The position numbers and the translations under genes are program-made. Below, piece after piece: positions 1-53,024 of a stretch of 53,024 nt of DNA; position 1 is the first letter of the stretch; each line of letters begins with the position of its first letter. Where the stretch lies: positions 1 to 53,024 of the forward strand of contig NZ_WANV01000020.1 in NCBI RefSeq assembly GCF_015521605.1. Direction: 5' to 3'. The stretch is from Thermococcus sp. GTDB lineage: Archaea > Methanobacteriota_B > Thermococci > Thermococcales > Thermococcaceae. A model generated the notes under the pieces. The model ran no database searches. It was not told the origin of the DNA and saw only the letters and a list, made by a program, of their open reading frames with translations.

Positions 1-69
1 ATCCTGTCCGGGGTGGGGGCACTCGTCGTGATGGCCATGAAAAAGGCGGGTGTCCTCCACAAACGATAA
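1..69 (+). CDS. 3' end of a truncated upstream gene (C-terminus of a probable membrane protein)
   Basis: The window opens inside a plus-strand reading frame in frame 1. It encodes a hydrophobic stretch (roughly ILSGVGALVVMAM) followed by a basic end (KKAGVLHKR) and stops at TAA 67-69. A hydrophobic helix followed by Lys/Arg suits a last transmembrane helix with a cytoplasmic tail. Only 22 residues are visible, so no family can be named. The next gene (cysS) starts 42 nt downstream. Confidence 0.55.
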   Translation: MLSGVGALVVMAMKKAGVLHKR

Positions 70-111
70 CCTAATAAAAGAACCTTGCAAAGTTCCCCAG
101 GTGGTGAGAAG

Positions 112-1542
112 ATGGCCATAAGAGTGTACAACACCCTGACAAAGCAGAAGGAGGAGTTCAGGCCTTTGAGAGACGGAGAGGTCAGGATGTACGTCTGTGG
201 GCCCACTGTTTACGATTACACCCACATCGGCCACGCGAGGACATACATAGCCTTTGACGTTATCCGGAGATACCTGGAGCACCGCGGTTATACTGTCCTC
301 ATGGTCATGAACTTCACTGACATAGACGACAAGATAATCCGGAGGGCCAACGAGACCGGCGAAGACCCTAAGGAGCTCGCCGAGAAGTTCCTGAGGTACT
401 TCCTGGAGGACATGGAGGCACTGAAGGTCAAGCCGGCCGACATCTATCCCCGCGTCACCGAGCACATCCAGGACATCATAGATTTCGTGAAGAAGCTCCA
501 GGAGAAGGGGTACGCCTACGAGGGGAGCGATGGGGTCTACTTCGAGGTTCAGAAGTTCAAGGACTATGGAAAGCTCAGCGGGGTAAAACTTGAGGAGCTC
601 AGGAAAGGGGCGCGCGTTGAGCCGGGCGAGGGCAAGAAGAACCCGGAGGACTTTGCCCTCTGGAAGAAGGCGAAACCGGGAGAGCCGAAGTGGGAAAGCC
701 CCTGGGGCGAGGGAAGGCCCGGCTGGCACATAGAGTGCTCCACGATGAGCACGAGGTACCTCGGTGAGAGCTTCGACATCCACGGCGGCGGGAACGACCT
801 CATCTTCCCGCACCACGAGAACGAGATTGCCCAAACCGAAGCCTGCACCGGCCAGCAGTGGGTCAGGTACTGGCTCCACACCGGGTTCCTGATGGTGAAC
901 GGAGAGAAGATGAGCAAGAGCCTCGGAAACTTCATCACGATAAGGGAAGCCCTGAAACGCTACGACCCCGAGGTCATAAGGCTCTTCGTCCTCCAGAGGC
1001 ACTACAGATCGCCGCTCGACTACACGGAAGAGGGCATGGAGCACGCCAAGAACAACCTGGAGAGGCTATACAACACCCTTGAAAACATCCGTGTGGCTAT
1101 GGAGAGGGCGGAGCTTTCCTTCAAGTGGGGCCAGGAAGAGTTCGAGGCCTACGAGGCCATTAGGAGCGCGAGAGAGAAGTTCTATGAAGCCATGGACGAC
1201 GACTTCAACACAGCTGAAGCCATGAAGGCCGTCTTTGAGGTCAGCAGTGCCGTGAACAGGTACCTCAGCAGGGTCGAGAGACCGAAGGAGAGTATCCTCC
1301 ATAAGGCGATGGAGTTCTTCAGGATAGTCAGCGAGGTCTTCGGCATCTTCGAGGACTACTTCAGGGAGCAGAGGGCTGGCGAGGAGGAGGCGCTCATCGA
1401 GCTGCTCATAGAAGTTCGCGCCCAGCTCAGGAAGGAGAAGAACTTCGCCCTGGCAGACAAGATAAGGGCGGAGCTCAGAGAAATGGGCATCCAGCTCGAA
1501 GACACGCCCCAAGGAACGATATGGAAGAGGGTTAAGGTCTGA
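112..1542 (+). CDS. cysS: Cysteinyl-tRNA synthetase
   Basis: Class I aminoacyl-tRNA synthetase, 476 aa, charging tRNA-Cys in the cytosol. The N-terminal catalytic domain carries the HIGH motif (THIGHARTY) and the KMSKS motif (GEKMSKSLGN). Candidate zinc ligands are the Cys in YVCGPTVYDY, the Cys in HIECSTMS and the HHENE segment. The C-terminal helical anticodon-binding region ends near KADKIRAEL-type sequence. The frame is open back to a TTG at 85, but ATG 112 is preferred because GGTGGTGAG at 101-108 sits just before it and the protein then starts MAIRVYNTL, typical of the family. Full length for a CysRS. Confidence 0.97.
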   Translation: MAIRVYNTLTKQKEEFRPLRDGEVRMYVCGPTVYDYTHIGHARTYIAFDVIRRYLEHRGYTVLMVMNFTDIDDKIIRRANETGEDPKELAEKFLRYFLEDMEALKVKPADIYPRVTEHIQDIIDFVKKLQEKGYAYEGSDGVYFEVQKFKDYGKLSGVKLEELRKGARVEPGEGKKNPEDFALWKKAKPGEPKWESPWGEGRPGWHIECSTMSTRYLGESFDIHGGGNDLIFPHHENEIAQTEACTGQQWVRYWLHTGFLMVNGEKMSKSLGNFITIREALKRYDPEVIRLFVLQRHYRSPLDYTEEGMEHAKNNLERLYNTLENIRVAMERAELSFKWGQEEFEAYEAIRSAREKFYEAMDDDFNTAEAMKAVFEVSSAVNRYLSRVERPKESILHKAMEFFRIVSEVFGIFEDYFREQRAGEEEALIELLIEVRAQLRKEKNFALADKIRAELREMGIQLEDTPQGTIWKRVKV

Positions 1543-1591
1543 TTTCTCCACTTTCTTTTGCCATATTTAAGTCAAAGCTCCGAGCGTAACG

Positions 1592-1600
1592 CTTAAATAT
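1592..1600 (+). promoter_or_regulatory. TATA box of the phosphoribosyltransferase gene
   Basis: CTTAAATAT, about 33-41 nt before ATG 1633, so transcription should begin near 1622 with a leader of about 10 nt. A second TATA-like CATATTTAAG lies at 1562-1571. Position and sequence follow the usual archaeal pattern. Confidence 0.6.
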
Positions 1601-1632
1601 AACCTTCCCCTTGCTCCGTTAAGGGAAATACA

Positions 1633-2283
1633 ATGAAGAAGTTTCCGGCTTATCTCGCTTCTTGGGACGACATAGAAAGGTGGGCAAAGGAAGGCGCTTG
1701 GAAGGTTCTGGAGGACGGATGGAGGCCGGACGTTATACTAGGCCTCGCAAGGGGCGGCTGGGTTGCGGCGAGGCTCTACTGCGACTACCTGGGAGTCAAA
1801 GACCTCGTCAGCCTCAAGGTCGAGCACTGGGGCGTCACGGCAACTCCTGACGGAAAGGCCAGGCTCAAGTACGGCAGCAGCTACGACCTGAGTGGAAAGA
1901 GGGTTCTCATAGTTGACGACATCAGCGACACCGGTGAGAGCCTAACGCTCGCAAAGAACTACGTCGAGGGTCAGAAGCCCGCCGAGATACGGGTCGCAAC
2001 ACTGCTTACCATAAAGGGCTCCCGCTTCAAGCCGGACTACTACGGCGAGGAAATCGACTGGGCGTGGATAGTCTTCCCCTGGAACTTCGTTGAGGACATG
2101 ATAAACCTCGTCAGCAATCTCTTCGAGGAGAAGGAGGCTCTCACCACAGATGAAATCATCGAGCTGTTCAAGGAACTCCATGGAATGGAAGTCCCGAAGG
2201 GCAAGCTTGAGGAAGCCCTCCGTATGGCCGAGCGCAGGAAGGTTTTTAAGTTCCGGGAGGGAGCGTGGCGCAAAGCCCCATGA
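1633..2283 (+). CDS. Phosphoribosyltransferase (purine type)
   Basis: 216 aa. The PRPP-binding signature is clear: VLIVDDISDTGESL at about residues 95-108, with the usual acidic pair and the T-G-E phosphate loop. Upstream LARGGWVAARL is the pyrophosphate-side loop. The family transfers phosphoribose to a nucleobase, usually hypoxanthine/guanine/xanthine for archaeal proteins of this Gpt-like group; the base is not fixed by anything I can see. The last 55 residues (from about EEKEALTTDEII) look like an added helical domain. It has its own promoter and is followed after 18 nt by a short gene, probably cotranscribed. Confidence 0.88.
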   Translation: MKKFPAYLASWDDIERWAKEGAWKVLEDGWRPDVILGLARGGWVAARLYCDYLGVKDLVSLKVEHWGVTATPDGKARLKYGSSYDLSGKRVLIVDDISDTGESLTLAKNYVEGQKPAEIRVATLLTIKGSRFKPDYYGEEIDWAWIVFPWNFVEDMINLVSNLFEEKEALTTDEIIELFKELHGMEVPKGKLEEALRMAERRKVFKFREGAWRKAP

Positions 2284-2301
2284 AGCCCGGGAAGTGGTAG
2301 T

Positions 2302-2619
2302 TTGAATAAGGATAAAAAGGTCGAAGAAATCCGGAGTCACAGTGTTTACGCCCGGGAAATCTACGACATGCACAGCGAAAGCATAGACAGGGTTCTCGAA
2401 GACTATGATGACCTCAAAGAGGACTACCTGAACGACCACTCACGCGCCAGAATTGTGAGGATAGTCTTCAACGAGGACAACGGCCTTCCACTGGCGATAG
2501 AGTTCAACAGGAAGGACGACAGCTTCAAGGGGTTCACCATAGCCATCGGCAAACCCCACATCAAGAGCAACGGAAATGGAAAAGAAGAAGACTCCCCTCA
2601 TGGGGACGCCAGCGGCTGA
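2302..2619 (+). CDS. Small acidic hypothetical protein
   Basis: 105 aa from a TTG start 18 nt after the phosphoribosyltransferase; no better start is in frame. The first 50 residues are charged and probably helical (ESIDRVLEDYDDLKEDYLND). They are followed by a likely beta segment (RIVRIVFNEDNGLPLAIEFN) and a disordered polar tail (SNGNGKEEDSPHGDASG). I do not recognise a named domain. The last 22 nt overlap convergently with the 3' end of the minus-strand metalloprotease-like gene. Confidence 0.6.
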   Translation: MNKDKKVEEIRSHSVYAREIYDMHSESIDRVLEDYDDLKEDYLNDHSRARIVRIVFNEDNGLPLAIEFNRKDDSFKGFTIAIGKPHIKSNGNGKEEDSPHGDASG

Positions 2620-4397
2620 ACGTAGAAGCCCATTTCTATTCCCTTTTCACTCCATATTTCGTAGCTGCTGAGGTAGTAGGTTGGGTTCAGGAACAGGGCA
2701 GTTAGAGTTCTGTTCTCCCCTGCTATCCAGACAATGTAGTTCTCCGGGTTGTGAGGGTTCCTGATGGCAATAATAACGGCGGCCCCGTTAACGTCTCCAA
2801 GTTCTCCCCTGACAACGGGGTCGGTTTCGTTACCCGTGAGCACAAAAGAGGCTGTTTCCCAGCCGGGGTCTTTTTCCAGAACCCATGAACCGGCCTCCGA
2901 CTTTACAAAACGGAGCGGGAAGTAATTTTCCATGTCCATGACGAGGGAATTGGCCACGGGGCCACCGACCAGGACGAGGTTGGATTCCATGTCCTCCGGC
3001 GTGACATTCGCGTCGGCCTTGACCACGATCTCAACGCTCCCGTTCCACTGCGAGTAGAACACCCGAAGGTTATCTGCGATCAGCTCGGCGGTTTTTCTAT
3101 CGCTTTCAGTGCCCGAGGGATCAGGGTTTTGGGTTCCATAGACCACAACGACCCTGCTCGTCACAGCACCCCTGTCGAATGCTCCCAGAGGCGTCACCGG
3201 AACCCTCTCTTGGTAAAGGGATTCAGACATTTCTGGGGGCACCCTCTCCCTAAGCTCGGTTAGCATATCATCAACGTATTCACTCACCGGGACGTTCTCT
3301 TCCAAGCTAAGCGCCGCGTACTTGCGGTATACATCCACCATATCCCCTATCCAGAACTCTCCCCAGCCGCGCTGCATCCACATCGCGAGGGCAGCGTAGT
3401 CAGGATCAACGCTTGCAAGGGAAAAGTCCATCCAGCCGTCCGCGAAACCCTCGTATACCATCATGGTATCCCACCAGAAGTGTATGTCGTAGGTGGCCAG
3501 GTACGGCATGTTCTTTTCAATAGTGTCCTCCAGGTAGCGCAGGGAGTAAGTGTCCCTGTAGTTCCCGTAGAGACCGGGCAGGGTTATGTCGTGACCGAGC
3601 TCGTGGTACACGAAGCCCAGGTAGACGAGCTGGTCCAGTCCGGTGTTGTTCACGTAGTCCCTGTTGAGCGGCAGTCCAAACATGGTGTCCCTCGCGGTCT
3701 TGTAGCTCCAGGGGGTTCTCTGCGGGTCGCGTCTCACAAGGGGCACCATCCCCCCAGCACCGTATATCTGAGTCCCGTTCCTCACAGGGTTAAAGTTGTG
3801 GCCGTGTATCGCCACAAGGTACGGGTGCTTAAATTCGAAGCGCACGCTGGAAACGTCGATGTAGCGCCCCATGAACTCATCTGGAGGGAGCAGTTTAAGG
3901 GCATCTTTATACACGTTGAGGTCTTCTGCGTAGTAGTCCTCATGCTGCATGTAGAACTCCATGAAGTTGCTCTTTTCTGCGAAGTCCCTGAGAACCTCAA
4001 GGTACTCAGCCGTCCAGGGGTCGTAGAACCCGGCCCACTGCCGCAACTCCGGAGGCTCGGTGCAATGAAGCAGGTCAGCTTCGATGGTGTACAGCATACG
4101 GTCCCTGTCCGATATCGTGGTGGCGTTCTGGAGGTGCTTCCTCAGCATAGCGACTGCCGGGTGGTTTCTGTACGGCCTGAACCACGCGTCCACCTCATCA
4201 AGGTAGCTCCCCCTGTCGATTACAAACGGGTCGTTCCTGCCGAACGCTAGATAATAGACGATGCTCAGCAGTTCCGAGTTTGGGTTGATCTCCACTGAGA
4301 CGTGGGGGCTTATCTCATACGCCCTCACCAGGGCAGTTGAGGCAGTTATCGATGCCGCCACGGCGATGACAATTATCAACACAGCCAGTCTCTTCAT
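2598..4397 (-). CDS. Secreted HELGH-motif protein, probable zinc metalloprotease (DUF4932-like)
   Basis: 599 aa with an N-terminal signal peptide (MKRLAVLIIVIAVAASI, cleavage likely near residue 25). It should be exported. Near residue 265 is VYHELGHDI, a HExxH zinc-protease motif, followed about 45 residues later by YEGFADGW, which could give the third metal ligand. The N-terminal region (PHVSVEINPNSELLSIVYYLAFG) resembles DUF4932 as I remember it. The C-terminal third (from VVVVYGTQNPDPSG, with LVLVGGPVAN) looks like a separate alpha/beta domain of the kind found at the end of Thermococcales surface proteases. No activity is proven. The promoter region is shared with the divergent metal-binding gene at 4495. 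Confidence 0.75.
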   Translation of the reverse strand: MKRLAVLIIVIAVAASITASTALVRAYEISPHVSVEINPNSELLSIVYYLAFGRNDPFVIDRGSYLDEVDAWFRPYRNHPAVAMLRKHLQNATTISDRDRMLYTIEADLLHCTEPPELRQWAGFYDPWTAEYLEVLRDFAEKSNFMEFYMQHEDYYAEDLNVYKDALKLLPPDEFMGRYIDVSSVRFEFKHPYLVAIHGHNFNPVRNGTQIYGAGGMVPLVRRDPQRTPWSYKTARDTMFGLPLNRDYVNNTGLDQLVYLGFVYHELGHDITLPGLYGNYRDTYSLRYLEDTIEKNMPYLATYDIHFWWDTMMVYEGFADGWMDFSLASVDPDYAALAMWMQRGWGEFWIGDMVDVYRKYAALSLEENVPVSEYVDDMLTELRERVPPEMSESLYQERVPVTPLGAFDRGAVTSRVVVVYGTQNPDPSGTESDRKTAELIADNLRVFYSQWNGSVEIVVKADANVTPEDMESNLVLVGGPVANSLVMDMENYFPLRFVKSEAGSWVLEKDPGWETASFVLTGNETDPVVRGELGDVNGAAVIIAIRNPHNPENYIVWIAGENRTLTALFLNPTYYLSSYEIWSEKGIEMGFYVQPLASP

Positions 4398-4454
4398 GAC
4401 AACACCCGATAGTATTTAATGAACACACTTTTTAAGTGTTTTGAGGGCGGCAGG

Positions 4455-4462
4455 TTTTAAAA
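4455..4462 (+). promoter_or_regulatory. TATA box for the metal-binding protein gene
   Basis: The palindromic TTTTAAAA lies 33 nt before ATG 4495. The adjacent minus-strand gene (start 4397) has its own TATA-like sequences (CACTTAAAAAGTG or CATTAAATAC on the minus strand) in the same 97-nt gap. Confidence 0.5.
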
Positions 4463-4494
4463 CCGGCACGTGAAATGGATTAGGGTGACCGAAA

Positions 4495-5487
4495 ATGAGG
4501 GCGAGGACACCGGCAACGGTTATGCTCATCATGATGTTCGCCGGCATGATTATGCCGTTCTCGTGGGGCTCTTCCGGGAGACCGTTAATCGTGACCAGCA
4601 TAGCACCCCTTGCCGCGATAGTCCAGGATGCCTTCGGCAACTCCGTGGATGTGGTCTATATAATTCCTCCCGGGGCGGACCCGCATGAGTACCAGCTCAC
4701 GGCGAGTCAGATAGAACTCCTTCGGAAGGCGGACGTGATAGTAACAACGGGCGGCCATCTTCCGGTTGAGAAACGGATAGATGAGCTGAAGAAGGAGGGC
4801 ACGATAAGCGGGGAGGTTCTGTTCATTGACGACTACAAGCGGGAGGGCTTTCGCTATCTCCCCGAGCACTGGTACGGCAACAAGGACAACCCCCACGGCA
4901 TCTGGCTAGACCCGACCAACGCCCTGGCCATAGCAAGGGCCACGGAAAAGGCGCTTGAAAGAACCGATGGGGACAACGCCAACGTTTACCGGGCGGAGTA
5001 TGAGAGCTTTGAGAACCGGGTGATGACTGTGGTCCGCTCCTATAAGGCCCTCGTCGGGGGTGAAAAAAGTGCCGTGATCCAGATGCCCGCGGATCAGTAC
5101 GCAATAGAGTGGCTTGGAATCAAGGCGATAGCGTCCATAAAACCCGAGGAAGAGGTTCCCGCGATGGGGGTGGACGAACTCGTTTCGGCGGCACTCAAAT
5201 CCGACGTTATAGTCTATGCTGCGGATAGCCCGGATCAGCTGAAGGAAGCCGCAAGGGAGCTCTCGGCCAAGAGCGGGAAGCCCTCCGCGGAGATAACCGT
5301 TTTCTGGAGCGAGAGGCCTTACACGGAGATACTAATCGAAAACAGCGCCGCGGTTGTCAGGGCCCTTGGAGGAAAGGCACCTGAAAGAGAGCCCGTGGCG
5401 GAAACGGACGTGACGAGGTACGTTGCCATCTCCCTTGTGGTCGGAATCGTTCTGGGGACTGCCCTCGGTGTCGTCATCAAGAAATGA
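4495..5487 (+). CDS. Membrane-anchored metal (zinc/manganese-type) ABC substrate-binding protein, orphan
   Basis: 330 aa. There is an N-terminal signal segment (MLIMMFAGMIMPFSWG), a TroA/ZnuA-type fold with SIAPLAAIVQDAFG near the start, and likely metal ligands in GADPHEYQL and DNPHGIWLDP. The C-terminus has a hydrophobic helix ending VVIKK, so the protein is probably anchored in the membrane by its tail instead of by a lipid. The family binds zinc or manganese outside the cell and delivers it to an ABC permease. No permease or ATPase gene is adjacent, so its partner is elsewhere or it acts alone. The start ATG 4495 follows AGGGTGACC. Confidence 0.85.
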   Translation: MRARTPATVMLIMMFAGMIMPFSWGSSGRPLIVTSIAPLAAIVQDAFGNSVDVVYIIPPGADPHEYQLTASQIELLRKADVIVTTGGHLPVEKRIDELKKEGTISGEVLFIDDYKREGFRYLPEHWYGNKDNPHGIWLDPTNALAIARATEKALERTDGDNANVYRAEYESFENRVMTVVRSYKALVGGEKSAVIQMPADQYAIEWLGIKAIASIKPEEEVPAMGVDELVSAALKSDVIVYAADSPDQLKEAARELSAKSGKPSAEITVFWSERPYTEILIENSAAVVRALGGKAPEREPVAETDVTRYVAISLVVGIVLGTALGVVIKK

Positions 5488-5532
5488 TGCCCTTCTCGTT
5501 TCTTTAAACAAAAGAGTGGAAAAGGGAAAAGG

Positions 5533-6420
5533 TCACTCCCTCTTGTAGGGCCTTCCGTCCCACTTCGGCGGCCTGGCTTTTCCGATGATTCCTGCAACTA
5601 TTACGAGGGTCATTATGTAGGGCAGCATGAGGATGAACTGCCCGGGTATTATGTGGAGCGGTGCCAGCCACGCCGCCAGTGCGTCGAAGAAACCAAACAG
5701 CCAGCCGCCGAGGAGGGCAACGAGGGGGTTCCAGCCGCTGAAGACCATGTTGGCGAGTGCTATGAATCCCCTGCCAGCGGACATGGTCTTCTGAACAACC
5801 CCAAGCCAGGCAACGCTCATATAGGCTCCTCCGAGACCGGCCAGGGCGTGTCCATAGACCGTTGACCAGAACCTGTACTTTTCGACGTTGATACCAAGTG
5901 CATCCGCGGCCTCCGGGTTTTCACCGACGGAGCGGACGCGGAGACCGAGGGGAGTCTTGAAGAGCACCCACCAGGTTATTACCGCTATTGCTATGGTAAC
6001 GAAAATCATCGGGCTTATCTTGCCGTACTTGGTGTTCCAGCTCCAGAGAGTAACAGCGACCTGGTGCTGACCGGCGGTTCCCCAGTAGGCGAGTATGCCG
6101 AAGGGGACGACGCCCATGGCGAGAAGGTTGATGCCTATACCTGGAATGACGTGGTCACCCTTGAGGTAGACCGTGAGAACTCCGTGCAGTATTCCGAAGA
6201 TCATCCCCGTGACAATGCCTCCTATGAGCCCCATGACTCCGCTACCGGTGACTTCTGCCACTATGGCACCAAAGAACGCACTCATTAGGAGGACTCCCTC
6301 ATAGCCGATGCTGACCACGCCTGCCCTCTCGCTCCAGACGGCACCAACGCTCGTTAGCACTATGGGCACCATGGCCATGAGGGAGGTAATCAGGATGGAG
6401 AGTATTGATCCTAGGTCCAT
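5533..6420 (-). CDS. BMP-type ABC transporter permease 2 (nucleoside-like uptake)
   Basis: 295 aa, almost entirely hydrophobic, about 8-9 transmembrane helices. The segment VGENPEAADALGINVEKYRFWS is the conserved cytoplasmic loop of the sugar/nucleoside permease family (BPD_transp_2). It is the last gene of the minus-strand set and begins where the first permease ends (1-nt overlap at 6420). With its partner it forms the membrane pore of an importer fed by the BMP lipoprotein at 9064-10305. Related systems (Bacillus NupOPQN/Yuf, Treponema) import nucleosides; the substrate here is inferred. Confidence 0.92.
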   Translation of the reverse strand: MDLGSILSILITSLMAMVPIVLTSVGAVWSERAGVVSIGYEGVLLMSAFFGAIVAEVTGSGVMGLIGGIVTGMIFGILHGVLTVYLKGDHVIPGIGINLLAMGVVPFGILAYWGTAGQHQVAVTLWSWNTKYGKISPMIFVTIAIAVITWWVLFKTPLGLRVRSVGENPEAADALGINVEKYRFWSTVYGHALAGLGGAYMSVAWLGVVQKTMSAGRGFIALANMVFSGWNPLVALLGGWLFGFFDALAAWLAPLHIIPGQFILMLPYIMTLVIVAGIIGKARPPKWDGRPYKRE

Positions 6421-7472
6421 CAGGCCTCCCCCCTCCTAAAAGCCTTCTTGATGAGGTCATAAAGTCCCGGTATCGCAACCGTGATAACTATGATGCCCTG
6501 TATGACTTTGATAATCTCCAGGGGCACCTGTGCCCCAATCTGCATCATTGGGGTTCCTGCGCGGAGCATTCCAAAGAATATTGCCGCAAAGATTATGCCC
6601 AGGGGGTGGTTTCTGCCAACGAGGGCGACGCCTATTCCGTCGAAACCAAGGCCATACACGTTGGCCATTCCCTGGCTTATGGCGTACGTCGGCGGCTCGC
6701 CCATGATCTTCATGGCACCACCAAGACCGCTCATGATTCCGCCTATAACAAAGGACCATATTATCGCTTTGTTCGGGTTAACACCACCGTATCTTGCCGC
6801 TTTTGGGTTAATTCCACTTGCCCTCATGCCAAACCCAAAGACTGTGTGCCAGAGGAGGTAGTACGTCAGGACTGAGGCGATGACTGCAATTATGAAAGCT
6901 ATTGAGAGGTCAGTGTTCCCTATCAGGGGGAGCCTGGCACTCTCCGGTATCCTTATGGTCTTGTTGGGGTCGTTGGGGTTGGCGTAGGGACCGACGACGA
7001 GCCAGAGGACGAAGAACCACGCTATCCAGTTGAGCATGATGGTGGATATAACCTCGTGGACACCGCGGTAGACCTTAAGGAAGGCCGCGGGGAGGCTCCA
7101 GAGCGCACCGAGGAGCATGCCCATTGCCAGTCCGAACCACATGTTGCCCCATATGTTGGTGAAGATGACTGCCGCTATCGCGCCGAAGTAGAAGGAACCT
7201 TCTGCACCTATGTTAAATATTCCAGTCCTGGCGCTTATGGCGAATGTAAGTGCAGTGAGCATTATCGGGGTGGAGTACGCGAGGGTGCTGGCTATACCGT
7301 TGGTTGAGCCGAGGGCACCCTTAAAGAGCCAGTAGTAGGTTTCAACCGGACTGTAACCGAAGGTCAAGAGCACTATGGCTCCCAGGAGGAAGCCGACGAA
7401 GATGGCTATGAGGCTCTCGATGAGAGCTTTGAAGTTGAAGAACTTAAGGACATCACTTTTTGAGCTCTTCAT
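6420..7472 (-). CDS. BMP-type ABC transporter permease 1
   Basis: 350 aa, about 9-10 transmembrane helices, same BPD_transp_2 family as its neighbour. The loop MRASGINPKAARYGGVNPNK is the conserved coupling segment, and TGIFNIGAEGSFYFGA is typical of the nucleoside-permease branch (YufP/NupP type). It overlaps the end of the ATPase gene by 20 nt and the second permease by 1 nt, so the three are translated from one message. Confidence 0.92.
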   Translation of the reverse strand: MKSSKSDVLKFFNFKALIESLIAIFVGFLLGAIVLLTFGYSPVETYYWLFKGALGSTNGIASTLAYSTPIMLTALTFAISARTGIFNIGAEGSFYFGAIAAVIFTNIWGNMWFGLAMGMLLGALWSLPAAFLKVYRGVHEVISTIMLNWIAWFFVLWLVVGPYANPNDPNKTIRIPESARLPLIGNTDLSIAFIIAVIASVLTYYLLWHTVFGFGMRASGINPKAARYGGVNPNKAIIWSFVIGGIMSGLGGAMKIMGEPPTYAISQGMANVYGLGFDGIGVALVGRNHPLGIIFAAIFFGMLRAGTPMMQIGAQVPLEIIKVIQGIIVITVAIPGLYDLIKKAFRRGEA

Positions 7473-8991
7473 AGCGTATTCCCCCCATCATCATTCCTAT
7501 CTCCTCTGTGGTGATCTCCTCAGGCTTCACAACGCCCATGAACTCGCCCTCGTAGATTATTCCCATCCTGTCGCTGAGCTGCACGACCTCATCGAGGTCG
7601 GCTGAGACGAGAAGGACCGCCTTGCCCTCGTTTCTCAGCTTGATCAGGTAGTTTCTGATGTACTCTGTTGAGGCCACATCAACACCCCTGGTGGGCTGGG
7701 CGGCTATTATCAAGACGGGCTGCTTGCTGACCTCCCTCGCCACGATGAGCTTCTGCTGGTTTCCTCCGCTGAGGCTTTTGACAGGGGCGTCCACTCCCGG
7801 AGCGGATATTTCGAATTGCTCGATGAGCCCCATCGTGTGCTTCTTTGCCTTGCCCCAGTCTATGGTACCCTTCCAGCGCTGGAATTCCTTTCTCCACTGA
7901 AGTCCGAGTATGGCGTTCTCGGTAACGGTCATGTCAAGGATCAAACCCATGTGAGTCCTGTCTTCCGGGATGTGCGCCATCCCTGCATCGTAAAGCTCCT
8001 TTGGAGGCCTTCCGGTGATGTCCTGGCCGTTTAATAGTACCTCTCCCTTTTCGGGCTTTCTAAGTCCGGTGATGGCTTCTATGAGTTCCGTCTGCCCATT
8101 TCCTTCGACCCCGGCTATTCCGAATATTTCGCCGGCCCTCACCTCAAAGGACAGGCCTTTAACGGCATCCTCTCCCCTGTCACCCTTGACCCACAGGTTC
8201 TTGATCTCAAGTATAGGCTCTCCGGGTTCTTTCGGCGGCTTCTGTATTCTGAGAACCACGTCCCTTCCAACCATCATCCTGGCCAGCAGCTGGGGGGTTG
8301 CCTCGCTCGTGTTGACTGTTCCAATGACTTCACCCTTCCTGATGACCGTAACGCGGTCGGTGAGCTCCATGACCTCGTTGAGCTTGTGGCTGATGAAGAT
8401 TATCGTCTTGCCCTCGGCCTTTAACTTCTTGAGGACGGCAAAGAGCTCCTCGACCTCAATGGGTGTCAGCACTGCCGTTGGCTCGTCGAGTATGAGAACG
8501 TCAACGTCTCTGAAGAGCATCTTGAGTATCTCAATTCTCTGCTGGACTCCAACGGGGAGTTCCTCCACCGGAACATCGAGGGGCACTTTAAAGTTTAGAT
8601 CCTCCATAAGCCTCTGGAGCTTTTCGCGGGCGGCATCAACATCTATCTTCGAAAACATTCCGTGCCCTTCCATTCCAAGGATTATGTTGTGAAGAGCATC
8701 AAAAACCTCAACGAGGGTGAAGTGCTGGTGAACCATACCGATGCCGTTTGCGAGGGCATCGGCCGGACTCTTAAAGCGGGTCTCCTTACCGCGGACGTAG
8801 ATTTTACCCGCGGTCGGGTGGAGCATTCCAAAGAGAATTTTCATGAGGGTCGTCTTTCCGGCGCCGTTCTCACCCAGGAGGCCGAGTATCTCGCCCTGAT
8901 ATACAGTTAGATCAACACCCTTGAGAGCCCTTGTGCCGTCGGGATACACCTTCACTATTCCCTTCATCTCTAGTATTGGAGTCTCTCCCAT
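7453..8991 (-). CDS. BMP-type ABC transporter ATP-binding protein (two fused ATPase domains)
   Basis: 512 aa with two nucleotide-binding domains in tandem, as in the sugar/nucleoside ATPase family. The first has GENGAGKTTLMKIL (Walker A) and ILDEPTAVLTP (Walker B). The second has a degenerate Walker A (GVEGNGQTELIEAI, lacking GKT), an LSGGNQQKLIVAREV signature and PTRGVD. This asymmetry is normal for RbsA/YufO-type proteins: domain one is expected to bind ATP normally. It is the first of three overlapping minus-strand genes and follows bmpA after a 72-nt gap that holds both a T-run and a TATA-like element. Confidence 0.93.
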   Translation of the reverse strand: MGETPILEMKGIVKVYPDGTRALKGVDLTVYQGEILGLLGENGAGKTTLMKILFGMLHPTAGKIYVRGKETRFKSPADALANGIGMVHQHFTLVEVFDALHNIILGMEGHGMFSKIDVDAAREKLQRLMEDLNFKVPLDVPVEELPVGVQQRIEILKMLFRDVDVLILDEPTAVLTPIEVEELFAVLKKLKAEGKTIIFISHKLNEVMELTDRVTVIRKGEVIGTVNTSEATPQLLARMMVGRDVVLRIQKPPKEPGEPILEIKNLWVKGDRGEDAVKGLSFEVRAGEIFGIAGVEGNGQTELIEAITGLRKPEKGEVLLNGQDITGRPPKELYDAGMAHIPEDRTHMGLILDMTVTENAILGLQWRKEFQRWKGTIDWGKAKKHTMGLIEQFEISAPGVDAPVKSLSGGNQQKLIVAREVSKQPVLIIAAQPTRGVDVASTEYIRNYLIKLRNEGKAVLLVSADLDEVVQLSDRMGIIYEGEFMGVVKPEEITTEEIGMMMGGIRYEELKK

Positions 8992-9003
8992 GCAAGCACC
9001 CCC

Positions 9004-9016
9004 GGAAATTTAAAGA
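9004..9016 (-). promoter_or_regulatory. Possible secondary promoter for the ABC ATPase/permease genes
   Basis: On the minus strand this reads TCTTTAAATTTCC, a good TATA match 13-25 nt upstream of the ATPase start at 8991. It lies just after a T-run that could end part of the bmpA transcripts. The distance is slightly short for a normal archaeal promoter, so the start codon might be reached by a nearly leaderless message. Confidence 0.4.
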
Positions 9017-9040
9017 ATCTACGCACAAAATTTGGCAGGT

Positions 9041-9047
9041 AAAAAAA
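9041..9047 (-). terminator. T7 run after bmpA (partial terminator)
   Basis: The plus strand has AAAAAAA here, so the minus-strand transcript carries U7 just after the bmpA stop codon. U-runs are the main termination signal in Thermococcales. This would let the lipoprotein be made in excess over the ATPase and permeases, as is common for binding proteins. Confidence 0.45.
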
Positions 9048-9063
9048 TAAGATTTAAAGAAAA

Positions 9064-10305
9064 TCACTTGGCAAGCTGCATCATTTCCTGCCAGGTCTTG
9101 GCATTCCTTATGGCCTCGATCTCGTCCTTGTTGAACGCCTTCGGAACCTTGATCTCACCGCTGATTATCTTCTGCTTGAGCTCGTCGACTGCCTGCCATA
9201 TCCAGTCCGGAACCTGCTTCCTGGTGTCCTCAAGGTACTTCCTGAGCTCATCCTTGTTGGTGAATCCAAGCTCCTTAAGCTTCTGCTGCTGGGTGTCCTC
9301 CGGGAGGGAGTCGAACATGGCCATGACGTCGTCAACGGTGCTGACGCCGACACCGTTCTCCTTGAGGCCGAGCTCGACGACACCGCCCTTGAAGTTGCCC
9401 TCAACGGCGTCCTTGACGGCGGTGTAAACACCGACGTCAACGCGCTTCATCATGCTGGCAATGATCGCTCCGGGCTTGATCCAGTCCTGGGCTGAGTCAA
9501 CACCGACGGCGAAGGGCGGGCCCATCTTCTGGTTGTGGGCCTTGAGGTACTCCTCAACGGCCTGGAACACACCGACACCGGTTCCGCCGGCGACCTGGTA
9601 GATGACCCAGGCGCCCTGGTCAAGCTGGGCCTTGGCGGCCTGGTAGCCCTTGGCGGGGTCGGTGAAGGTTCCGGTGTACTGGTAGAGAACGTCTATCTTA
9701 ACGTCCTTTCCGGTCTTCTGCTTGTAGTAGTCCTCGGCCCAGGCAACACCGAAGCGGTAGCCGCCCTCGAACTTGTAGAGAACAGGTATCTCCATTCCAA
9801 GGACGATTCCAACCTTGTCCTTACCGCTCTCGGCGGCAATGAGAGCAGAGAGAGCGCCTATGAGTGCGGAGCCCTCGTTCTCCTTGAAGAGTATCATCAT
9901 GACGTTGTCGGGCATCTCCGGGTCAAAACCGTCGATGATTGCAAAGTGCTGGTTCGGATACTCCGCGGCGACCTTCTTGACAGCGTCGGTCATCATGAAA
10001 CCAACCGCGATTATAACGAGATAGTCCCCCTGCTGGGCCAGGGTTTCAAGGTTCTTGACGTAGTCGTCCTCCGTGTTGCTCTGAAGCTCAACGAGCTCAA
10101 GGTTGAAGTCCTCGGATGCCTTCTTGGCACCAAGGTATGCCATGTCGTTGAAGCTCAGGTCACCCCTTCCACCGACATCATAGACGATGGCAATCTTGCC
10201 CTTGGTCTGTGTGGATGTTTCTCCTCCTCCGGAAGAGATACAGCCACTGGCCACGACGCTTATGGCCAAGAGGCCGATTAAAAACAGGCTTAACCACTTC
10301 CTCAT
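9064..10305 (-). CDS. BMP family substrate-binding lipoprotein (nucleoside-like ABC importer)
   Basis: 413 aa. The N-terminus MRKWLSLFLIGLLAISVVASGC is a lipoprotein signal with the lipid-bearing Cys at residue 22. It is followed by a Gly/Ser/Thr linker and a two-lobe binding domain (KIAIVYDVGGRGDLSFNDMA, then VIIAVGFMMTDAVKK, then GMEIPVLYKFEGGYRFG), as in Bmp/Med/TmpC proteins. The frame is open for 93 more codons upstream, but ATG 10305 is chosen because a strong ribosome site (GGAGGGTCTCAG) precedes it and the signal peptide starts there. It heads the importer gene set. Confidence 0.93.
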   Translation of the reverse strand: MRKWLSLFLIGLLAISVVASGCISSGGGETSTQTKGKIAIVYDVGGRGDLSFNDMAYLGAKKASEDFNLELVELQSNTEDDYVKNLETLAQQGDYLVIIAVGFMMTDAVKKVAAEYPNQHFAIIDGFDPEMPDNVMMILFKENEGSALIGALSALIAAESGKDKVGIVLGMEIPVLYKFEGGYRFGVAWAEDYYKQKTGKDVKIDVLYQYTGTFTDPAKGYQAAKAQLDQGAWVIYQVAGGTGVGVFQAVEEYLKAHNQKMGPPFAVGVDSAQDWIKPGAIIASMMKRVDVGVYTAVKDAVEGNFKGGVVELGLKENGVGVSTVDDVMAMFDSLPEDTQQQKLKELGFTNKDELRKYLEDTRKQVPDWIWQAVDELKQKIISGEIKVPKAFNKDEIEAIRNAKTWQEMMQLAK

Positions 10306-10348
10306 CTGAGACCCTCCGCGAGTTTTGCAGATGTATATAGGCGGCGAA

Positions 10349-10357
10349 AATATATAC
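10349..10357 (-). promoter_or_regulatory. TATA box of bmpA
   Basis: Minus-strand AGTATATATTTTC lies about 44-52 nt before ATG 10305. The expected transcript start is near 10327, leaving a leader of about 22 nt that contains GGAGGG. Confidence 0.6.
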
Positions 10358-10429
10358 TTTGCGGTGCCCACAAAACCGAAAACACGGGAAAGAATTTTAA
10401 CCTCGGAGTAAAAGTTTTTTGTGATGACC

Positions 10430-10879
10430 ATGCTGAAGAAAATAGCTGAACTGGATTCGGGGGTCATTTTAATCACCGGTGACGGGAAGAGACTTGCGAG
10501 GATATACCTGAACGCATGGACAAAGGGAGGAAGGCGCATACTTGCCGAGTACCTGCCATTCCAGGTCGATGGCGATACATACATCGGCTCACCCTTTGAG
10601 AGCGACGACTTTGAAGTCTATCTCATCGTCAATCCCCTTTCGCGCTCAAAGGCCGAGAGGGAGAAGTTAAAAGAGTGGCTCGCTTCGCATAGGGACAGAC
10701 TCGTCCTGCTCTACGAGCGCAAGTACGTGAAGGACTCAATAACCCGCTATGGAATAAGGAGATTCATCGATTATCTAATAGCCTACAAGAGGGAAACAGT
10801 TGGCTTCGAAAGGGTGGACGTCATGCGGCTGGAAGATGGAAGGGTGGCTGAAAGTAAAACCTACGTGAGGAGGTACTGA
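10430..10879 (+). CDS. Hypothetical protein with P-loop-superfamily-like N-terminus
   Basis: 149 aa, not recognised. The N-terminus (KIAELDSGVILITGDGKRLARIYLNAWTKGGRRILAEYLPF) reads like a strand-loop-helix near a nucleotide site but has no true Walker A. The middle (FEVYLIVNPLSRSKAEREKLKEWL) and YGIRRFIDYLIAYKRETVGFERVDVMRLEDG look like a compact alpha/beta fold. Starts at GTG 10421, ATG 10424 and ATG 10430 are all in frame. 10430 is chosen because GTGAT at 10421-10425 then acts as ribosome site at the usual 4-nt spacing. It is divergent from bmpA and followed by a guide RNA. Confidence 0.65.
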   Translation: MLKKIAELDSGVILITGDGKRLARIYLNAWTKGGRRILAEYLPFQVDGDTYIGSPFESDDFEVYLIVNPLSRSKAEREKLKEWLASHRDRLVLLYERKYVKDSITRYGIRRFIDYLIAYKRETVGFERVDVMRLEDGRVAESKTYVRRY

Positions 10880-10880
10880 A

Positions 10881-10889
10881 TTTATAAAT
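10881..10889 (+). promoter_or_regulatory. TATA box of the C/D-box RNA
   Basis: TTTATAAAT lies 23-31 nt upstream of the C box at 10912, so transcription should start close to 10908-10912. This gives the small RNA a promoter separate from that of ftsY. Confidence 0.65.
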
Positions 10890-10906
10890 GGTGACTCCGA
10901 GCCAAC

Positions 10907-10968
10907 TCCGCCCGATGACGAGCGGTTTCGGGTCTGAAGTGTGATGACACCAGCTATCGCCGAGGGCA
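10907..10968 (+). ncRNA. C/D-box guide RNA for 2'-O-methylation of 23S rRNA
   Basis: The boxes are in archaeal order: C (CCGATGA, 10912-10918), D' (CTGA, 10934-10937), C' (GTGATGA, 10941-10947) and D (CCGA, 10960-10963), with a 3-nt D'-C' spacer and a 12-nt C'-D guide. The D guide (10948-10959) is complementary to CGAUAGCUGGU, a stretch I know from conserved 23S domain II (near E. coli 805). The D' guide (10922-10933) is complementary to ACCCGAAACC, also in 23S domain II (near E. coli 675). By the N+5 rule the methylated bases would be the A of GAUA and the G of ACCCG. C and D boxes each differ from consensus by one or two bases, C' and D' are perfect. L7Ae, Nop5 and fibrillarin would bind it. 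Confidence 0.85.
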
Positions 10969-10974
10969 TTCATA

Positions 10975-10987
10975 ATTATTATATATG
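10975..10987 (+). promoter_or_regulatory. TATA box of ftsY
   Basis: AT-rich ATTATTATATATG, about 32-44 nt before ATG 11019. A ribosome site GGGTGGT (11007-11013) follows in the expected leader. Confidence 0.55.
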
Positions 10988-11018
10988 CATAAGTCCCTCG
11001 CTCATAGGGTGGTAAAAA

Positions 11019-11924
11019 ATGCTGGGAAAACTCAAGGAGAAGTTAGGATCATTCGTGGACAAGGTCTCACAGACTGAAATAAGTGAGAAGGACGTGGAAA
11101 ATGCGCTCTGGGATCTGGAAATAGAGCTTCTTGAGGCGGATGTTGCCCTTGAAACCGTCGAGGAGCTCAAGGAGAGGATAAAAGAGAAGCTCGTCGGCCA
11201 GAAGGTCAAGATTGGAACTAACAAAAAGGCACTGGTTGAAGAGGCCGTCCGTGAAGCCGTGCTTGAGGTTCTAACACCCGAGAGGAGGATAGACCTTCTT
11301 GAGATGATCAGGTCAAAGGAGGAGAAGCCCTTCGTTATAGCCTTCGTGGGCTTCAACGGTTCCGGTAAGACAACGACCATAGCCAAGCTCGCCCACTGGC
11401 TCAAGAAGAACGGTTTGAGCGTTGTCATAGCCGCCAGCGACACCTTTAGAGCCGGGGCGATCGAGCAGGTCGAAGAGCACGCAAAGCGCGTTGGTGTCAA
11501 GGTCATAAAGCACTCCTACGGTGCCGACCCAGCGGCCGTTGCCTACGACGCTATCCAGCACGCTAAAGCAAGGGGTCTCGATGTGGTTCTCATAGACACC
11601 GCGGGAAGGAACGAGCTGAACAGAAACCTCATGGATGAGATGAAGAAGATAGCCCGAGTAACCAAACCCGACCTGGTGATATTCGTCGGCGATAGTTTGG
11701 CCGGGAACTCCGTCGTCGAGCAGGCGAAGCAGTTCAATGAGGCGGTGAAGATCGACGGGGTAATCCTCACGAAGCTGGACGCGGATGCGAGAGGAGGGGC
11801 GGCGCTCAGCATAAGCCACGCGATAGGCGCGCCGATACTCTTCGTCGGCGTCGGCCAGGGCTACGACGACCTCAAGCCCTTCGACGAGAGGTGGTTCGTG
11901 GAGAGGATTTTTGGGGAGGCTTAG
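11019..11924 (+). CDS. ftsY: Signal recognition particle receptor FtsY
   Basis: 301 aa, the membrane-side SRP receptor GTPase that accepts ribosome-nascent chain complexes from SRP54. After a short charged N-terminal helix comes the N domain, then the G domain: [15 protein letters not shown] (G1, near residue 111), [10 protein letters not shown] (insertion box), DTAGR (G3), [10 protein letters not shown] (G4) and [13 protein letters not shown] (G5/closing loop). Archaeal FtsY lacks the long acidic A domain of E. coli, which fits this length. The 3' end overlaps surE convergently by 4 nt. Confidence 0.97.
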
Positions 11925-12691
11925 AATAGCCTCTGTATCTCTTCCAAATTTACACTGGCGGTCATGTCGATGTTTATCGGCGTCACGCTGACCTTCCTCT
12001 CGACCTTGAGGGCGTAGGCGTCGGTTCCGGGCTCGAACTTCTCGCACTTCCTTCCGACTATCCAGTAGTACGGATGTCCCCGAGGGTCGATGCGCTCCTC
12101 TATGGTCGGACGGTACCTCCTCCTGGCGAGCCTTGTCACCACTATCTCCGTCTCCGGCGTGGCGTCTCTGGGCACGTTCACGTTGAGCATGTCAACGCCC
12201 TTTGGAAAGCCCCTCTCAAGAACTGCCTTGGCTATCCTCCTCAGAAAATGCGATGCAACGGAGAAGTCTATCCCCTCCCCCTCACTGAGAGTCTTTCTCC
12301 AGTCAACTTCAAGGCTCACTGCTATGCTCGGGATACCGTGCGTGGCAGTTTCAATAGCCGCCGATGCTGTCCCGGAAACTGTTATCTCGGTGCTGAGGTT
12401 CTCACCGAGGTTTATCCCGCTTATAGCGAGGTCGAAGTCTGTGAAACGCGCGAGGGCGAAGATTACACAGTCCACGGGCATTCCATCGAGACCGTAGGCA
12501 ACCTCTGCGCCGGGGACGTCAATGAGCTTGGCCCTGAGAGGGCGGTGAAGGGTCATTGCCCTGCCACTGGCACTCCTCTGGAAGAGGGGGGCAACGACGT
12601 AAACCTCTCCGAGGTCTTTCACGGCCTCAACTGCGGCACGGATGCCCTTGGAATAAATTCCATCGTCGTTCGTGATGAGTATCCGTGGCAT
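11921..12691 (-). CDS. surE: 5'/3'-nucleotidase SurE
   Basis: 256 aa. SurE hydrolyses nucleoside monophosphates with a divalent metal. The N-terminus [16 protein letters not shown] holds the family's NDDG metal-binding signature (Asp pair at about 9-10). Ser and Asn ligands follow in SASGRAMTL and [11 protein letters not shown], then [10 protein letters not shown]. Full length. The gene is divergent from raSEA across only 60 nt with a shared TATA region. Confidence 0.95.
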
Positions 12692-12712
12692 GATAAGAAC
12701 CTCAACCTCACC

Positions 12713-12722
12713 TTTAAAAACC
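12713..12722. promoter_or_regulatory. Shared bidirectional TATA region between surE and raSEA
   Basis: The near-palindromic CTTTAAAAAC sits 22-31 nt from the surE start (12691) and 30-39 nt from the raSEA start (12752). It is the only good TATA sequence in the gap, so both genes appear to use it from opposite strands. Confidence 0.5.
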
Positions 12723-12751
12723 CTAACTCCCAGCCGGGTTCAGGTGAGAGG

Positions 12752-13726
12752 ATGAGCTACTGGACGAGTGAGGACAACGTGGCCGGAAGACCGGGGACGG
12801 CGCTGTTTATCATACTCCCGACCATCGGGTGCTACCGCTTTAGGATAAACGAAGCCTGCTACATGTGCGCATACCCCACCGCCGCACCGAAGGTCAGGTG
12901 GAGCCAGGAGGCGATAGTTGACTACGTCCGCGAGGCACTCAAGAAGATCGAGGGTAAGAAGGGGCCCTTCGCCGTCAGAATGTTCACCTCGGGCTCGTTC
13001 CTGGACAACGGCGAGCTTAAGCCCGAGACGAGGCGGCAGATCTTCGAAATCCTCGCTGAGAGAGAAAACGTTAAAGAAATCGTCATAGAGAGCAGGAGCG
13101 AACTCGTCCGCTACGATGCAGTGAAGGAGCTGGCAGAGATAGTCCCTGACAAGCACTTCGAGGTTGCCATAGGCCTTGAAACTGCCAACGATGATATAGC
13201 GGACGTTTCAATAAACAAGGGCAACACCTTCGCGGACTTCGTGAAGGCCGCTGAGATAACCCACGAAGCCGGAGCAAAGGTCAAGGCGTACCTCCTGCTC
13301 AAGCCAATCTTTCTCTCCGAGCGCGACGGCATAAATGACGTCAAGGAGAGCATAATAAAGGCCGAACCCTACACCGACACCTTCTCGATAAACATCACGG
13401 ACATCCAGAAGGGGACGCTCTACGAGAGGCTCTGGGAGAGGAAGGAGTACCGGCCCCCGTGGCTCTGGAGCGCGGTTGAAGTGCTCATCTGGGCAAAGAA
13501 GAGGTTTCCGGACAAGAGGATACTCAGCGACCCCGTCGGGGCCGGTTCAAAGCGCGGCCCACACAACTGCCTCACAGACTACGACCGGGTTATAGGAAGG
13601 GCGATAAAGAAGTTCTCGGCAACGCAGGATTTGAGCCACATCGAGAGACTCAAGTCCGAGTGCCGCGAGAGGTGGGAGTACATAGTCGAGAGCGGCCTCC
13701 TCGACTGGCAACTGGTGACGTGGTGA
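12752..13726 (+). CDS. raSEA: Archaeosine-forming radical SAM enzyme RaSEA
   Basis: 324 aa. In Thermococcus RaSEA works with ArcS to turn the lysine adduct of preQ0 in tRNA into archaeosine (G+15). The iron-sulfur cysteines are in GCYRFRINEACYMC, a C-X8-C-X2-C spacing typical of the Elp3-like COG1244 group. Further conserved pieces are RMFTSGSFLD, VIESRSELVR, EVAIGLETAND and AYLLLKPIFLSE, all radical-SAM barrel strands. The frame is open upstream to 12074, but that stretch is antisense to surE. ATG 12752 has AGGTGAGAG before it and begins MSYWTSEDN. Confidence 0.9.
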   Translation: MSYWTSEDNVAGRPGTALFIILPTIGCYRFRINEACYMCAYPTAAPKVRWSQEAIVDYVREALKKIEGKKGPFAVRMFTSGSFLDNGELKPETRRQIFEILAERENVKEIVIESRSELVRYDAVKELAEIVPDKHFEVAIGLETANDDIADVSINKGNTFADFVKAAEITHEAGAKVKAYLLLKPIFLSERDGINDVKESIIKAEPYTDTFSINITDIQKGTLYERLWERKEYRPPWLWSAVEVLIWAKKRFPDKRILSDPVGAGSKRGPHNCLTDYDRVIGRAIKKFSATQDLSHIERLKSECRERWEYIVESGLLDWQLVTW

Positions 13727-13762
13727 AGGTATTTCGTTTTTGAAAGAACTTTCATGTTTTCT

Positions 13763-13824
13763 TTTCGTGGGGCTTATAACGTCTCTCGTGATTCTTTGAT
13801 GCCCATTTATGAGCCCCCACGAAA
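13763..13824. repeat. Inverted repeat before the 2-oxoacid ferredoxin oxidoreductase operon
   Basis: The left arm TTTCGTGGGGCTTATAA (13763-13779) and the right arm TTATGAGCCCCCACGAAA (13807-13824) are nearly perfect reverse complements, 27 nt apart. The right arm ends 2 nt before the TATA box at 13827. It could be a regulator site at an activator position, or a stem that also ends raSEA transcription. Confidence 0.6.
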
Positions 13825-13826
13825 CC

Positions 13827-13833
13827 TTTAAAT
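13827..13833 (+). promoter_or_regulatory. TATA box of the 2-oxoacid ferredoxin oxidoreductase operon
   Basis: TTTAAAT, 44-50 nt before the chosen start ATG 13877. The transcript should begin near 13856, just before the ribosome site GGGTGAT (13866-13872). Confidence 0.6.
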
Positions 13834-13876
13834 GTTGACAAACGTAAACGGGGTTAGCAAATCGCGGGTGATGCTT

Positions 13877-14149
13877 ATGGCGGATGTCGAAGGGAAAACC
13901 GTGGTTGAAAGGTCGGACTACCTCGTTACCGGCAAGGCCGAGGGCGTCGTTGAAATTGATGTGGACACCTTTCTGTGCAAGGGCTGTGGTATCTGCCTTG
14001 AAATGTGCCCGAGGAAGGTCTTTGAATGGAGCAAGGAGCTGAGCGAGAAGGGTGTCCACTACCCAGTCCCGGTTCACGCCGAGAAGTGTGTCAAGTGCAA
14101 GCTCTGTGAGCTGCTCTGCCCGGATTTCGCGATAGCGGTAAGGTGGTGA
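13877..14149 (+). CDS. korD: 2-oxoacid (2-oxoglutarate-type):ferredoxin oxidoreductase, delta subunit
   Basis: 90 aa ferredoxin-like subunit with two [4Fe-4S] motifs: CKGCGICLEMCP and CVKCKLCELLCP. It passes electrons from the thiamine-diphosphate site in beta to ferredoxin. The frame opens at 13832, but ATG 13877 is chosen because GGGTGAT precedes it by 4 nt and the earlier codons overlap the promoter. It is the first of seven genes. The order delta-alpha-beta-gamma then alpha-beta-gamma is the one I recall for P. furiosus PF1767-PF1773, where the first four are 2-ketoglutarate oxidoreductase. Confidence 0.88.
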   Translation: MADVEGKTVVERSDYLVTGKAEGVVEIDVDTFLCKGCGICLEMCPRKVFEWSKELSEKGVHYPVPVHAEKCVKCKLCELLCPDFAIAVRW

Positions 14150-14152
14150 CTC

Positions 14153-15343
14153 ATGATCATCCGTGGTGACGAGCCTGAACAGCTCAGGCTCCTGAGGAAG
14201 CTCTACAAGCCGGGCAACTACTTCATGCAGGGCAACGAGGCGGTTGCCTATGGTGCCATCTTCGCGGGCTGCCGCTTCTACGCGGGCTATCCGATAACAC
14301 CATCGAGCGAGATCGCCGAGACCATGGCACGGGAGCTGCCGAAGCTTGGAGGTTATTACCTCCAGATGGAGGACGAGATTGGAAGTATAGCGGCCATGAT
14401 AGGTGCCTCGTGGACCGGCCTCAAGGTGATGACGGCGACCGCCGGCCCGGGCTTCAGCCTCATGCAGGAAAACCTCGGATACGCTGTCATGACCGAGACC
14501 CCGCTCGTTCTGGTCGACGTCCAGAGGAGCGGCCCCTCAACAGGACAGGCCACTAAGGGGGCGCAGGGTGACTTCTTCCAGGCGAGGTGGGGAACTCACG
14601 GAGACCATCCGATAGTTGCCGTTTCTCCCACAAGCGGGCAGGATGCTTTCTGGGAAACCATAAGGGCGTTCAACATTTCCGAGAGGCTGAGAACCCCTGT
14701 GGTGGTGCTCTTCGATGGAGTCCTCGCCCACACGAGGGAGCAGATAAAGATTCCCGACGTTTCCGAGGTCGAGATAACCTACCGCAAGCTTCCGGAGAAC
14801 GAGGAAGAGGCAAAGCTTCCCTTCGGCGACCCCCACGGCGACGGCGTCCCGCCGATGCCTCTCTTCGGTCACGGCTACTTCACCCACGTCACCGGTTCGA
14901 CCCACAAGGAAACCGGCCTGAGGGACGTTTACACGCCAGAGGTCCACGACAGGCTCGTGAGGAGAATCCACAGAAAGATAGAGAAGAACCGCGGGGTTTA
15001 CGAGAAGTATGAAGAGCACTTCACCGAGGATGCTGAGATACTCGTCGTCAGCTGGGGCGTAACTGCCAGACCCGCACTGGGGGCTGTTCTTAAGGCCAGG
15101 GAAGAGGGAATAAACGTCGGACTCTTCGTGCCGAAGACCGTCCATCCGTTCCCGGGCGAGAGGATGCGCGAGCTGGCTAGGAGGGCACGGGCGGTACTCG
15201 TCGCCGAGATGAACCTCGGGCAGATGATAATAGAGGTCGAGCGCTACGTTAACGACGACGTCCTCCTCAAGGGCGTGAACAAGATCGGCGGCGTGCCTCT
15301 GACCGTTGAGGAAATCCTCCACGAGATAAGGGGTGTTGCCTGA
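14153..15343 (+). CDS. korA: 2-oxoacid (2-oxoglutarate-type):ferredoxin oxidoreductase, alpha subunit
   Basis: 396 aa. Together with beta it decarboxylates a 2-oxoacid to acyl-CoA, reducing ferredoxin. The N-terminal pyrimidine-binding domain has GNEAVAYGAIFAGCRFYAGYPITPSSEIAE. Then come MTATAGPGFSLMQENLGYA, DVQRSGPSTGQ and, at the C-terminus, VPKTVHPFPGERM and EMNLGQM from the domain that contacts CoA. The start follows GGTGGTGA by 3 nt, right after korD. It shares roughly the same plan as the second alpha at 16712 but is clearly a diverged paralogue. Confidence 0.92.
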   Translation: MIIRGDEPEQLRLLRKLYKPGNYFMQGNEAVAYGAIFAGCRFYAGYPITPSSEIAETMARELPKLGGYYLQMEDEIGSIAAMIGASWTGLKVMTATAGPGFSLMQENLGYAVMTETPLVLVDVQRSGPSTGQATKGAQGDFFQARWGTHGDHPIVAVSPTSGQDAFWETIRAFNISERLRTPVVVLFDGVLAHTREQIKIPDVSEVEITYRKLPENEEEAKLPFGDPHGDGVPPMPLFGHGYFTHVTGSTHKETGLRDVYTPEVHDRLVRRIHRKIEKNRGVYEKYEEHFTEDAEILVVSWGVTARPALGAVLKAREEGINVGLFVPKTVHPFPGERMRELARRARAVLVAEMNLGQMIIEVERYVNDDVLLKGVNKIGGVPLTVEEILHEIRGVA

Positions 15344-16197
15344 TGGCAAAGAAGATATACTCCACGTATCCGATGGTTAAGTACCTCCGTAAGGAGGCCC
15401 TTCCCACCGCACTCTGTCCCGGCTGCGGTGGTGGAACGGTTCTCAACGCCTTTGCCAACGCCGTTGATCAGCTCAGAATAGACCCGAAGGACCTGGTTGT
15501 CGTCAGCGGGATAGGCTGTTCCGCCTGGATAGCATCGCCGTACTTTTTAGCAGACACACTCCACACGACCCACGGGAGGGCGATAGCCTTCGCCACCGGC
15601 GTCAAGGTTGGACTGCCTGATAAGAAGGTCGTCGTCATAAGCGGCGATGGCGATTTGGCCAGCATAGGCGGAAACCACCTGCTCCACGCCGCGAGGAGGA
15701 ACATCGACATAACGGTCATCCTCGTGAACAACTTCATCTACGGAATGACCGGTGGTCAGGTCGCACCGACGACTCCCTTCGGGGCGAAGACCACGACCAG
15801 CCCATACAGGAACATAGAGCACCCGCTCCAGATTTCGGAGACCGTTGCCGCCGCCGGGGCGAGCTACGTTGCCAGGTGGACAACGGCGCACGTCTACCAG
15901 CTCATAGAGAGCATAAAGAAAGCCCTCCAGGTCAGGGGCTTCTCCCTCGTCGAGGTTATCTCGCAGTGTCCCGTCCAGTACGGAAGGAGGAACAGGATGA
16001 AGGAACCGGCCGAGATGCTCCGCTGGTTCTTGAAGAACTCGATACCCGTCAGCAAGGCGAAGAACATGAGCCCGGAGGAACTGGAAGGAAAGTTCGTCAT
16101 AGGGGAGATAGCAAACAGAACCAGACCGGAGTTCACCACGGAGCTTAACAAGCTCATTGATGAAGTCCAGGAGCACTTCGGCCTTAAGGGGGAGTGA
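15343..16197 (+). CDS. korB: 2-oxoacid (2-oxoglutarate-type):ferredoxin oxidoreductase, beta subunit
   Basis: 284 aa, the thiamine-diphosphate and [4Fe-4S] subunit. Cluster cysteines are in CPGCGGGTV and GIGCSAW. The TPP motif runs from GDGDLASIGGNHLLHAARRN to VNN. GMTGGQVAPTTPFG is the family loop near the active site, and CPVQYGRRN holds another conserved Cys. ATG overlaps the korA stop by one base (TGATG), so the two are translationally coupled. Confidence 0.93.
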   Translation: MAKKIYSTYPMVKYLRKEALPTALCPGCGGGTVLNAFANAVDQLRIDPKDLVVVSGIGCSAWIASPYFLADTLHTTHGRAIAFATGVKVGLPDKKVVVISGDGDLASIGGNHLLHAARRNIDITVILVNNFIYGMTGGQVAPTTPFGAKTTTSPYRNIEHPLQISETVAAAGASYVARWTTAHVYQLIESIKKALQVRGFSLVEVISQCPVQYGRRNRMKEPAEMLRWFLKNSIPVSKAKNMSPEELEGKFVIGEIANRTRPEFTTELNKLIDEVQEHFGLKGE

Positions 16198-16202
16198 GAG
16201 CC

Positions 16203-16715
16203 ATGCAGATTAGGTTCGCCGGCATAGGCGGTCAGGGGGTTGTGCTCGCAGGTGTCATACTCGGCGAGGCTGCCGCCATAGAGGGGCTGAACGTCCTCCA
16301 GACCCAGGACTACAGCTCGGCCAGCAGGGGCGGCCACTCGATAGCCGACGTCATAATATCGAAGGAGCCGATTTACGACGTCATAGTCACCGAGGCGGAC
16401 GTTCTCGTCGCACTCGCCCAGCTCGGCTACGACACCGTGAAGGATGAGCTCAGGGAGGACGGGCTGCTGATTATAGACACAGACCTCGTCAAGCCCGATA
16501 GGGACTACGTCGGTGCTCCCTTCACGAGGCTCGCCGAGGAGAGCACCGGCCTGGCACTCACAGTCAATATGGTCGCCCTCGGCTACCTCGTGGCAAAGAC
16601 CGGAGTCGTAAAGAGGGAAAGCGTCGAGGAGGCCATAAGGAGAAGGGTTCCCAAGGGGACGGAGGAGATAAACATCAAAGCTTTCCGGGTTGGTTATGAG
16701 GAGGGATGCAGATGA
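16203..16715 (+). CDS. korG: 2-oxoacid (2-oxoglutarate-type):ferredoxin oxidoreductase, gamma subunit
   Basis: 170 aa. The N-terminal GIGGQGVVLAGVILGEAA and DYSSASRGGHSIADVIIS are the hallmarks of the gamma (domain III) subunit, which packs on alpha and helps bind CoA. GTG 16194 is also in frame; ATG 16203 is preferred because GGGGGAGTGA lies just upstream. The last 4 nt overlap the next gene. Confidence 0.9.
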   Translation: MQIRFAGIGGQGVVLAGVILGEAAAIEGLNVLQTQDYSSASRGGHSIADVIISKEPIYDVIVTEADVLVALAQLGYDTVKDELREDGLLIIDTDLVKPDRDYVGAPFTRLAEESTGLALTVNMVALGYLVAKTGVVKRESVEEAIRRRVPKGTEEINIKAFRVGYEEGCR

Positions 16716-17860
16716 GATACCCCTTTCCGGTTGGTAAGAGCGACTTCATTCAGGGCGATGAGGCAATAGCGAGGGCGGCAATTTTGGCCGGCTGCAGGTT
16801 CTACGCAGGTTACCCCATCACACCCGCGAGCGAGATATTCGAGGCGATGGCGCTCTACATGCCGCTGGTCGATGGCGTAAGCATACAGATGGAGGACGAG
16901 CTGGCGAGCATGGCGGCCATAATAGGTGCATCATGGGCGGGTGCAAAGGCGATGACTGCAACGAGCGGCCCGGGCTTCAGCCTCATGATGGAAAACCTCG
17001 GCTACGCGATAATGACGGAAACCCCGGTTGTTGTTGTTGACGTCCAGCGCGGGGGGCCGAGCACCGGCCAGCCGACGCTTGCCGCCCAGGGCGACATAAT
17101 GCAGGCCATCTGGGGAACGCACGGCGACCATTCGCTTGTAGTTCTCAGTCCCTCAACCGTTCAGGAGGCCTTTGACTTCACCATAAGGGCCTTCAACCTT
17201 GCCGAGAAGTACAGGACTCCTGTGGTTCTTCTCACCGACGCCGAGATAGCCCACATGCGCGAGCGCGTTTACATTCCCCAGCCCGGGGAGATAGAAATTA
17301 TAGACCGCAAGCTGCCGGCCGGCGAGGAGGAGGCCAAGTACCCCTTCGGGGACATACACGGCGACGGCGTTCCGCCCATGCCTATATTCGGAAAGGGTTA
17401 CCGCACCTACGTCACGGGCCTCACCCACGACGAACGCGGAAGACCCAGGACGGTCGATGCGGAAGTCCACGAGAAGCTCGTGAGGAGGATAATCGAGAAG
17501 CTGGAGCGCAACAAGGCCGACATAATAACCTACAACACCTTCGAGCTCGACGACGCTGAAATAGCAATAATCAGCACGGGCATAGTCTCGCGCTCCGCCG
17601 TCAGAGCGGTGAAGATACTCAGGGACAGGGGAGTCAAGGCAGGCATGCTCAAGCTCAACACGATATGGCCCTTCGACTTTGACATGATCGAAGAGCTCGC
17701 AGAGCGCGTGAGGAAAATATACGTCCCGGAGATGAACCTCGGACAGCTCTACCACCTCGTCAAGGAAGGTGCCAACGGAAAAGCTGAGGTCGAGCTGATA
17801 GCGAAGATAGGCGGCGAGGTTCACACTCCGATGGAGATAGTCGAGAGGGTGGTGGGCTGA
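16712..17860 (+). CDS. Second 2-oxoacid:ferredoxin oxidoreductase, alpha subunit
   Basis: 382 aa, paralogue of the alpha subunit at 14153, with GDEAIARAAILAGCRFYAGYPITPASEIFE, MTATSGPGFSLMMENLGYA and DVQRGGPSTGQ. It differs in the active-site strand after SEI and in the C-terminal part (LKLNTIWPFDFDMIEEL), suggesting another oxoacid. ATG 16706 is in frame too, but GGAGGG (16700-16705) would touch it; ATG 16712 has normal spacing. In P. furiosus this second set is PF1771-1773, called a KGOR-like or XOR enzyme of uncertain substrate. Confidence 0.9.
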   Translation: MRYPFPVGKSDFIQGDEAIARAAILAGCRFYAGYPITPASEIFEAMALYMPLVDGVSIQMEDELASMAAIIGASWAGAKAMTATSGPGFSLMMENLGYAIMTETPVVVVDVQRGGPSTGQPTLAAQGDIMQAIWGTHGDHSLVVLSPSTVQEAFDFTIRAFNLAEKYRTPVVLLTDAEIAHMRERVYIPQPGEIEIIDRKLPAGEEEAKYPFGDIHGDGVPPMPIFGKGYRTYVTGLTHDERGRPRTVDAEVHEKLVRRIIEKLERNKADIITYNTFELDDAEIAIISTGIVSRSAVRAVKILRDRGVKAGMLKLNTIWPFDFDMIEELAERVRKIYVPEMNLGQLYHLVKEGANGKAEVELIAKIGGEVHTPMEIVERVVG

Positions 17861-18706
17861 ATGTACCTGAAGTCCGCTTACGAGATTCGCGACAAGTACC
17901 TGAGAAAGGACATGCTCCCGACGATATTCTGTCCGGGCTGTGGAATAGGGTCGGCACTCCAGTACACGCTCCGCGCGATAGATGACCTCGGCCTCAACCC
18001 GGACGAGATAGTCTGGGTCAGTGGAATAGGCTGTTCCTCCCGTGTGCCAGGCTTCGTCAACTTCGACGGCCTCCACACGACCCATGGAAGGGCTCTGGCC
18101 TTTGCAACGGGCATAAAACTCGCCAACCCTAACCTAAAGATAATCGCCTTCATGGGCGACGGCGATGCCGCGGCAATAGGCGGAAACCACTTCATTCACG
18201 CCATCAGGAGAAACCTCGACGTTACCGTCATCCTCATCAACAACTTCACCTACGGAATGACCGGAGGACAGGTTGCACCGACTGCCTTGAAGGGTCTGCG
18301 CGGGACAACCGCCCCCTACGGCCAGTTTGAGAACCCCTTTGACATAGCTGACCTGGCCGTCTCAGCCGGAGCCAACTACGTCGCCAGATGGAGCGTCTTC
18401 AACTACCTGCAGGGCATCAACAGCATCAAAAAGGCACTCCAGAAGGAGGGCTTCACGCTCGTCGAGTTCCTCTCCCCGTGCCCGATCAGCTTCGGAAGGA
18501 GGAACCGGATGAAGACCGCCCCGGAGCTGCTCCGCTGGTACCAGAAGATAACCGTTCCTCTGACAAAGGCCAAGAAGATGCCTCCGGAGGAGCTGGAGGG
18601 CAAGATAGTCATCGGTGAGTTCGTGGACAGGGACAGGCCCGGCCTCGTCAGGGAGTACGAGGCCTACAAGAAGCGCGCCAAGAAGATGATGGGGTGGGAA
18701 GAATGA
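17861..18706 (+). CDS. Second 2-oxoacid:ferredoxin oxidoreductase, beta subunit
   Basis: 281 aa, paralogue of the beta subunit at 15343. Cluster and cofactor motifs are kept: CPGCGIGSALQY, GIGCSSR, GDGDAAAIGGNHFIHAIRRN and GMTGGQVAPTALKG. The ATG directly abuts the alpha stop codon. It lacks an adjacent delta (ferredoxin) gene, so it may share the delta at 13877. Confidence 0.92.
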   Translation: MYLKSAYEIRDKYLRKDMLPTIFCPGCGIGSALQYTLRAIDDLGLNPDEIVWVSGIGCSSRVPGFVNFDGLHTTHGRALAFATGIKLANPNLKIIAFMGDGDAAAIGGNHFIHAIRRNLDVTVILINNFTYGMTGGQVAPTALKGLRGTTAPYGQFENPFDIADLAVSAGANYVARWSVFNYLQGINSIKKALQKEGFTLVEFLSPCPISFGRRNRMKTAPELLRWYQKITVPLTKAKKMPPEELEGKIVIGEFVDRDRPGLVREYEAYKKRAKKMMGWEE

Positions 18707-19263
18707 GGAGGGAGATACTCTTCAGCGGCTTCGGCGGCCAGGGAGTTATACTCGCCAGCGTTATCCTTGGAAGGGCCGCTGCGGTTTACGAGAACCTCTA
18801 CGCAGTGCAGACGCAGGCCTATGGACCGGAATCAAGGGGAGGGGCGAGCAAGGCCGAGGTCGTCATCAGCGACGAGCCCATAGACTACCCCAAGACCCTC
18901 AGGCCTGACTGTGCGGTCTTCTTCTCCCAGGAGGCCTACAACAAGTACCTTCACACGGTTAAGGAGGGCGCCAGGATAATAGTCGAGGAGGATCTAGTCC
19001 CCCACAGGGATTTCGAGTTTGAGGAGAAGCTTGAGGTGCTCTCGCTTCCTCTCACGGAGATAGCGGAGGAAACCACCGGCCTCAGCCTTACCATGAACAT
19101 CCTCACCCTGGGAATCCTCACCGCGTGGACGGAGGTTGTGAGCAGAGAGGCTATAGAAAAAGCCGTTTTGGACGCTGTGCCTAAGGGGACTGAGGAGATA
19201 AACCTGAGAGCGCTCCGCAAGGGCTTTGAGCTCGGGGAGAAAGCCAAAAAAGGCGAGCTCTGA
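18703..19263 (+). CDS. Second 2-oxoacid:ferredoxin oxidoreductase, gamma subunit
   Basis: 186 aa with GFGGQGVILASVILGRAAAV and QAYGPESRGGASKAEVVIS at the N-terminus, the gamma-subunit pattern. GTG 18694 is in frame, but ATG 18703 is chosen for its GGTGGG ribosome site (18692-18697) and 4-nt ATGA overlap with the beta gene. It is the last gene of the seven-gene run; 60 nt follow before the DUF192 gene. Confidence 0.9.
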   Translation: MRREILFSGFGGQGVILASVILGRAAAVYENLYAVQTQAYGPESRGGASKAEVVISDEPIDYPKTLRPDCAVFFSQEAYNKYLHTVKEGARIIVEEDLVPHRDFEFEEKLEVLSLPLTEIAEETTGLSLTMNILTLGILTAWTEVVSREAIEKAVLDAVPKGTEEINLRALRKGFELGEKAKKGEL

Positions 19264-19323
19264 GTTTGTCTATTTTTCTCCCATTTCCCAAAAACTTATC
19301 AATCCGCATTTCTATCTTCCATT

Positions 19324-19812
19324 ATGCTCATCAACGAGACCAAGGGCAGGGTCTGGCACGGGCCCGTCAGGATGGCGGATACTTTCTTTAAGCGCTTCAG
19401 GGGGTTAATGCTGGTCAGGAACATCAACTACGCCCTGGTCTTTGTCCTGCCTGCTGAAACAAAGGCCAACGCCTCAATCCACATGTTCTTCATGCTGGAC
19501 GATATAGACGTCATCTGGCTTGACTCATCAAGGAGGGTCGTTGACTTCAGAACCGCCAAGAAGTGGCGGCTCTACACCCCAAAAAAAGCGGCAAAGTACA
19601 TAATCGAAGGGCCCGTTGGGATAACGGGAGTTCTTGAGGTCGAAGACGGCGACCTGATAAACTGGCTCCCAACCAAGGAAATGGAGAAGGCAGTCCCCGT
19701 AAAGTCCCTCCTACCAGGAAAAATCGACCTGAACGGCTCTAAAAACGGCGTTGCCATGGTGGAAAGTGTAGGGGGAGTGAGGGCGGATCTGCCCCACGCA
19801 GGGGACGGCTAA
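19324..19812 (+). CDS. DUF192-family protein
   Basis: 162 aa. The family core is visible: [16 protein letters not shown], then [26 protein letters not shown], and [13 protein letters not shown]192 is a small beta-rich domain of unknown function, common in archaea and in many bacteria. No signal peptide is present. The C-terminal 45 residues ([15 protein letters not shown]...) are an extension. There is no ribosome site: a TATA-like ACTTATC centred near 19296 is about 27 nt before ATG, so the mRNA is probably leaderless. The last 4 nt overlap hepT convergently. Confidence 0.8.
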
Positions 19813-20135
19813 AGATTAGAGAGGATTTTCTTCAGGAACGGGACGTCTTCTTTTAGTGTTTTCCACACGACACGGAGATCAACGCCGAAGTAGGCGTGTA
19901 TCAGCTTGTCCCTCATCCTCGCCATTTCCTTCCACGGGACTTCAGGATGCTCTTTCTTAAAGTCCTCCGGAATGGCCTTTGCCGCTTCCCCGATTATCTC
20001 AAGTGCCCTGATGACTGCAAACTGGGTTTTTCTGTCCTTAGAGAAGTCCTCAAAGTCCATGCCATAAGTAAACTCCTCTATGGACGCAATGGCGTCCAGT
20101 ATATCTTTCAGGTAATCCTCATGGGTTCGCTTCAT
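19809..20135 (-). CDS. hepT: HepT toxin (DUF86)
   Basis: 108 aa, all-helical. The RX4HXY motif is present as RDKLIHAY near residue 85. HepT proteins are described as RNases or as targets of AMPylation by the partner MntA, which neutralises them. The gene overlaps the 3' end of mntA by 4 nt (ATGA), so the two are made together. [15 protein letters not shown]-type helices preceding the motif match the family. Strong call for family, activity not shown. Confidence 0.88.
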
Positions 20136-20425
20136 ACGTAGATGACCTCCCTCCTGACGTGCTCCCCAATCTTAGGCTTGAGGGCGGATTTCATGACGAG
20201 GTCAACCTTGATACCTAGGAGATCCTCAAGGTATTCCTCAAGCTCGATGAACTTCAGCAGAGAAGGGACCTCGTGGAAGTCCACTAGGATGTCTACATCA
20301 CTCTTCTCGGTCGCCTCACCGCGGACGTAGGAGCCGAAGACCCCTATCTCTTTAACCCCAAACCTCTCCTCAAGCTCCCCCCGGTGGGCTTTCAAGATGG
20401 TTTCGATCTCCTCAAGGGTCAGCAT
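20132..20425 (-). CDS. mntA: MntA antitoxin (minimal nucleotidyltransferase)
   Basis: 97 aa. The nucleotidyltransferase signature GS-X10-DXD is intact (GSYVRGEATEKSDVD, residues about 34-48), with a third acidic residue in KVDLVM. MntA is known to transfer AMP to HepT. The frame is open from 20434 with three possible ATG codons. The third (20425) is chosen because GATGAT precedes it by 4 nt and the protein then starts MLTLEEIE. It lies immediately upstream of hepT in one operon. Confidence 0.87.
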   Translation of the reverse strand: MLTLEEIETILKAHRGELEERFGVKEIGVFGSYVRGEATEKSDVDILVDFHEVPSLLKFIELEEYLEDLLGIKVDLVMKSALKPKIGEHVRREVIYV

Positions 20426-20467
20426 AGGCATCATCTAATGTTGATCCACACTCCCAAAAAAGTTTTC

Positions 20468-20509
20468 TTTTGTGATGCACCCCTGTCAAGCCTGAGAGCG
20501 CTCACAAAA
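20468..20509. repeat. Inverted repeat upstream of mntA-hepT
   Basis: TTTTGTGA (20468-20475) and TCACAAAA (20502-20509) are perfect 8-nt arms, 26 nt apart, 43 nt before the mntA start. A half C/D-box pattern (GTGATG then CTGA) also falls inside, but C' and D boxes are missing. The likelier role is a regulator site for the toxin-antitoxin operon. Confidence 0.4.
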
Positions 20510-20541
20510 ATTCCCGCGAGAATAATTCTCAGAAGAATTTT

Positions 20542-20889
20542 TCAGAACTCAAACTCAACCCCGTTCTCCTCGCCCTCCCAGAGCCTCAGGCGGTGGAGCT
20601 TGACCCCTTCTGGGAGCCTTTTCTCCACCTCCCGGGCTATCCAGAGGGCGATGTTCTCCGTCGTTGGGTTCTCAAAGAGGGCGTTGAGGTTCCTGTGGTC
20701 GAGCTTGTTGATAACCTCCTCAACGATCGCCCTCAGCTGGAGGAAGTCGATGACGTAGCCGTCCCTCAGCGGGCCCTCAACGGCAACCTCAAGCCAAAAG
20801 GTGTGCCCGTGGATCTCCTCAGGTCTACCGTCTATGATGACCGCATGGGCGGCCTCGAACTTGAACCTCTCGACGACGCGGGATTTCAT
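20542..20889 (-). CDS. 6-pyruvoyl-tetrahydropterin synthase family protein, PTPS-III-like
   Basis: 115 aa. Zinc-binding His residues are at H15 (FEAAHAV) and in HGHTF (about 27-29). The catalytic Cys found in QueD and classic PTPS between these is absent; the segment reads GRPEEIHGH, with Glu in that area. In archaea such PTPS-III forms have been linked to making the pterin precursor of folate/methanopterin, not to queuosine-type bases. LDHRNLN and PTTENIALWIAREV are other family signatures. A role in 7-deazaguanine synthesis for archaeosine is possible but less likely because of the missing Cys. Confidence 0.85.
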   Translation of the reverse strand: MKSRVVERFKFEAAHAVIIDGRPEEIHGHTFWLEVAVEGPLRDGYVIDFLQLRAIVEEVINKLDHRNLNALFENPTTENIALWIAREVEKRLPEGVKLHRLRLWEGEENGVEFEF

Positions 20890-20957
20890 CTTTCACACCG
20901 AAAACCAAATCAGTCCCAACATCTTAAACCTTTGGGGTGGTGCCTGTGGGCTGCGGA

Positions 20958-21203
20958 ATGGCCATCGATGCCAACCGCGTTATAGCCGGTGGGGTTCTCG
21001 TCTTTGTCGAGCCAGAGGTCTTCAAAAAGTTCCTTGAGCTGAAGGAGAAACCCCTCGTGATAGTCGGCGAGACCGGTGGCTTCAAGAAGGTGAAGGTTAC
21101 GATGACGACCCACGACGGGGCTGTGATAATAACGCGCGGTGAAGTGGAGCTGCCCGAAAACGCGATAATTGTGAGGGCAAAGGAGCTCTCGCTGGGGAAG
21201 TGA
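20958..21203 (+). CDS. Small hypothetical protein
   Basis: 81 aa, MAIDANRVIAGGVLVFVEPEVFKKF... It looks like a small beta-rich domain with two parts (VIVGETGGFKKVKVTMTTHDGAVIITRGEVELPENAIIVRAKEL), no membrane segment and no motif I can name. GTG codons from 20937 are in frame, but a TATA-like TCTTAAAC at 20922-20929 places the transcript start near 20952, so ATG 20958 on a nearly leaderless message fits better. Divergent from the PTPS gene. Confidence 0.65.
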   Translation: MAIDANRVIAGGVLVFVEPEVFKKFLELKEKPLVIVGETGGFKKVKVTMTTHDGAVIITRGEVELPENAIIVRAKELSLGK

Positions 21204-21207
21204 GGGA

Positions 21208-23022
21208 TTGGGCAGTATGCACGATTTCCCAACAGAAAGCATTTTAGAGAGTTGCGCGTATTCTCTCCCAATGTCCTCGGCCGCCATCGTTCATGGAATT
21301 AGATGGACTGGGGAAGGCCTGAGTACGGTCCAGGCGAGGGAGACCTACCAGCATGTCCACGTGGTGAACCTCCTCAGCGCCGGACAGCGCGGTGGAGGCA
21401 AGGCGTACATGGCGCCGGGTGCCACGACGGTTATTAAACTGGCCCCACCGGGCGGAGCTGGCTACATCGACGGCGGAGAGTACCGTCTGGACATCGTGGT
21501 GGGCGGAGAGACCGAGTGCATAGAGGATCTGAAGATCTTCGGCGCGGATGCAAAGGACTGCCTGGAACAGACCTGTGACAAGAAACTGGATATACTCAGC
21601 AAGCCCTACCTGGAAGTAAAGATAGCCAATAGCGATAAGTGCATGACCGGCATCTCCATGAGCATCAAGGTTTCTCCAAACTACGCAGGACTGTCCCCAC
21701 TCTACTACGACGTCGGCCTGTATCCGCTGAAGGTGAAGTTCGACCGCCTCGTCCAAGCACTGACTTGCCCTGACTTCCACTTGGACGACCTGAAGGAAGA
21801 TGTAAAACGATCCGTCCTCGCCGCTGCCCTCGACAACGGCGATCCGTGCAGTCAGAGGAAGTCCATCGGCGGGGAGAAGGGAGAAGCAAGCGGAGAGGTG
21901 GGTGGATACTACTGGACCGTTACGGACAGCACGTTCTGCGCCAGGAGCAGTTCCGATGCAACGGAGTGTGCGTTTGAGATAAAGTTTAATGGAAAGGAGC
22001 CGAGGGTGTGGGTTGAGGGAACAGAGAATGCCAAGACCATCTGCAGCGACGCGGAGAGCTACGTGAAGGATAAGAAAGAATACCAGCAGTACAACCTGCA
22101 CCTGATCATCGACGGGGAGGACTGCCTGCCGGACTACGGTGTTGCCCAAAAGACAGAGCTGAGCAGAGCGTTGAAGGGATCAGACGTACCATTAATATTT
22201 CTCACGTCCTGTCTTGGAACTTCATACATATGCTACGGCATAACAACTGTCGCGACAGGGGGCATTTCTGCCGCTGTACGGGCAGCAACCGGTGCTGGAA
22301 CAAGACCGCTTATAGAATGCGGCTTGGGCACATTAGCAACAACGCTTGCGACATATATGAGCCCAGGCTTTGAGAGCCCACAGTACTACCCCGCAATCCC
22401 GGCCCTTGCACTCGGCGGCACTGCAATATACAAGTACCGAAACCTTGCGCAAGACATGGCAGTGTACAGGCTAGCCAAGGACGCTCTTAAAACACCACAT
22501 GGGACGGAAGGAGTCGAAATACTGACAGGTAAAACCGCAGATAAAATCCTAGGGTCTATCGGAGATGACTCGGGAAAGCTAATGGAGTACAAGAAGCAAA
22601 TAAAATCAGGATTAGAGGAGCTGAAGAAAATCGCAAAAGCTGTGGGAGACGACGACCTCGCGAGAAACGTAGATGACGCAATAAAAGAAATTGATGATGT
22701 AAAAGACGTCGAAGATCTAAGGGCGGCTTTGAAAAATATCGACATTGTGTTAAACCCCACTAAAATATCTCATTTGCAGAAGCTCATCAAAGAAAACCTC
22801 GAAAACCTTAAGAAGAATCCAAGTGCGATCTGCAGCCACGTCGGCATGATAGCTGCCGCCGCCAGCACGTCGCTATACGTGTTGAGCCAAGCGGAAGATG
22901 TAGATTACCTGAACGTCGCAGTAAAGCCAGAGCAGATAGCCACGATCACAATAGACAGACCAGCACTGCCAAATGAAGCATGCATCTCCGTGAACGGAGC
23001 AGAGTGCCCGTGGATGAGATGA
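21208..23022 (+). CDS. Unrecognised Cys-rich protein, probably a 5'-truncated gene from an integrated element
   Basis: The open frame gives 604 aa from TTG 21208 (or ATG 21217), but the first 40 or so residues do not look like coding sequence and there is no ribosome site or TATA box, so the true 5' end was probably lost. The middle is rich in Cys (ECIEDLKIFGADAKDCLEQTC, SDKCM, DPCSQ, STFCARSS, TECAFE), suggesting an exported disulfide-bonded ectodomain. Around residues 325-350 and 550-570 are hydrophobic segments. A helical, charged region (YKKQIKSGLEELKKIAKAVGDDD) lies between. Base use changes near 22190: the 3' half is richer in A+T than the chromosome around it. I do not know the family. 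Confidence 0.55.
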   Translation: MGSMHDFPTESILESCAYSLPMSSAAIVHGIRWTGEGLSTVQARETYQHVHVVNLLSAGQRGGGKAYMAPGATTVIKLAPPGGAGYIDGGEYRLDIVVGGETECIEDLKIFGADAKDCLEQTCDKKLDILSKPYLEVKIANSDKCMTGISMSIKVSPNYAGLSPLYYDVGLYPLKVKFDRLVQALTCPDFHLDDLKEDVKRSVLAAALDNGDPCSQRKSIGGEKGEASGEVGGYYWTVTDSTFCARSSSDATECAFEIKFNGKEPRVWVEGTENAKTICSDAESYVKDKKEYQQYNLHLIIDGEDCLPDYGVAQKTELSRALKGSDVPLIFLTSCLGTSYICYGITTVATGGISAAVRAATGAGTRPLIECGLGTLATTLATYMSPGFESPQYYPAIPALALGGTAIYKYRNLAQDMAVYRLAKDALKTPHGTEGVEILTGKTADKILGSIGDDSGKLMEYKKQIKSGLEELKKIAKAVGDDDLARNVDDAIKEIDDVKDVEDLRAALKNIDIVLNPTKISHLQKLIKENLENLKKNPSAICSHVGMIAAAASTSLYVLSQAEDVDYLNVAVKPEQIATITIDRPALPNEACISVNGAECPWMR

Positions 23023-23066
23023 AAGGATATAAACCACGAAGAAGTAGTATCAATGAGGGGTGCAAG

Positions 23067-24440
23067 ATGATAGGGATGTTTATATTCGGGAGGAAAAAGG
23101 AAGAGGACCTCATGGAAAGATACAGGCGACTGGCCCGGAAGTACGGGCTGACAGTTGAACAGGTGAAAAAAATAGGATGGCTTATTGCAAGCATGACTAA
23201 GAATCTGCCAGAACTCGCCGCAAACGCAGACCCCGAACAGGACGTTCGGAGGATGTACAAGATCTTGGATATAGAGCACCTGCCAAGCAAAGAAGGCAAA
23301 AAGTATATATATATATATATAAAGAGCATAGAAGCTCACGCTCACCACAAAAGGGGGGTACGCGCGAAACATAAAGACGCAATAAAAATCCACATTGTCC
23401 ATCCGTTCCTGGCACTGACGCTGTCTCACCTAGCAAAGAGCACATCCAAGCACGTTGGGCACGCAGTTGGAGACGCGCTAGACGGACTCGTCGTTGAGGG
23501 GCATGAGTTCGAAAAATTAAGGAGTAATCCGGAAATGCTCGCAGAGTTGATCATTCAATTCGCGAAGGATAGGGGAATCCCCGCAAAGGAGGAGGATAAA
23601 GACAAGCTAGTGATCGCGTTCCAGAAAGCGGCAAAAATAGCTGACAAACTGGTAGCAGATGCCTCCGAAGAGCGACTGGATGCACTGTATCAAGCATTGG
23701 CTGAAGAAACGGAAGATCCGTTGTACATTCTCAAAAGAAATGGTGTGGACATCGAGCCAGAACTTGAGGAATTTAGAGAGTTCCTGGCGGAGATCAGCGG
23801 GAAGAAGCCGGAAGAGATACAAGCCACCAAGTTCAAGCAGGTTCAGAAGCAGGTGGAGGAAGAACTAAGGGCGAAGGGGGTGCCGGAGGAGCAGGTGAAG
23901 GTTGTTGCTCCACGGCTGGCGACGGCGGTGTGGTTGGAGAACCAGATACGTGCGTTGAAGGAGTCAACACCGGCGCGGATATACGGTGGAGTTCCAGCGG
24001 CAGAGTTGAGGAACCTCCGGGAGAAGGTTCTGGCGAAGAAGCACGTGGCGGAGAAGGCGGCGGAACTGGTGGAGAAGAACTGGATGAAGGGAACGATAGT
24101 ACCATTGGAGGAGAGACACATTGATCCGAAGATGGTCCCATTGGTGAGGGAGCATGCTGCAGGGATGTTAGAGGATATTAAAGCGCTGGCGGAGAGGGTC
24201 AAGAGGGGTGAAATTGACTATCTGGACGCGAGAACGATACTGGTAGTGGAAAGGGACTTACTGGACAGAACCCAGGAGGCAATAGAAAGAACCCTTGGGA
24301 ACCCGGAGTATTTAATAGAGAACAAGCGAGCCTGGGGAGTGGAGGACAAGTACCTGATCAAGAAAGAAGTGCTGGAGAAGATGCACGAGGAGTTGAAGCC
24401 GCACCTTGAAACGGCACGAGTGAAGACACTGGAGAGGTAG
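23067..24440 (+). CDS. Unrecognised helical protein of a foreign island, with (TA)9 inside the frame
   Basis: 457 aa from ATG 23067, preceded by GAGGGGTG. Almost all of it is charged and helical, with coiled-coil-like stretches (EERLDALYQALAEETED, QVQKQVEEELRAKGVPEEQ, and VLEKMHEELKPHLETAR at the end). No domain is recognised. Near residue 80 a (TA)9 tract encodes YIYIYIYI, and the 40 residues after it (SIEAHAHHKRGVRAKHKD) are unlike the rest, so the frame may have shifted across the tract. The gene starts 44 nt after its upstream partner; both look recently acquired. Confidence 0.6.
   Translation: MIGMFIFGRKKEEDLMERYRRLARKYGLTVEQVKKIGWLIASMTKNLPELAANADPEQDVRRMYKILDIEHLPSKEGKKYIYIYIKSIEAHAHHKRGVRAKHKDAIKIHIVHPFLALTLSHLAKSTSKHVGHAVGDALDGLVVEGHEFEKLRSNPEMLAELIIQFAKDRGIPAKEEDKDKLVIAFQKAAKIADKLVADASEERLDALYQALAEETEDPLYILKRNGVDIEPELEEFREFLAEISGKKPEEIQATKFKQVQKQVEEELRAKGVPEEQVKVVAPRLATAVWLENQIRALKESTPARIYGGVPAAELRNLREKVLAKKHVAEKAAELVEKNWMKGTIVPLEERHIDPKMVPLVREHAAGMLEDIKALAERVKRGEIDYLDARTILVVERDLLDRTQEAIERTLGNPEYLIENKRAWGVEDKYLIKKEVLEKMHEELKPHLETARVKTLER
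23304..23321. repeat. (TA)9 dinucleotide tract inside a coding region
   Basis: Eighteen bases of uninterrupted TA. Two-base repeats in a reading frame shift it when they slip, so this could switch the gene on and off. It is the only tract of this kind I noticed in the window. Confidence 0.9.
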
Positions 24441-24469
24441 CGCTGATTTTCGGATGTCTTTGGAAAGCC

Positions 24470-24931
24470 CTAAACTCCCCAGTACTCCTTTGGCAGGAGC
24501 GTGATTATTCCCTTTGCCGCTTTAAAGTCCCTGTCCAGCGTGGCGATCTTGTCTATTCCGTGACTCAATGCAGTGGCGAGTATCATGGCATCAGCTGGCA
24601 ACAGTCCATACTCAACGGAAATCTGGTGCGCCACGTACTCGTTATGCGGTTCGGGAATGGAGGTTATCCCTTTCTCCAGAAGAAATCTCTCCACCGTCAG
24701 GTAGGCCTTGTCAAGTAATCCCTTCCGTAGGTCTCTGGGCATTTCCTTGATGGAGTATATCGTCCTGAAGCCCTCTTTTTCAGCCATTTTCCTGAACAGC
24801 GTGTAAACCACCTCGTTTATTGCAGTCCACGAGGTAACTTTCCCCTCGAATTTCAATGCCTTGAGGGCATAATCAGTAAGCTCGGTTTCCACAAGGGCAT
24901 TATAGATGATGTTTGCGTCAACGTATATCAA
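24470..24931 (-). CDS. vapC: VapC-type PIN-domain toxin
   Basis: 153 aa. The PIN acidic residues are in place: Asp5 (YVDANII), Glu in AINEVVYTL, Asp in LLPADAMILATAL and Asp in ATLDRDFKA. PIN toxins cut RNA, usually tRNA or rRNA. It starts at TTG 24931, overlapping the 3' end of the antitoxin-like gene by 14 nt, with GGAGGGG just upstream. It sits directly after the foreign island. Confidence 0.88.
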   Translation of the reverse strand: MIYVDANIIYNALVETELTDYALKALKFEGKVTSWTAINEVVYTLFRKMAEKEGFRTIYSIKEMPRDLRKGLLDKAYLTVERFLLEKGITSIPEPHNEYVAHQISVEYGLLPADAMILATALSHGIDKIATLDRDFKAAKGIITLLPKEYWGV

Positions 24932-25133
24932 CCAAGTACCCCTCCGCCACCAGTTCTTCGAATTCTTCAGCCTTCCCCTTCAGCTTTTCGGCCATTTGGA
25001 GCGCTAGTTCCCTCTTTCTCTTCTCCGCCGCCTTGAGTATTCGCTCCCACTCCGCTAATGCCTTCGCCTTTGCGACGATAGCCTCGGGATCAACACCTTC
25101 GGGCACCTTTATCACGATCTCAACTTCTCCCAT
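24918..25133 (-). CDS. VapB-type antitoxin partner
   Basis: 71 aa. The N-terminus MGEVEIVIKVPEGVDPEAIVAKAKALAEW has a short strand then helix, and the rest is a long charged helix (KAAEKRKRELALQMAEKLKGKAEEFEELV). I assign it as antitoxin because it is small and overlaps the PIN-toxin gene. The DNA-binding fold is not clear, so the family is uncertain. Confidence 0.75.
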   Translation of the reverse strand: MGEVEIVIKVPEGVDPEAIVAKAKALAEWERILKAAEKRKRELALQMAEKLKGKAEEFEELVAEGYLVDIR

Positions 25134-25253
25134 GATGGGAACTTCTCATCAAACCTCTTAACCCTTTCCGTTCTCTGACCACTTGACCCGAAGACGGGCA
25201 GCCATGAGAAACCCTCCGAGTCTTTTGTTTAACCCAGAGAACGTCATACGAAA

Positions 25254-25263
25254 ACCTTAAATC
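25254..25263 (+). promoter_or_regulatory. TATA box of the plus-strand VapBC module
   Basis: ACCTTAAATC, about 33-42 nt before ATG 25296. The expected transcript start near 25284 lies just before GGTGA (25286-25290), the ribosome site. Confidence 0.5.
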
Positions 25264-25295
25264 ATGTAATACAAAAGACCATCATGGTGAACTAC

Positions 25296-25529
25296 ATGGG
25301 CTCGGCCGTTGTGACCGTCCGGATTCCCGAGGAGCTCAAGAGGGAGATGGAGAAGTATAGGGGAAAGGTAAACTGGAGTGCCGAGATAAGGGAGTTCATA
25401 GCCGGGCGCATAGAGGAGGAGAGAAAAAGGGAGGCCTTTGAGAGGCTCCTCAATCTCGTTGAGTCCCTTCCCGGTGTCCCCAAGGGCACCTCAAAGCGGC
25501 TCGTGAGGGATGACCGTGAGAGTCATTGA
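25296..25529 (+). CDS. vapB: Ribbon-helix-helix (VapB/CopG-like) antitoxin
   Basis: 77 aa. The N-terminus MGSAVVTVRIPEELKREMEKYRGKVNWSAEIREFI is the classic strand followed by two helices of ribbon-helix-helix DNA-binding antitoxins. The C-terminal part would wrap the toxin. ATG 25284 is also in frame, but ATG 25296 is 5 nt after GGTGA. It overlaps the following PIN gene by 20 nt. Confidence 0.85.
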   Translation: MGSAVVTVRIPEELKREMEKYRGKVNWSAEIREFIAGRIEEERKREAFERLLNLVESLPGVPKGTSKRLVRDDRESH

Positions 25530-25929
25530 CACCTCGGCATTCTCAAAGTTCCTCCTCAAGGAAGAGGGCTGGGAGGAAGTGATCCCCTATCTCCAGCCCG
25601 AGGAAGAGCCCATTACCGTCGAGTTGCTCCTCATTGAGACTGCCAACGTCCTCTGGAAGCACGCGGTAAAGATGGAGACGATTGAGAAAGAAAAGGCGGA
25701 GGAGCTCTTTGAGGGAGTTATGGAACTCGTGGAAAGTGGCGCCCTCAAAGTGGAAGATAACGCGAAGTACCTCGGTGAGGCCTTCAGGATCGCCCTCGAA
25801 AAAGGGATTACGGTTTACGATGCCCTCTTCATAGCTCAGGCGAAGGCACTTAACGCGCCCCTGGTTACCTGCGACGAAAAGCAAGGAGAGATCGCCAGAG
25901 AGCTCGGCCTCAATGTGGTTCTGCTCTGA
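25510..25929 (+). CDS. vapC: VapC-type PIN-domain toxin
   Basis: 139 aa. PIN acidic residues are in VIDTSAFSKF (Asp6), LLLIETANVLW (Glu), TVYDALFIAQA (Asp) and LVTCDEKQGEIA (Asp). It should be an RNase held in check by the ribbon-helix-helix protein upstream. The gene overlaps the antitoxin gene, a normal arrangement. It is divergent from the neighbouring VapBC pair, so two PIN modules lie back to back. Confidence 0.9.
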   Translation: MTVRVIDTSAFSKFLLKEEGWEEVIPYLQPEEEPITVELLLIETANVLWKHAVKMETIEKEKAEELFEGVMELVESGALKVEDNAKYLGEAFRIALEKGITVYDALFIAQAKALNAPLVTCDEKQGEIARELGLNVVLL

Positions 25930-26034
25930 TATATCAAACCCTGCATATTTTCTTCCCTACTTAATAACCCACCGTAATTCTTTTAACGCGAAGTCCTTAT
26001 AAGGGAGCAGAACCATTGGCGGACGGTGGTTAAA

Positions 26035-28269
26035 ATGGTCAGGTATATGGTCACATCGGCACTCCCTTACGCTAACGGGCCGATTCACGCGGGACACCTC
26101 GCCGGAGCTTACCTGCCGGCGGATATATTCGTCCGCTACCTCAGGCTCAGGGGCGAGGAAGTGCTTTTCATCTGCGGAACCGACGAGCACGGGACGCCGA
26201 TAACCTTCCGCGCGCTCAAGGAGAACAGGAGCGCCAGGGAGATAGTCGACGAGTTCCACGAGCACATAAAGACGACCTTCGAGAGGGCCAAGATAAGCTT
26301 CGACTACTTCGGGAGGACTGAACTGCCGGTTCACTACCGGATAAGCCAGGAGTTCTTCCTCAAGGCACTCGAAAACGGGCATCTCGTCAAGAAGGTCACC
26401 AAGCAGGCCTACTGCGAGCACGACAAGATGTTTCTCCCGGACAGGTTTGTGATAGGAACCTGTCCCTACTGCGGCGCCGAAAACCAGCGCGGCGACCAGT
26501 GTGAGGTCTGCGGCCACCCGCTGACTCCCGAGATACTCATAAACCCGCGCTGCAACCTGTGCGGTAATCCAATCACCACAAAGGACTCTGCCCACTACTA
26601 CATCCGGATGCAGGACTTCGAAGAGCGGCTGAAGGAGTGGGTGGAAGGCCAGAAACACTGGAAGCCGAACGTCAGAAACACCGTTCTCGGCTGGATACGG
26701 GAGGGCCTCGAAGAGAGGGCCATAACGCGCGACCTCGACTGGGGAATCCCAGTCCCGCTCGACGACGAGGACATCAAAGGAAAGGTGCTCTACGTATGGT
26801 TCGAGGCACCCATAGGCTACATCAGCATCACCATCGAGCACCTGAAGAAAGAGGGAAGGGAGAACGAGTGGAAGAAGTTCTGGCTCAACCTCGACGGGCA
26901 AACCAGGGTCATCCACTTCATAGGCAAGGACAACGTGCCCTTCCACGCCATATTCTGGCCGGCCTTCCTGATGGCCTACGGCAGGTACAAAGATGAGGAA
27001 GTCGAGGCGGAGTGGCTTCTCCCCTACGACATCCCCGCCAATGAGTACCTGAACCTTGAGGGCAAGAAGTTCTCCACCAGCAGGAACTGGGCCATATGGG
27101 TTCACGAGTTCCTCAACGCCTTCCCGGCCGACTACCTCCGCTACTACCTCACCGCGATAATGCCCGAGACTCGCGACAGCGACTTCAGCTTCGCGGACTT
27201 CAAGAGCAAGATAAACGAGGAGCTTGTAAACAACCTCGGCAACTTCGTGCACCGCGCACTCACCTTCGCCAACCGCTACTTCGACGGCATAGTTCCGGAG
27301 AGGGGCGAACTCGACGACCTCGACAGGCAGGCCTTTGAGGAAATTGAGAGGGCCTTTGAGGACACAGGAAAGCTGATAGCCCAGTACAAGTTCAAGGACG
27401 CCCTCAAGCGCGTTATGGAGCTCGCCATCTTCGGCAACCGCTACTTTGACTACCAGAAGCCGTGGAAGACCGCCAAGACCGACCGCGTAAGGACCGCGAC
27501 CACCGTGAACATCTCCCTCCAGATAGTCAAGGCCCTTGGAGTACTCCTTGAGCCGTTCCTCCCCGATGCGAGCGAGAAGATATGGCACCTACTCAACCTT
27601 GAAGAGCTCAAGCGGTGGGAGTTCACCGAGCTTCCTGCTGGCCACCGCGTTAGAAAGGCCAGCCCAATGTTCAAGAAGGTGACCGACGGGGACATCATCT
27701 ACTTCATCGTGAACTACATAGCCCGGGGCAATCCCAAGAGCGCCAGGCTGCTCCTTGACAAGTACTACAGGCGGGATGATGTAGTGAAGGTTGCACTCGA
27801 GCGCTTTGGAGATGCCAAACAGGAAGAGGCGATGGCAATCCTTAAGAGCATCTACGGGGAGGAAATCGGGGCCAAATCCGAAAAGCCCGGAAAGGCCTCG
27901 AAGAAGGAAAAGGCAAAGAAAAAGGAGAAAGGTGGTGAGGGCATGGAGTACATAAGCTTTGATGACTTCCTGAAGCTTGATCTTAGGGTTGGGAAGATAA
28001 TCGAGGTCAGTGACCACCCCAACGCCGACAGGCTCTACGTGGTGAAGGTCGACCTCGGGGACGAGGTCAGACAGCTCGTCGCCGGGCTGAAGAAGTACTA
28101 CAAGCCGGAAGAGCTGCTGAACCACTACGTCGTCATCATAGCGAACCTTGAACCCAAGAAGCTCCGCGGCGTTGAGAGCCAGGGGATGCTTTTGGCGGCC
28201 GACGACGGCGAGAACGTCGCTTTGCTCATGCCGGACAAAGAAATAAAGCTGGGTGCAAGGATAAGGTGA
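26035..28269 (+). CDS. metG: Methionyl-tRNA synthetase with C-terminal tRNA-binding domain
   Basis: 744 aa. Catalytic signatures: HAGH (HIGH motif, in NGPIHAGHLAGA), zinc knuckles CPYCGAENQRGDQCEVCG and CNLCGNP, and the variant KMSKS loop KFSTSRNW. The anticodon-binding helical domain follows to about residue 610. After a Lys/Glu-rich linker (KKEKAKKKEKGGEG) comes an OB-fold tRNA-binding domain (DLRVGKIIEVSDHPNADRLYVVKVDLG...), as in EMAP-II-like proteins. In some archaea this domain is a separate gene. ATG 26035 is chosen after GGTGGT. Confidence 0.97.
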   Translation: MVRYMVTSALPYANGPIHAGHLAGAYLPADIFVRYLRLRGEEVLFICGTDEHGTPITFRALKENRSAREIVDEFHEHIKTTFERAKISFDYFGRTELPVHYRISQEFFLKALENGHLVKKVTKQAYCEHDKMFLPDRFVIGTCPYCGAENQRGDQCEVCGHPLTPEILINPRCNLCGNPITTKDSAHYYIRMQDFEERLKEWVEGQKHWKPNVRNTVLGWIREGLEERAITRDLDWGIPVPLDDEDIKGKVLYVWFEAPIGYISITIEHLKKEGRENEWKKFWLNLDGQTRVIHFIGKDNVPFHAIFWPAFLMAYGRYKDEEVEAEWLLPYDIPANEYLNLEGKKFSTSRNWAIWVHEFLNAFPADYLRYYLTAIMPETRDSDFSFADFKSKINEELVNNLGNFVHRALTFANRYFDGIVPERGELDDLDRQAFEEIERAFEDTGKLIAQYKFKDALKRVMELAIFGNRYFDYQKPWKTAKTDRVRTATTVNISLQIVKALGVLLEPFLPDASEKIWHLLNLEELKRWEFTELPAGHRVRKASPMFKKVTDGDIIYFIVNYIARGNPKSARLLLDKYYRRDDVVKVALERFGDAKQEEAMAILKSIYGEEIGAKSEKPGKASKKEKAKKKEKGGEGMEYISFDDFLKLDLRVGKIIEVSDHPNADRLYVVKVDLGDEVRQLVAGLKKYYKPEELLNHYVVIIANLEPKKLRGVESQGMLLAADDGENVALLMPDKEIKLGARIR

Positions 28270-28401
28270 GGCTTTTCTTTCCATTCTCGTTTTTGCATTC
28301 CCCAGTGGTTCTGTAGGGTTGTGAAAAAGCTCTTGAAAAGTTGCAGGGCTCATTGATAAACTTAGGGCCCTAGAGTCGTAAAAGCTAGACTCAGCGAAAT
28401 T

Positions 28402-28410
28402 CTTAAAAAG
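28402..28410 (+). promoter_or_regulatory. TATA box of the DUF234 ATPase gene, leaderless arrangement
   Basis: CTTAAAAAG is centred about 26 nt before ATG 28432, and no ribosome site precedes that ATG, so the message most likely begins at or next to the start codon. Confidence 0.5.
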
Positions 28411-28431
28411 TTATAGACCAAGTATTATACC

Positions 28432-29811
28432 ATGTCAATAACTTTCATTGACAGGGAGCGGGAACTTGAGTTCCTCCAAAGGCTCTGGGGGAAGGAAAAT
28501 TCGTTCCTCCCCGTTTACGGGAGGAGGAGAGTCGGCAAAACAAGACTGCTCAAGGAGTTTATAGCCAATAAACCCTCCGTTTACTACCTCGCCCGGAACA
28601 GCACCTACTCTGACAATCTGAGGGAGTTTTCAAGGACGGTGCTTGAGAGGTTTCCCTCCACTTTTCTAAGCGAGACATCGTTTTCAAGCTTTTCCGACGT
28701 TTTCAAGTATCTATCGGAGAAGGAAAAGATAGTAGTCGTTATAGACGAGTTCCCATACCTCATCCAGTCCGACAAAAGGGTTCTCAGCGAGTTCCAGTAC
28801 ATAGTGGATGAGATAGTGAGGGCATCCAGCCTCCACCTAATCCTCGTCGGTTCCTCCGTTGGCATGATGGAGGAGCACGTCCTGAGCCAGAAGAGCCCCC
28901 TCTACGGCAGGAGAGACGGCCAGATAAAACTCTCTCCGTTAGGATTCTTCGACTCATGGAAATTCCTGGGGGTGGATATTGAAGAGGCGGTCAGGATATA
29001 CGGGATAACCGGTGGAATTCCAGCTTATCTGGAGCTCTTTAAGAGGTTTGAGGACGTGAAGAGACTGGCCTTTGACAAGAGGGGCTTTCTCTACGCTGAG
29101 GCGGACTTCCTTATGTCGAGCGAGCTGAGGGAGCCGAGGGTTTACAAGCTCATCCTCAAGGCGGTCGCCGAGGGAAAGCGGAGATTCAACGAGATAAGCA
29201 CCCACACTGGAATACCACGCTCGAACCTCTTCAAATACGTCGAAGTTCTTGAGAGACTCGGCTTCCTTAGACGAGAAATCCCTGTAACGGCAAAGCCGAA
29301 GACAAAAAACACTCTGTACAAGATTGATGACAACTATCTGGCCTTCTACTTCCGCTTTGTTGAGCGTTACCGGAATGAGGTAGAGTTTGAGAACTTCAAC
29401 TTCTGGGACGAGTTCATTGAGGGGTACAACCATTACCTGGGGGACGTTTTTGAGGACGTGGCGAGGGAATTCCTCATCGAACTTTACAGGGGGAGAAAGC
29501 TTCCGCTACATCCCACCAAAATCGGCCGCTGGTGGAGAAAAAACGAGGAAATTGACCTCCTTGCACTCGACGAAAGGAATAAGAAAGCGCTGTTCGTTGA
29601 GGTCAAGTGGAAGAACCTTAAAGAAAGGGAAGCCGGAGGAATTCTGAAGAACTTGGAAAAGAAGGCCGGGCTTGTTGGTTTGGATGGATGGGAAGAGAAC
29701 TATGGGATAGTGGCAAAGGGCATCGAGAGGAAAGACAGTCTTAGGGATAAGGGCTACTTTGCTTGGGACTTGGAGGATTTCAGAGGAGTTATCCCCCCTC
29801 AGAAAGATTGA
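28432..29811 (+). CDS. Archaeal ATPase with C-terminal DUF234 (nuclease-like) domain
   Basis: 459 aa. The N-terminal AAA-type domain has GRRRVGKTRLL (Walker A, near residue 24) and VVVIDEFPYL (Walker B). A winged-helix segment (RRFNEISTHTGIPRSNLFKYVEVLERLGFL) lies in the middle. The C-terminal DUF234 has EIDLLALDERNKKALFVEVKWKN, a D...ExK pattern like restriction-endonuclease folds. Such ATPases are abundant in Thermococcales and often in accessory regions; their job is unknown. It stands alone with its own promoter. Confidence 0.9.
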   Translation: MSITFIDRERELEFLQRLWGKENSFLPVYGRRRVGKTRLLKEFIANKPSVYYLARNSTYSDNLREFSRTVLERFPSTFLSETSFSSFSDVFKYLSEKEKIVVVIDEFPYLIQSDKRVLSEFQYIVDEIVRASSLHLILVGSSVGMMEEHVLSQKSPLYGRRDGQIKLSPLGFFDSWKFLGVDIEEAVRIYGITGGIPAYLELFKRFEDVKRLAFDKRGFLYAEADFLMSSELREPRVYKLILKAVAEGKRRFNEISTHTGIPRSNLFKYVEVLERLGFLRREIPVTAKPKTKNTLYKIDDNYLAFYFRFVERYRNEVEFENFNFWDEFIEGYNHYLGDVFEDVAREFLIELYRGRKLPLHPTKIGRWWRKNEEIDLLALDERNKKALFVEVKWKNLKEREAGGILKNLEKKAGLVGLDGWEENYGIVAKGIERKDSLRDKGYFAWDLEDFRGVIPPQKD

Positions 29812-29842
29812 AATTAAATGGAAGTCTCGAACAAAGACCCAT

Positions 29843-30778
29843 CTAAAGCCTCAACTCCACCCAGTTCTCTCTCTTCTTCTTGTAGACCCTCACCAGCCCC
29901 TGCTTCTCAAGGCGCTGGAACATCCTCCAGGCGGTCGTCTTTGGAATGCCCAGCATCTCCCTTACCTCGGCCTGCTTGGCCCTCCCGCCCCTGTCGAACA
30001 GGTAGAGCAGGGCCTTCTCCTCGTCCTTTGTCAGTTCGTACTCCTTGAGGCGTCTCTCGAAGTCCTCCCTGCTGATGCCAAGGGCTCCTCCCTCTTCCTC
30101 CCCGCGCTTCATGTAGAGGAAGCCCCCACCGGCGGCCAGTGCGAGGAGGGCCAGTATGCCAATTGTCGTCCAGTTTGTGGAGCCTCCAGCCGGAGTGGTC
30201 GGGGTTTGGGATGGGGAGACCGGGTTGGAGGGCGCCGTCGAATTGGAAAGTTCAGTGGTCGTTCCGGAGGTTGGGACCTCTGTTTCTGGTGGCCGGTACT
30301 GGATGACGTAGGAGACCGTCTGGTTTCCGGAGGGCATTAGTATGGAGTTCCCGTTTATCTCAAGGGGTATGTCTGTAAGGTCAACTATGACAGCGTTATC
30401 CGGAAACGTGATTTTAACGGGGACGGCTGAGCTGAAACTGAGGCTCCATATGGCACCATTTTTCGCGGTCAGGTCGGGGGTGTAATAGGTTATTTTAACG
30501 CCCGTGGCGTTTTCAAAGTACACGGTAAGGACGGAGCCGTTTATCTCGTACGGCAGGGGTTTTCCATTTTCATCGATAACGGTCAGCCCCTCAACGTTGG
30601 TTGCGAGAAGGGGGACTGAAAAGCTAACGGTGTAGTTCTCGGGGACGATAACCTCAACTACCTTAACGTACCCGTCGGAATAGACCGTGAGACCCAGAGA
30701 CTCGACCGAATACTGCCCGCTTACGAGGGGCAGGATCATGAGCGCAATTACGAGCACCATCGCTGCTTTGCTCCTCAT
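29843..30778 (-). CDS. Membrane-bound winged-helix regulator with secreted ectodomain (module B)
   Basis: 311 aa, type I topology. Signal peptide (MRSKAAMVLVIALMILPLVSG), ectodomain of about 160 residues, a Thr/Ser/Pro linker (VPTSGTTTELSNSTAPSNP), one TM helix (IGILALLALAAGGGFLYM, then KRGEEE), and a cytoplasmic winged helix at the C-terminus (EEKALLYLFDRGGRAKQAEVREMLGIPKTTAWRMFQRLEKQGLVRV). The HTH resembles TrmB/MarR-type wings. It is a clear paralogue of the gene at 32261 (shared YTPDLTAK, LTDIPLEINGNSI, GNQTVSY). It follows the helical-protein gene at 30835 by 56 nt, with GGAGGTG before its ATG. Ligand and target genes are unknown. Confidence 0.85.
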   Translation of the reverse strand: MRSKAAMVLVIALMILPLVSGQYSVESLGLTVYSDGYVKVVEVIVPENYTVSFSVPLLATNVEGLTVIDENGKPLPYEINGSVLTVYFENATGVKITYYTPDLTAKNGAIWSLSFSSAVPVKITFPDNAVIVDLTDIPLEINGNSILMPSGNQTVSYVIQYRPPETEVPTSGTTTELSNSTAPSNPVSPSQTPTTPAGGSTNWTTIGILALLALAAGGGFLYMKRGEEEGGALGISREDFERRLKEYELTKDEEKALLYLFDRGGRAKQAEVREMLGIPKTTAWRMFQRLEKQGLVRVYKKKRENWVELRL

Positions 30779-30834
30779 CCCAGCACCTCCAGAAATTAAG
30801 AAATCCTCCTTAAAAAGATATTAGAAGGGGAGGT

Positions 30835-32106
30835 TCACCCTTCGTCCTCCGAGTCGTCCTCGCCGCTGTGTTCCTCGCTCCAGCTGTCGTCCTCGGAGTC
30901 CTCATGCTGGCCGTTGTCCTCATCGTGGGAATCCTGCTCCTCATAGTCCCCATTCTGGTCATCTTCGCTCTCATCGCTGGTGTATTCGTCCTTGTGATCG
31001 TCTTTTTCCTTGTGGTCCTCCTCGTATTCGTCCTCATGCTCCTTCTCCTTGTGCTCTTTCTCCTCCTTGTACTCCTTCTCTATCTCCTTGGTGTCCTCCA
31101 TTATTTCCTTCAGCTCCTCGTTGATGTCGTGGAGCATGTCGAGGGCTTCCTCATACTGGCCGCTCTCAACGAGGGCGTTGAACCCCTCGTACATGGTCTG
31201 GAGCTCCATCAGGTTCTCCTGGAGGTATGTGGCGTTGATAGTTGAGTTCCCGAGCATGGCCATTAGCTCCTGCATGAGCTTCATCTGCTCCTGGAGCTTC
31301 TCCATGAAGGCCTGGCTGATCTCATCGGCCTTGGCTGTAACGATCTGCTCCTGGAGTTCCTCAACGGCATCTTCAAGCTTGTCCATGAGCTCCTCCGCGT
31401 ACTCAAGGTCTGCCTTGAGGGCGGTGATGTTGCCGCTGGCGAGGTCCTGGGCAACGACCATATAGGCGGCCTTGGTCTCGTTGTAGAGCTCCATGACGTA
31501 GGTAACGTTGAGGCCCTCCGCTTTGGCTTCTTCTATGACCTTCTCAACGTACGGGAAGTACTCCGCGGCCCGGTGCAGCTCCTCCTTGGCGTCCATTATT
31601 GTCTCATAGTAATCGTGCTCTTCCTCCATTTTCTTCTCCTTGTGTTCCTCGTAGTAGTCGGTAAGCTCCTCGATGACCTCCTTGTAGAGGTAGAGGGCGT
31701 TCATAGAGGCGTTTATGCTCTCGCTGTAGTTGCCCGCGTTGTAAAGCTCCCACGCCTGAGCGCGGGTTGCCTCGGCCCGGTAGTAGAGGTCGAGGGTGTA
31801 GTTGGAAATCGTGACGTTGCTCGCGTTGAGCTCGGCTATCAGGCCGGCGGTGTAGTTGGCGACCTTATCAAGTATCACAAGAAGGTTGTACGCCTGAACG
31901 CCGCTCATGTTCGTCGTATTGGTGGCGTTGGTCATGTTGACCGGGGTGGTGTTGGTTACGTTCGTGGCGTTGACCGGTAGGGTCTGGTTGCTCACCGCGG
32001 TCGTGTTGGTTGCCGTGGCGTTTACGCTGGCCGCCCACGCAGCGGTGCTGAGCGGTATCAGTGCTCCTATGAAGAGCACCAGCAGTGTTTTCATACTCAT
32101 CTTCAT
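30835..32106 (-). CDS. Secreted helical protein with acidic tail (module B)
   Basis: 423 aa from ATG 32106, chosen for GGTGAG 4 nt upstream. Signal peptide MKTLLVLFIGALIPLSTAAWA, then an Asn/Thr-rich stretch with many N-X-S/T sites, then long helices (YYRAEATRAQAWELYNAGNYSESINASMNALYLYKEVIEEL, KEELHRAAEYFPYVEKVIEEAKAEG, and others). The last 75 or so residues (30838-31065) are Asp, Glu and His, about one charge per residue. The protein should be exported and could bind divalent metals or mineral surfaces by its tail. It is a paralogue of the gene at 33133, which lacks the acidic tail. Forms an operon with the regulator at 29843. Confidence 0.8.
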   Translation of the reverse strand: MKMSMKTLLVLFIGALIPLSTAAWAASVNATATNTTAVSNQTLPVNATNVTNTTPVNMTNATNTTNMSGVQAYNLLVILDKVANYTAGLIAELNASNVTISNYTLDLYYRAEATRAQAWELYNAGNYSESINASMNALYLYKEVIEELTDYYEEHKEKKMEEEHDYYETIMDAKEELHRAAEYFPYVEKVIEEAKAEGLNVTYVMELYNETKAAYMVVAQDLASGNITALKADLEYAEELMDKLEDAVEELQEQIVTAKADEISQAFMEKLQEQMKLMQELMAMLGNSTINATYLQENLMELQTMYEGFNALVESGQYEEALDMLHDINEELKEIMEDTKEIEKEYKEEKEHKEKEHEDEYEEDHKEKDDHKDEYTSDESEDDQNGDYEEQDSHDEDNGQHEDSEDDSWSEEHSGEDDSEDEG

Positions 32107-32136
32107 GGCTCTCACCTGATGGTGGGTAGGCTCCAC

Positions 32137-32147
32137 ACGTATATTAG
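32137..32147 (-). promoter_or_regulatory. TATA region of module B
   Basis: On the minus strand TCCTAATATACGT (32137-32149) lies 31-43 nt before the start at 32106, followed by GTGGAGCC. It matches TCCTCAAATACGT before module A. Confidence 0.6.
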
Positions 32148-32166
32148 GAACCCGCCGGACTTTTCC

Positions 32167-32178
32167 CGTTTCAAAACG
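32167..32178. promoter_or_regulatory. Putative regulator site of module B
   Basis: Palindrome CGTTTCAAAACG, about 30 nt from the ACGTAT of the TATA region (measured start to start). A related AACGCTCTGAAACG sits at the same place before module A. Being upstream of TATA, it would be an activator position or an overlapping repressor site. Confidence 0.55.
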
Positions 32179-32200
32179 TTTCTCCGGGTTTCTCTTTCAT

Positions 32201-32207
32201 AAAAAAA
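32201..32207 (-). terminator. T7 run ending module A transcripts
   Basis: The minus strand carries TTTTTTT after the stop of the regulator at 32261, preceded by a small hairpin GGGCTGATGAAGAGGGGGAAGCCC region (stem GGGCT/AGCCC, 32236-32258). This separates module A from module B and shows that each is its own transcript. Confidence 0.45.
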
Positions 32208-32260
32208 GCATTCAGAAAGAGGAAGGAGAACGTTGAAGGGCTTCCCCCTCTTCATCAGCC

Positions 32261-33100
32261 CTAAAATCTAAGTTCCACCCAGTTTTCCTTCTTCCCCTTC
32301 AGTATCCTTACCAGCCCCTTCCTCTCAAGCCTCTTGAACATCCTCCATGCGGTGGTTTTTGGCAGGCCTACCGCTTCACGGACCTCCGCCTGGCTTGCCT
32401 TCCCGCCCTTATAGAAGATGTAGAGCAATGCGCGCTTCTCCTCCTCGTTGAGGTCGAGGTTCTCAAGCCTGGCCCGGAACTCCTCGCGGGTGGGCATTGA
32501 TTTTCCCCCGCTTTTTATCCTCCAGAGCACGTAGGCTAGACCTCCGATCACTCCAAGACCGGCCAGGATTGGCAGGTACGTAGAACTCCCCGTCCCACCT
32601 TCACTGCCGGCTCCCCTGCCGTTGAATGTGTAGGAGACGCTCTGGTTTCCGGGGGGCATGGTTATCGAGTTTCCGGCTATTTCGAGGGGTATGTCGCTCA
32701 GGTCGACCACTATGGCATTCCCGGGCAGCACCACAGTGAAGGAATCGTTGGTCGCGACGTGAAGCGTCCACACCACACCCTCCTTTGCGGTCAGGTCCGG
32801 GGTATAGTAGGAGACCCTGACCATGCCGGCGTCTCCGGAATATATGAGGAGGCTTCCGTTCTCAAGCCTGAAGTTAAGGGGATTTCCGTTCCCGTCCTCG
32901 ACGATAACGTTCTCGTAATGGTCGCCGAGGAGGGGGAGTTCAATCTGAGAGGAATACTCCGCGGGCAGTATCTCATATTCAACCCTGACGTAACCGTCAT
33001 TGTAGACCGTCAGAACCAGGGATGAGATGGTATACGCACTAACCCCCTGCAGGAGGATGAGCGTTATCATCATTATGATTGGGACACATCTGAGTCTCAT
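32261..33100 (-). CDS. Membrane-bound winged-helix regulator with secreted ectodomain (module A)
   Basis: 279 aa with the same plan as the gene at 29843: signal peptide (MRLRCVPIIMMITLILLQGVSA), ectodomain (YTISSLVLTVYNDGYVRVEYEILPAEYS ... DIPLEIAGNSITMPPGNQSVSYTF), TM helix (YLPILAGLGVIGGLAYVLW, then RIKSGGK), and C-terminal winged helix (EEKRALLYIFYKGGKASQAEVREAVGLPKTTAWRMFKRLERKGLVRI). The linker is shorter than in the paralogue. It begins 32 nt after the module A helical protein. A single-protein signal path from cell surface to DNA is the simplest reading. Confidence 0.85.
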   Translation of the reverse strand: MRLRCVPIIMMITLILLQGVSAYTISSLVLTVYNDGYVRVEYEILPAEYSSQIELPLLGDHYENVIVEDGNGNPLNFRLENGSLLIYSGDAGMVRVSYYTPDLTAKEGVVWTLHVATNDSFTVVLPGNAIVVDLSDIPLEIAGNSITMPPGNQSVSYTFNGRGAGSEGGTGSSTYLPILAGLGVIGGLAYVLWRIKSGGKSMPTREEFRARLENLDLNEEEKRALLYIFYKGGKASQAEVREAVGLPKTTAWRMFKRLERKGLVRILKGKKENWVELRF

Positions 33101-33132
33101 TTAAGCATCCCTCCGCAATGAAAAAGGAAAGG

Positions 33133-34338
33133 TCAGGAGTGGGCGAGTATAAACTCATCGACCTTGTGGAGCATGTCCAGCGCTATGGCGAAGTGCGCCT
33201 TGGCCTGGAGGGGCTTCTTTGCTTTGAGGAGCTCGACGCCTATCCTGAGCTCCTGGGCGGCCACCTTCAGCCGAACCTCCGCCCTGGTGGTGTCAACGCC
33301 CCTGCTCTTGAGCTCCCTGAGAGCCTTTGCATCCTTCTGAATCCTGTCGTTCATCTCCCTGAGGAAAGCGCGAACGTCCTTCAGCTTTTCATCGAGCTCC
33401 CTCTCACGAACCTTCCTGAGCACGAACTCAACGGCGTTGTGGAACTCAACTATGGTTTCCCTGTTATCCTTCATGACTGTCAGGGCGTCCTCCCATTTAC
33501 CCTCGTCAGCGAGGGCCTTGACCTGACTGTAAACCTCCGAGAAAGCATTGAGCCTCTCCTGGAGCTCCGTCACGTTGTAACCGTTCTGTTCCCCGACTTC
33601 AATCGCCTTCTGGGCTATTTCCATACTCTTCTCGCCCTTGATCAGGAAGTCTTTGACGATCTCCTCGGCGTTTGCGTAGGCCAGCTCCTCGCGGACCTTC
33701 CTCAGCTCCTCGTCGAGGAGGGCTTTCTTCTCCTTGGCGACTTCATAGTCTGCCTTCGCCTTTTCGTAGTCCCCGGCCTTAAGGTCATCGAGCACAACTT
33801 TGTAGGCATCTCTGGTCTCGTTGTAGAGCGCGGTCAGGTTGCCCACGTCTATTCCCTGGTTCTCCGCCAGCCTGATTGTCTTTTCAACGAACCTGAAGTA
33901 CTCCGTCATGCGCTCGATTTCCATTTTGATGCGCTCTCTGACGTCCTGTACCTTCTCTTTGGCCTCCTTAAGCGCTGAGAGGGCAACCTTGTAGTGGTGC
34001 ATGGCCGTAAGGCTGTCCAGTATCGAGTTGTAGTAGTCGCCCGCCTCGTACTCACTCACCGCTTTTTCCTTGTAGTCCTCTGCGAGCTCGTAGTGGGTGA
34101 GTATCGTGGAGTTCTCGGGCAGCTTGTCCTTTATGGGCTCTATCTTGTCCTCGGCGAACTTGCTAAGCCTCTGAAGCTGGTCGATCAGCTGACCCGCTAT
34201 CACCATCTCTCTGGTGCTGTTGTCGAGAACTCCGGTGTACGACCCGGTGGTGCTGTTGCTCTCAGCCAGGCCCAGCGGTATTATGCTACCAAGTAGCAAG
34301 GCTGCCAGGGCCAGTGCAAAACCCTTCATACCCTTCAT
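33133..34338 (-). CDS. Secreted helical protein (module A)
   Basis: 401 aa from ATG 34338, chosen because GGTGAT precedes it by 4 nt; GTG 34347 and ATG 34344 are also in frame. Signal peptide MKGFALALAALLLGSIIPLGLA, a short Asn/Ser/Thr spacer, then almost continuous helices with heptad-like patterns (QRLSKFAEDKIEPIKDKLPEN, YEAGDYYNSILDSLTAMHHYKVALSALKEAKEKVQ, ALYNETRDAYKVVLDDLKAGDYEKAKADYEVAKEKKALLDEELRKVRE). It shares the segment YxAGxYxxSIxxSxxAxxxYK with module B. No enzymatic motif is seen. It precedes its regulator in the same operon. Confidence 0.8.
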   Translation of the reverse strand: MKGMKGFALALAALLLGSIIPLGLAESNSTTGSYTGVLDNSTREMVIAGQLIDQLQRLSKFAEDKIEPIKDKLPENSTILTHYELAEDYKEKAVSEYEAGDYYNSILDSLTAMHHYKVALSALKEAKEKVQDVRERIKMEIERMTEYFRFVEKTIRLAENQGIDVGNLTALYNETRDAYKVVLDDLKAGDYEKAKADYEVAKEKKALLDEELRKVREELAYANAEEIVKDFLIKGEKSMEIAQKAIEVGEQNGYNVTELQERLNAFSEVYSQVKALADEGKWEDALTVMKDNRETIVEFHNAVEFVLRKVRERELDEKLKDVRAFLREMNDRIQKDAKALRELKSRGVDTTRAEVRLKVAAQELRIGVELLKAKKPLQAKAHFAIALDMLHKVDEFILAHS

Positions 34339-34598
34339 GGGCATCACCTATGAAGGCTAGGCACTTAACGTATTTGAGGACTCCGACGGAACGAACGTTT
34401 CAGAGCGTTCCATTCTTTTCAACCAGCCCAAATAGGCTGTCTGTAAGGCATATCTCCTGTTCGCAGGTTTGAATGAAGGATTAAACTCCGTGTCCCGATT
34501 TCTGCATCCACCCACGGCAATGCTCGGCACGTCCCCCCGAAATCCACAGTCAAGTTCCTCAAGTGCCGTATTCGGTGAGGTGTTAATAAATATGTGCC
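34339..34598. other. 260-nt intergenic region carrying the module A promoter
   Basis: Minus-strand TATA-like CTCAAATACG at 34368-34378 and an inverted repeat GGAACG(N12)CGTTCC at 34388-34411. The rest (34412-34598) holds no gene I trust. A minus-strand open frame crosses it, but its earlier part is antisense-like frame in TauE. The peptide in its last 45 residues (ALQTAYLGWLKRMERSETF) seemed familiar as a recurring intergenic translation in Thermococcus genomes, which I cannot verify. Confidence 0.45.
34388..34411. promoter_or_regulatory. Putative regulator site of module A
   Basis: 24-nt inverted repeat, arms GGAACG and CGTTCC, with CGTTTCA inside (34396-34402). The spacing from the TATA region's ACGT to CGTTTCA is 28 nt, against 30 in module B. 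Confidence 0.55.
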
Positions 34599-35330
34599 CT
34601 AAAGGAGCATTCTGAGTGCTACGGCCACCAATATAACGGAAAATGCCTTCCGAAGGTGCCTGGGGTGGGCTCTGTGGACCAGAAGGGCACCGATTCTGGC
34701 CCCCACAAGAAGGCCAGGTGCAAGAAGAAGAGCCGTGTGTATATCGACCTGCCCGAGGCGGTAGTGACCGAAAGAGGCTGCGAGGGCGGTGAAGAAAAGG
34801 GCGAGACTTGAGGTCCCAACGGCGTATTTCATGGGAATCCTGACGTAGGCATGGAAGAGAGGGACGTTTAAAATGCCCCCGCTGATTCCCAGCAGTCCGG
34901 AGATCAACCCGGAGAGAATCCCCACTGCCGAAATCCGGAGGGTTTTGAGTTCCCCTCCCCCAAGGTCGGCGGCGGTTTCGTCCCTCCACATTTTAAACGA
35001 GAGGTACAGGAGGAGCAGTATAAATATGGCCTTGAGAGCATCCTCCGGGAGCAGTGAGGAAGCGTACGCACCCATTAAGGCGGCAGGGACCGAGAACACT
35101 TCCTTAATGGCAACAACACGGTAGAGAACTGTTCCCCGCCTTATATGGGTAACCGCGGCTGAGAGAGAACTGAGAACTATGCACGCTAGACTAGTTCCGA
35201 TGGCCACGTGTATGGGAAGGCCCAGTATGGTGAGGGCCGGAACGATGAGAAACCCCCCACCGACCCCGAAGAGGCCGGCTATTAGACCGATGCCAAGACC
35301 CAGGAGGAAGTCCGCGAGGTACTCCAGCAT
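34599..35330 (-). CDS. TauE/SafE family membrane transporter
   Basis: 243 aa, about 8 helices. The family's two inverted half-repeats are visible: GLFGVGGGFLIVPAL at the start and GLLGISGGILNVPLF at the middle. Members export or import sulfite, sulfoacetate or other small organosulfur anions; the substrate here is unknown. A TATA-like ATTTTTAAC lies before ATG 35330. A second member of the family is 550 nt away (35878-36642), with a small membrane gene between. Confidence 0.9.
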   Translation of the reverse strand: MLEYLADFLLGLGIGLIAGLFGVGGGFLIVPALTILGLPIHVAIGTSLACIVLSSLSAAVTHIRRGTVLYRVVAIKEVFSVPAALMGAYASSLLPEDALKAIFILLLLYLSFKMWRDETAADLGGGELKTLRISAVGILSGLISGLLGISGGILNVPLFHAYVRIPMKYAVGTSSLALFFTALAASFGHYRLGQVDIHTALLLAPGLLVGARIGALLVHRAHPRHLRKAFSVILVAVALRMLL

Positions 35331-35375
35331 GGAAACTCTTTTCAGGTGGAGCGTTAAAAATTCTCCGGTGGTTGC

Positions 35376-35936
35376 GTGAAGGCATTGGAGCTGAGGTTCT
35401 GGTTCCTGGTGCTCCTTGTTTTTGTCCTCACCCAGCCAGGTGCAATAGCCTTTGCCAACTGGGACGCCCCGTATGGATTCTACAAAGACCTCTCTGCCTG
35501 GATGGGCTGTGCCGGGGCGGGATTGGTGCTGGTGCTCGCTTACGGCCTGTATGGGTGGAGAAATGGAGAGCTGAGTCTTTTGAACCCTATTCTGGCTGGA
35601 GGCGTCCTCATCCTAACAGCCTTAATCGGCTACCGTGCCGAGCTTGCCCTCGGGGGCGAAATGGGCTACGGTACCGGGAACGTCCTGATGTTCCTGGTGG
35701 GAGGATTCATCGGACTGGTTCTCAGCCTCCTGCTGCTGCCCGTTTCCCTGCCCTACGCGCTCACGGGCGAACTGTACTATCCCTACGACAGGCCCCTGGT
35801 GATCGCGTGGGTGGTCATGATAGCCCTGACTCTCCTACTTGGGGCGGCTTATCTAAAAGAAAGAAGGAGAGAAGGGCTCACGGAATCGGAAGGCCGAGAC
35901 CCTTCAGTATCATCCTCAGAGCCAAGAGGGCCATGA
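35376..35936 (+). CDS. Hypothetical membrane protein
   Basis: 186 aa from GTG 35376 with GGTGGT 3 nt upstream. About five hydrophobic helices (FWFLVLLVFVLTQPGAIAFA, AGAGLVLVLAYGLYGW, ILAGGVLILTALIGY, VLMFLVGGFIGLVLSLLLLPVSLP, LVIAWVVMIALTLLLGAAYL) and a polar C-terminal tail. I do not recognise the family. Its 3' end overlaps the convergent TauE gene by 59 nt. Placed between two TauE genes, it could be related in function, but nothing else shows that. Confidence 0.65.
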   Translation: MKALELRFWFLVLLVFVLTQPGAIAFANWDAPYGFYKDLSAWMGCAGAGLVLVLAYGLYGWRNGELSLLNPILAGGVLILTALIGYRAELALGGEMGYGTGNVLMFLVGGFIGLVLSLLLLPVSLPYALTGELYYPYDRPLVIAWVVMIALTLLLGAAYLKERRREGLTESEGRDPSVSSSEPRGP

Positions 35937-36642
35937 CCACTGCGAAGGCCTTCTTAAGCGACGCTGCCTTGGTTCTCTTGGCTATTCTCGCACCGAGCTG
36001 GGCGCCGATTATGAGGCCCGGCACGAGGAGTACCAGCCACTGGGTCTCAACGTTGCCCATGGCGTAGTGCTTGAGCGCTCCAGCGGTCGCGGTGAAGACT
36101 ATCGCAAAGCTGGAGGTTGCCACCGCGTAGTGTATGGGCAGACCGAGGTAGGTCAGGAAGGGCACGTTGATTATTCCGCCGCCGACGCCGAGCAGACCGC
36201 TGGCGATTCCGGCGAAGAAGCCGCCGACCGGCACCAGCTTGTAGTTGACCTGCACTTCTTCAAGCTTAACCTCGCTCGGCTCTGCGGTTTTCTTGCGGTA
36301 TATCCTGACGGCGACTACCACAAGGGCGAGACCGAAGATGACCTTCAGCTGGGCGGCGCTTATAAAGGAAGTCAGCCACGCGCCGATGTAGGCACCGACT
36401 ACGGCAGTTGAGGCCAGCAGAAGGCCGACCTTGTAGTGTATCCTCCTCTGCCTTGAGTAAGCTATGGCCGAGCTGAGGGAGGTAAAAACCACAGCGGCGC
36501 TCGACGTTCCGACGGCGTGGTGTATCTCGACGCCGAGGAAGTTGAGCGTGGGGACTATCAGGAATCCACCCCCGAGACCAAAGAGGGCCGCAAGGATGCC
36601 GATGAATACTCCGACCGCGAAGTAGCCTAGATATTTCAGCAC
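35878..36642 (-). CDS. TauE/SafE family membrane transporter (second copy)
   Basis: 254 aa, two half-repeats with GLGGGFLIVPTLNFLG and GLLGVGGGIINVPFLTYLG. It starts at GTG 36642, just after a perfect GGAGGTGAT ribosome site. It is probably cotranscribed with the PIN toxin (4-nt gap) and the AbrB-type antitoxin upstream, which would be an accident of operon order. Confidence 0.9.
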   Translation of the reverse strand: MLKYLGYFAVGVFIGILAALFGLGGGFLIVPTLNFLGVEIHHAVGTSSAAVVFTSLSSAIAYSRQRRIHYKVGLLLASTAVVGAYIGAWLTSFISAAQLKVIFGLALVVVAVRIYRKKTAEPSEVKLEEVQVNYKLVPVGGFFAGIASGLLGVGGGIINVPFLTYLGLPIHYAVATSSFAIVFTATAGALKHYAMGNVETQWLVLLVPGLIIGAQLGARIAKRTKAASLKKAFAVVMALLALRMILKGLGLPIP

Positions 36643-36646
36643 TCAA

Positions 36647-37060
36647 TCACCTCCTCAGAATCCTTCGTATTGCTTCGCTTATGCTCCACACTTCAATCAG
36701 ACCTTCTTCGGCCACCTTCTCAAAATGCCTATCATTGGTTATCAATACCGCCCCCGTTTTCAGACAGGTGGCCACGTGCACCGCATCAGCGATCTGAGTG
36801 GGAGGAAAGTAGGGAAGGAGACGAAGCACCTCTTCTCGGCTGGGATTAACTATTTCCATTCTGAGCCTCAGGAACTCGTAGAAATTCCAGGAATTGAGCC
36901 TCTCCGCATATTTCCGATACTCGGCCAGCAGGACATCGTTTCCAATAACCCCGTATTTATCATCGGATAAAATATGGAGCAGGAGCTCTGTGGTGTCCGT
37001 CCAGCCCTTTTTCACTGCAACTATAAAGACGTTGGTGTCCAGGAGAAATTTAGAGGCCAT
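36647..37060 (-). CDS. PIN-domain toxin
   Basis: 137 aa. PIN acidic residues: LLDTNVFIV (Asp near residue 7), LLAEYRKYA (Glu), QIADAVHVATCL (Asp) and LITNDRHFEK (Asp). The frame is open to 37075, but ATG 37060 (MASKFLLDTN) is typical. It overlaps the antitoxin gene by 11 nt. PIN toxins are RNases. Confidence 0.88.
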   Translation of the reverse strand: MASKFLLDTNVFIVAVKKGWTDTTELLLHILSDDKYGVIGNDVLLAEYRKYAERLNSWNFYEFLRLRMEIVNPSREEVLRLLPYFPPTQIADAVHVATCLKTGAVLITNDRHFEKVAEEGLIEVWSISEAIRRILRR

Positions 37061-37304
37061 AGAGCTCTTTCGCAACCCTATTCCCCTCTTTCTCGGTTTC
37101 TTCCTTTAGTTCGTCGAGATTGATGCCTTTGGCGTTCTTTATCATTTCTTCAAGCATCTTCCTGACGTCGAAGCGTTTCATGACTATCGTATCCCCATCT
37201 ATCTCAGTTATCAGGAACTCTTCTCCGGGCTTTATGCCCATCCTTTTTCTGATATCCTTCGGAATGACCACCCTGCCTTTGGTGTCGACCTTAGTCAGTC
37301 CCAC
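37050..37304 (-). CDS. AbrB/SpoVT-type antitoxin
   Basis: 84 aa. The swapped-hairpin AbrB core reads GLTKVDTKGRVVIPKDIRKRMGIKPGEEFLITEIDGDTIVMK, followed by a helical toxin-binding tail (RKMLEEMIKNAKGINLDELKEETEKEGNRVAKELYGL). Start codons are GTG at 37322, 37313 or 37304; 37304 has GGTGG 5 nt upstream. A TATA box (CTTAAATATT on the minus strand) lies about 33 nt farther up. It likely represses its own operon. Confidence 0.85.
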   Translation of the reverse strand: MGLTKVDTKGRVVIPKDIRKRMGIKPGEEFLITEIDGDTIVMKRFDVRKMLEEMIKNAKGINLDELKEETEKEGNRVAKELYGL

Positions 37305-37335
37305 TTTTCCCACCAATCCCACATATGCATCAGGA

Positions 37336-37346
37336 ATATTTAAGCT
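37336..37346 (-). promoter_or_regulatory. TATA box of the AbrB-PIN-TauE operon
   Basis: Minus-strand CTTAAATATT, about 33-42 nt before the chosen start at 37304. Confidence 0.5.
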
Positions 37347-38342
37347 TTACAGTTCAAACGCTATCGCTTCTATAAGCTTTATCAGCGCCTCAAGGTCAGC
37401 CAGGTGGAGGGTCTCGACCTCGCTGTGGAGGTACCTTATCGGGACGCTCAGGGCCATGACCTCACTCTTATGCTGGAACACCGAGGCGTCCGTCCCGCCG
37501 CCTGTGACGCCTATCTGGAGGGGAATCTCGTTCCTGGACGCTATCTCGGCAACCTTTCTGGCCAGCTTCCTCGTGTAGATCGCGGAGTTGTCAACGGCCC
37601 TTATCACAGCGCCACCGCCGAGCCTCACATCGCCGGTTATGTCCCCGCAGCAGGCAAAGGAGTCGATGGCAAAGGCGTACTTTGGAGTGTAATGCTCGGC
37701 CAGGAACTTTGCTCCCTTGAGGCCTATCTCCTCCTGCACGGTGAAGGCGAAGATCCACTTCCCCTCCAGGTCGTGGTCAACGAGGTCCTTGATCGCCTCC
37801 ACGAGGGCGACAACCCCAAAGCGGTCATCCAGAGAACGGGTCGAGATGTAGCGGTTGTTGAGAACCGCGAAGTGCTTCTTAAAGACCGCGTAGTCCAGCA
37901 CCTTGACCCCAAGCGCTTCCGCCTCCTCCCTGCTCTCGGCACCTATGTCTATGACCAGCCTGCTCCATGGAACCGTGTCGAACTTCCTTTCGAGGTTGAG
38001 GTGCACCGGAAGCGCTCCAATGACGCCGTCGAGCTTTCCGTTCTCGGTTATGACGTCGAGATGTCTTCCGTAGAGGAGCCTGTCGTCTATTCCACCGATT
38101 TTCCTGAAGGTGAGCCTTCCGTCCGGCCTTACACCTGTTATCAGAAGGCCTATCTCGTCCATGTGGGCCATGAAGACCCCCTTAAGCTCGCCCTCGCCGA
38201 GCTCGACGACGAGGTTTCCAATCGTGTCGACCGTGTAGTCGGCGTAGGGTTCAACCCACTCGGCTATCTTTTCCCGTATCCTCTCCTCATAGCCCGAAAT
38301 ACCGGGGATCCCGGTTATTTCCCTCAGCTCCTCGACAAGCAT
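37347..38342 (-). CDS. M42 family metallopeptidase (tetrahedral aminopeptidase type)
   Basis: 331 aa. Metal-binding and catalytic signatures: AHMDEIGLLI, TRSLDDRFGVVALVEAI, FTVQEEIGLKGAKFL, AIDSFACCGDI and GVTGGGTDASVF, in the order known for M42 enzymes. The family forms large tetrahedral particles that clip peptides from the N-terminus after the proteasome. The frame is open upstream to 38390, but ATG 38342 follows GAGGTGGT and gives MLVEELREITGIPGISGYE, the usual start. It is the second gene after the 2-hydroxyacid dehydrogenase, 10 nt apart. Confidence 0.93.
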   Translation of the reverse strand: MLVEELREITGIPGISGYEERIREKIAEWVEPYADYTVDTIGNLVVELGEGELKGVFMAHMDEIGLLITGVRPDGRLTFRKIGGIDDRLLYGRHLDVITENGKLDGVIGALPVHLNLERKFDTVPWSRLVIDIGAESREEAEALGVKVLDYAVFKKHFAVLNNRYISTRSLDDRFGVVALVEAIKDLVDHDLEGKWIFAFTVQEEIGLKGAKFLAEHYTPKYAFAIDSFACCGDITGDVRLGGGAVIRAVDNSAIYTRKLARKVAEIASRNEIPLQIGVTGGGTDASVFQHKSEVMALSVPIRYLHSEVETLHLADLEALIKLIEAIAFEL

Positions 38343-38352
38343 CACAACCACC

Positions 38353-39354
38353 TCAAAGCATCTTAACCTCCTCTGGGGAGCGTATCTCAACCACCTCGCG
38401 GTTCACGAGCGTTTCCGGGACTTCCCCGCGGAGAACCGCGAGGAGATTCCTAACGGCCTGGAAGCCCATGTCCTCCATGGCCTCCCTCGAAAGGCCGGCG
38501 TGATGGGGGGTCAGAACTGTCTCCCACTCGTACTTAAACAGCTCGTGCTTCTGTACTGGCTCATTCTCAAAGACGTCCGTTGCGTAGCCCTTGAGTTTGC
38601 CCTCTTCGATGGCCTTGACAATAGCTTTCTCGTCCACCAGCGTGCCGCGCCCTATGTTCACCAGGTACTTGCCTTCAAGGAGTTCGATCCTTTCCTTGTT
38701 GATTATGTGGTAGGTCTCGGGCGTTGCCGGGAGGGCGAGTATAACGATGTCGCTCTTCCTCAGGACGTCTTCGAGCGGCATGTACCTGGCCCCAACTTCC
38801 TGTTCGATATCGGGCTTCCGGGAGCGGGACCAGTAGAGTATCTCCGTCCCCATGGCCTTCATTCTCCTTGCTATGGCCTTCCCGATGGCGCCCATGCCGA
38901 GGATTCCGACCTTCTTGCCGTAGACGGTCTCTATGTCCTTGAAGCTGCTCCATATCACGGCATGGCTCTCCCACTTCCCGGAGCGGATGAGTTTGTCGGT
39001 GTAGGCTATCTTCCTGAGGAGTGCTATGGCCAGGCCGATGGCAAACTCCGCAACGGCCTCGCTCAGGACGCCGGATACCTTGGTGACGTATATCCCCCTC
39101 TCGGTTGCGGCCTTAACGTCAACGTGGTCGTAGCCGGCGGAATGACAGCTGATGACCTTAAGCCTCCCGGCTCTCTCGATGACCTCGCGTGGAAACCTGT
39201 TCAACGGGGAGATTATTACGCCATCAAACTCTCCTATCCTCTCCCTGAGCTCCTCCACGCTTGGATACAGGACAAACTCGACGTCCGCATATTTCCTGAG
39301 CTCCTCAACGGGCTTGCTCTTCATCTTAAAGAGAACGGCCACCTTCGGCCTCAT
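38353..39354 (-). CDS. D-2-hydroxyacid dehydrogenase (NAD-dependent)
   Basis: 333 aa. NAD-binding GILGMGAIGKAIA near residue 150, the catalytic Arg in NIGRGTLVDE, and the catalytic His in TPHHAGLSREAMED, as in glyoxylate/glycerate and phosphoglycerate dehydrogenases. It lacks any C-terminal ACT domain, so it is not a typical regulated SerA. The exact substrate is open. Probably transcribed with the M42 peptidase. Confidence 0.9.
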   Translation of the reverse strand: MRPKVAVLFKMKSKPVEELRKYADVEFVLYPSVEELRERIGEFDGVIISPLNRFPREVIERAGRLKVISCHSAGYDHVDVKAATERGIYVTKVSGVLSEAVAEFAIGLAIALLRKIAYTDKLIRSGKWESHAVIWSSFKDIETVYGKKVGILGMGAIGKAIARRMKAMGTEILYWSRSRKPDIEQEVGARYMPLEDVLRKSDIVILALPATPETYHIINKERIELLEGKYLVNIGRGTLVDEKAIVKAIEEGKLKGYATDVFENEPVQKHELFKYEWETVLTPHHAGLSREAMEDMGFQAVRNLLAVLRGEVPETLVNREVVEIRSPEEVKML

Positions 39355-39439
39355 GGTATCACCTTAAGATGCTTATCGAAACGACCCTAATAAGGTTTTT
39401 GCATGGGATTCGTCAAAAAGCCGAGCCGCCACCGGGAAA

Positions 39440-39450
39440 ACTTAAAAACT
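39440..39450 (+). promoter_or_regulatory. TATA box of proS
   Basis: ACTTAAAAACT, 30-40 nt before ATG 39480, with AGGTGGTG (39469-39476) as ribosome site. Confidence 0.6.
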
Positions 39451-39479
39451 TTTCCGGTTTCTCCCTTTAGGTGGTGTAG

Positions 39480-40925
39480 ATGGGTAAGGTGGAGAGGAAG
39501 AAGTGGAGCGAGGAGTTCAGTGAGTGGTACAACGAGCTGATTGAGACGGCTGGAATCCAGGACAAGCGCTATCCGGTCAAGGGGATGAACATCTGGCTCC
39601 CGTATGGGCTGAAAATCATGAGAAACATCGAGAGGTTCATACACTCCGAGATGGAGAGGACCGGGCACAACGAGGTTCTGTTCCCGGCGCTCATCCCTGA
39701 GACCGAGTTCCAGAAGGAGGCCGAGCACATAGCAGGCTTCGAGGGAGAGGTGTTTTGGGTAACCCACGCAGGCCACGACCCCCTCGACGTCAGGCTCATC
39801 CTGAGGCCAACGAGCGAGACGGCTATGTACTCGATGTTCTCCCTGTGGATCCGCTCCCACGCGGATTTGCCCTTCAAAATCTACCAGATAGTGAACGTTT
39901 ACCGCTACGAGACCAAGCACACGAGGCCTCTGATCAGGGTCAGAGAAATAAGCCGCTTTTTTGAGTCGCACACCGCTCACGACAGCTACGAGGACGCGGA
40001 GAGGCAGATAAAGGAGGATCTTGAGATATTTGACAGGCTTGCAAAGTTCTTGGCCCTGCCATACATAGTCTCCAAGCGCCCCGACTGGGACAAGTTCCCC
40101 GGTGCCTACTACTCCCTCGGAGCCGAGGTCATGATGCCCGACGGCAGGACGCTCCAGATAGGCACCATGCACAATTACCGCCAGAACTTCGCAAGGGCCT
40201 ACAACATCCAGTACGAGACTGAGAGTGGAGACCACGAGTACGTCCACCAGACCACCTTCGGAATGAGCGAGCGCCTTCTCGCGGCCGTCATAGCCATACA
40301 CGGCGACGACAGGGGAATGGTTCTGCCCCCCACTATAGCCCCGATACAGGTTGTGATCGTGCCAATTCCCAAGAAGGACGCCGAGGCTGACGTCTTCGCC
40401 TACGCTCGCGAGATAGCGGAGGAGCTAAGAACAGCAGGTCTCAGGGTGCACGTTGACGAGCGCGACATAAGACCGGGAAGAAAGTTCTATGACTGGGAGC
40501 TCAAGGGGGTTCCCCTCCGCGTGGAAGTTGGCCCGAGGGACGTCGAGGGCAAGAAGGCCGTCCTTGCGAGGCGGGATACCCTTGAGAAGGTCACGGTCGA
40601 ACGCGAGGCCATCGTTGACGAAGTCAGAATGATTCTGGATGACATTCACGAGAACCTCCACAGCAGGGCAAAGGAGTTCCTTGAGAGCCACATAAAGCGC
40701 GTTGAGACCATTGAGGAAGCCAAGGCCGTTTTCGAGGACAGGCGCGGAATAGTGGAGATAGCCTGGTGCGGTGAAGAGAGCTGCGGTCTTGAGATGGAGG
40801 AGATACTTGACGCCAAGATGCTTGGAACGCCCTACCCGGAGGAGAAAGCCAGGATAGAGGGTAAGAAGTGTCCGGTCTGCGGGAGGGAAGCCAAGTTCGT
40901 GGCAAGGTTTGCAAGAACTTACTGA
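39480..40925 (+). CDS. proS: Prolyl-tRNA synthetase (archaeal/eukaryotic type)
   Basis: 481 aa, class II synthetase without the bacterial editing insertion. Motif 2 region is [42 protein letters not shown] is the proline/ATP pocket; [24 protein letters not shown] is motif 3. The anticodon domain follows, then the archaeal C-terminal zinc domain with Cys in [11 protein letters not shown] and [11 protein letters not shown], ending in a terminal Tyr as in this type. Confidence 0.97.
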
Positions 40926-40975
40926 CCTCTTCTTTCAACATTTATCCTTAGTTCAGGGGAATAAAAGAAGAGAAA

Positions 40976-41362
40976 TCATGAGGTCTGATTCTCAGGGAGA
41001 GCGAGCGCCTCTTCAAGAACCTCAACGGCCTGGCTTATGTAGAGGTAGGCCTTCCTTATGTGGACGCTGAAGACGACCCAGCGGAACGTCTGGGTCTCCT
41101 GAGGAATTCCGTAGGTTATCGCTTGGCTGTACTCGGCGCTTGCGTTGTTGTAAAGCTCCATCGCAAGGGCAAGGGTCTCGTTGCTGACGTTCATCTGGAC
41201 GCTGAGGTTGTAGAGCTCGCTGAACTTCTGCTCATCGCTCTGGTACAGGTAGTACCAGGCGATTGACTGCTTGACGAAGTTTTCGTAATTCCACGTGGTG
41301 GCACCCGCAATGGGAACGAGCGCCAGGAAAAGCAGGGCAATGATTGCAGCAGCCTTCTTCAT
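40976..41362 (-). CDS. Small secreted helical protein, possible relative of modules A and B
   Basis: 128 aa with a signal peptide (MKKAAAIIALLFLALVPIAGA) and then two or three helices (NYENFVKQSIAWYYLYQSDEQKFSELYNLSVQMN, LALAMELYNNASAEYSQAI, VFSVHIRKAYLYISQAVEVLEEAL). N-X-S/T sites occur (NLS, NVS, NES-type). The pattern of short amphipathic helices with Tyr and Ala recalls one repeat of the helical proteins at 30835 and 33133, though the link is only by eye. The ATG follows GGAGGTGAAACC. Confidence 0.65.
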   Translation of the reverse strand: MKKAAAIIALLFLALVPIAGATTWNYENFVKQSIAWYYLYQSDEQKFSELYNLSVQMNVSNETLALAMELYNNASAEYSQAITYGIPQETQTFRWVVFSVHIRKAYLYISQAVEVLEEALALPENQTS

Positions 41363-41421
41363 GGTTTCACCTCCGATGTGTACTAATCTGGCGGGATTTT
41401 TAAATTCTTCCCCTCCCCAAC

Positions 41422-41430
41422 CTTTAAAAA
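41422..41430 (+). promoter_or_regulatory. TATA box of the carbamoyltransferase gene (leaderless)
   Basis: CTTTAAAAA, centred 26 nt before ATG 41452. Confidence 0.5.
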
Positions 41431-41451
41431 AGGAAGGTGGAATGCACCACC

Positions 41452-43056
41452 ATGATTCTGGGAATCCACGACGGTCACGACGCCGGTGCGGTACTCATAA
41501 ATGGAGACAGGGTATTCGCCGTCAACGAGGAAAGGCTCAACAGGGTCAAAAAATACCGGGGCTTCCCCATCCTCAGCGTAAGGAAAGTCATGGAGATGGC
41601 GGGCGCGAGGCCAGAAGACGTTGAGATCATCGCCGTGGCTGGCATATTCCGAAAGCAGAAACGACTTCTTGAGCTTGAGACCAACCTCCGCGCCCTCTTC
41701 GGCCCCGGGTTTAAGGAGAAGGTTATCTTCGTTGAGCACCATCTCGCCCACTCAGCTTCGGCCTACTACACCTCGGGCTGGAGGGACGCCCTGGCGGTAA
41801 GCATAGACGCCGCCGGTGACGGGCTGAGCGCCTCGATTTACATCGCAAGAGACGGCGAGATGATACGGATTGCCCAGAGCACCTACCTCGACTCCCCCGG
41901 GGATTTCTACGCCTCAGTTACCGAGCTTTTGGGTTTCAAGCCGATGCGCCACGAGGGGAAGGTAATGAGCCTGGCCGCCTACGGCAGGCCAACCTATGAC
42001 TTAAGCTCAATCATAGAGCTCAACGGGCTGAGCTTCGACAACCATCTTGGAACCATTGGAATTGAGGCCACGAGGAAGCTCGCCGAGCTCTTCGGCTATC
42101 CCCTCCGCCACTCCAAAGAGATTGCCCTCCAGATGAAGCGCGGAAATCTTGAGGGCAAACTCCAAAAAAAGGCCATAGAGATAGCAGCAAGCGCCCAGGC
42201 ACATCTGGAGAAGCTGATGGAGGAGCTCGGGTTGAAGCTCAGGTCAAGAAGCCTCCCCCTTGCCTACGCAGGCGGAGTTGCCCAGAACGTAAAAGCCAAC
42301 GCGGTGCTGAGGAAAATCTTTGGAGACGACAGTCTCTGGGTCTTTCCGGCGATGGACGACGGGGGACTGGCCTTCGGGGCGGCGGTTTTTGTGAAGGCTC
42401 AGTTCGAGAGGCTCGACGGGAGGTGGAGACCCTCCAGGCTGGAGCACGTTTACCTCGGCCCCTCATACGGGCCTGAAGAAGTCGAGGAGCTGTTGAAGAA
42501 GGAAGGGGTGGAGTTCGAAGAGGCCGATGTTTCTTTCATCGCCGATGCCCTCGTTGAGAGGAAGCTCGTTGGCTTTTTCCGGGGAGCTATGGAGTTCGGG
42601 CCGAGGGCACTGGGCAACCGCTCGATTCTGGCAAACCCCATGGACGGGACCGTCAAGGAGAGGCTCAACGTTGCCCTGAAGCGCGACGTCTTCCAGCCAT
42701 TCGCGCCTTCCCTTCTGTGGGAGAAGGCAGGGGAGTACCTTGAAGACCTCAACGGCAGACCCAACGAGTTCATGACGATGAGCTACACCGCGAGCAAAAG
42801 CTTTAGGGAACTTGCCCCGGCCGTCGTCCACGTGGACGGTACGACGAGACCGCAGGCGGTGAGAGAAGAAATCAACCCGGTTTACTACGGGACGATCAAG
42901 GCTTTTGAGCGGAAGACCGGCCTGGGCGCGGTGCTGAACACGAGCTTCAACATGCACGGGGAGCCCATCGTCTGCTCGCCCGGGGACGCGTTGAGGACGT
43001 TCCGGAGGGCAGGGCTTGACCTGCTCATTGTTGAGGGATATGCTGTTCATCAGTGA
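41452..43056 (+). CDS. Carbamoyltransferase (NodU/TobZ family)
   Basis: 534 aa. The N-terminal YrdC/Kae1-like fold starts ILGIHDGHDAGAVLINGD, with the metal-binding EHHLAHSASAYYTSG near residue 100. The C-terminal carbamoyltransferase part has GAMEFGPRALGNRSILANPMDGTVKERLN and NTSFNMHGEPIVC. The family moves a carbamoyl group from carbamoyl phosphate to a hydroxyl on a sugar, antibiotic or cell-surface molecule; the acceptor is unknown. ATG 41452 has no ribosome site, and CTTTAAAAA is centred 26 nt before it, so the mRNA is probably leaderless. A GTG at 41437 is in frame. Confidence 0.88.
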   Translation: MILGIHDGHDAGAVLINGDRVFAVNEERLNRVKKYRGFPILSVRKVMEMAGARPEDVEIIAVAGIFRKQKRLLELETNLRALFGPGFKEKVIFVEHHLAHSASAYYTSGWRDALAVSIDAAGDGLSASIYIARDGEMIRIAQSTYLDSPGDFYASVTELLGFKPMRHEGKVMSLAAYGRPTYDLSSIIELNGLSFDNHLGTIGIEATRKLAELFGYPLRHSKEIALQMKRGNLEGKLQKKAIEIAASAQAHLEKLMEELGLKLRSRSLPLAYAGGVAQNVKANAVLRKIFGDDSLWVFPAMDDGGLAFGAAVFVKAQFERLDGRWRPSRLEHVYLGPSYGPEEVEELLKKEGVEFEEADVSFIADALVERKLVGFFRGAMEFGPRALGNRSILANPMDGTVKERLNVALKRDVFQPFAPSLLWEKAGEYLEDLNGRPNEFMTMSYTASKSFRELAPAVVHVDGTTRPQAVREEINPVYYGTIKAFERKTGLGAVLNTSFNMHGEPIVCSPGDALRTFRRAGLDLLIVEGYAVHQ

Positions 43057-43135
43057 ACCATTCAGCACTTCGATGAACATCTTTTCGTTGAGGTAAAGTT
43101 ATAAACATTGTCCCGAAGGAAAAGCGGTGATGCTC

Positions 43136-44305
43136 ATGGCACTGAGCGACAGGCTGGAACTCGTTAACCCTTCTGAAATTAGGAAGCTTTTTGACCTGGC
43201 TCAGGGTGTTGAGGGGCTCATTTCACTTGGAATCGGTGAGCCTGACTTTGATACTCCCGAGCACATCAAGGAATATGCAAAAGAAGCCCTTGACAAGGGA
43301 ATGACGCATTATGGGCCGAATGCAGGACTGATGATGCTCAGGGAAGCCCTGGCATGGAAGCTAAGGGAGCAGAACGGCATCGATGCCGACCCCAAGACTC
43401 AAATCATGGTGACCGTCGGCGCCAACCAGGCGTTTCTGATGGGGTTCGCGGCCTTTCTGAAGGACGGTGAGGAAGTTCTCATCCCCAGCCCGATGTTCGT
43501 CAGCTACGCCCCGACGGTTCTGCTCGCGGGGGGAAAGCCCATCGAAGTCCCAACCCACGAAGAAAACGAATTCAGGCTGAGCGTCGACGACCTCAAGAAG
43601 CACGTAACCGAGAAGACGAGGGCCCTCATCATAAACTCTCCCAACAACCCGACCGGTGCGGTCCTCACCAGGAAGGACCTCGAAGAGATAGCCGACTTCG
43701 CAGTGGAGCACGACCTCATGGTCTTCAGCGATGAGGTCTACGAGCACTTCGTCTATGACGGCGCCAAGAACTACAGCATAGCCTCCCTCGACGGCATGTT
43801 CGAGCGCACCCTCACAATCAACGGCTTCTCAAAGACCTTTGCCATGACCGGCTGGCGTCTCGGCTTTGTCGCAGCTCCGGAATGGATAATCGAGAGGATG
43901 ACCCGCTTCCAGATGTACAACTCGACCTGCCCGGTTACGTTCGCCCAGTACGCGGCGGCAAAGGCCCTGAAGGACGAGCGCAGCTGGAAGGCCGTCGAGG
44001 AGATGAGGAGAGAATACGAACGCAGGAGAGACCTCGTGTGGAAGCGTCTTAACGAGATGGGGCTTCCCACTGTTAAACCCAAGGGCGCATTCTACATCTT
44101 CCCGCGCGTGAAAGACACTGGCCTGACCAGCAAGGAGTTCAGCGAGCTCATGCTCCTGGAGGCCAAGGTCGCAGTCGTTCCCGGTTCGGCCTTCGGAAGT
44201 GCCGGGGAGGGCTACATCAGGATAAGCTATGCCACAGCGTACGAAAAGCTCGAAGAGGCCATGGACAGAATGGAGAAAGTGCTGAGGGAGAAGAAGCTCG
44301 TTTAA
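43136..44305 (+). CDS. PLP-dependent aminotransferase, aromatic/alanine type (AroAT-like)
   Basis: 389 aa, class I/II fold. PLP Lys is in NGFSKTFAMTGWRLG; other signatures are GIGEPDFDTPEHIKEYAKEAL, INSPNNPTGAVL and VFSDEVYEHFVYD, then YIRISYATAYEKLEEAMDRM. It matches what I remember of the P. horikoshii aromatic aminotransferase (389 aa). Aspartate or alanine specificity cannot be excluded. ATG 43136 has GGTGAT 4 nt upstream; GTG 43127 is in frame. Confidence 0.9.
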   Translation: MALSDRLELVNPSEIRKLFDLAQGVEGLISLGIGEPDFDTPEHIKEYAKEALDKGMTHYGPNAGLMMLREALAWKLREQNGIDADPKTQIMVTVGANQAFLMGFAAFLKDGEEVLIPSPMFVSYAPTVLLAGGKPIEVPTHEENEFRLSVDDLKKHVTEKTRALIINSPNNPTGAVLTRKDLEEIADFAVEHDLMVFSDEVYEHFVYDGAKNYSIASLDGMFERTLTINGFSKTFAMTGWRLGFVAAPEWIIERMTRFQMYNSTCPVTFAQYAAAKALKDERSWKAVEEMRREYERRRDLVWKRLNEMGLPTVKPKGAFYIFPRVKDTGLTSKEFSELMLLEAKVAVVPGSAFGSAGEGYIRISYATAYEKLEEAMDRMEKVLREKKLV

Positions 44306-44946
44306 AGCTTCTTCAGTTCCACCTTTATCTCTTCTCCGAGCTCTATCACGGCGTAATACTTTCTGAAGAGCGGGCCGGGGTTTACCACGAGGGTTTCTCC
44401 GATCCGGTCGATCCCCCTCCCCTCGTGTATGTGGCCGCAGACGACGACCGGAGGGGATTCCTCCTCTATGAACTCCCTCAGCGCCCTGCTGCCAACGTGG
44501 TGGCCAAAGTGGACCTTGTCAGCCACAGTTCCATGGGGCGGAACGTGGGAGAGGATTATGTCGCCGTCCCGGTAGTTCTCCTCCAGAATCGTGGCTATCT
44601 CGTCCTCCGTCAGCTCCCATATCGTGTGGAAGGGCGTGATGTTTGAACCGCCGATTCCAACGATGCCGACCCCACCGACCTGGACCCGCCTGTTGTGGAC
44701 GTTTATTCCGAGTTCGCTCAAGAGTTCCGGGACGTCCCTGCCGTCGCAGTTTCCGTGAACGGCAAGCACAGGCATATCAAGCTCCAGAAGAGGTTCAAGA
44801 ACTTCCCTTGCTTTACCAGAACCGCTGAAATGGGTTAAATCTCCCGCAACGAGGAGTGCGTCAAATTCTTCGCCCCTCAGAACTTCGGCAAGCTGCCTGC
44901 TCCTCTTGGAGTTTCCGTGGATGTCCGTTACCGCGATGAATCTCAC
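44302..44946 (-). CDS. Metallophosphoesterase
   Basis: 214 aa from GTG 44946 (GGTGAT just upstream; ATG 44961 also in frame). The calcineurin-like ligands are in AVTDIHGNSKRS, VAGDLTHFSGSGKARE, VHGNCDGRDV, SHVPPHG and CGHIHEGRG. It is probably a small phosphodiesterase or phosphatase with two metal ions. It overlaps the end of htpX by a few bases and follows it in the same operon. Confidence 0.88.
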   Translation of the reverse strand: MRFIAVTDIHGNSKRSRQLAEVLRGEEFDALLVAGDLTHFSGSGKAREVLEPLLELDMPVLAVHGNCDGRDVPELLSELGINVHNRRVQVGGVGIVGIGGSNITPFHTIWELTEDEIATILEENYRDGDIILSHVPPHGTVADKVHFGHHVGSRALREFIEEESPPVVVCGHIHEGRGIDRIGETLVVNPGPLFRKYYAVIELGEEIKVELKKL

Positions 44947-44957
44947 GGGATCACCCC

Positions 44958-45818
44958 TCATGTGTAGACGCCCATCTCCTCGGCTATCTTCAAAAGCCTC
45001 TCCGCCCTTTCATCGGTGGGTGGATGAGTTGAGACCATCTCAGCCAGACTCCCCCTGAAGGGGTTCACGATGAAGAGTCCTGACGTGGCCAGGTTGCCCC
45101 CCTTCATCGGGCGGAAAGATATCGCCTTGTCGAGTTTTAGCAGGGCGCTGGCGAGCGCGAGGGGTTTGCCGCTTATCCTTGCTCCGTGCTCGTCGGCCAA
45201 GTACTCCCGGGAGGGACTCAGGCCGATGTACAGAAGGCCCCCGGCTATGGGGGCGAGTATTCTAACCAGGAACCCGCTGTTGGGATCATCGCCCTTCTCC
45301 TTCCGAGACACGAAGCTGAACAGCCTGCCGAGGGCATAGGCGACGCTGAGTACAAAACCCGTAATCACAGAAACGACGGTTTGAATTAAGGTGTCTCCGT
45401 TCAGTATGTGGGCCACCTCATGGGCCAGGACACCCTCTATCTCGTCGGGGTCGAGCACCCTCAGCAGCCCGTAGGTGAGGACTATGGTGGCGCTTCCCGA
45501 GCCTTTGCCGGTCGAGAACAGGTTCGGAGTGCCAACGGGGGCCAGGGCCAGTTTGGGGAGAGGAATCCCTGCGCTGGACGAAAGCTTCCTCAGAACTGCA
45601 TACAGGTAGGGATAATCGCTTTCGGTAACGAGCCTGACCCTGTACCACCTCATCAGGAGCCTGTCTCCGTACCAGTAAATCAGCCAGTCGGCGATTAGAA
45701 CGAGAAAAAGCATGACGATCATACCCTGGATACCCACAAGGAGGTATCCCAGTATCGCCGGAACGAGAGCTGTGAGAAGTATTACAAGCACCAGTCTGAG
45801 CCATTTGATGGCCCCCAT
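44958..45818 (-). CDS. htpX: Membrane zinc protease HtpX
   Basis: 286 aa. Hydrophobic helices at the start (VLVILLTALVPAILGYLLVG, MIVMLFLVLIADWLIYWYG), a zinc motif HEVAH in VLAHEVAHILNGD, a third ligand Glu in SREYLADEHGAR, and a second pair of helices. M48 proteases remove damaged membrane proteins. ATG follows GGTGATTAAAT. Confidence 0.93.
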   Translation of the reverse strand: MGAIKWLRLVLVILLTALVPAILGYLLVGIQGMIVMLFLVLIADWLIYWYGDRLLMRWYRVRLVTESDYPYLYAVLRKLSSSAGIPLPKLALAPVGTPNLFSTGKGSGSATIVLTYGLLRVLDPDEIEGVLAHEVAHILNGDTLIQTVVSVITGFVLSVAYALGRLFSFVSRKEKGDDPNSGFLVRILAPIAGGLLYIGLSPSREYLADEHGARISGKPLALASALLKLDKAISFRPMKGGNLATSGLFIVNPFRGSLAEMVSTHPPTDERAERLLKIAEEMGVYT

Positions 45819-45820
45819 AT

Positions 45821-46363
45821 TTAATCACCCCCTAGCATCAGATACTCGAGGACGTCATCGTACGCCTCGGTCCAGTCGACAACCCCTACCCTCCTCTTCA
45901 CCCCCTCCTCAAGAAGTGTCAGGATCTCATCGACGACCTCGTCGGGGGTCTTATCTGTGGTGTCAACCTCCAGAACCCTCTTGTTCTTCTCCAGTGCCTC
46001 AACGAGAATGACGTCTACGAGTTCGGCTTCAACGTTTTCGGCCAGCTTTTTACGGGAGTATCCCCGGGATTTGAGCCTCTCGGCCACTGCTCTCGGGTGG
46101 AGACGGAGGACCACGACAACATCGGCTGGAACCAGGTGACTGAGGTGGCCATCGATGACAACGTTCCTGGCGGAGAACTCGGCCTTAACTTCACGGGCCA
46201 GCGCATCGACGTCTATCTCAATCTCGTCCCCAACAGGCTCACCGATACCCTTCATGAGGGCAAAATCCTTCACACTCACGTATTCGTAGCCAAGCCTCTC
46301 ACTTAGGAGCTTTGAAACGGTGGTTTTACCGACTCCGGGAGTACCACTCACGGCGATTATCAT
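45821..46363 (-). CDS. Fap7/AK6-type adenylate kinase-related NTPase
   Basis: 180 aa. P-loop GTPGVGKTTVSKLL at the N-terminus; IEIDVDAL and VVIDGHLSHLV fit the AK6 fold. In archaea and eukaryotes this family helps assemble the small ribosomal subunit (with uS11) and has some adenylate kinase activity. It is the first gene of the fap7-htpX-phosphoesterase run. Confidence 0.88.
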   Translation of the reverse strand: MIIAVSGTPGVGKTTVSKLLSERLGYEYVSVKDFALMKGIGEPVGDEIEIDVDALAREVKAEFSARNVVIDGHLSHLVPADVVVVLRLHPRAVAERLKSRGYSRKKLAENVEAELVDVILVEALEKNKRVLEVDTTDKTPDEVVDEILTLLEEGVKRRVGVVDWTEAYDDVLEYLMLGGD

Positions 46364-46503
46364 CGATTTACCCCCGAGAACTCACCTTATTTTGTTGTCT
46401 GAGGTTTATATGCTTGTTCCTCGTTAATCGTCGAATGTACATGTAGCATTCAGCGAAAACCTTTTAAGGACTATAGTTTCTATATAGATGCAGGTGGCGC
46501 GAA

Positions 46504-46719
46504 ATGGAGAGGCTAAAATTACTCCAAAGGAAGCTGCACGTTGTGAAAAAGCAGAAGGAGCTCCTCATGCTTGAGGAGGCCAAGCTCATAAGGGTGGCCC
46601 GTCAGAAAAAGGTGGCCGCCAAGAAGCTCGCCAAGGTTAAGAAGGAAAAGGTCGCCCTTGCCCTGGAAGAGGCGAGGCTTGTTAGGGTTCTCAAGCAGAA
46701 CGGCTATCCAGCCGTTTGA
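46504..46719 (+). CDS. Small basic helical protein
   Basis: 71 aa, about one third Lys plus Arg, with long amphipathic helices (KLLQRKLHVVKKQKELLMLEEAKLIRVARQKKVAAKKLAKVKKEKVALALEEARLVRVLKQ). It should bind nucleic acid or form a coiled coil; I know no name. Two imperfect copies of LEEAxLxRVxxQ occur (residues about 22-33 and 55-67), so it may be an internal duplication. AGGTGG precedes its ATG; the promoter TATA-like sequences (CTATATAGAT) lie close upstream. Confidence 0.65.
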   Translation: MERLKLLQRKLHVVKKQKELLMLEEAKLIRVARQKKVAAKKLAKVKKEKVALALEEARLVRVLKQNGYPAV

Positions 46720-46752
46720 GGTTTTTCAAAACTTTTAAGAAAAGGAGAAAGC

Positions 46753-47970
46753 TCAGAAGACGCTGAGCTTGTCCTCCAGTATCATCTTCTGTATCTTGGT
46801 TATGTCGGCGAGCCATGCATCTGCTATCTCGTAGGCCGGCTTCTGTATGGTCTCAAGGCTGTAGCCCTTCTTCGGGATGACCTGGACGCTGGCAACGAGC
46901 GGCTCGTCGATCGGCTTGCCTATCTGGCTGAGTATCCTGACGTAGACCTCCTCGACACCTTCGACCTGCTCGGCGATGTCGTTGGCGATGAGCATTGAGA
47001 GGAGGTTGTATATCTTTCCGACGTGGCTGACCGGGTTCTTACCGGCCGCTGCCTCCATGCTCATATGCCTGTTCGGGGTGATGAGACCGTTAACGCGGTT
47101 GCCCCTTCCAACGGAACCGTCGTCTCCAGCCTCGGCGCTGGTTCCGGTGACGGTTATGTAGTAGATGCCCCTCTCCGGGTCGTCGGCGGTGTTGACGTAG
47201 ATGTTGACCTTCCTCTCGGTGTTGGCCTCTGCAACTCCCCTCGCTGCCTCATAGATGGCCTCCTTGACGGCCATGTAGTCGTCCGGGGTGTCGACCTCGC
47301 TGTCGACTATGGCTGCAGCGATGGTAAGGTCTATCTCGTCGCCCTTCCTGAGGCCCATGACCTTGATGTCCTCACCAACGGCGGGATACTTCCTCTTGAA
47401 CTCATCGCTGTTGAGGAGCCTTTCGGTCTCAAGAACTATCCTCTCGGTCTCGCTGAGCGGAGCGTAGCCGACGCCGAAGCTGGTATCGTTGGCAAGCGGG
47501 ATCGGGTTCTCCTTGGCCTTGTTGAAAACACCGACGAGGTCCACGCTTCCCTGCCCGATGCGGGAGTCAATGACGACGTGGTGCTCAAGGTCGAGGTGTC
47601 TGACGGCCCTCCTGAGGTACTCGCGGGCGGCCTTTATGGCGACCTCGTGAACCGGGAAGAGCTCGCGGTCAACTATCTCAACCGCCCTACCCGAGAGAAG
47701 TATGTAAATCGGCTTGATGACCTCGCCGCCGCCGAAGCGCGGGTAGGCCTTACCTCCAACGACCTCAACCTGGTCGGTGTTGTGGTGGAGGATTATCCCG
47801 TACCTCTTGATATACTCCCTGCTGAGGGCCCTGCTGACGGCCTCGGCTATACCGTCAGCTATGCTGTCGGGGTGGCCTATTCCCTTCCTTTCGACGAGCT
47901 CGACCTTCTGCATCTCGACAGGGGTTCTCATGAGCTCCTCAACCACTATGTTCCTAACCTTCTCAGCCAT
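46753..47970 (-). CDS. metK: S-adenosylmethionine synthetase (archaeal type)
   Basis: 405 aa. The archaeal MAT is diverged from bacterial MetK but keeps [54 protein letters not shown], and [10 protein letters not shown]. It makes SAM from methionine and ATP, the methyl donor used by fibrillarin and by radical SAM enzymes such as RaSEA. ATG 47970 follows GAGGTGA; GTG 47979 is in frame. Confidence 0.95.
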
Positions 47971-48014
47971 GATCGTCACCTCTCGAAGTGTGTATGAGCA
48001 GGTCTGTTCATCAC

Positions 48015-48027
48015 TTTATATACTTTT
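48015..48027 (-). promoter_or_regulatory. TATA box of metK
   Basis: Minus-strand AAAGTATATAAAG, about 45-57 nt before the start at 47970. Confidence 0.55.
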
Positions 48028-48078
48028 CGGCATGAATTCAAAAGCCTAATATTCCTGTCGGTTATTGACCCCGAAACC

Positions 48079-48085
48079 CTTAAAT
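48079..48085 (+). promoter_or_regulatory. TATA box of the H/ACA guide RNA
   Basis: CTTAAAT, which places the transcript start near 48108, just before the first hairpin. Confidence 0.6.
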
Positions 48086-48107
48086 TTCTCCCCGAAAATC
48101 TTCCATA

Positions 48108-48272
48108 ACGGAGGCATCCGACGACGCCCGGTGGCCCGGGCCCGGGAGTCAGCTTCCTGCCAGCGATGAGCGGGTGCGACGATGCCGGGCGGACAGGGCT
48201 TGGCCTCCGGACCGCCAGAGACCGCCGTTTGGCGCTCCATGAGGGCGGGGGATCAGCCAAGCCCACACTTTT
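48108..48272 (+). ncRNA. H/ACA guide RNA, two hairpins
   Basis: Hairpin 2: a perfect 9-bp lower stem GGGCTTGGC (48196-48204) with GCCAAGCCC (48256-48264), directly followed by ACA (48265-48267). The upper stem is CCGCC/GGCGG (48212-48216/48244-48248) with G-A pairs of K-turn type above. The pocket strands CTCCGG (48205-48210) and GGATCA (48250-48255) pair with UGAUCC-UG-CCGGAG, the first 25 nt of archaeal 16S rRNA (the region of the Arch21F primer), with the unpaired U between. Hairpin 1: lower stem CGCCCGG/CCGGGCG (48125-48131/48185-48191), then G and ACA (48193-48195); its target is not found. A T-run follows at 48269-48273. Confidence 0.9.
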
Positions 48273-48277
48273 TAAGC
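48269..48277 (+). promoter_or_regulatory. T-run ending the H/ACA RNA and TATA-like element for the translin-like gene
   Basis: TTTTTAAGC lies right after the ACA box. The T5 can stop the RNA, and the same sequence is a TATA box 26-33 nt before ATG 48306. Confidence 0.4.
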
Positions 48278-48305
48278 TTCCACGACAACCTTTCTCGGTG
48301 GGAAC

Positions 48306-48929
48306 ATGGGATTGAAGGAAATTATACGTGAGATACGCGAGGTTCTTGACGAGAAGGACGCGCTTAGGGAAGAGGCACTGAGGCTCACCAGGGAAATAGT
48401 CCGCCTGAGTGGAGATGCTATAAAAGCCCTTCACCGTGGAGAAAAGGAAAAGGCCGCCGAAAGGCTTGACCTGGCCAGGGACAAAGTGACAACCCTCCGA
48501 GAAAAGCTAAGAGACCACCCCGATATATATTTCACGGGCTACGTCCAGAATGCTCACCAGGAGTTCGTGGAAGCCAGCCTGTTCTTTGCGTACATAACGG
48601 GTGGAGAGTTCCCCTCGCCCTCGGAGCTCGGAGTCCCCCATGCTGACTACGCGCTCGGGATAGGCGACTTCATAGGAGAGCTGAGAAGGCGCTTCCTGAT
48701 ACTACTTCTGGAGGGCAACATAACCGGAGCGGAAGAGGTCTACCGTTTCATGGAAGCAACCTATGAAGAGCTGATGACACTGGAGTACCCCAAGGGACTG
48801 GTGAACATCAGGGGAAAGCAGGATCAGGCAAGACACATACTCGAGAGAACCCTTGAGGATCTGACGAGGGCAAAGCTTGGCAGAAAGCTTGAGGAGAAGC
48901 TTGAGGCGGTGGCAGGGGATAACGGATAG
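48306..48929 (+). CDS. Translin family protein
   Basis: 207 aa, all-helical, matching the COG2178 translin/TRAX-like family: ALRLTREIVRLSGDAIKALHRGEKEKAAERLD, HPDIYFTGYVQNAHQEFVEASLFFAYI, GIGDFIGELRRRFLILLLEGN. Glu residues in GDFIGELRR and VYRFMEATYEELMT align with acidic positions known to give RNase activity in archaeal TRAX-like octamers. It would act on RNA or DNA fragments. GGTGGG is just before the ATG. Confidence 0.85.
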   Translation: MGLKEIIREIREVLDEKDALREEALRLTREIVRLSGDAIKALHRGEKEKAAERLDLARDKVTTLREKLRDHPDIYFTGYVQNAHQEFVEASLFFAYITGGEFPSPSELGVPHADYALGIGDFIGELRRRFLILLLEGNITGAEEVYRFMEATYEELMTLEYPKGLVNIRGKQDQARHILERTLEDLTRAKLGRKLEEKLEAVAGDNG

Positions 48930-48957
48930 TTAGTTAATTGCATAATTAGGTGATTAT

Positions 48958-49530
48958 GTGATTAATGAAATCAACAAAAAGCTCGGGAAAATTGAAGAGG
49001 CCCAGCGGAAGCTTGCCTTGAAGATCATAGAGAAACCGGTCAGGGCGGAGAGTGTGAAAACCGTTGGGGCGGTCGATGTTTCCTACGGTGACACCGCCAG
49101 GGCGGCCTTTGTCCTGTGCTCCTATCCCGACTGCAGGGTACTGAAAACCAGGGTAATCGAGACGGAAGTTGCCTTTCCCTACGTCCCCACTTTCTTTTTC
49201 CTCAGAGAGACGCGGCCGGTTCTCCTGGCGGTGAGGGGGGAGGAGTTTGATGTGCTGCTCGTGGAGGGACACGGGAGGGCACATCCCCGGGGCTACGGGC
49301 TCGCCTCCCACATCGGACTGTTGCTTGGAAGACCAACCATCGGTGTTGCCAAGAAGCCCCTGAAGGGAGTCGCTGAGGGGCAGTTCATAAAGGTGGGAAA
49401 AGCTTATGTAAGCGTCGGGCACTTAATCGATTTAGAGTCTGCGGTGAGAATCGTCGCGTCTTTGCTTGAGGGCGGCTACCCCACGCCGTTGAAGCTCGCG
49501 GACAGGCTGTCAAAGAGGGGAAGGCTATGA
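48958..49530 (+). CDS. nfi: Endonuclease V
   Basis: 190 aa, cutting one base 3' of deoxyinosine in DNA (or inosine in RNA). Catalytic Asp in [11 protein letters not shown], and conserved [39 protein letters not shown] 48958 is 3 nt after GGTGAT, on a message shared with the translin-like gene (28 nt after its stop). Confidence 0.93.
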
Positions 49531-50165
49531 GAAGAATTCAAATGCTCATACTGCTCGCTCGGAAGGGCGCGCTTGGCAGGAAGATAAAGATAACCCTGAG
49601 AGAACTCGCCAACGAGCTGGGAATCTCCCCCCAGTCGGTTCTCCGGCTGCTTGAGGAAATGGAGGAAGAGGGGCTGGTGGAAAAAGACGTGATAGGGAGA
49701 AAGACCTACGTTGAGATAAGCCAGGAGGGGCTGGCTTTTCTGGAAAGCCTCTGCGATGCCATCTCCGAGGCCCTCTACAACGGTATAATAATCGGCGAGG
49801 TCATATCCGGAATCGGGGAGGGGGCGTACTACGTCAGACAGTACTCCCACCTGATACGTGAGTACCTGGGCTTTGACCCGTATCCCGGCACTCTAAACAT
49901 ACGCGTGCTGTTTCCAAAGACAGTCTTTGATGCGTTCTGCGGGGTTAGACCTGTCATCCTGCCCGGATTCTCAAAAGGCGGAAGAACCTTTGGAGATGTC
50001 AAAGCCTACCGCGTCCAGATAGGCGAAGTTGAAGGGGCAATAGTCATACCATCCAGAACAGTCCACCCGCCAAGGATCGCCGAGATAGTCGCCCCCGTGT
50101 GCCTCAGGGAGAAGCTGGGGTTAAAAGACGGAAGCAGGATAACCGTGAAGGTCGTGAGAGGATGA
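49527..50165 (+). CDS. ribK: CTP-dependent riboflavin kinase RibK with N-terminal winged helix
   Basis: 212 aa. The N-terminal HTH ([32 protein letters not shown]) precedes a DUF120 domain with [46 protein letters not shown]. Archaeal RibK uses CTP to make FMN. The HTH suggests a self-regulating or DNA-bound form. It overlaps endonuclease V by 4 nt and the next gene by 4 nt (ATGA). Confidence 0.93.
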
Positions 50166-50680
50166 ACTGGCGTTCGATACTCACCTGGGCGGGCATTGGG
50201 GCTTTCATCGGATTCGCCATAGCCGTCGGGATGTACTCTCCAATGAAGAACGAGAACTTTGTGTATTTGATATACGTAGGAATGCTGGCTGGATCGCTTT
50301 TTGGAGCAAGGTATCCAATGGACACGCGGGCGTCCGCCTACGCCTTCCCCCTGGGATTCGCTGCAACGACCCTTCTCGCGGGTGTATGGATGGTCAAGTC
50401 CGTGGGTTCCAGCGACGTCTACGCGTTCCTTGCCGTTGTCGTGGTGGTTATGATGCTTGTGGGTGCCAACGGATTTCTGGATATGTTCCTGGTGCCGCTA
50501 ACGTACTTTGGAGGCTTCACAGTCGCGATGCTGACGTTCAAGGGCTATCAGCCACTTCAGGGCTCGGAGGGTGCGGTCGTCGGCCTCTTCACGATAGGAG
50601 TCATGGGGGCGATACTGGCCTTTTTTGCGGTCTTTGGAAGATGGGCGTTCGCCATGGCCAAGAACATCCCGAGGAGGTAA
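50162..50680 (+). CDS. Hypothetical membrane protein
   Basis: 172 aa, about five TM helices ([100 protein letters not shown]). No motif is known to me. It starts at ATG 50162 inside the stop of ribK, so it belongs to that operon. Confidence 0.75.
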
Positions 50681-50682
50681 CG

Positions 50683-50690
50683 TTTAAATA
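50683..50690 (+). promoter_or_regulatory. TATA box of the PRC-barrel gene
   Basis: TTTAAATA, 32-39 nt before ATG 50722, which has GGTGAT 5 nt upstream. Confidence 0.6.
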
Positions 50691-50721
50691 CGTCCACCAA
50701 CAACCTAATCCGGTGATTAAA

Positions 50722-50931
50722 ATGGTGATGCGTCTCTCAAGGCTCTACGGAAAGCAGATATACAACACCAAGGGTTATTACGTCGGCTACGTCGACGAGA
50801 TACTAATCGAGATAGACAGAGGGCAGGCAAAGATACTTGCCTTGGGCCTTCCAGGGGAGAAGGTCGGCGTCCCCTACGACAGGGTCACCGCGATAGGAGA
50901 CATAATACTGGTAAAAGCAAGGGAAGAATGA
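50722..50931 (+). CDS. PRC-barrel domain protein
   Basis: 69 aa, MVMRLSRLYGKQIYNTKGYYVGYVDEILIEIDRGQAKILALGLPGEKVGVPYDRVTAIGDIILVK, one PRC barrel and nothing else. Stand-alone archaeal PRC-barrel proteins have been tied to cell division (partners of SepF) in other euryarchaea, and others to RNA processing. Its stop is directly next to the convergent DHH gene's stop. Confidence 0.85.
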   Translation: MVMRLSRLYGKQIYNTKGYYVGYVDEILIEIDRGQAKILALGLPGEKVGVPYDRVTAIGDIILVKAREE

Positions 50932-52395
50932 TCAGCCTTCTTTAACTTTTAGCGCCTCAAGGAACTTTTCGGTTATTGCCTCTTCTGCCAGCCTGAGCAG
51001 TGAGCTCTTGTCCCTGGCCAGTTTGAAGATTCCCAGCGGAATCCTTGCACCACCGGACTGCGCGTGGCCACCGCCGCTGCCGATGTCCCCAAAGGCCTCC
51101 CTGAGAACCGTGCCTATGTTGACCCTGACATCGCGGGTTCTGGCGGAAATTTCTATCCTGTCATCAACGATGCCGAAGACCAGAACGGTGGTTATCCCCT
51201 CAAGGCGGAGGAGGAAGTCGGCCGATTCAGCTATTGCATCGCGGTTCGTTATGAATCCAACGTTGCTGACAACGACGTTTTTGTAAATGCGACGGTTCAT
51301 TATTGCCTTGGCCAGTATCTCAGCAGTCTCGGTGCTTATGTCCGGGTGCTCTATCTTGTCAAGGAGCTCGTAGTCAACCTTTCCGGCAAGGAACTCTATC
51401 GCCTTCAGGTCAACATGGCTCAGCTTGGAGAACTTCTTGGTGTCGATGTAGATGCCGTAGAAGAGAGCCGTTCCAAGGACGGGCGTGACAGAGATGTTGA
51501 GAGTGCGGAGATACTCCGCCAGTATCGCGGACGATGAGTTTACTTCCGGCCTTATGTCAAGAAATGCATCGTCTGGAAGGAGTTCCTGAAGATGCTGCAG
51601 TATCTGATGGTGGTCGATTAATATCTTTATCTTCTCGTAGTCGTTGCCCTCCAGTACCGTCAGATTCCCATTGGGCTGGCAGTCCACGAGCGCTATAACC
51701 GGATAGCGCTTGAGCTCATAGGAGCCGCGGGAAATCTTCCTTATGTCAACCCCAAGCAGGTTAACAAACGCCCTGTTTTCGTGGTGGGTTATTTCACCGC
51801 CGTACACGATCTGAGTCTTGAAGCCAAGCGTCTGGGCTATAACGCTGAGCGCTGTTGCGCTGGCTATCGCATCGGGATCAGGATTGTCGTGCATCACTAT
51901 CAGGAGGGAGTCGCTCTTTGCCTTGAGCTCCTTGAGCTTCTTCACGAGAAGGTTGGCGTTCTTCTTTTCGCCGAGCATCTCGACAGTCTTCACCACGGCA
52001 TCCTTAAGGGCGCTCCGGGGTGAAATCGCGTACTCCACTCTGACTTCCGCCTCGAATTCTTCGTTTATCTGAGAAATAAGGTCGTCGAGACTCACCTCGT
52101 CCGGAATAACCGTAAGGATAGGGACGTCCTTGTTATTTGTTCTTATCACATAGACCGTTTTCTTTATTGTGTCCACGTCCATCACGGTGATTATAACCAG
52201 CTCAGCCCTATCTATGCCGGCCTTTAGCAGCGTTGCTGTGTATGAAAAGTCCCCCTGAATGACCTGGAATCCGCTCTCTTCAAGAGCCTTTGCCCGGAGC
52301 TGATCCTTCTCAATGATTATAATCTCAAACTCCCCTTTGAGAGAGTCTGCTATTGAGCGGCCGATTGCCCCGCCTCCAAGTATCAGCACCCGCAT
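50932..52395 (-). CDS. TrkA-N/DHH-DHHA1 fusion protein, putative nucleotide or RNA phosphodiesterase
   Basis: 487 aa. The N-terminus is a TrkA-N Rossmann domain (LILGGGAIGRSIADSL, IIIIEKDQLRAKALEESGFQVIQGD). Then comes a DHH domain (IVMHDNPDPDAIASATALSVIAQ, ALVDCQPN, ILIDHHQ), and at the end DHHA1 (GDIGSGGGHAQSGGARIPLG). The DHH half is like NrnA and c-di-AMP phosphodiesterases; the TrkA-N half is the kind that senses NAD(H) or controls K+ channels. A role linking a cyclic dinucleotide or nanoRNA to ion balance is tempting but inferred. ATG 52395 follows GGTGAG. Confidence 0.88.
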   Translation of the reverse strand: MRVLILGGGAIGRSIADSLKGEFEIIIIEKDQLRAKALEESGFQVIQGDFSYTATLLKAGIDRAELVIITVMDVDTIKKTVYVIRTNNKDVPILTVIPDEVSLDDLISQINEEFEAEVRVEYAISPRSALKDAVVKTVEMLGEKKNANLLVKKLKELKAKSDSLLIVMHDNPDPDAIASATALSVIAQTLGFKTQIVYGGEITHHENRAFVNLLGVDIRKISRGSYELKRYPVIALVDCQPNGNLTVLEGNDYEKIKILIDHHQILQHLQELLPDDAFLDIRPEVNSSSAILAEYLRTLNISVTPVLGTALFYGIYIDTKKFSKLSHVDLKAIEFLAGKVDYELLDKIEHPDISTETAEILAKAIMNRRIYKNVVVSNVGFITNRDAIAESADFLLRLEGITTVLVFGIVDDRIEISARTRDVRVNIGTVLREAFGDIGSGGGHAQSGGARIPLGIFKLARDKSSLLRLAEEAITEKFLEALKVKEG

Positions 52396-52419
52396 GTTTC
52401 TCACCTTTTTGCACAATAA

Positions 52420-52431
52420 TGTTTAAATACA
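52420..52431. promoter_or_regulatory. Palindromic TATA element between the DHH gene and the last gene
   Basis: TGTTTAAATACA lies 25-36 nt from the DHH start at 52395, and may also start transcription in the other direction. A further AT-rich GGATATATATAG (52482-52493) lies nearer the last gene. Confidence 0.5.
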
Positions 52432-52509
52432 AGCGCCGATATACTAAGACGGTGAATTCCTTTCGGGATTTCTTTGATGGAGGGATATATATAGCTAATG
52501 GTGATGAGT

Positions 52510-53024
52510 ATGCAGTTGCCGGACAAGCAGCCACTCATTGAAAACGTGGTAGTAACCTCGGCGGGGGAACTAGGGGAGCTTATTCAAGAGGGCCTCTCAA
52601 AGGGTAGCGGTGCTTTTCTAAAGATATTCGCCAAGGACTCCGCCGGAAAGTACTACATGACAATACTCCTCGACCGCTCTAAGGTACTCGCTGCCGAATG
52701 CCTTCTCGTGGACAAGAAGCAGAGCCTCAACGGAGAAGAGGCAATCAGCGTGTTGAAGTCATTCATCGGTAAACCCATGGTCGTTGACGTTTATGCCCTT
52801 GATGAGCTGGAAATCAAGCTTTCAATAGCGGATAACGTTGATGTGTACGTCCAGACACCGAAAATACCCCTGAACGAGCTGTTCAAAAAGGCCGAGGAAG
52901 GCCCACCGAAAAGGGGGGAGGAACAGAAAGAATCAACGACCCACGTGACCGTTACGCAGGAGGTCCCCAAGGCGGTTCCGGTTGTGGAAGAAGCGAAGGC
53001 AGAGGAAAAGGCCGAGGTCCCCAC
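52510..53024 (+). CDS. DUF2226-like archaeal protein, 3'-truncated by the window end
   Basis: At least 171 aa, starting MQLPDKQPLIENVVVTSAGELGELIQEGLSKGSGAFLKIFAKDSAGKYYMTILLDRSKVLAAECLLVDKK. The alpha/beta N-terminal domain resembles DUF2226 as I remember it. After about residue 130 it becomes a low-complexity Pro/Glu/Val/Lys linker (KRGEEQKESTTHVTVTQEVPKAVPVVEEAKAEEKAE) and runs off the window. ATG codons 52498, 52504 and 52510 are in frame; 52510 has GGTGAT 4 nt upstream. Confidence 0.7.
   Translation, partial: MQLPDKQPLIENVVVTSAGELGELIQEGLSKGSGAFLKIFAKDSAGKYYMTILLDRSKVLAAECLLVDKKQSLNGEEAISVLKSFIGKPMVVDVYALDELEIKLSIADNVDVYVQTPKIPLNELFKKAEEGPPKRGEEQKESTTHVTVTQEVPKAVPVVEEAKAEEKAEVP

Follow-up and report, generated by a model that had tools for sequence, protein, structure and literature searches.

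Very few routes by which information passes from outside an archaeal cell to its DNA have, to our knowledge, been worked out. Membrane-bound transcription regulators have already been described as a class, enriched among the signaling genes of Thermococci, and single-pass proteins are the commonest form of these transmembrane transcription regulators (TTRs); in the sections of the survey drawn on here, associated proteins are given for bacterial TTRs but none for ArnR, the entry from archaea (Demey et al. 2023, PMC10269533). ArnR and ArnR1 of Sulfolobus possess an N-terminal HTH, HAMP-like and sensor domains, and two C-terminal transmembrane helices (PMC6396743). Here we describe a locus of Thermococcus sp. 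in which two genes for predicted regulators, R1 and R2, each follow a gene for a secreted helical protein, H1 and H2. We propose, with a probability of roughly 0.62, that R is a TTR that autoregulates the H-R operon and that H is its extracellular partner, the two forming a self-regulating surface module. The original prediction knew of no description of such a system; the TTR class is in fact described, and in the same sections of the survey it is an extracellular partner, an operator and an ectodomain of this kind that we did not find described.

The two H-R pairs lie in tandem on the minus strand of the window, that is, the whole 53,024-nucleotide stretch of DNA analysed, and all four open reading frames fall exactly where they had been predicted. 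H1 (33133..34338, 401 aa) is a secreted, N-glycosylation-rich helical protein with no transmembrane segment beyond its signal peptide, and R1 (32261..33100, 279 aa) is a predicted transmembrane transcription regulator. H2 (30835..32106, 423 aa counted from its ATG) is an H1 paralogue whose C-terminal tail is long, acidic and contains His, and R2 (29843..30778, 311 aa) is an R1 paralogue. The start of H1 is placed at the ATG at 34338 because a TATA-like element (34371-34377) and a GGTGAT ribosome site support it. An in-frame GTG at 32136 lies farther upstream than the ATG of H2. H1 and H2 share 30% identity over 335 columns (E 1e-27); R1 and R2, rightly recognized as paralogues beforehand, share 42% over 312 columns (E 7e-80).

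The AlphaFold model of H1 (pLDDT 86.5) is rod-shaped and built from four three-helix repeats that are spectrin-like and ~90 aa long, its helices spanning residues 40-72, 78-98, 102-160, 166-187, 191-251, 257-278, 282-345, 351-372 and 376-400. The internal repeat of H appears at offsets of 88-94 and 176-185, and the motif YxAGxYxxSIxxSxxAxxxYK, earlier noticed as common to the helical partners, is one unit of this ~90-aa repeat. N-glycosylation sequons in the H family number 989, against 217 expected. Profile searches matched the H proteins to no known family; the Spectrin Pfam profile yields no match to H at E<=0.01, and the LTXXQ or metal-resist helical hairpin domain of Pfam occurs in none of 26 H proteins. 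A sequence search of the PDB with H returns just designed or repeat helical proteins, and Foldseek returns nothing at E<=0.001, the alpha-actinin rod appearing at E 1.8. The likeness of H to periplasmic helical sensors of the CpxP/CnrX/ZraP type is presumably functional only.

R1 and R2 have the layout foreseen for them: signal peptide, ectodomain, one transmembrane helix and C-terminal winged helix. The AlphaFold model of R1 (pLDDT 85.2) places behind the signal peptide an all-beta ectodomain (residues 23-159; 32624..33034, minus strand; limits from HMM and model), a transmembrane helix (residues 175-196; 32513..32578, minus strand; from the model) followed by a K/R-rich segment, and a winged-helix DNA-binding domain (wHTH; residues 205-279; 32264..32488, minus strand; from Pfam and model) with the recognition helix LPKTTAWRMFKRLE. 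The recognition helix of R2 is IPKTTAWRMFQRLE, and its juxtamembrane linker is longer than that of R1 and Ser/Thr/Pro-rich. TrmB (PF01978) and HTH_24 exceed Pfam cut-offs in both proteins and DUF7343 (PF24034) does so in R2 only; the ~137-aa ectodomain of both lacks a Pfam match. Foldseek with the R1 model finds M1 aminopeptidases as best matches (E 2e-5), a PDB sequence search with R finds generic wHTHs only, and the literature under COG2512 and DUF7343 offered nothing useful. The modeled topology, with the ectodomain outside and the wHTH inside, is supported by the positive-inside rule, K/R residues being more numerous after than before the transmembrane helix in 99 of 101 R proteins, and by N-glycosylation sequons, which number 375 against 137 expected in the ectodomain and 8 against 16 expected in the HTH domain. 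On these grounds we reject a wHTH outside the cell, the arrangement named in advance as telling against the original prediction, and place the domain, by prediction, in the cytoplasm.

Comparison of sequences across genomes indicates that the H-R pair is a real module. Among 101 Thermococcaceae loci, counting that of the window, 103 of 113 R-type proteins lie directly after an H gene on the same strand (median H-to-R gap 24.5 bp), and pairing holds for 8/8 R homologues in two more families within the class. R homologues almost always have a helical neighbor, contrary to the other outcome named in advance as telling against the original prediction. The pairing nevertheless has exceptions: some R forms are HTH-less (r), some H genes stand alone, and a single Pyrococcus-like set has R but no H. 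The module occurs in nearly all Thermococcaceae, and many Thermococcus genomes carry H genes without R. Since H without R and HTH-less r both exist, H has some role other than signaling via R. An apparent spread to another class (L165, titled Methanomicrobia) was rejected, as its coordinates are those of G096, which belongs to the class of the window's genome. H-R pairs are, to judge from their trees, inherited as units; none of 2000 within-genome partner permutations matches the observed H-ectodomain tree correlation, a congruence that is not telling for contact because linkage alone would give it. An apparent co-evolution of H with the ectodomain and not the HTH (partial r 0.70 vs 0.11) is weakened by a matched-column control, in which the H tree correlation is 0.87 with ectodomain columns drawn at random, 0.74 with the ectodomain's most conserved columns and 0.80 with the HTH; because column choice alters the result, this excess is not used to argue for contact.

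A multi-half-site operator at H promoters, identified from conserved promoter DNA, is the new finding, and its binding by R is predicted. It consists of GRAACG-NN-CGTTYC with extra GRAAC/GTTYC half-sites in 10-bp phase, immediately upstream of the TATA box. The H1 operator-promoter (34371..34411, minus strand) reads GGAAC-GCTCT-GAAAC-GTTC-GTTCC-GTCGG-AGTCC-TCAAATA, with 0 mismatches to the family pattern; its half-sites keep the 10-bp phase around the core palindrome GAAACGTTCGTTCC and precede the TATA-like element. The H2 operator-promoter (32142..32192, minus strand) reads GAAAC-CCGGA-GAAAC-GTTTT-GAAAC-GGGAAA-AGTCC-GGCGG-GTTCC-TAATA(TA). Half-site spacings peak at 10, 20 and 30 bp, and those of convergent half-sites at 9, 19 and 29 bp. 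The BRE position of H promoters holds YCC, not an A-rich BRE.

The operator is tightly tied to H genes, standing at 99 of 106 of them (classes 2-4 and others) versus <=10 of 679 other genes, and the direct repeat DR10 (GRAAC-N5-GRAAC) is 141-fold denser in H-promoter windows than in the rest of the same loci. Across the 2.03 Mb of the window's genome the family pattern occurs at the H1 and H2 promoters only; a 41-base pattern, allowing <=3 mismatches, has 25 sites in 31 genomes, and its reversed control has 0. R-less genomes have the operator in 0/5 cases and R-bearing genomes in 78/89 (Fisher p 8e-5), a test that is not independent of H presence because most operators sit at H genes. Class 1 pairs, whose recognition helix is altered (LPKTTVWRMVRRLE in most), lack the operator in all 7 promoters. 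Two distant families carry the core palindrome upstream of H at 8/8 loci, one palindrome being cut by a contig start and one having a single mismatch. H-r pairs without any HTH retain the operator; in five genomes it also precedes a gene whose LamG-domain product is membrane-anchored, and in some genomes it is found at LamG-domain, DUF257 and other genes. Four matches to GRAACN5GRAACG elsewhere in the window's own genome (C6, C11, C38, C41) have neither a TATA box nor the remainder of the operator and are regarded as chance; a match ahead of a pyruvate-kinase-like gene (L286), which recurs at orthologous positions in three other genomes, has no palindrome and is probably chance as well.

In the self-regulating module that we propose, H would be exported and N-glycosylated and would stand as a rod outside the membrane, beside the beta ectodomain of R, whose wHTH would lie inside. 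R would control its own pair by binding the operator that lies just ahead of the H-R operon's TATA box. Because their recognition helices are nearly identical, paralogous R proteins are expected to share sites, and the operator may also serve H copies with an HTH-less R-like neighbor as well as the LamG-domain protein. The input from outside would probably come from H, whose state (its amount, its docking or a bound ligand) would be relayed through the ectodomain and transmembrane helix of R to the wHTH; for the class to which H2-R2 belongs, the ligand could be a metal. The sequences show module conservation, topology and the operator's tight tie to H genes; H-R contact, operator binding by R, the direction of control and the signal are what we infer. 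Activation is slightly favored, since the TATA box lies downstream of the sites and YCC occupies the BRE position in place of an A-rich BRE. The predicted passage of a signal from outside straight to DNA gains direct support at the sequence level from the conserved operator at H promoters, and, with the H-R operon as the chief predicted target, the observations agree better with a feedback loop than with a generic relay. A broader and still speculative reading is that of an outside-in sensor family. Its sensing part would be a secreted rod, interchangeable between systems and bearing tails rich in Met, His or acidic residues; the tethered wHTH would read the state of the rod and control its synthesis, and one conserved operator code would serve all paralogues, making several sensors one cross-regulated surface network in organisms that have few two-component systems. 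Profile searches matched no histidine kinase or receiver domain in H or R.

It is very improbable that H and R are mere neighbors without functional coupling, kept side by side by the shared ancestry of one locus: many pairs are indeed orthologues at a single locus near the MetRS gene, but pairs recur in unrelated contexts (the MetRS locus, metal islands, a 49-kb contig and other loci) and in three families, in all of which H comes first and R second. A different cytoplasmic regulator might instead read the operator, with R tethered for some other purpose and the adjacency of H and R reflecting mere co-expression. The genome has other DUF7343/TrmB-type proteins, binding of the operator by R is itself a prediction, and another regulator, lost along with R, could be the binder; yet the operator is missing both in R-less genomes and at pairs with an altered recognition helix and is kept with R in three families, and we consider this explanation improbable.

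Two further explanations keep R as the regulator and differ in what it would sense. H might be structural and R might monitor only the amount of H deposited, with no environmental ligand, keeping rod density constant. Confinement of the full operator to the two H-R operons in the window's genome speaks for such a homeostat, as does its retention at HTH-less H-r pairs, which would follow if H were chiefly the product under regulation; the operators at LamG-domain, DUF257 and other genes speak against it, as do the Met-, His- or acid-rich H tails in metal islands, which suggest a ligand, and we regard it as possible but doubtful. Seven class-3 loci, of the class of H2-R2, adjoin a cadmium-family P1B ATPase and an ArsR/SmtB metalloregulator (TIGR01512 and NF033788, above cut-offs), and some also have MerA (TIGR02053), an HMA peptide or FTR1; their H proteins either contain 43-50 Met or bear a tail that is rich in Glu and has paired Cys. 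These loci recommend a heavy-metal sensor, in which H tails would bind ions outside, R would relay to resistance or binding genes, and H1-R1 would be a relative for another cation. This too can be advanced only tentatively: the loci represent one subfamily, metal genes are absent from the surroundings of most H-R pairs, the operator precedes H and not the ATPase, and no such genes are named in the main text of the cadmium study on T. gammatolerans, so far as it was drawn on here.

The proposed self-regulating H-R module arrives with a predicted DNA site, a predicted partner and a small predicted regulon. Thermococcaceae include genetically tractable species, and because both units share a conserved promoter DNA switch, a surface-to-DNA route becomes testable at a named site. 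The operator is an easy handle for the remaining regulon, species by species. At stake is whether archaea regulate genes from the membrane via a secreted partner.

Comparisons with known systems place H and R as follows. The tandem three-helix units of H resemble spectrin repeats, the last helix of each continuing into the first of the next, but the H repeat has ~90 residues and no Pfam or Foldseek match, and the likeness is one of architecture only. The HTH of R matches the TrmB/DUF7343 winged helix (PF01978 in R1 and R2, PF24034 in R2), whereas R lacks the sugar-binding domain of TrmB and has its HTH fused to a transmembrane helix and ectodomain; against the TrmBL1 equivalog R scores 13-14 bits (cut-off 650), the HTH alone matching. 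Like TTRs, R joins a predicted transmembrane helix and a predicted DNA-binding domain in one protein, with a DNA-binding domain (TrmB, HTH_24) predicted to be cytoplasmic and a membrane helix at 175-196 in R1. R and the ArnR/ArnR1 proteins (PMC6396743) are both archaeal membrane-bound one-component regulators, but R1 has a C-terminal HTH and one transmembrane helix, and ArnR/ArnR1 have neither such an ectodomain nor a described secreted partner. To ToxR-ToxS and TcpP-TcpH we found no sequence relation, and Trans_reg_C (OmpR/PhoB-type, N-terminal in ToxR) is absent from the Pfam matches of R. These bacterial TTRs, listed with their periplasmic partners in Table 1 of PMC10269533, resemble H-R in that the gene beside that of the membrane-bound wHTH regulator encodes a partner outside the cytoplasm; R differs in that its wHTH is C-terminal, TrmB/MarR-like and preceded by a signal peptide, and its partner H is a secreted helical rod, free of transmembrane segments and encoded upstream.

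The four open reading frames lie on the minus strand as the original prediction described, forming two tandem pairs in which a secreted helical protein (H1, 33133-34338; H2, 30835-32106) precedes a membrane-anchored winged-helix (wHTH) regulator (R1, 32261-33100; R2, 29843-30778). The proposed paralogy holds both for R1 and R2 (42% identity, E 7e-80) and for H1 and H2 (30% identity, E 1e-27). A search of the window's genome (2.03 Mb, 42 contigs, the window being the entire contig C20) revealed no R relative with an ectodomain beyond R1 and R2; other R matches are weak and confined to the HTH part. Upstream of H1 lie two TauE/SafE-family permease genes (34599-35330 and 35878-36642), and a counterpart of the former adjoins H1-R1 in many genomes. 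An AbrB-like and PIN-domain gene pair near the module (36647-37322) is likely a toxin-antitoxin unit. Contig C39 of the same genome encodes a second type of membrane-bound wHTH protein (L212:3821-4828), with a secreted ectodomain resembling, by eye, cell-wall-binding repeats, one transmembrane (TM) helix and a C-terminal DUF7343 domain.

Among 94 Thermococcaceae genomes, R was detected in 89 and H in 83 at the thresholds used. One hundred fetched loci, picked from R matches except for about nine picked from H matches, together with the window yield 113 ectodomain proteins, 101 of them bearing the HTH. In line with the original reading, H and R mostly occur together: H directly precedes the ectodomain protein on the same strand in 103 of the 113 cases, the median gap being 24.5 bp. 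Two of the ten exceptions lie at contig ends, and eight form one orthologous set in a single genus (L047, L049, L050, L053, L055, L057, L061 and L066). This solitary R has a different recognition helix, IPRTTTWRILKRLE, and its gene mostly follows directly after a DUF134-like HTH gene (assigned by eye). H-only loci belong mostly to one orthologous group, several adjoining a LeuRS gene; in other genera, kin of this H are followed by an HTH-less form of R, termed r, of about 195 residues. Outside the Thermococcaceae, H is directly followed by R in eight loci of two families of the same class, f2 and f4 (H, E 1e-33 to 6e-11; R ectodomain, E 1e-45 to 1e-22), and two f5 genomes contain a weak R relative without H. 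In 29 genomes with at least two pairs, none of 2000 within-genome partner shuffles reached the observed correlation between H and ectodomain trees, a correlation expected because the genes are linked. The stronger proposal that H tracks the ectodomain rather than the HTH did not hold up in a matched-column control.

R comprises a signal sequence, an ectodomain of about 137 residues without a Pfam match, a linker, which is short in R1 but long and rich in Ser, Thr and Pro in R2, a single TM helix and a wHTH with above-cut-off Pfam matches to TrmB and HTH_24. In the AlphaFold model of R1 (mean pLDDT 85.2; ectodomain blocks 87-96), the ectodomain is all-beta, the TM helix spans residues 175-196 and the wHTH residues 205-279. 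The top Foldseek matches in the PDB are M1 aminopeptidases (E 2e-5, probability 1.00; best TMq 0.37, the ectodomain being half of the query). Because the Foldseek output carries no residue ranges, we infer that the match covers the ectodomain, presumably through the enzymes' N-terminal beta domain. Lysine and arginine average 4.2 per 12 residues after the TM helix versus 1.1 before it in the 101 HTH-bearing R proteins, with an excess after it in 99 and equality in two. N-glycosylation sequons number 375 in R ectodomains (137 expected), 989 in mature H (217 expected) and 8 in HTH domains (16 expected). Together these biases place the HTH inside the cell, the side originally proposed, and the ectodomain and H outside, where both are probably glycosylated.

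Profile self-comparison of H1 gives best offsets of 88, 89, 91 and 94 with doubles at 176-185, and H1 therefore consists of four repeats of about 90 residues. In its AlphaFold model (pLDDT 86.5) the units have three helices each, the last being continuous with the opening helix of the following unit, a run-on like that of spectrin in this predicted structure; neither Pfam nor Foldseek detected spectrin or any other relative of H. H1 has no C-terminal tail past the fourth repeat and H2 has an acidic tail with histidines. Tails vary by class of H-R pair and elsewhere are Met-rich, Glu-rich with paired cysteines, or His-rich.

Alignment of H1 upstream regions from 14 relatives first exposed an operator, a series of GRAAC/GTTYC half-sites. 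A near-identical block stands just before the H1 start (GGAAC-GCTCT-GAAAC-GTTC-GTTCC-GTCGG-AGTCC-TCAAATA), with a related one upstream of H2 (GAAAC-CCGGA-GAAAC-GTTTT-GAAAC-GGGAAA-AGTCC-GGCGG-GTTCC-TAATATA). Successive GRAAC half-sites are spaced by 10 bp (107 cases), 20 bp (17) or 30 bp (4), other spacings being very rare, and convergent ones mainly by 9, 19 or 29 bp. The direct repeat is 141-fold denser in H-promoter windows than in the rest of the same loci. An operator precedes 54 of 59 class 4 H genes, 28 of 29 in class 3 (that of H2-R2), 6 of 6 in class 2 and 11 of 12 others, versus none of the 8 in classes 1 and 5 and no more than 10 of the 679 other genes of these loci. Only two matches to GRAACN5GRAACN15-29YCCTMAWW exist in the window's genome, at the H1 and H2 promoters. 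All eight f2 and f4 loci have the core palindrome GRAACG-NN-CGTTYC ahead of H, with a GTYCCTTAA element after it; a contig start cuts the palindrome in one locus, and in another it has a single mismatch.

The operator occurs in 78 of 89 genomes with R and in 0 of 5 without detected R, three of these five being incomplete (p 8e-5, 94 genomes). The recognition helix PKTTAWRMF(K/R/Q)RLE is nearly invariant across classes 2-4; in class 1, which lacks the operator, it is mostly PKTTVWRMVRRLE. From these sequence patterns we infer that R binds the operator, and would do so just upstream of the TATA box of the H gene. With the half-sites at that position, and with YCC at the BRE position in place of the A-rich element reported for T. 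onnurineus (PMC5316973), an activator-dependent H promoter fits, though the sites may instead serve repression by blocking TFB.

Five genomes (L276, L279, L280, L281, L285) also have the operator with a promoter ahead of a gene for a membrane-anchored Laminin_G_3 (concanavalin A-like) protein. Two have it before a DUF257 gene and two before a small unknown gene, and at L082 (~3600-3700) it precedes an ABC transporter ATPase gene just downstream of R. The operator is kept at promoters of H genes directly before r (L052, L062, L070, L076, L079, L080, L084, L086, L089, L091), which retains signal peptide, ectodomain and TM helix and mostly ends in WKR; this suggests that HTH-bearing R proteins may control these pairs in trans. 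At L120:6251-6757, a 168-residue ORF immediately before a Met-tailed H gene has its own operator copy and in part resembles, by eye, an H-repeat fragment.

Seven class 3 loci (L069, L075, L077, L083, L087, L112, L120) lie in heavy-metal resistance islands. Their neighbors, transcribed away from H-R, encode an ArsR/SmtB metalloregulator and a cadmium-family P1B ATPase, and some loci also have MerA, an HMA peptide or FTR1 nearby. H in these islands has 43-50 methionines or a Glu-rich tail with paired cysteines. Neighbors and tails point to metal as a good first candidate for the signal, in class 3 only. L112 lies on a 49-kb contig in a genome of two contigs and carries two H-R pairs.

The original observation stands, and its reading as a surface receptor-regulator pair is partly supported: module and topology well, with the DNA target strongly suggested. 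We sharpen the reading to a surface module that would regulate itself through a defined operator, R controlling its own H-R module and H being its putative extracellular partner. The literature searched, mostly non-subscription journals, yielded no earlier account of the pair, H or the operator. R qualifies as a transmembrane transcription regulator, a group reported to be enriched in Thermococci (PMC10269533), and differs from ArnR (PMC6396743). Although not a member of the ToxR-ToxS or TcpP-TcpH families, the H-R pair would resemble both in the outline of its working.

Follow-up and report, generated by a model that had tools for sequence, protein, structure and literature searches.

An orthologue of the H/ACA guide RNA HgcE (Pab105) beside metK in Thermococcus, with predicted targets in 16S and 23S rRNA and a patchy presence among relatives

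The window analysed here, a 53,024-nucleotide stretch of Thermococcus DNA, is contig C20 of a 2.03 Mb draft genome. It includes metK (46753–47979, minus strand; Pfam AdoMet_Synthase) and a translin-family gene (48306–48929, plus strand), and the intergenic stretch between this divergent pair carries a gene for a two-hairpin RNA at 48108–48272. The 152-aa open reading frame antisense to the RNA (47976–48434, minus strand) was judged mechanical, because the RNA and the beginning of the translin-family gene both lie within its span. Elsewhere in the window (10911–10965, plus strand), Rfam identifies the C/D-box sRNA sR28, at 58 bits against a gathering score of 39.

Upstream of the RNA, on the same strand, lies a promoter-like element (48072–48087) composed of CGAAAC, which we take to be a BRE, and TTAAATTT (48080–48087), which we presume to be the TATA box. 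The first-pass annotation, made from the sequence alone, had given the RNA a TATA box of its own, and this is borne out by comparison: a TATA-like motif is present in the same upstream region of all 54 orthologous loci, compared to 22% of shuffles. A T-run immediately 3' of the RNA (48269–48273, plus strand) is, judging by its sequence, a probable terminator. This T-run overlaps a TATA-like element of the translin-family gene (TTTTTAAG, within 48268–48280), a compact terminator/promoter arrangement that is present in many relatives too. A scan for bacterial promoters and terminators, of a type unsuited to archaea, found nothing.

The RNA belongs to a known family. Rfam model RF00060, HgcE (Pab105), matches the plus strand of the window at 48158–48284 with 91.6 bits against a gathering score of 50, and is the only RF00060 match in the metK/translin-family intergenic stretch. 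Since this model starts within hairpin 1, which it draws unpaired, the boundaries proposed in the first-pass annotation describe the RNA more accurately than the Rfam hit. The two other multi-hairpin H/ACA sRNA families of the same class, HgcF (Pab35, RF00058) and HgcG (Pab40, RF00064), score only 17.1 and 13.5 bits here, nowhere near their gathering scores (70 and 77). HgcG exists as a separate gene in the same genome (C4:29498–29773, 195.9 bits), part of which is a weak match to R1, a model built on hairpin 2. The H/ACA guide genes of Thermococcus have been described as orthologues of those in Pyrococcus (PMC4652768), and the RNA at 48108–48272 is an orthologue of the Thermococcales guide HgcE, whose targets are known; the pair of rRNA targets found below is that of Pab105, with 16S position 27 (S27) assigned to hairpin 2 and 23S position 2554 (L2554) to hairpin 1.

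Hairpin 2 (48196–48267, plus strand), the counterpart of Pab105.2, has a lower stem of 9 bp (48196–48204 with 48256–48264), all nine of them Watson–Crick, and the ACA box follows directly at 48265–48267, exactly as had been read from the raw sequence. Above this stem the pocket is formed by CTCCGG (48205–48210) and GGATCA (48250–48255). The GA at 48218–48219 with its partner TGA at 48240–48242 presumably forms a K-turn, the expected site of L7Ae binding; neither GAG nor TGA varies among the 54 aligned hairpin-2 sequences or the 36 aligned hairpin-1 sequences. The upper stem has 10 layers if A–G and non-canonical layers are counted, its closing layer A48211–G48249 being a mismatch, and the spacing from the ANA box to the upper stem depends on how this layer is treated. 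The first-pass annotation gave 16 nt, which stands if the count starts from G48248, but under the published scheme, in which productive guides keep 14–15 nt from the ANA box to the upper stem (PMC4652768), A48211–G48249 would be the first layer and the distance 15 nt.

Hairpin 1 (48124–48195, plus strand), the counterpart of Pab105.1, likewise ends in ACA (48193–48195), as had been noted. Its lower stem has eight of nine pairs before the box (seven Watson–Crick and one GU), A48124–G48192 being unpaired, and it is also detected by model R1, at 26.5 bits. With two hairpins that each have a lower stem, a pocket, K-turn residues and an ACA box, in addition to the Rfam score, the original reading of this interval as a two-hairpin H/ACA guide RNA is upheld.

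The support for the fold is comparative rather than energetic. Folding of 48108–48272, which had been put forward as a check, did not help the case: the energy of the whole 165-nt RNA is no better than chance (z −1.10; 27 of 200 shuffles as good) and was rejected as evidence, and the minimum-energy fold of hairpin 2 closes the pocket, part of which becomes self-paired. Taken alone, hairpin 2 folds better than chance (z −2.91; 2 of 200 shuffles as good) and hairpin 1 does not (z −1.00; 33 of 200). Relatives were compared using the best-scoring 54 of the 72 genomes above the HgcE cut-off, loci which match HgcE by construction, and it is to these that the pocket and covariation counts refer; 36 of the 54 make up the hairpin-1 alignment, and lower-stem counts leave out locus L087 for hairpin 2 and loci L087 and L093 for hairpin 1. 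Across the 54 loci 95.2% of hairpin-2 cells are in standard pairs, compared to a shuffled mean of 90.1%, and two-sided changes occur at 8 pairs and in 57 cells, compared to shuffled means of 4.6 and 20.4. Neither the paired cells nor the two-sided changes were equalled in 500 shuffles, which keep the relatedness of the sequences uncorrected. Further pair types are closer to expectation (17 against a shuffled 15.1; 50 of 500 shuffles as high), and sliding the partners by 1–3 columns leaves 26–55% paired.

The pocket of hairpin 2 fits the 5' end of 16S rRNA. The organism's own 16S 5' end, a fragment in the draft assembly, reads AATTCCGGTTGATCCTGCCGGAGG, and the pocket forms 12 of 12 pairs with it, CTCCGG with CCGGAG and GGATCA with UGAUCC, around an unpaired UG whose U is U15 counted from AUUCCGG. 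This is the exact complementarity that the first-pass annotation had claimed. In a search of the 16S and 23S rRNAs of a relative (G005) the same site ranks best, with a score of 24 out of 24, which none of 3,000 shuffled pockets reached (best shuffle 22). In each of the 43 complete 16S sequences examined from relatives (23 + 20) the target letters stand at the 5' end, and on the guide side CUCCGG is invariant in all 54 orthologous loci, as is GGAT in their alignment.

The position can be tied to published numbering through Pyrococcus abyssi. One of the genomes searched (G064) carries HgcG at C1:382332–382604, exactly where PMC4652768 places Pab40 of P. abyssi, and is therefore P. abyssi. In the 16S rRNA of that species 34 ac4C positions have been reported, each the second C of a CCG (Coureux et al. 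2020, PMC7005279); an offset of 12 on G064 places all 34 on such a C, compared to 5 of 34 for the next best offset. At this offset the predicted U is S27, and S922, S995 and S1017, further tested 16S positions named in PMC4652768, are likewise all U. The predicted U thus corresponds to P. abyssi 16S position 27 and to about E. coli U20. PMC4652768 tested 23 guide:target pairs and cites S27 as one of the small-subunit targets among them; the 16S 5'-end uridine picked out in the first-pass annotation is thus, by sequence equivalence, an H/ACA target already tested. That paper gives S27 and Pa105.1-L2554 by name, and the pairing of S27 with Pab105.2 was computed here. When P. abyssi hairpin 2 was scanned on its own 16S, S27 ranked top (score 20); fourth place (score 10) went to S995, which PMC4652768 gives as a site of Pa105.2 that proved non-productive when tested. 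The 23S of P. abyssi offers one more good site for the hairpin-2 pocket, at position 2794 (score 18), which we did not see named in PMC4652768.

For hairpin 1 the first-pass annotation had named no target and had suggested matching its pocket to rRNA, which yields a site in 23S. Delimited by the published 10/6/9 layout (PMC4652768), the pocket consists of GGCCC (48133–48137) and GACGAT (48178–48183), the latter identical in 45 of the 54 loci. The 23S target was read from relatives, the organism's own 23S being missing from the draft assembly. The best site on the G005 rRNAs is 23S position 2557; seven published positions all fall on U at an offset of −3 in G005, and of −26 in G064 (7/7 in each), while three further published positions at lower numbers do not all fit in G005. 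With these offsets the best site is P. abyssi L2554, and the target of hairpin 1 is in print as Pa105.1-L2554 (PMC4652768). By pairing alone the match would be unconvincing, as 160 of 3,000 shuffled pockets score equally; other registers of the pocket gave no better target. A tool-free reading of raw sequence is thus confirmed down to the target base, and hairpin 1 gains a target.

Compared to Pyrococcus HgcE (Pab105, RF00060), the Thermococcus RNA has the same two hairpins, pockets and predicted targets, 16S 27 and 23S 2554, and differs in detail. In the 3' half of pocket 2 the present RNA reads GGATCA and forms six of six pairs, whereas P. abyssi reads GGATAA (five of six); the sequence after the lower stem is CTCCGGA here but CTCCGGGG in P. 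abyssi, and the box is ACA rather than ATA. Across Pyrococcus loci L079–L087 the box after hairpin 2 is ATA, AAA or TCA, not ACA. The location also differs: the gene adjoins metK here, and metK is present at 45 of the 54 HgcE loci (together with the translin-family gene at 37), whereas in the nine Pyrococcus loci HgcE lies at a different place, away from metK.

RF00060 exceeds its cut-off in 47 of 61 genomes of the genus and 72 of 94 of the family. Model R1 finds strong matches (at least 54 bits) in 72 of the 115 genomes of the phylum, all of them among the 94 of this one family, Thermococcaceae, and in none of the 21 phylum genomes outside it; the guide is limited to a single family in the phylum searched. 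A strong R1 match is missing from 22 family genomes, 13 of them less than 90% complete. That leaves nine near-complete genomes, and given that these nine have no good copy HgcE is not essential in the family. Five of them (G003, G023, G035, G047 and G078) have metK and the translin-family gene, the latter recognised by visual inspection of the first part of its frame, with a damaged or deleted RNA between. Upstream of metK the RNA is deleted in G003 and G023 (both single contigs), reduced to a 3' scar in G035 (draft) and decayed in G078 (single contig); in G047 (draft) hairpin 2 is broken and hairpin 1 mostly kept. Rfam, run on five of the lesion loci, gives no hit at the gathering score. The remaining four lack HgcE and have a different sequence (G043 and G057, drafts) or another gene (G061, draft; G062, single contig) upstream of metK.

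A pattern search for a moved guide to the same 16S site, covering the HgcE-less genomes and G005 as a control, returned 27 places in 9 of 10 genomes, the control among them. It relied on ACA boxes and exact letters, and is therefore blind to an ATA box or altered pocket letters. No moved copy was seen, since the control has a 9-bp lower stem and the best other place, among the loci retrieved for the stem test, only seven pairs, five of them Watson–Crick. The 16S target is unchanged in G003, G023, G057, G062 and G078, the five of the nine HgcE-less genomes whose 16S was read.

We mapped the presence of HgcE onto a tree of metK proteins (51 rows), which covers 51 of the 63 genomes in question (54 with HgcE loci and nine without), the Pyrococcus loci without metK and a few cut sequences being left out. 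The presence label needs seven changes, compared to a shuffled mean of 8.5, and all seven are forced by well-supported branches. This suggests that HgcE was lost repeatedly within the family, though the tree is of one gene and its set was chosen by presence. We found no account of the loss of such guides in a literature search conducted largely at the level of titles and abstracts.

Taken together, we consider it about 95% probable that the gene is an HgcE orthologue with its own promoter, in which hairpin 2 is directed at 16S position 27 and hairpin 1 at 23S position 2554. The RNA would be transcribed from the promoter-like element between the divergent metK and the translin-family gene, and each hairpin would be bound by L7Ae, Cbf5, Nop10 and Gar1; a Cbf5 gene is present in the same genome (451.6 bits). 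Hairpin 2 would then capture UGAUCC-UG-CCGGAG at the start of 16S by pairing on either side of its unpaired UG, and direct conversion of the U to pseudouridine at position 27, and hairpin 1 would pair with GUCGUC-UC-GGGC of 23S and direct pseudouridine formation at position 2554 (both in P. abyssi numbering). The modification of the 16S U in this organism is thus predicted from the sequence of guide and target.

That hairpin 2 meets the 16S 5' end by chance, its real target being something else such as an mRNA, is scarcely credible: PMC4652768 does include computed extra targets for Pa105.2, namely the leuS mRNA and a tRNA that the paper itself labels a false positive, but a coincidence would have to account for 12 of 12 pairs equalled by none of 3,000 shuffles, and for the conservation of both pocket halves in all 54 loci while the stems change. 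There is equally little chance that this copy has itself decayed and is no longer expressed. Such decay or deletion has occurred at the same place in the five relatives described above, whereas the present genome keeps its stems, pockets, K-turn residues, promoter-like element and both ACA boxes intact.

Another reading concerns the function of the pairing rather than its existence. Within the rRNA itself, UUCCGG is an alternative partner for the target half CCGGAG (helix 1), so that guide and helix 1 would compete, and the guide would have to act before helix 1 closes, or open it. The U3 snoRNA of eukaryotes is a C/D-type RNA without a pocket or pseudouridylation. Through its box A it pairs with the same part of the small-subunit rRNA, helix 1 near the central pseudoknot, and it acts early in assembly; in 18S, helices 1 and 27 of the central-pseudoknot region are the ones bound by box A'/A (PMC9196750). 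Hairpin 2 might accordingly serve mainly to keep the 5' end of 16S open while the subunit assembles, the pseudouridine being a by-product. We regard this as highly improbable, as the ordinary guide geometry, with its unpaired UG and ACA box, fits modification, and the RNA is missing or decayed in nine near-complete relatives.

The HgcE family and its guide mechanism are already established (PMC4652768, PMC6138745), and with guide and targets known, the patchy presence of the gene is the only part of these findings that we have not seen in print. Relatives that lack HgcE and keep an intact 16S target are natural knock-outs for asking whether pseudouridine at 16S position 27 matters. A further, quite unlikely reading is that hairpin 2 not only places the pseudouridine but also serves the 16S 5' end as a U3-like checkpoint, which one archaeal family acquired and later lost again and again, since it would occupy a strand of helix 1 in 16S, and the adjoining central-pseudoknot region, before they fold. 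Were this so, the natural losses with an unchanged 16S target would allow the purpose of the modification to be tested in living relatives.
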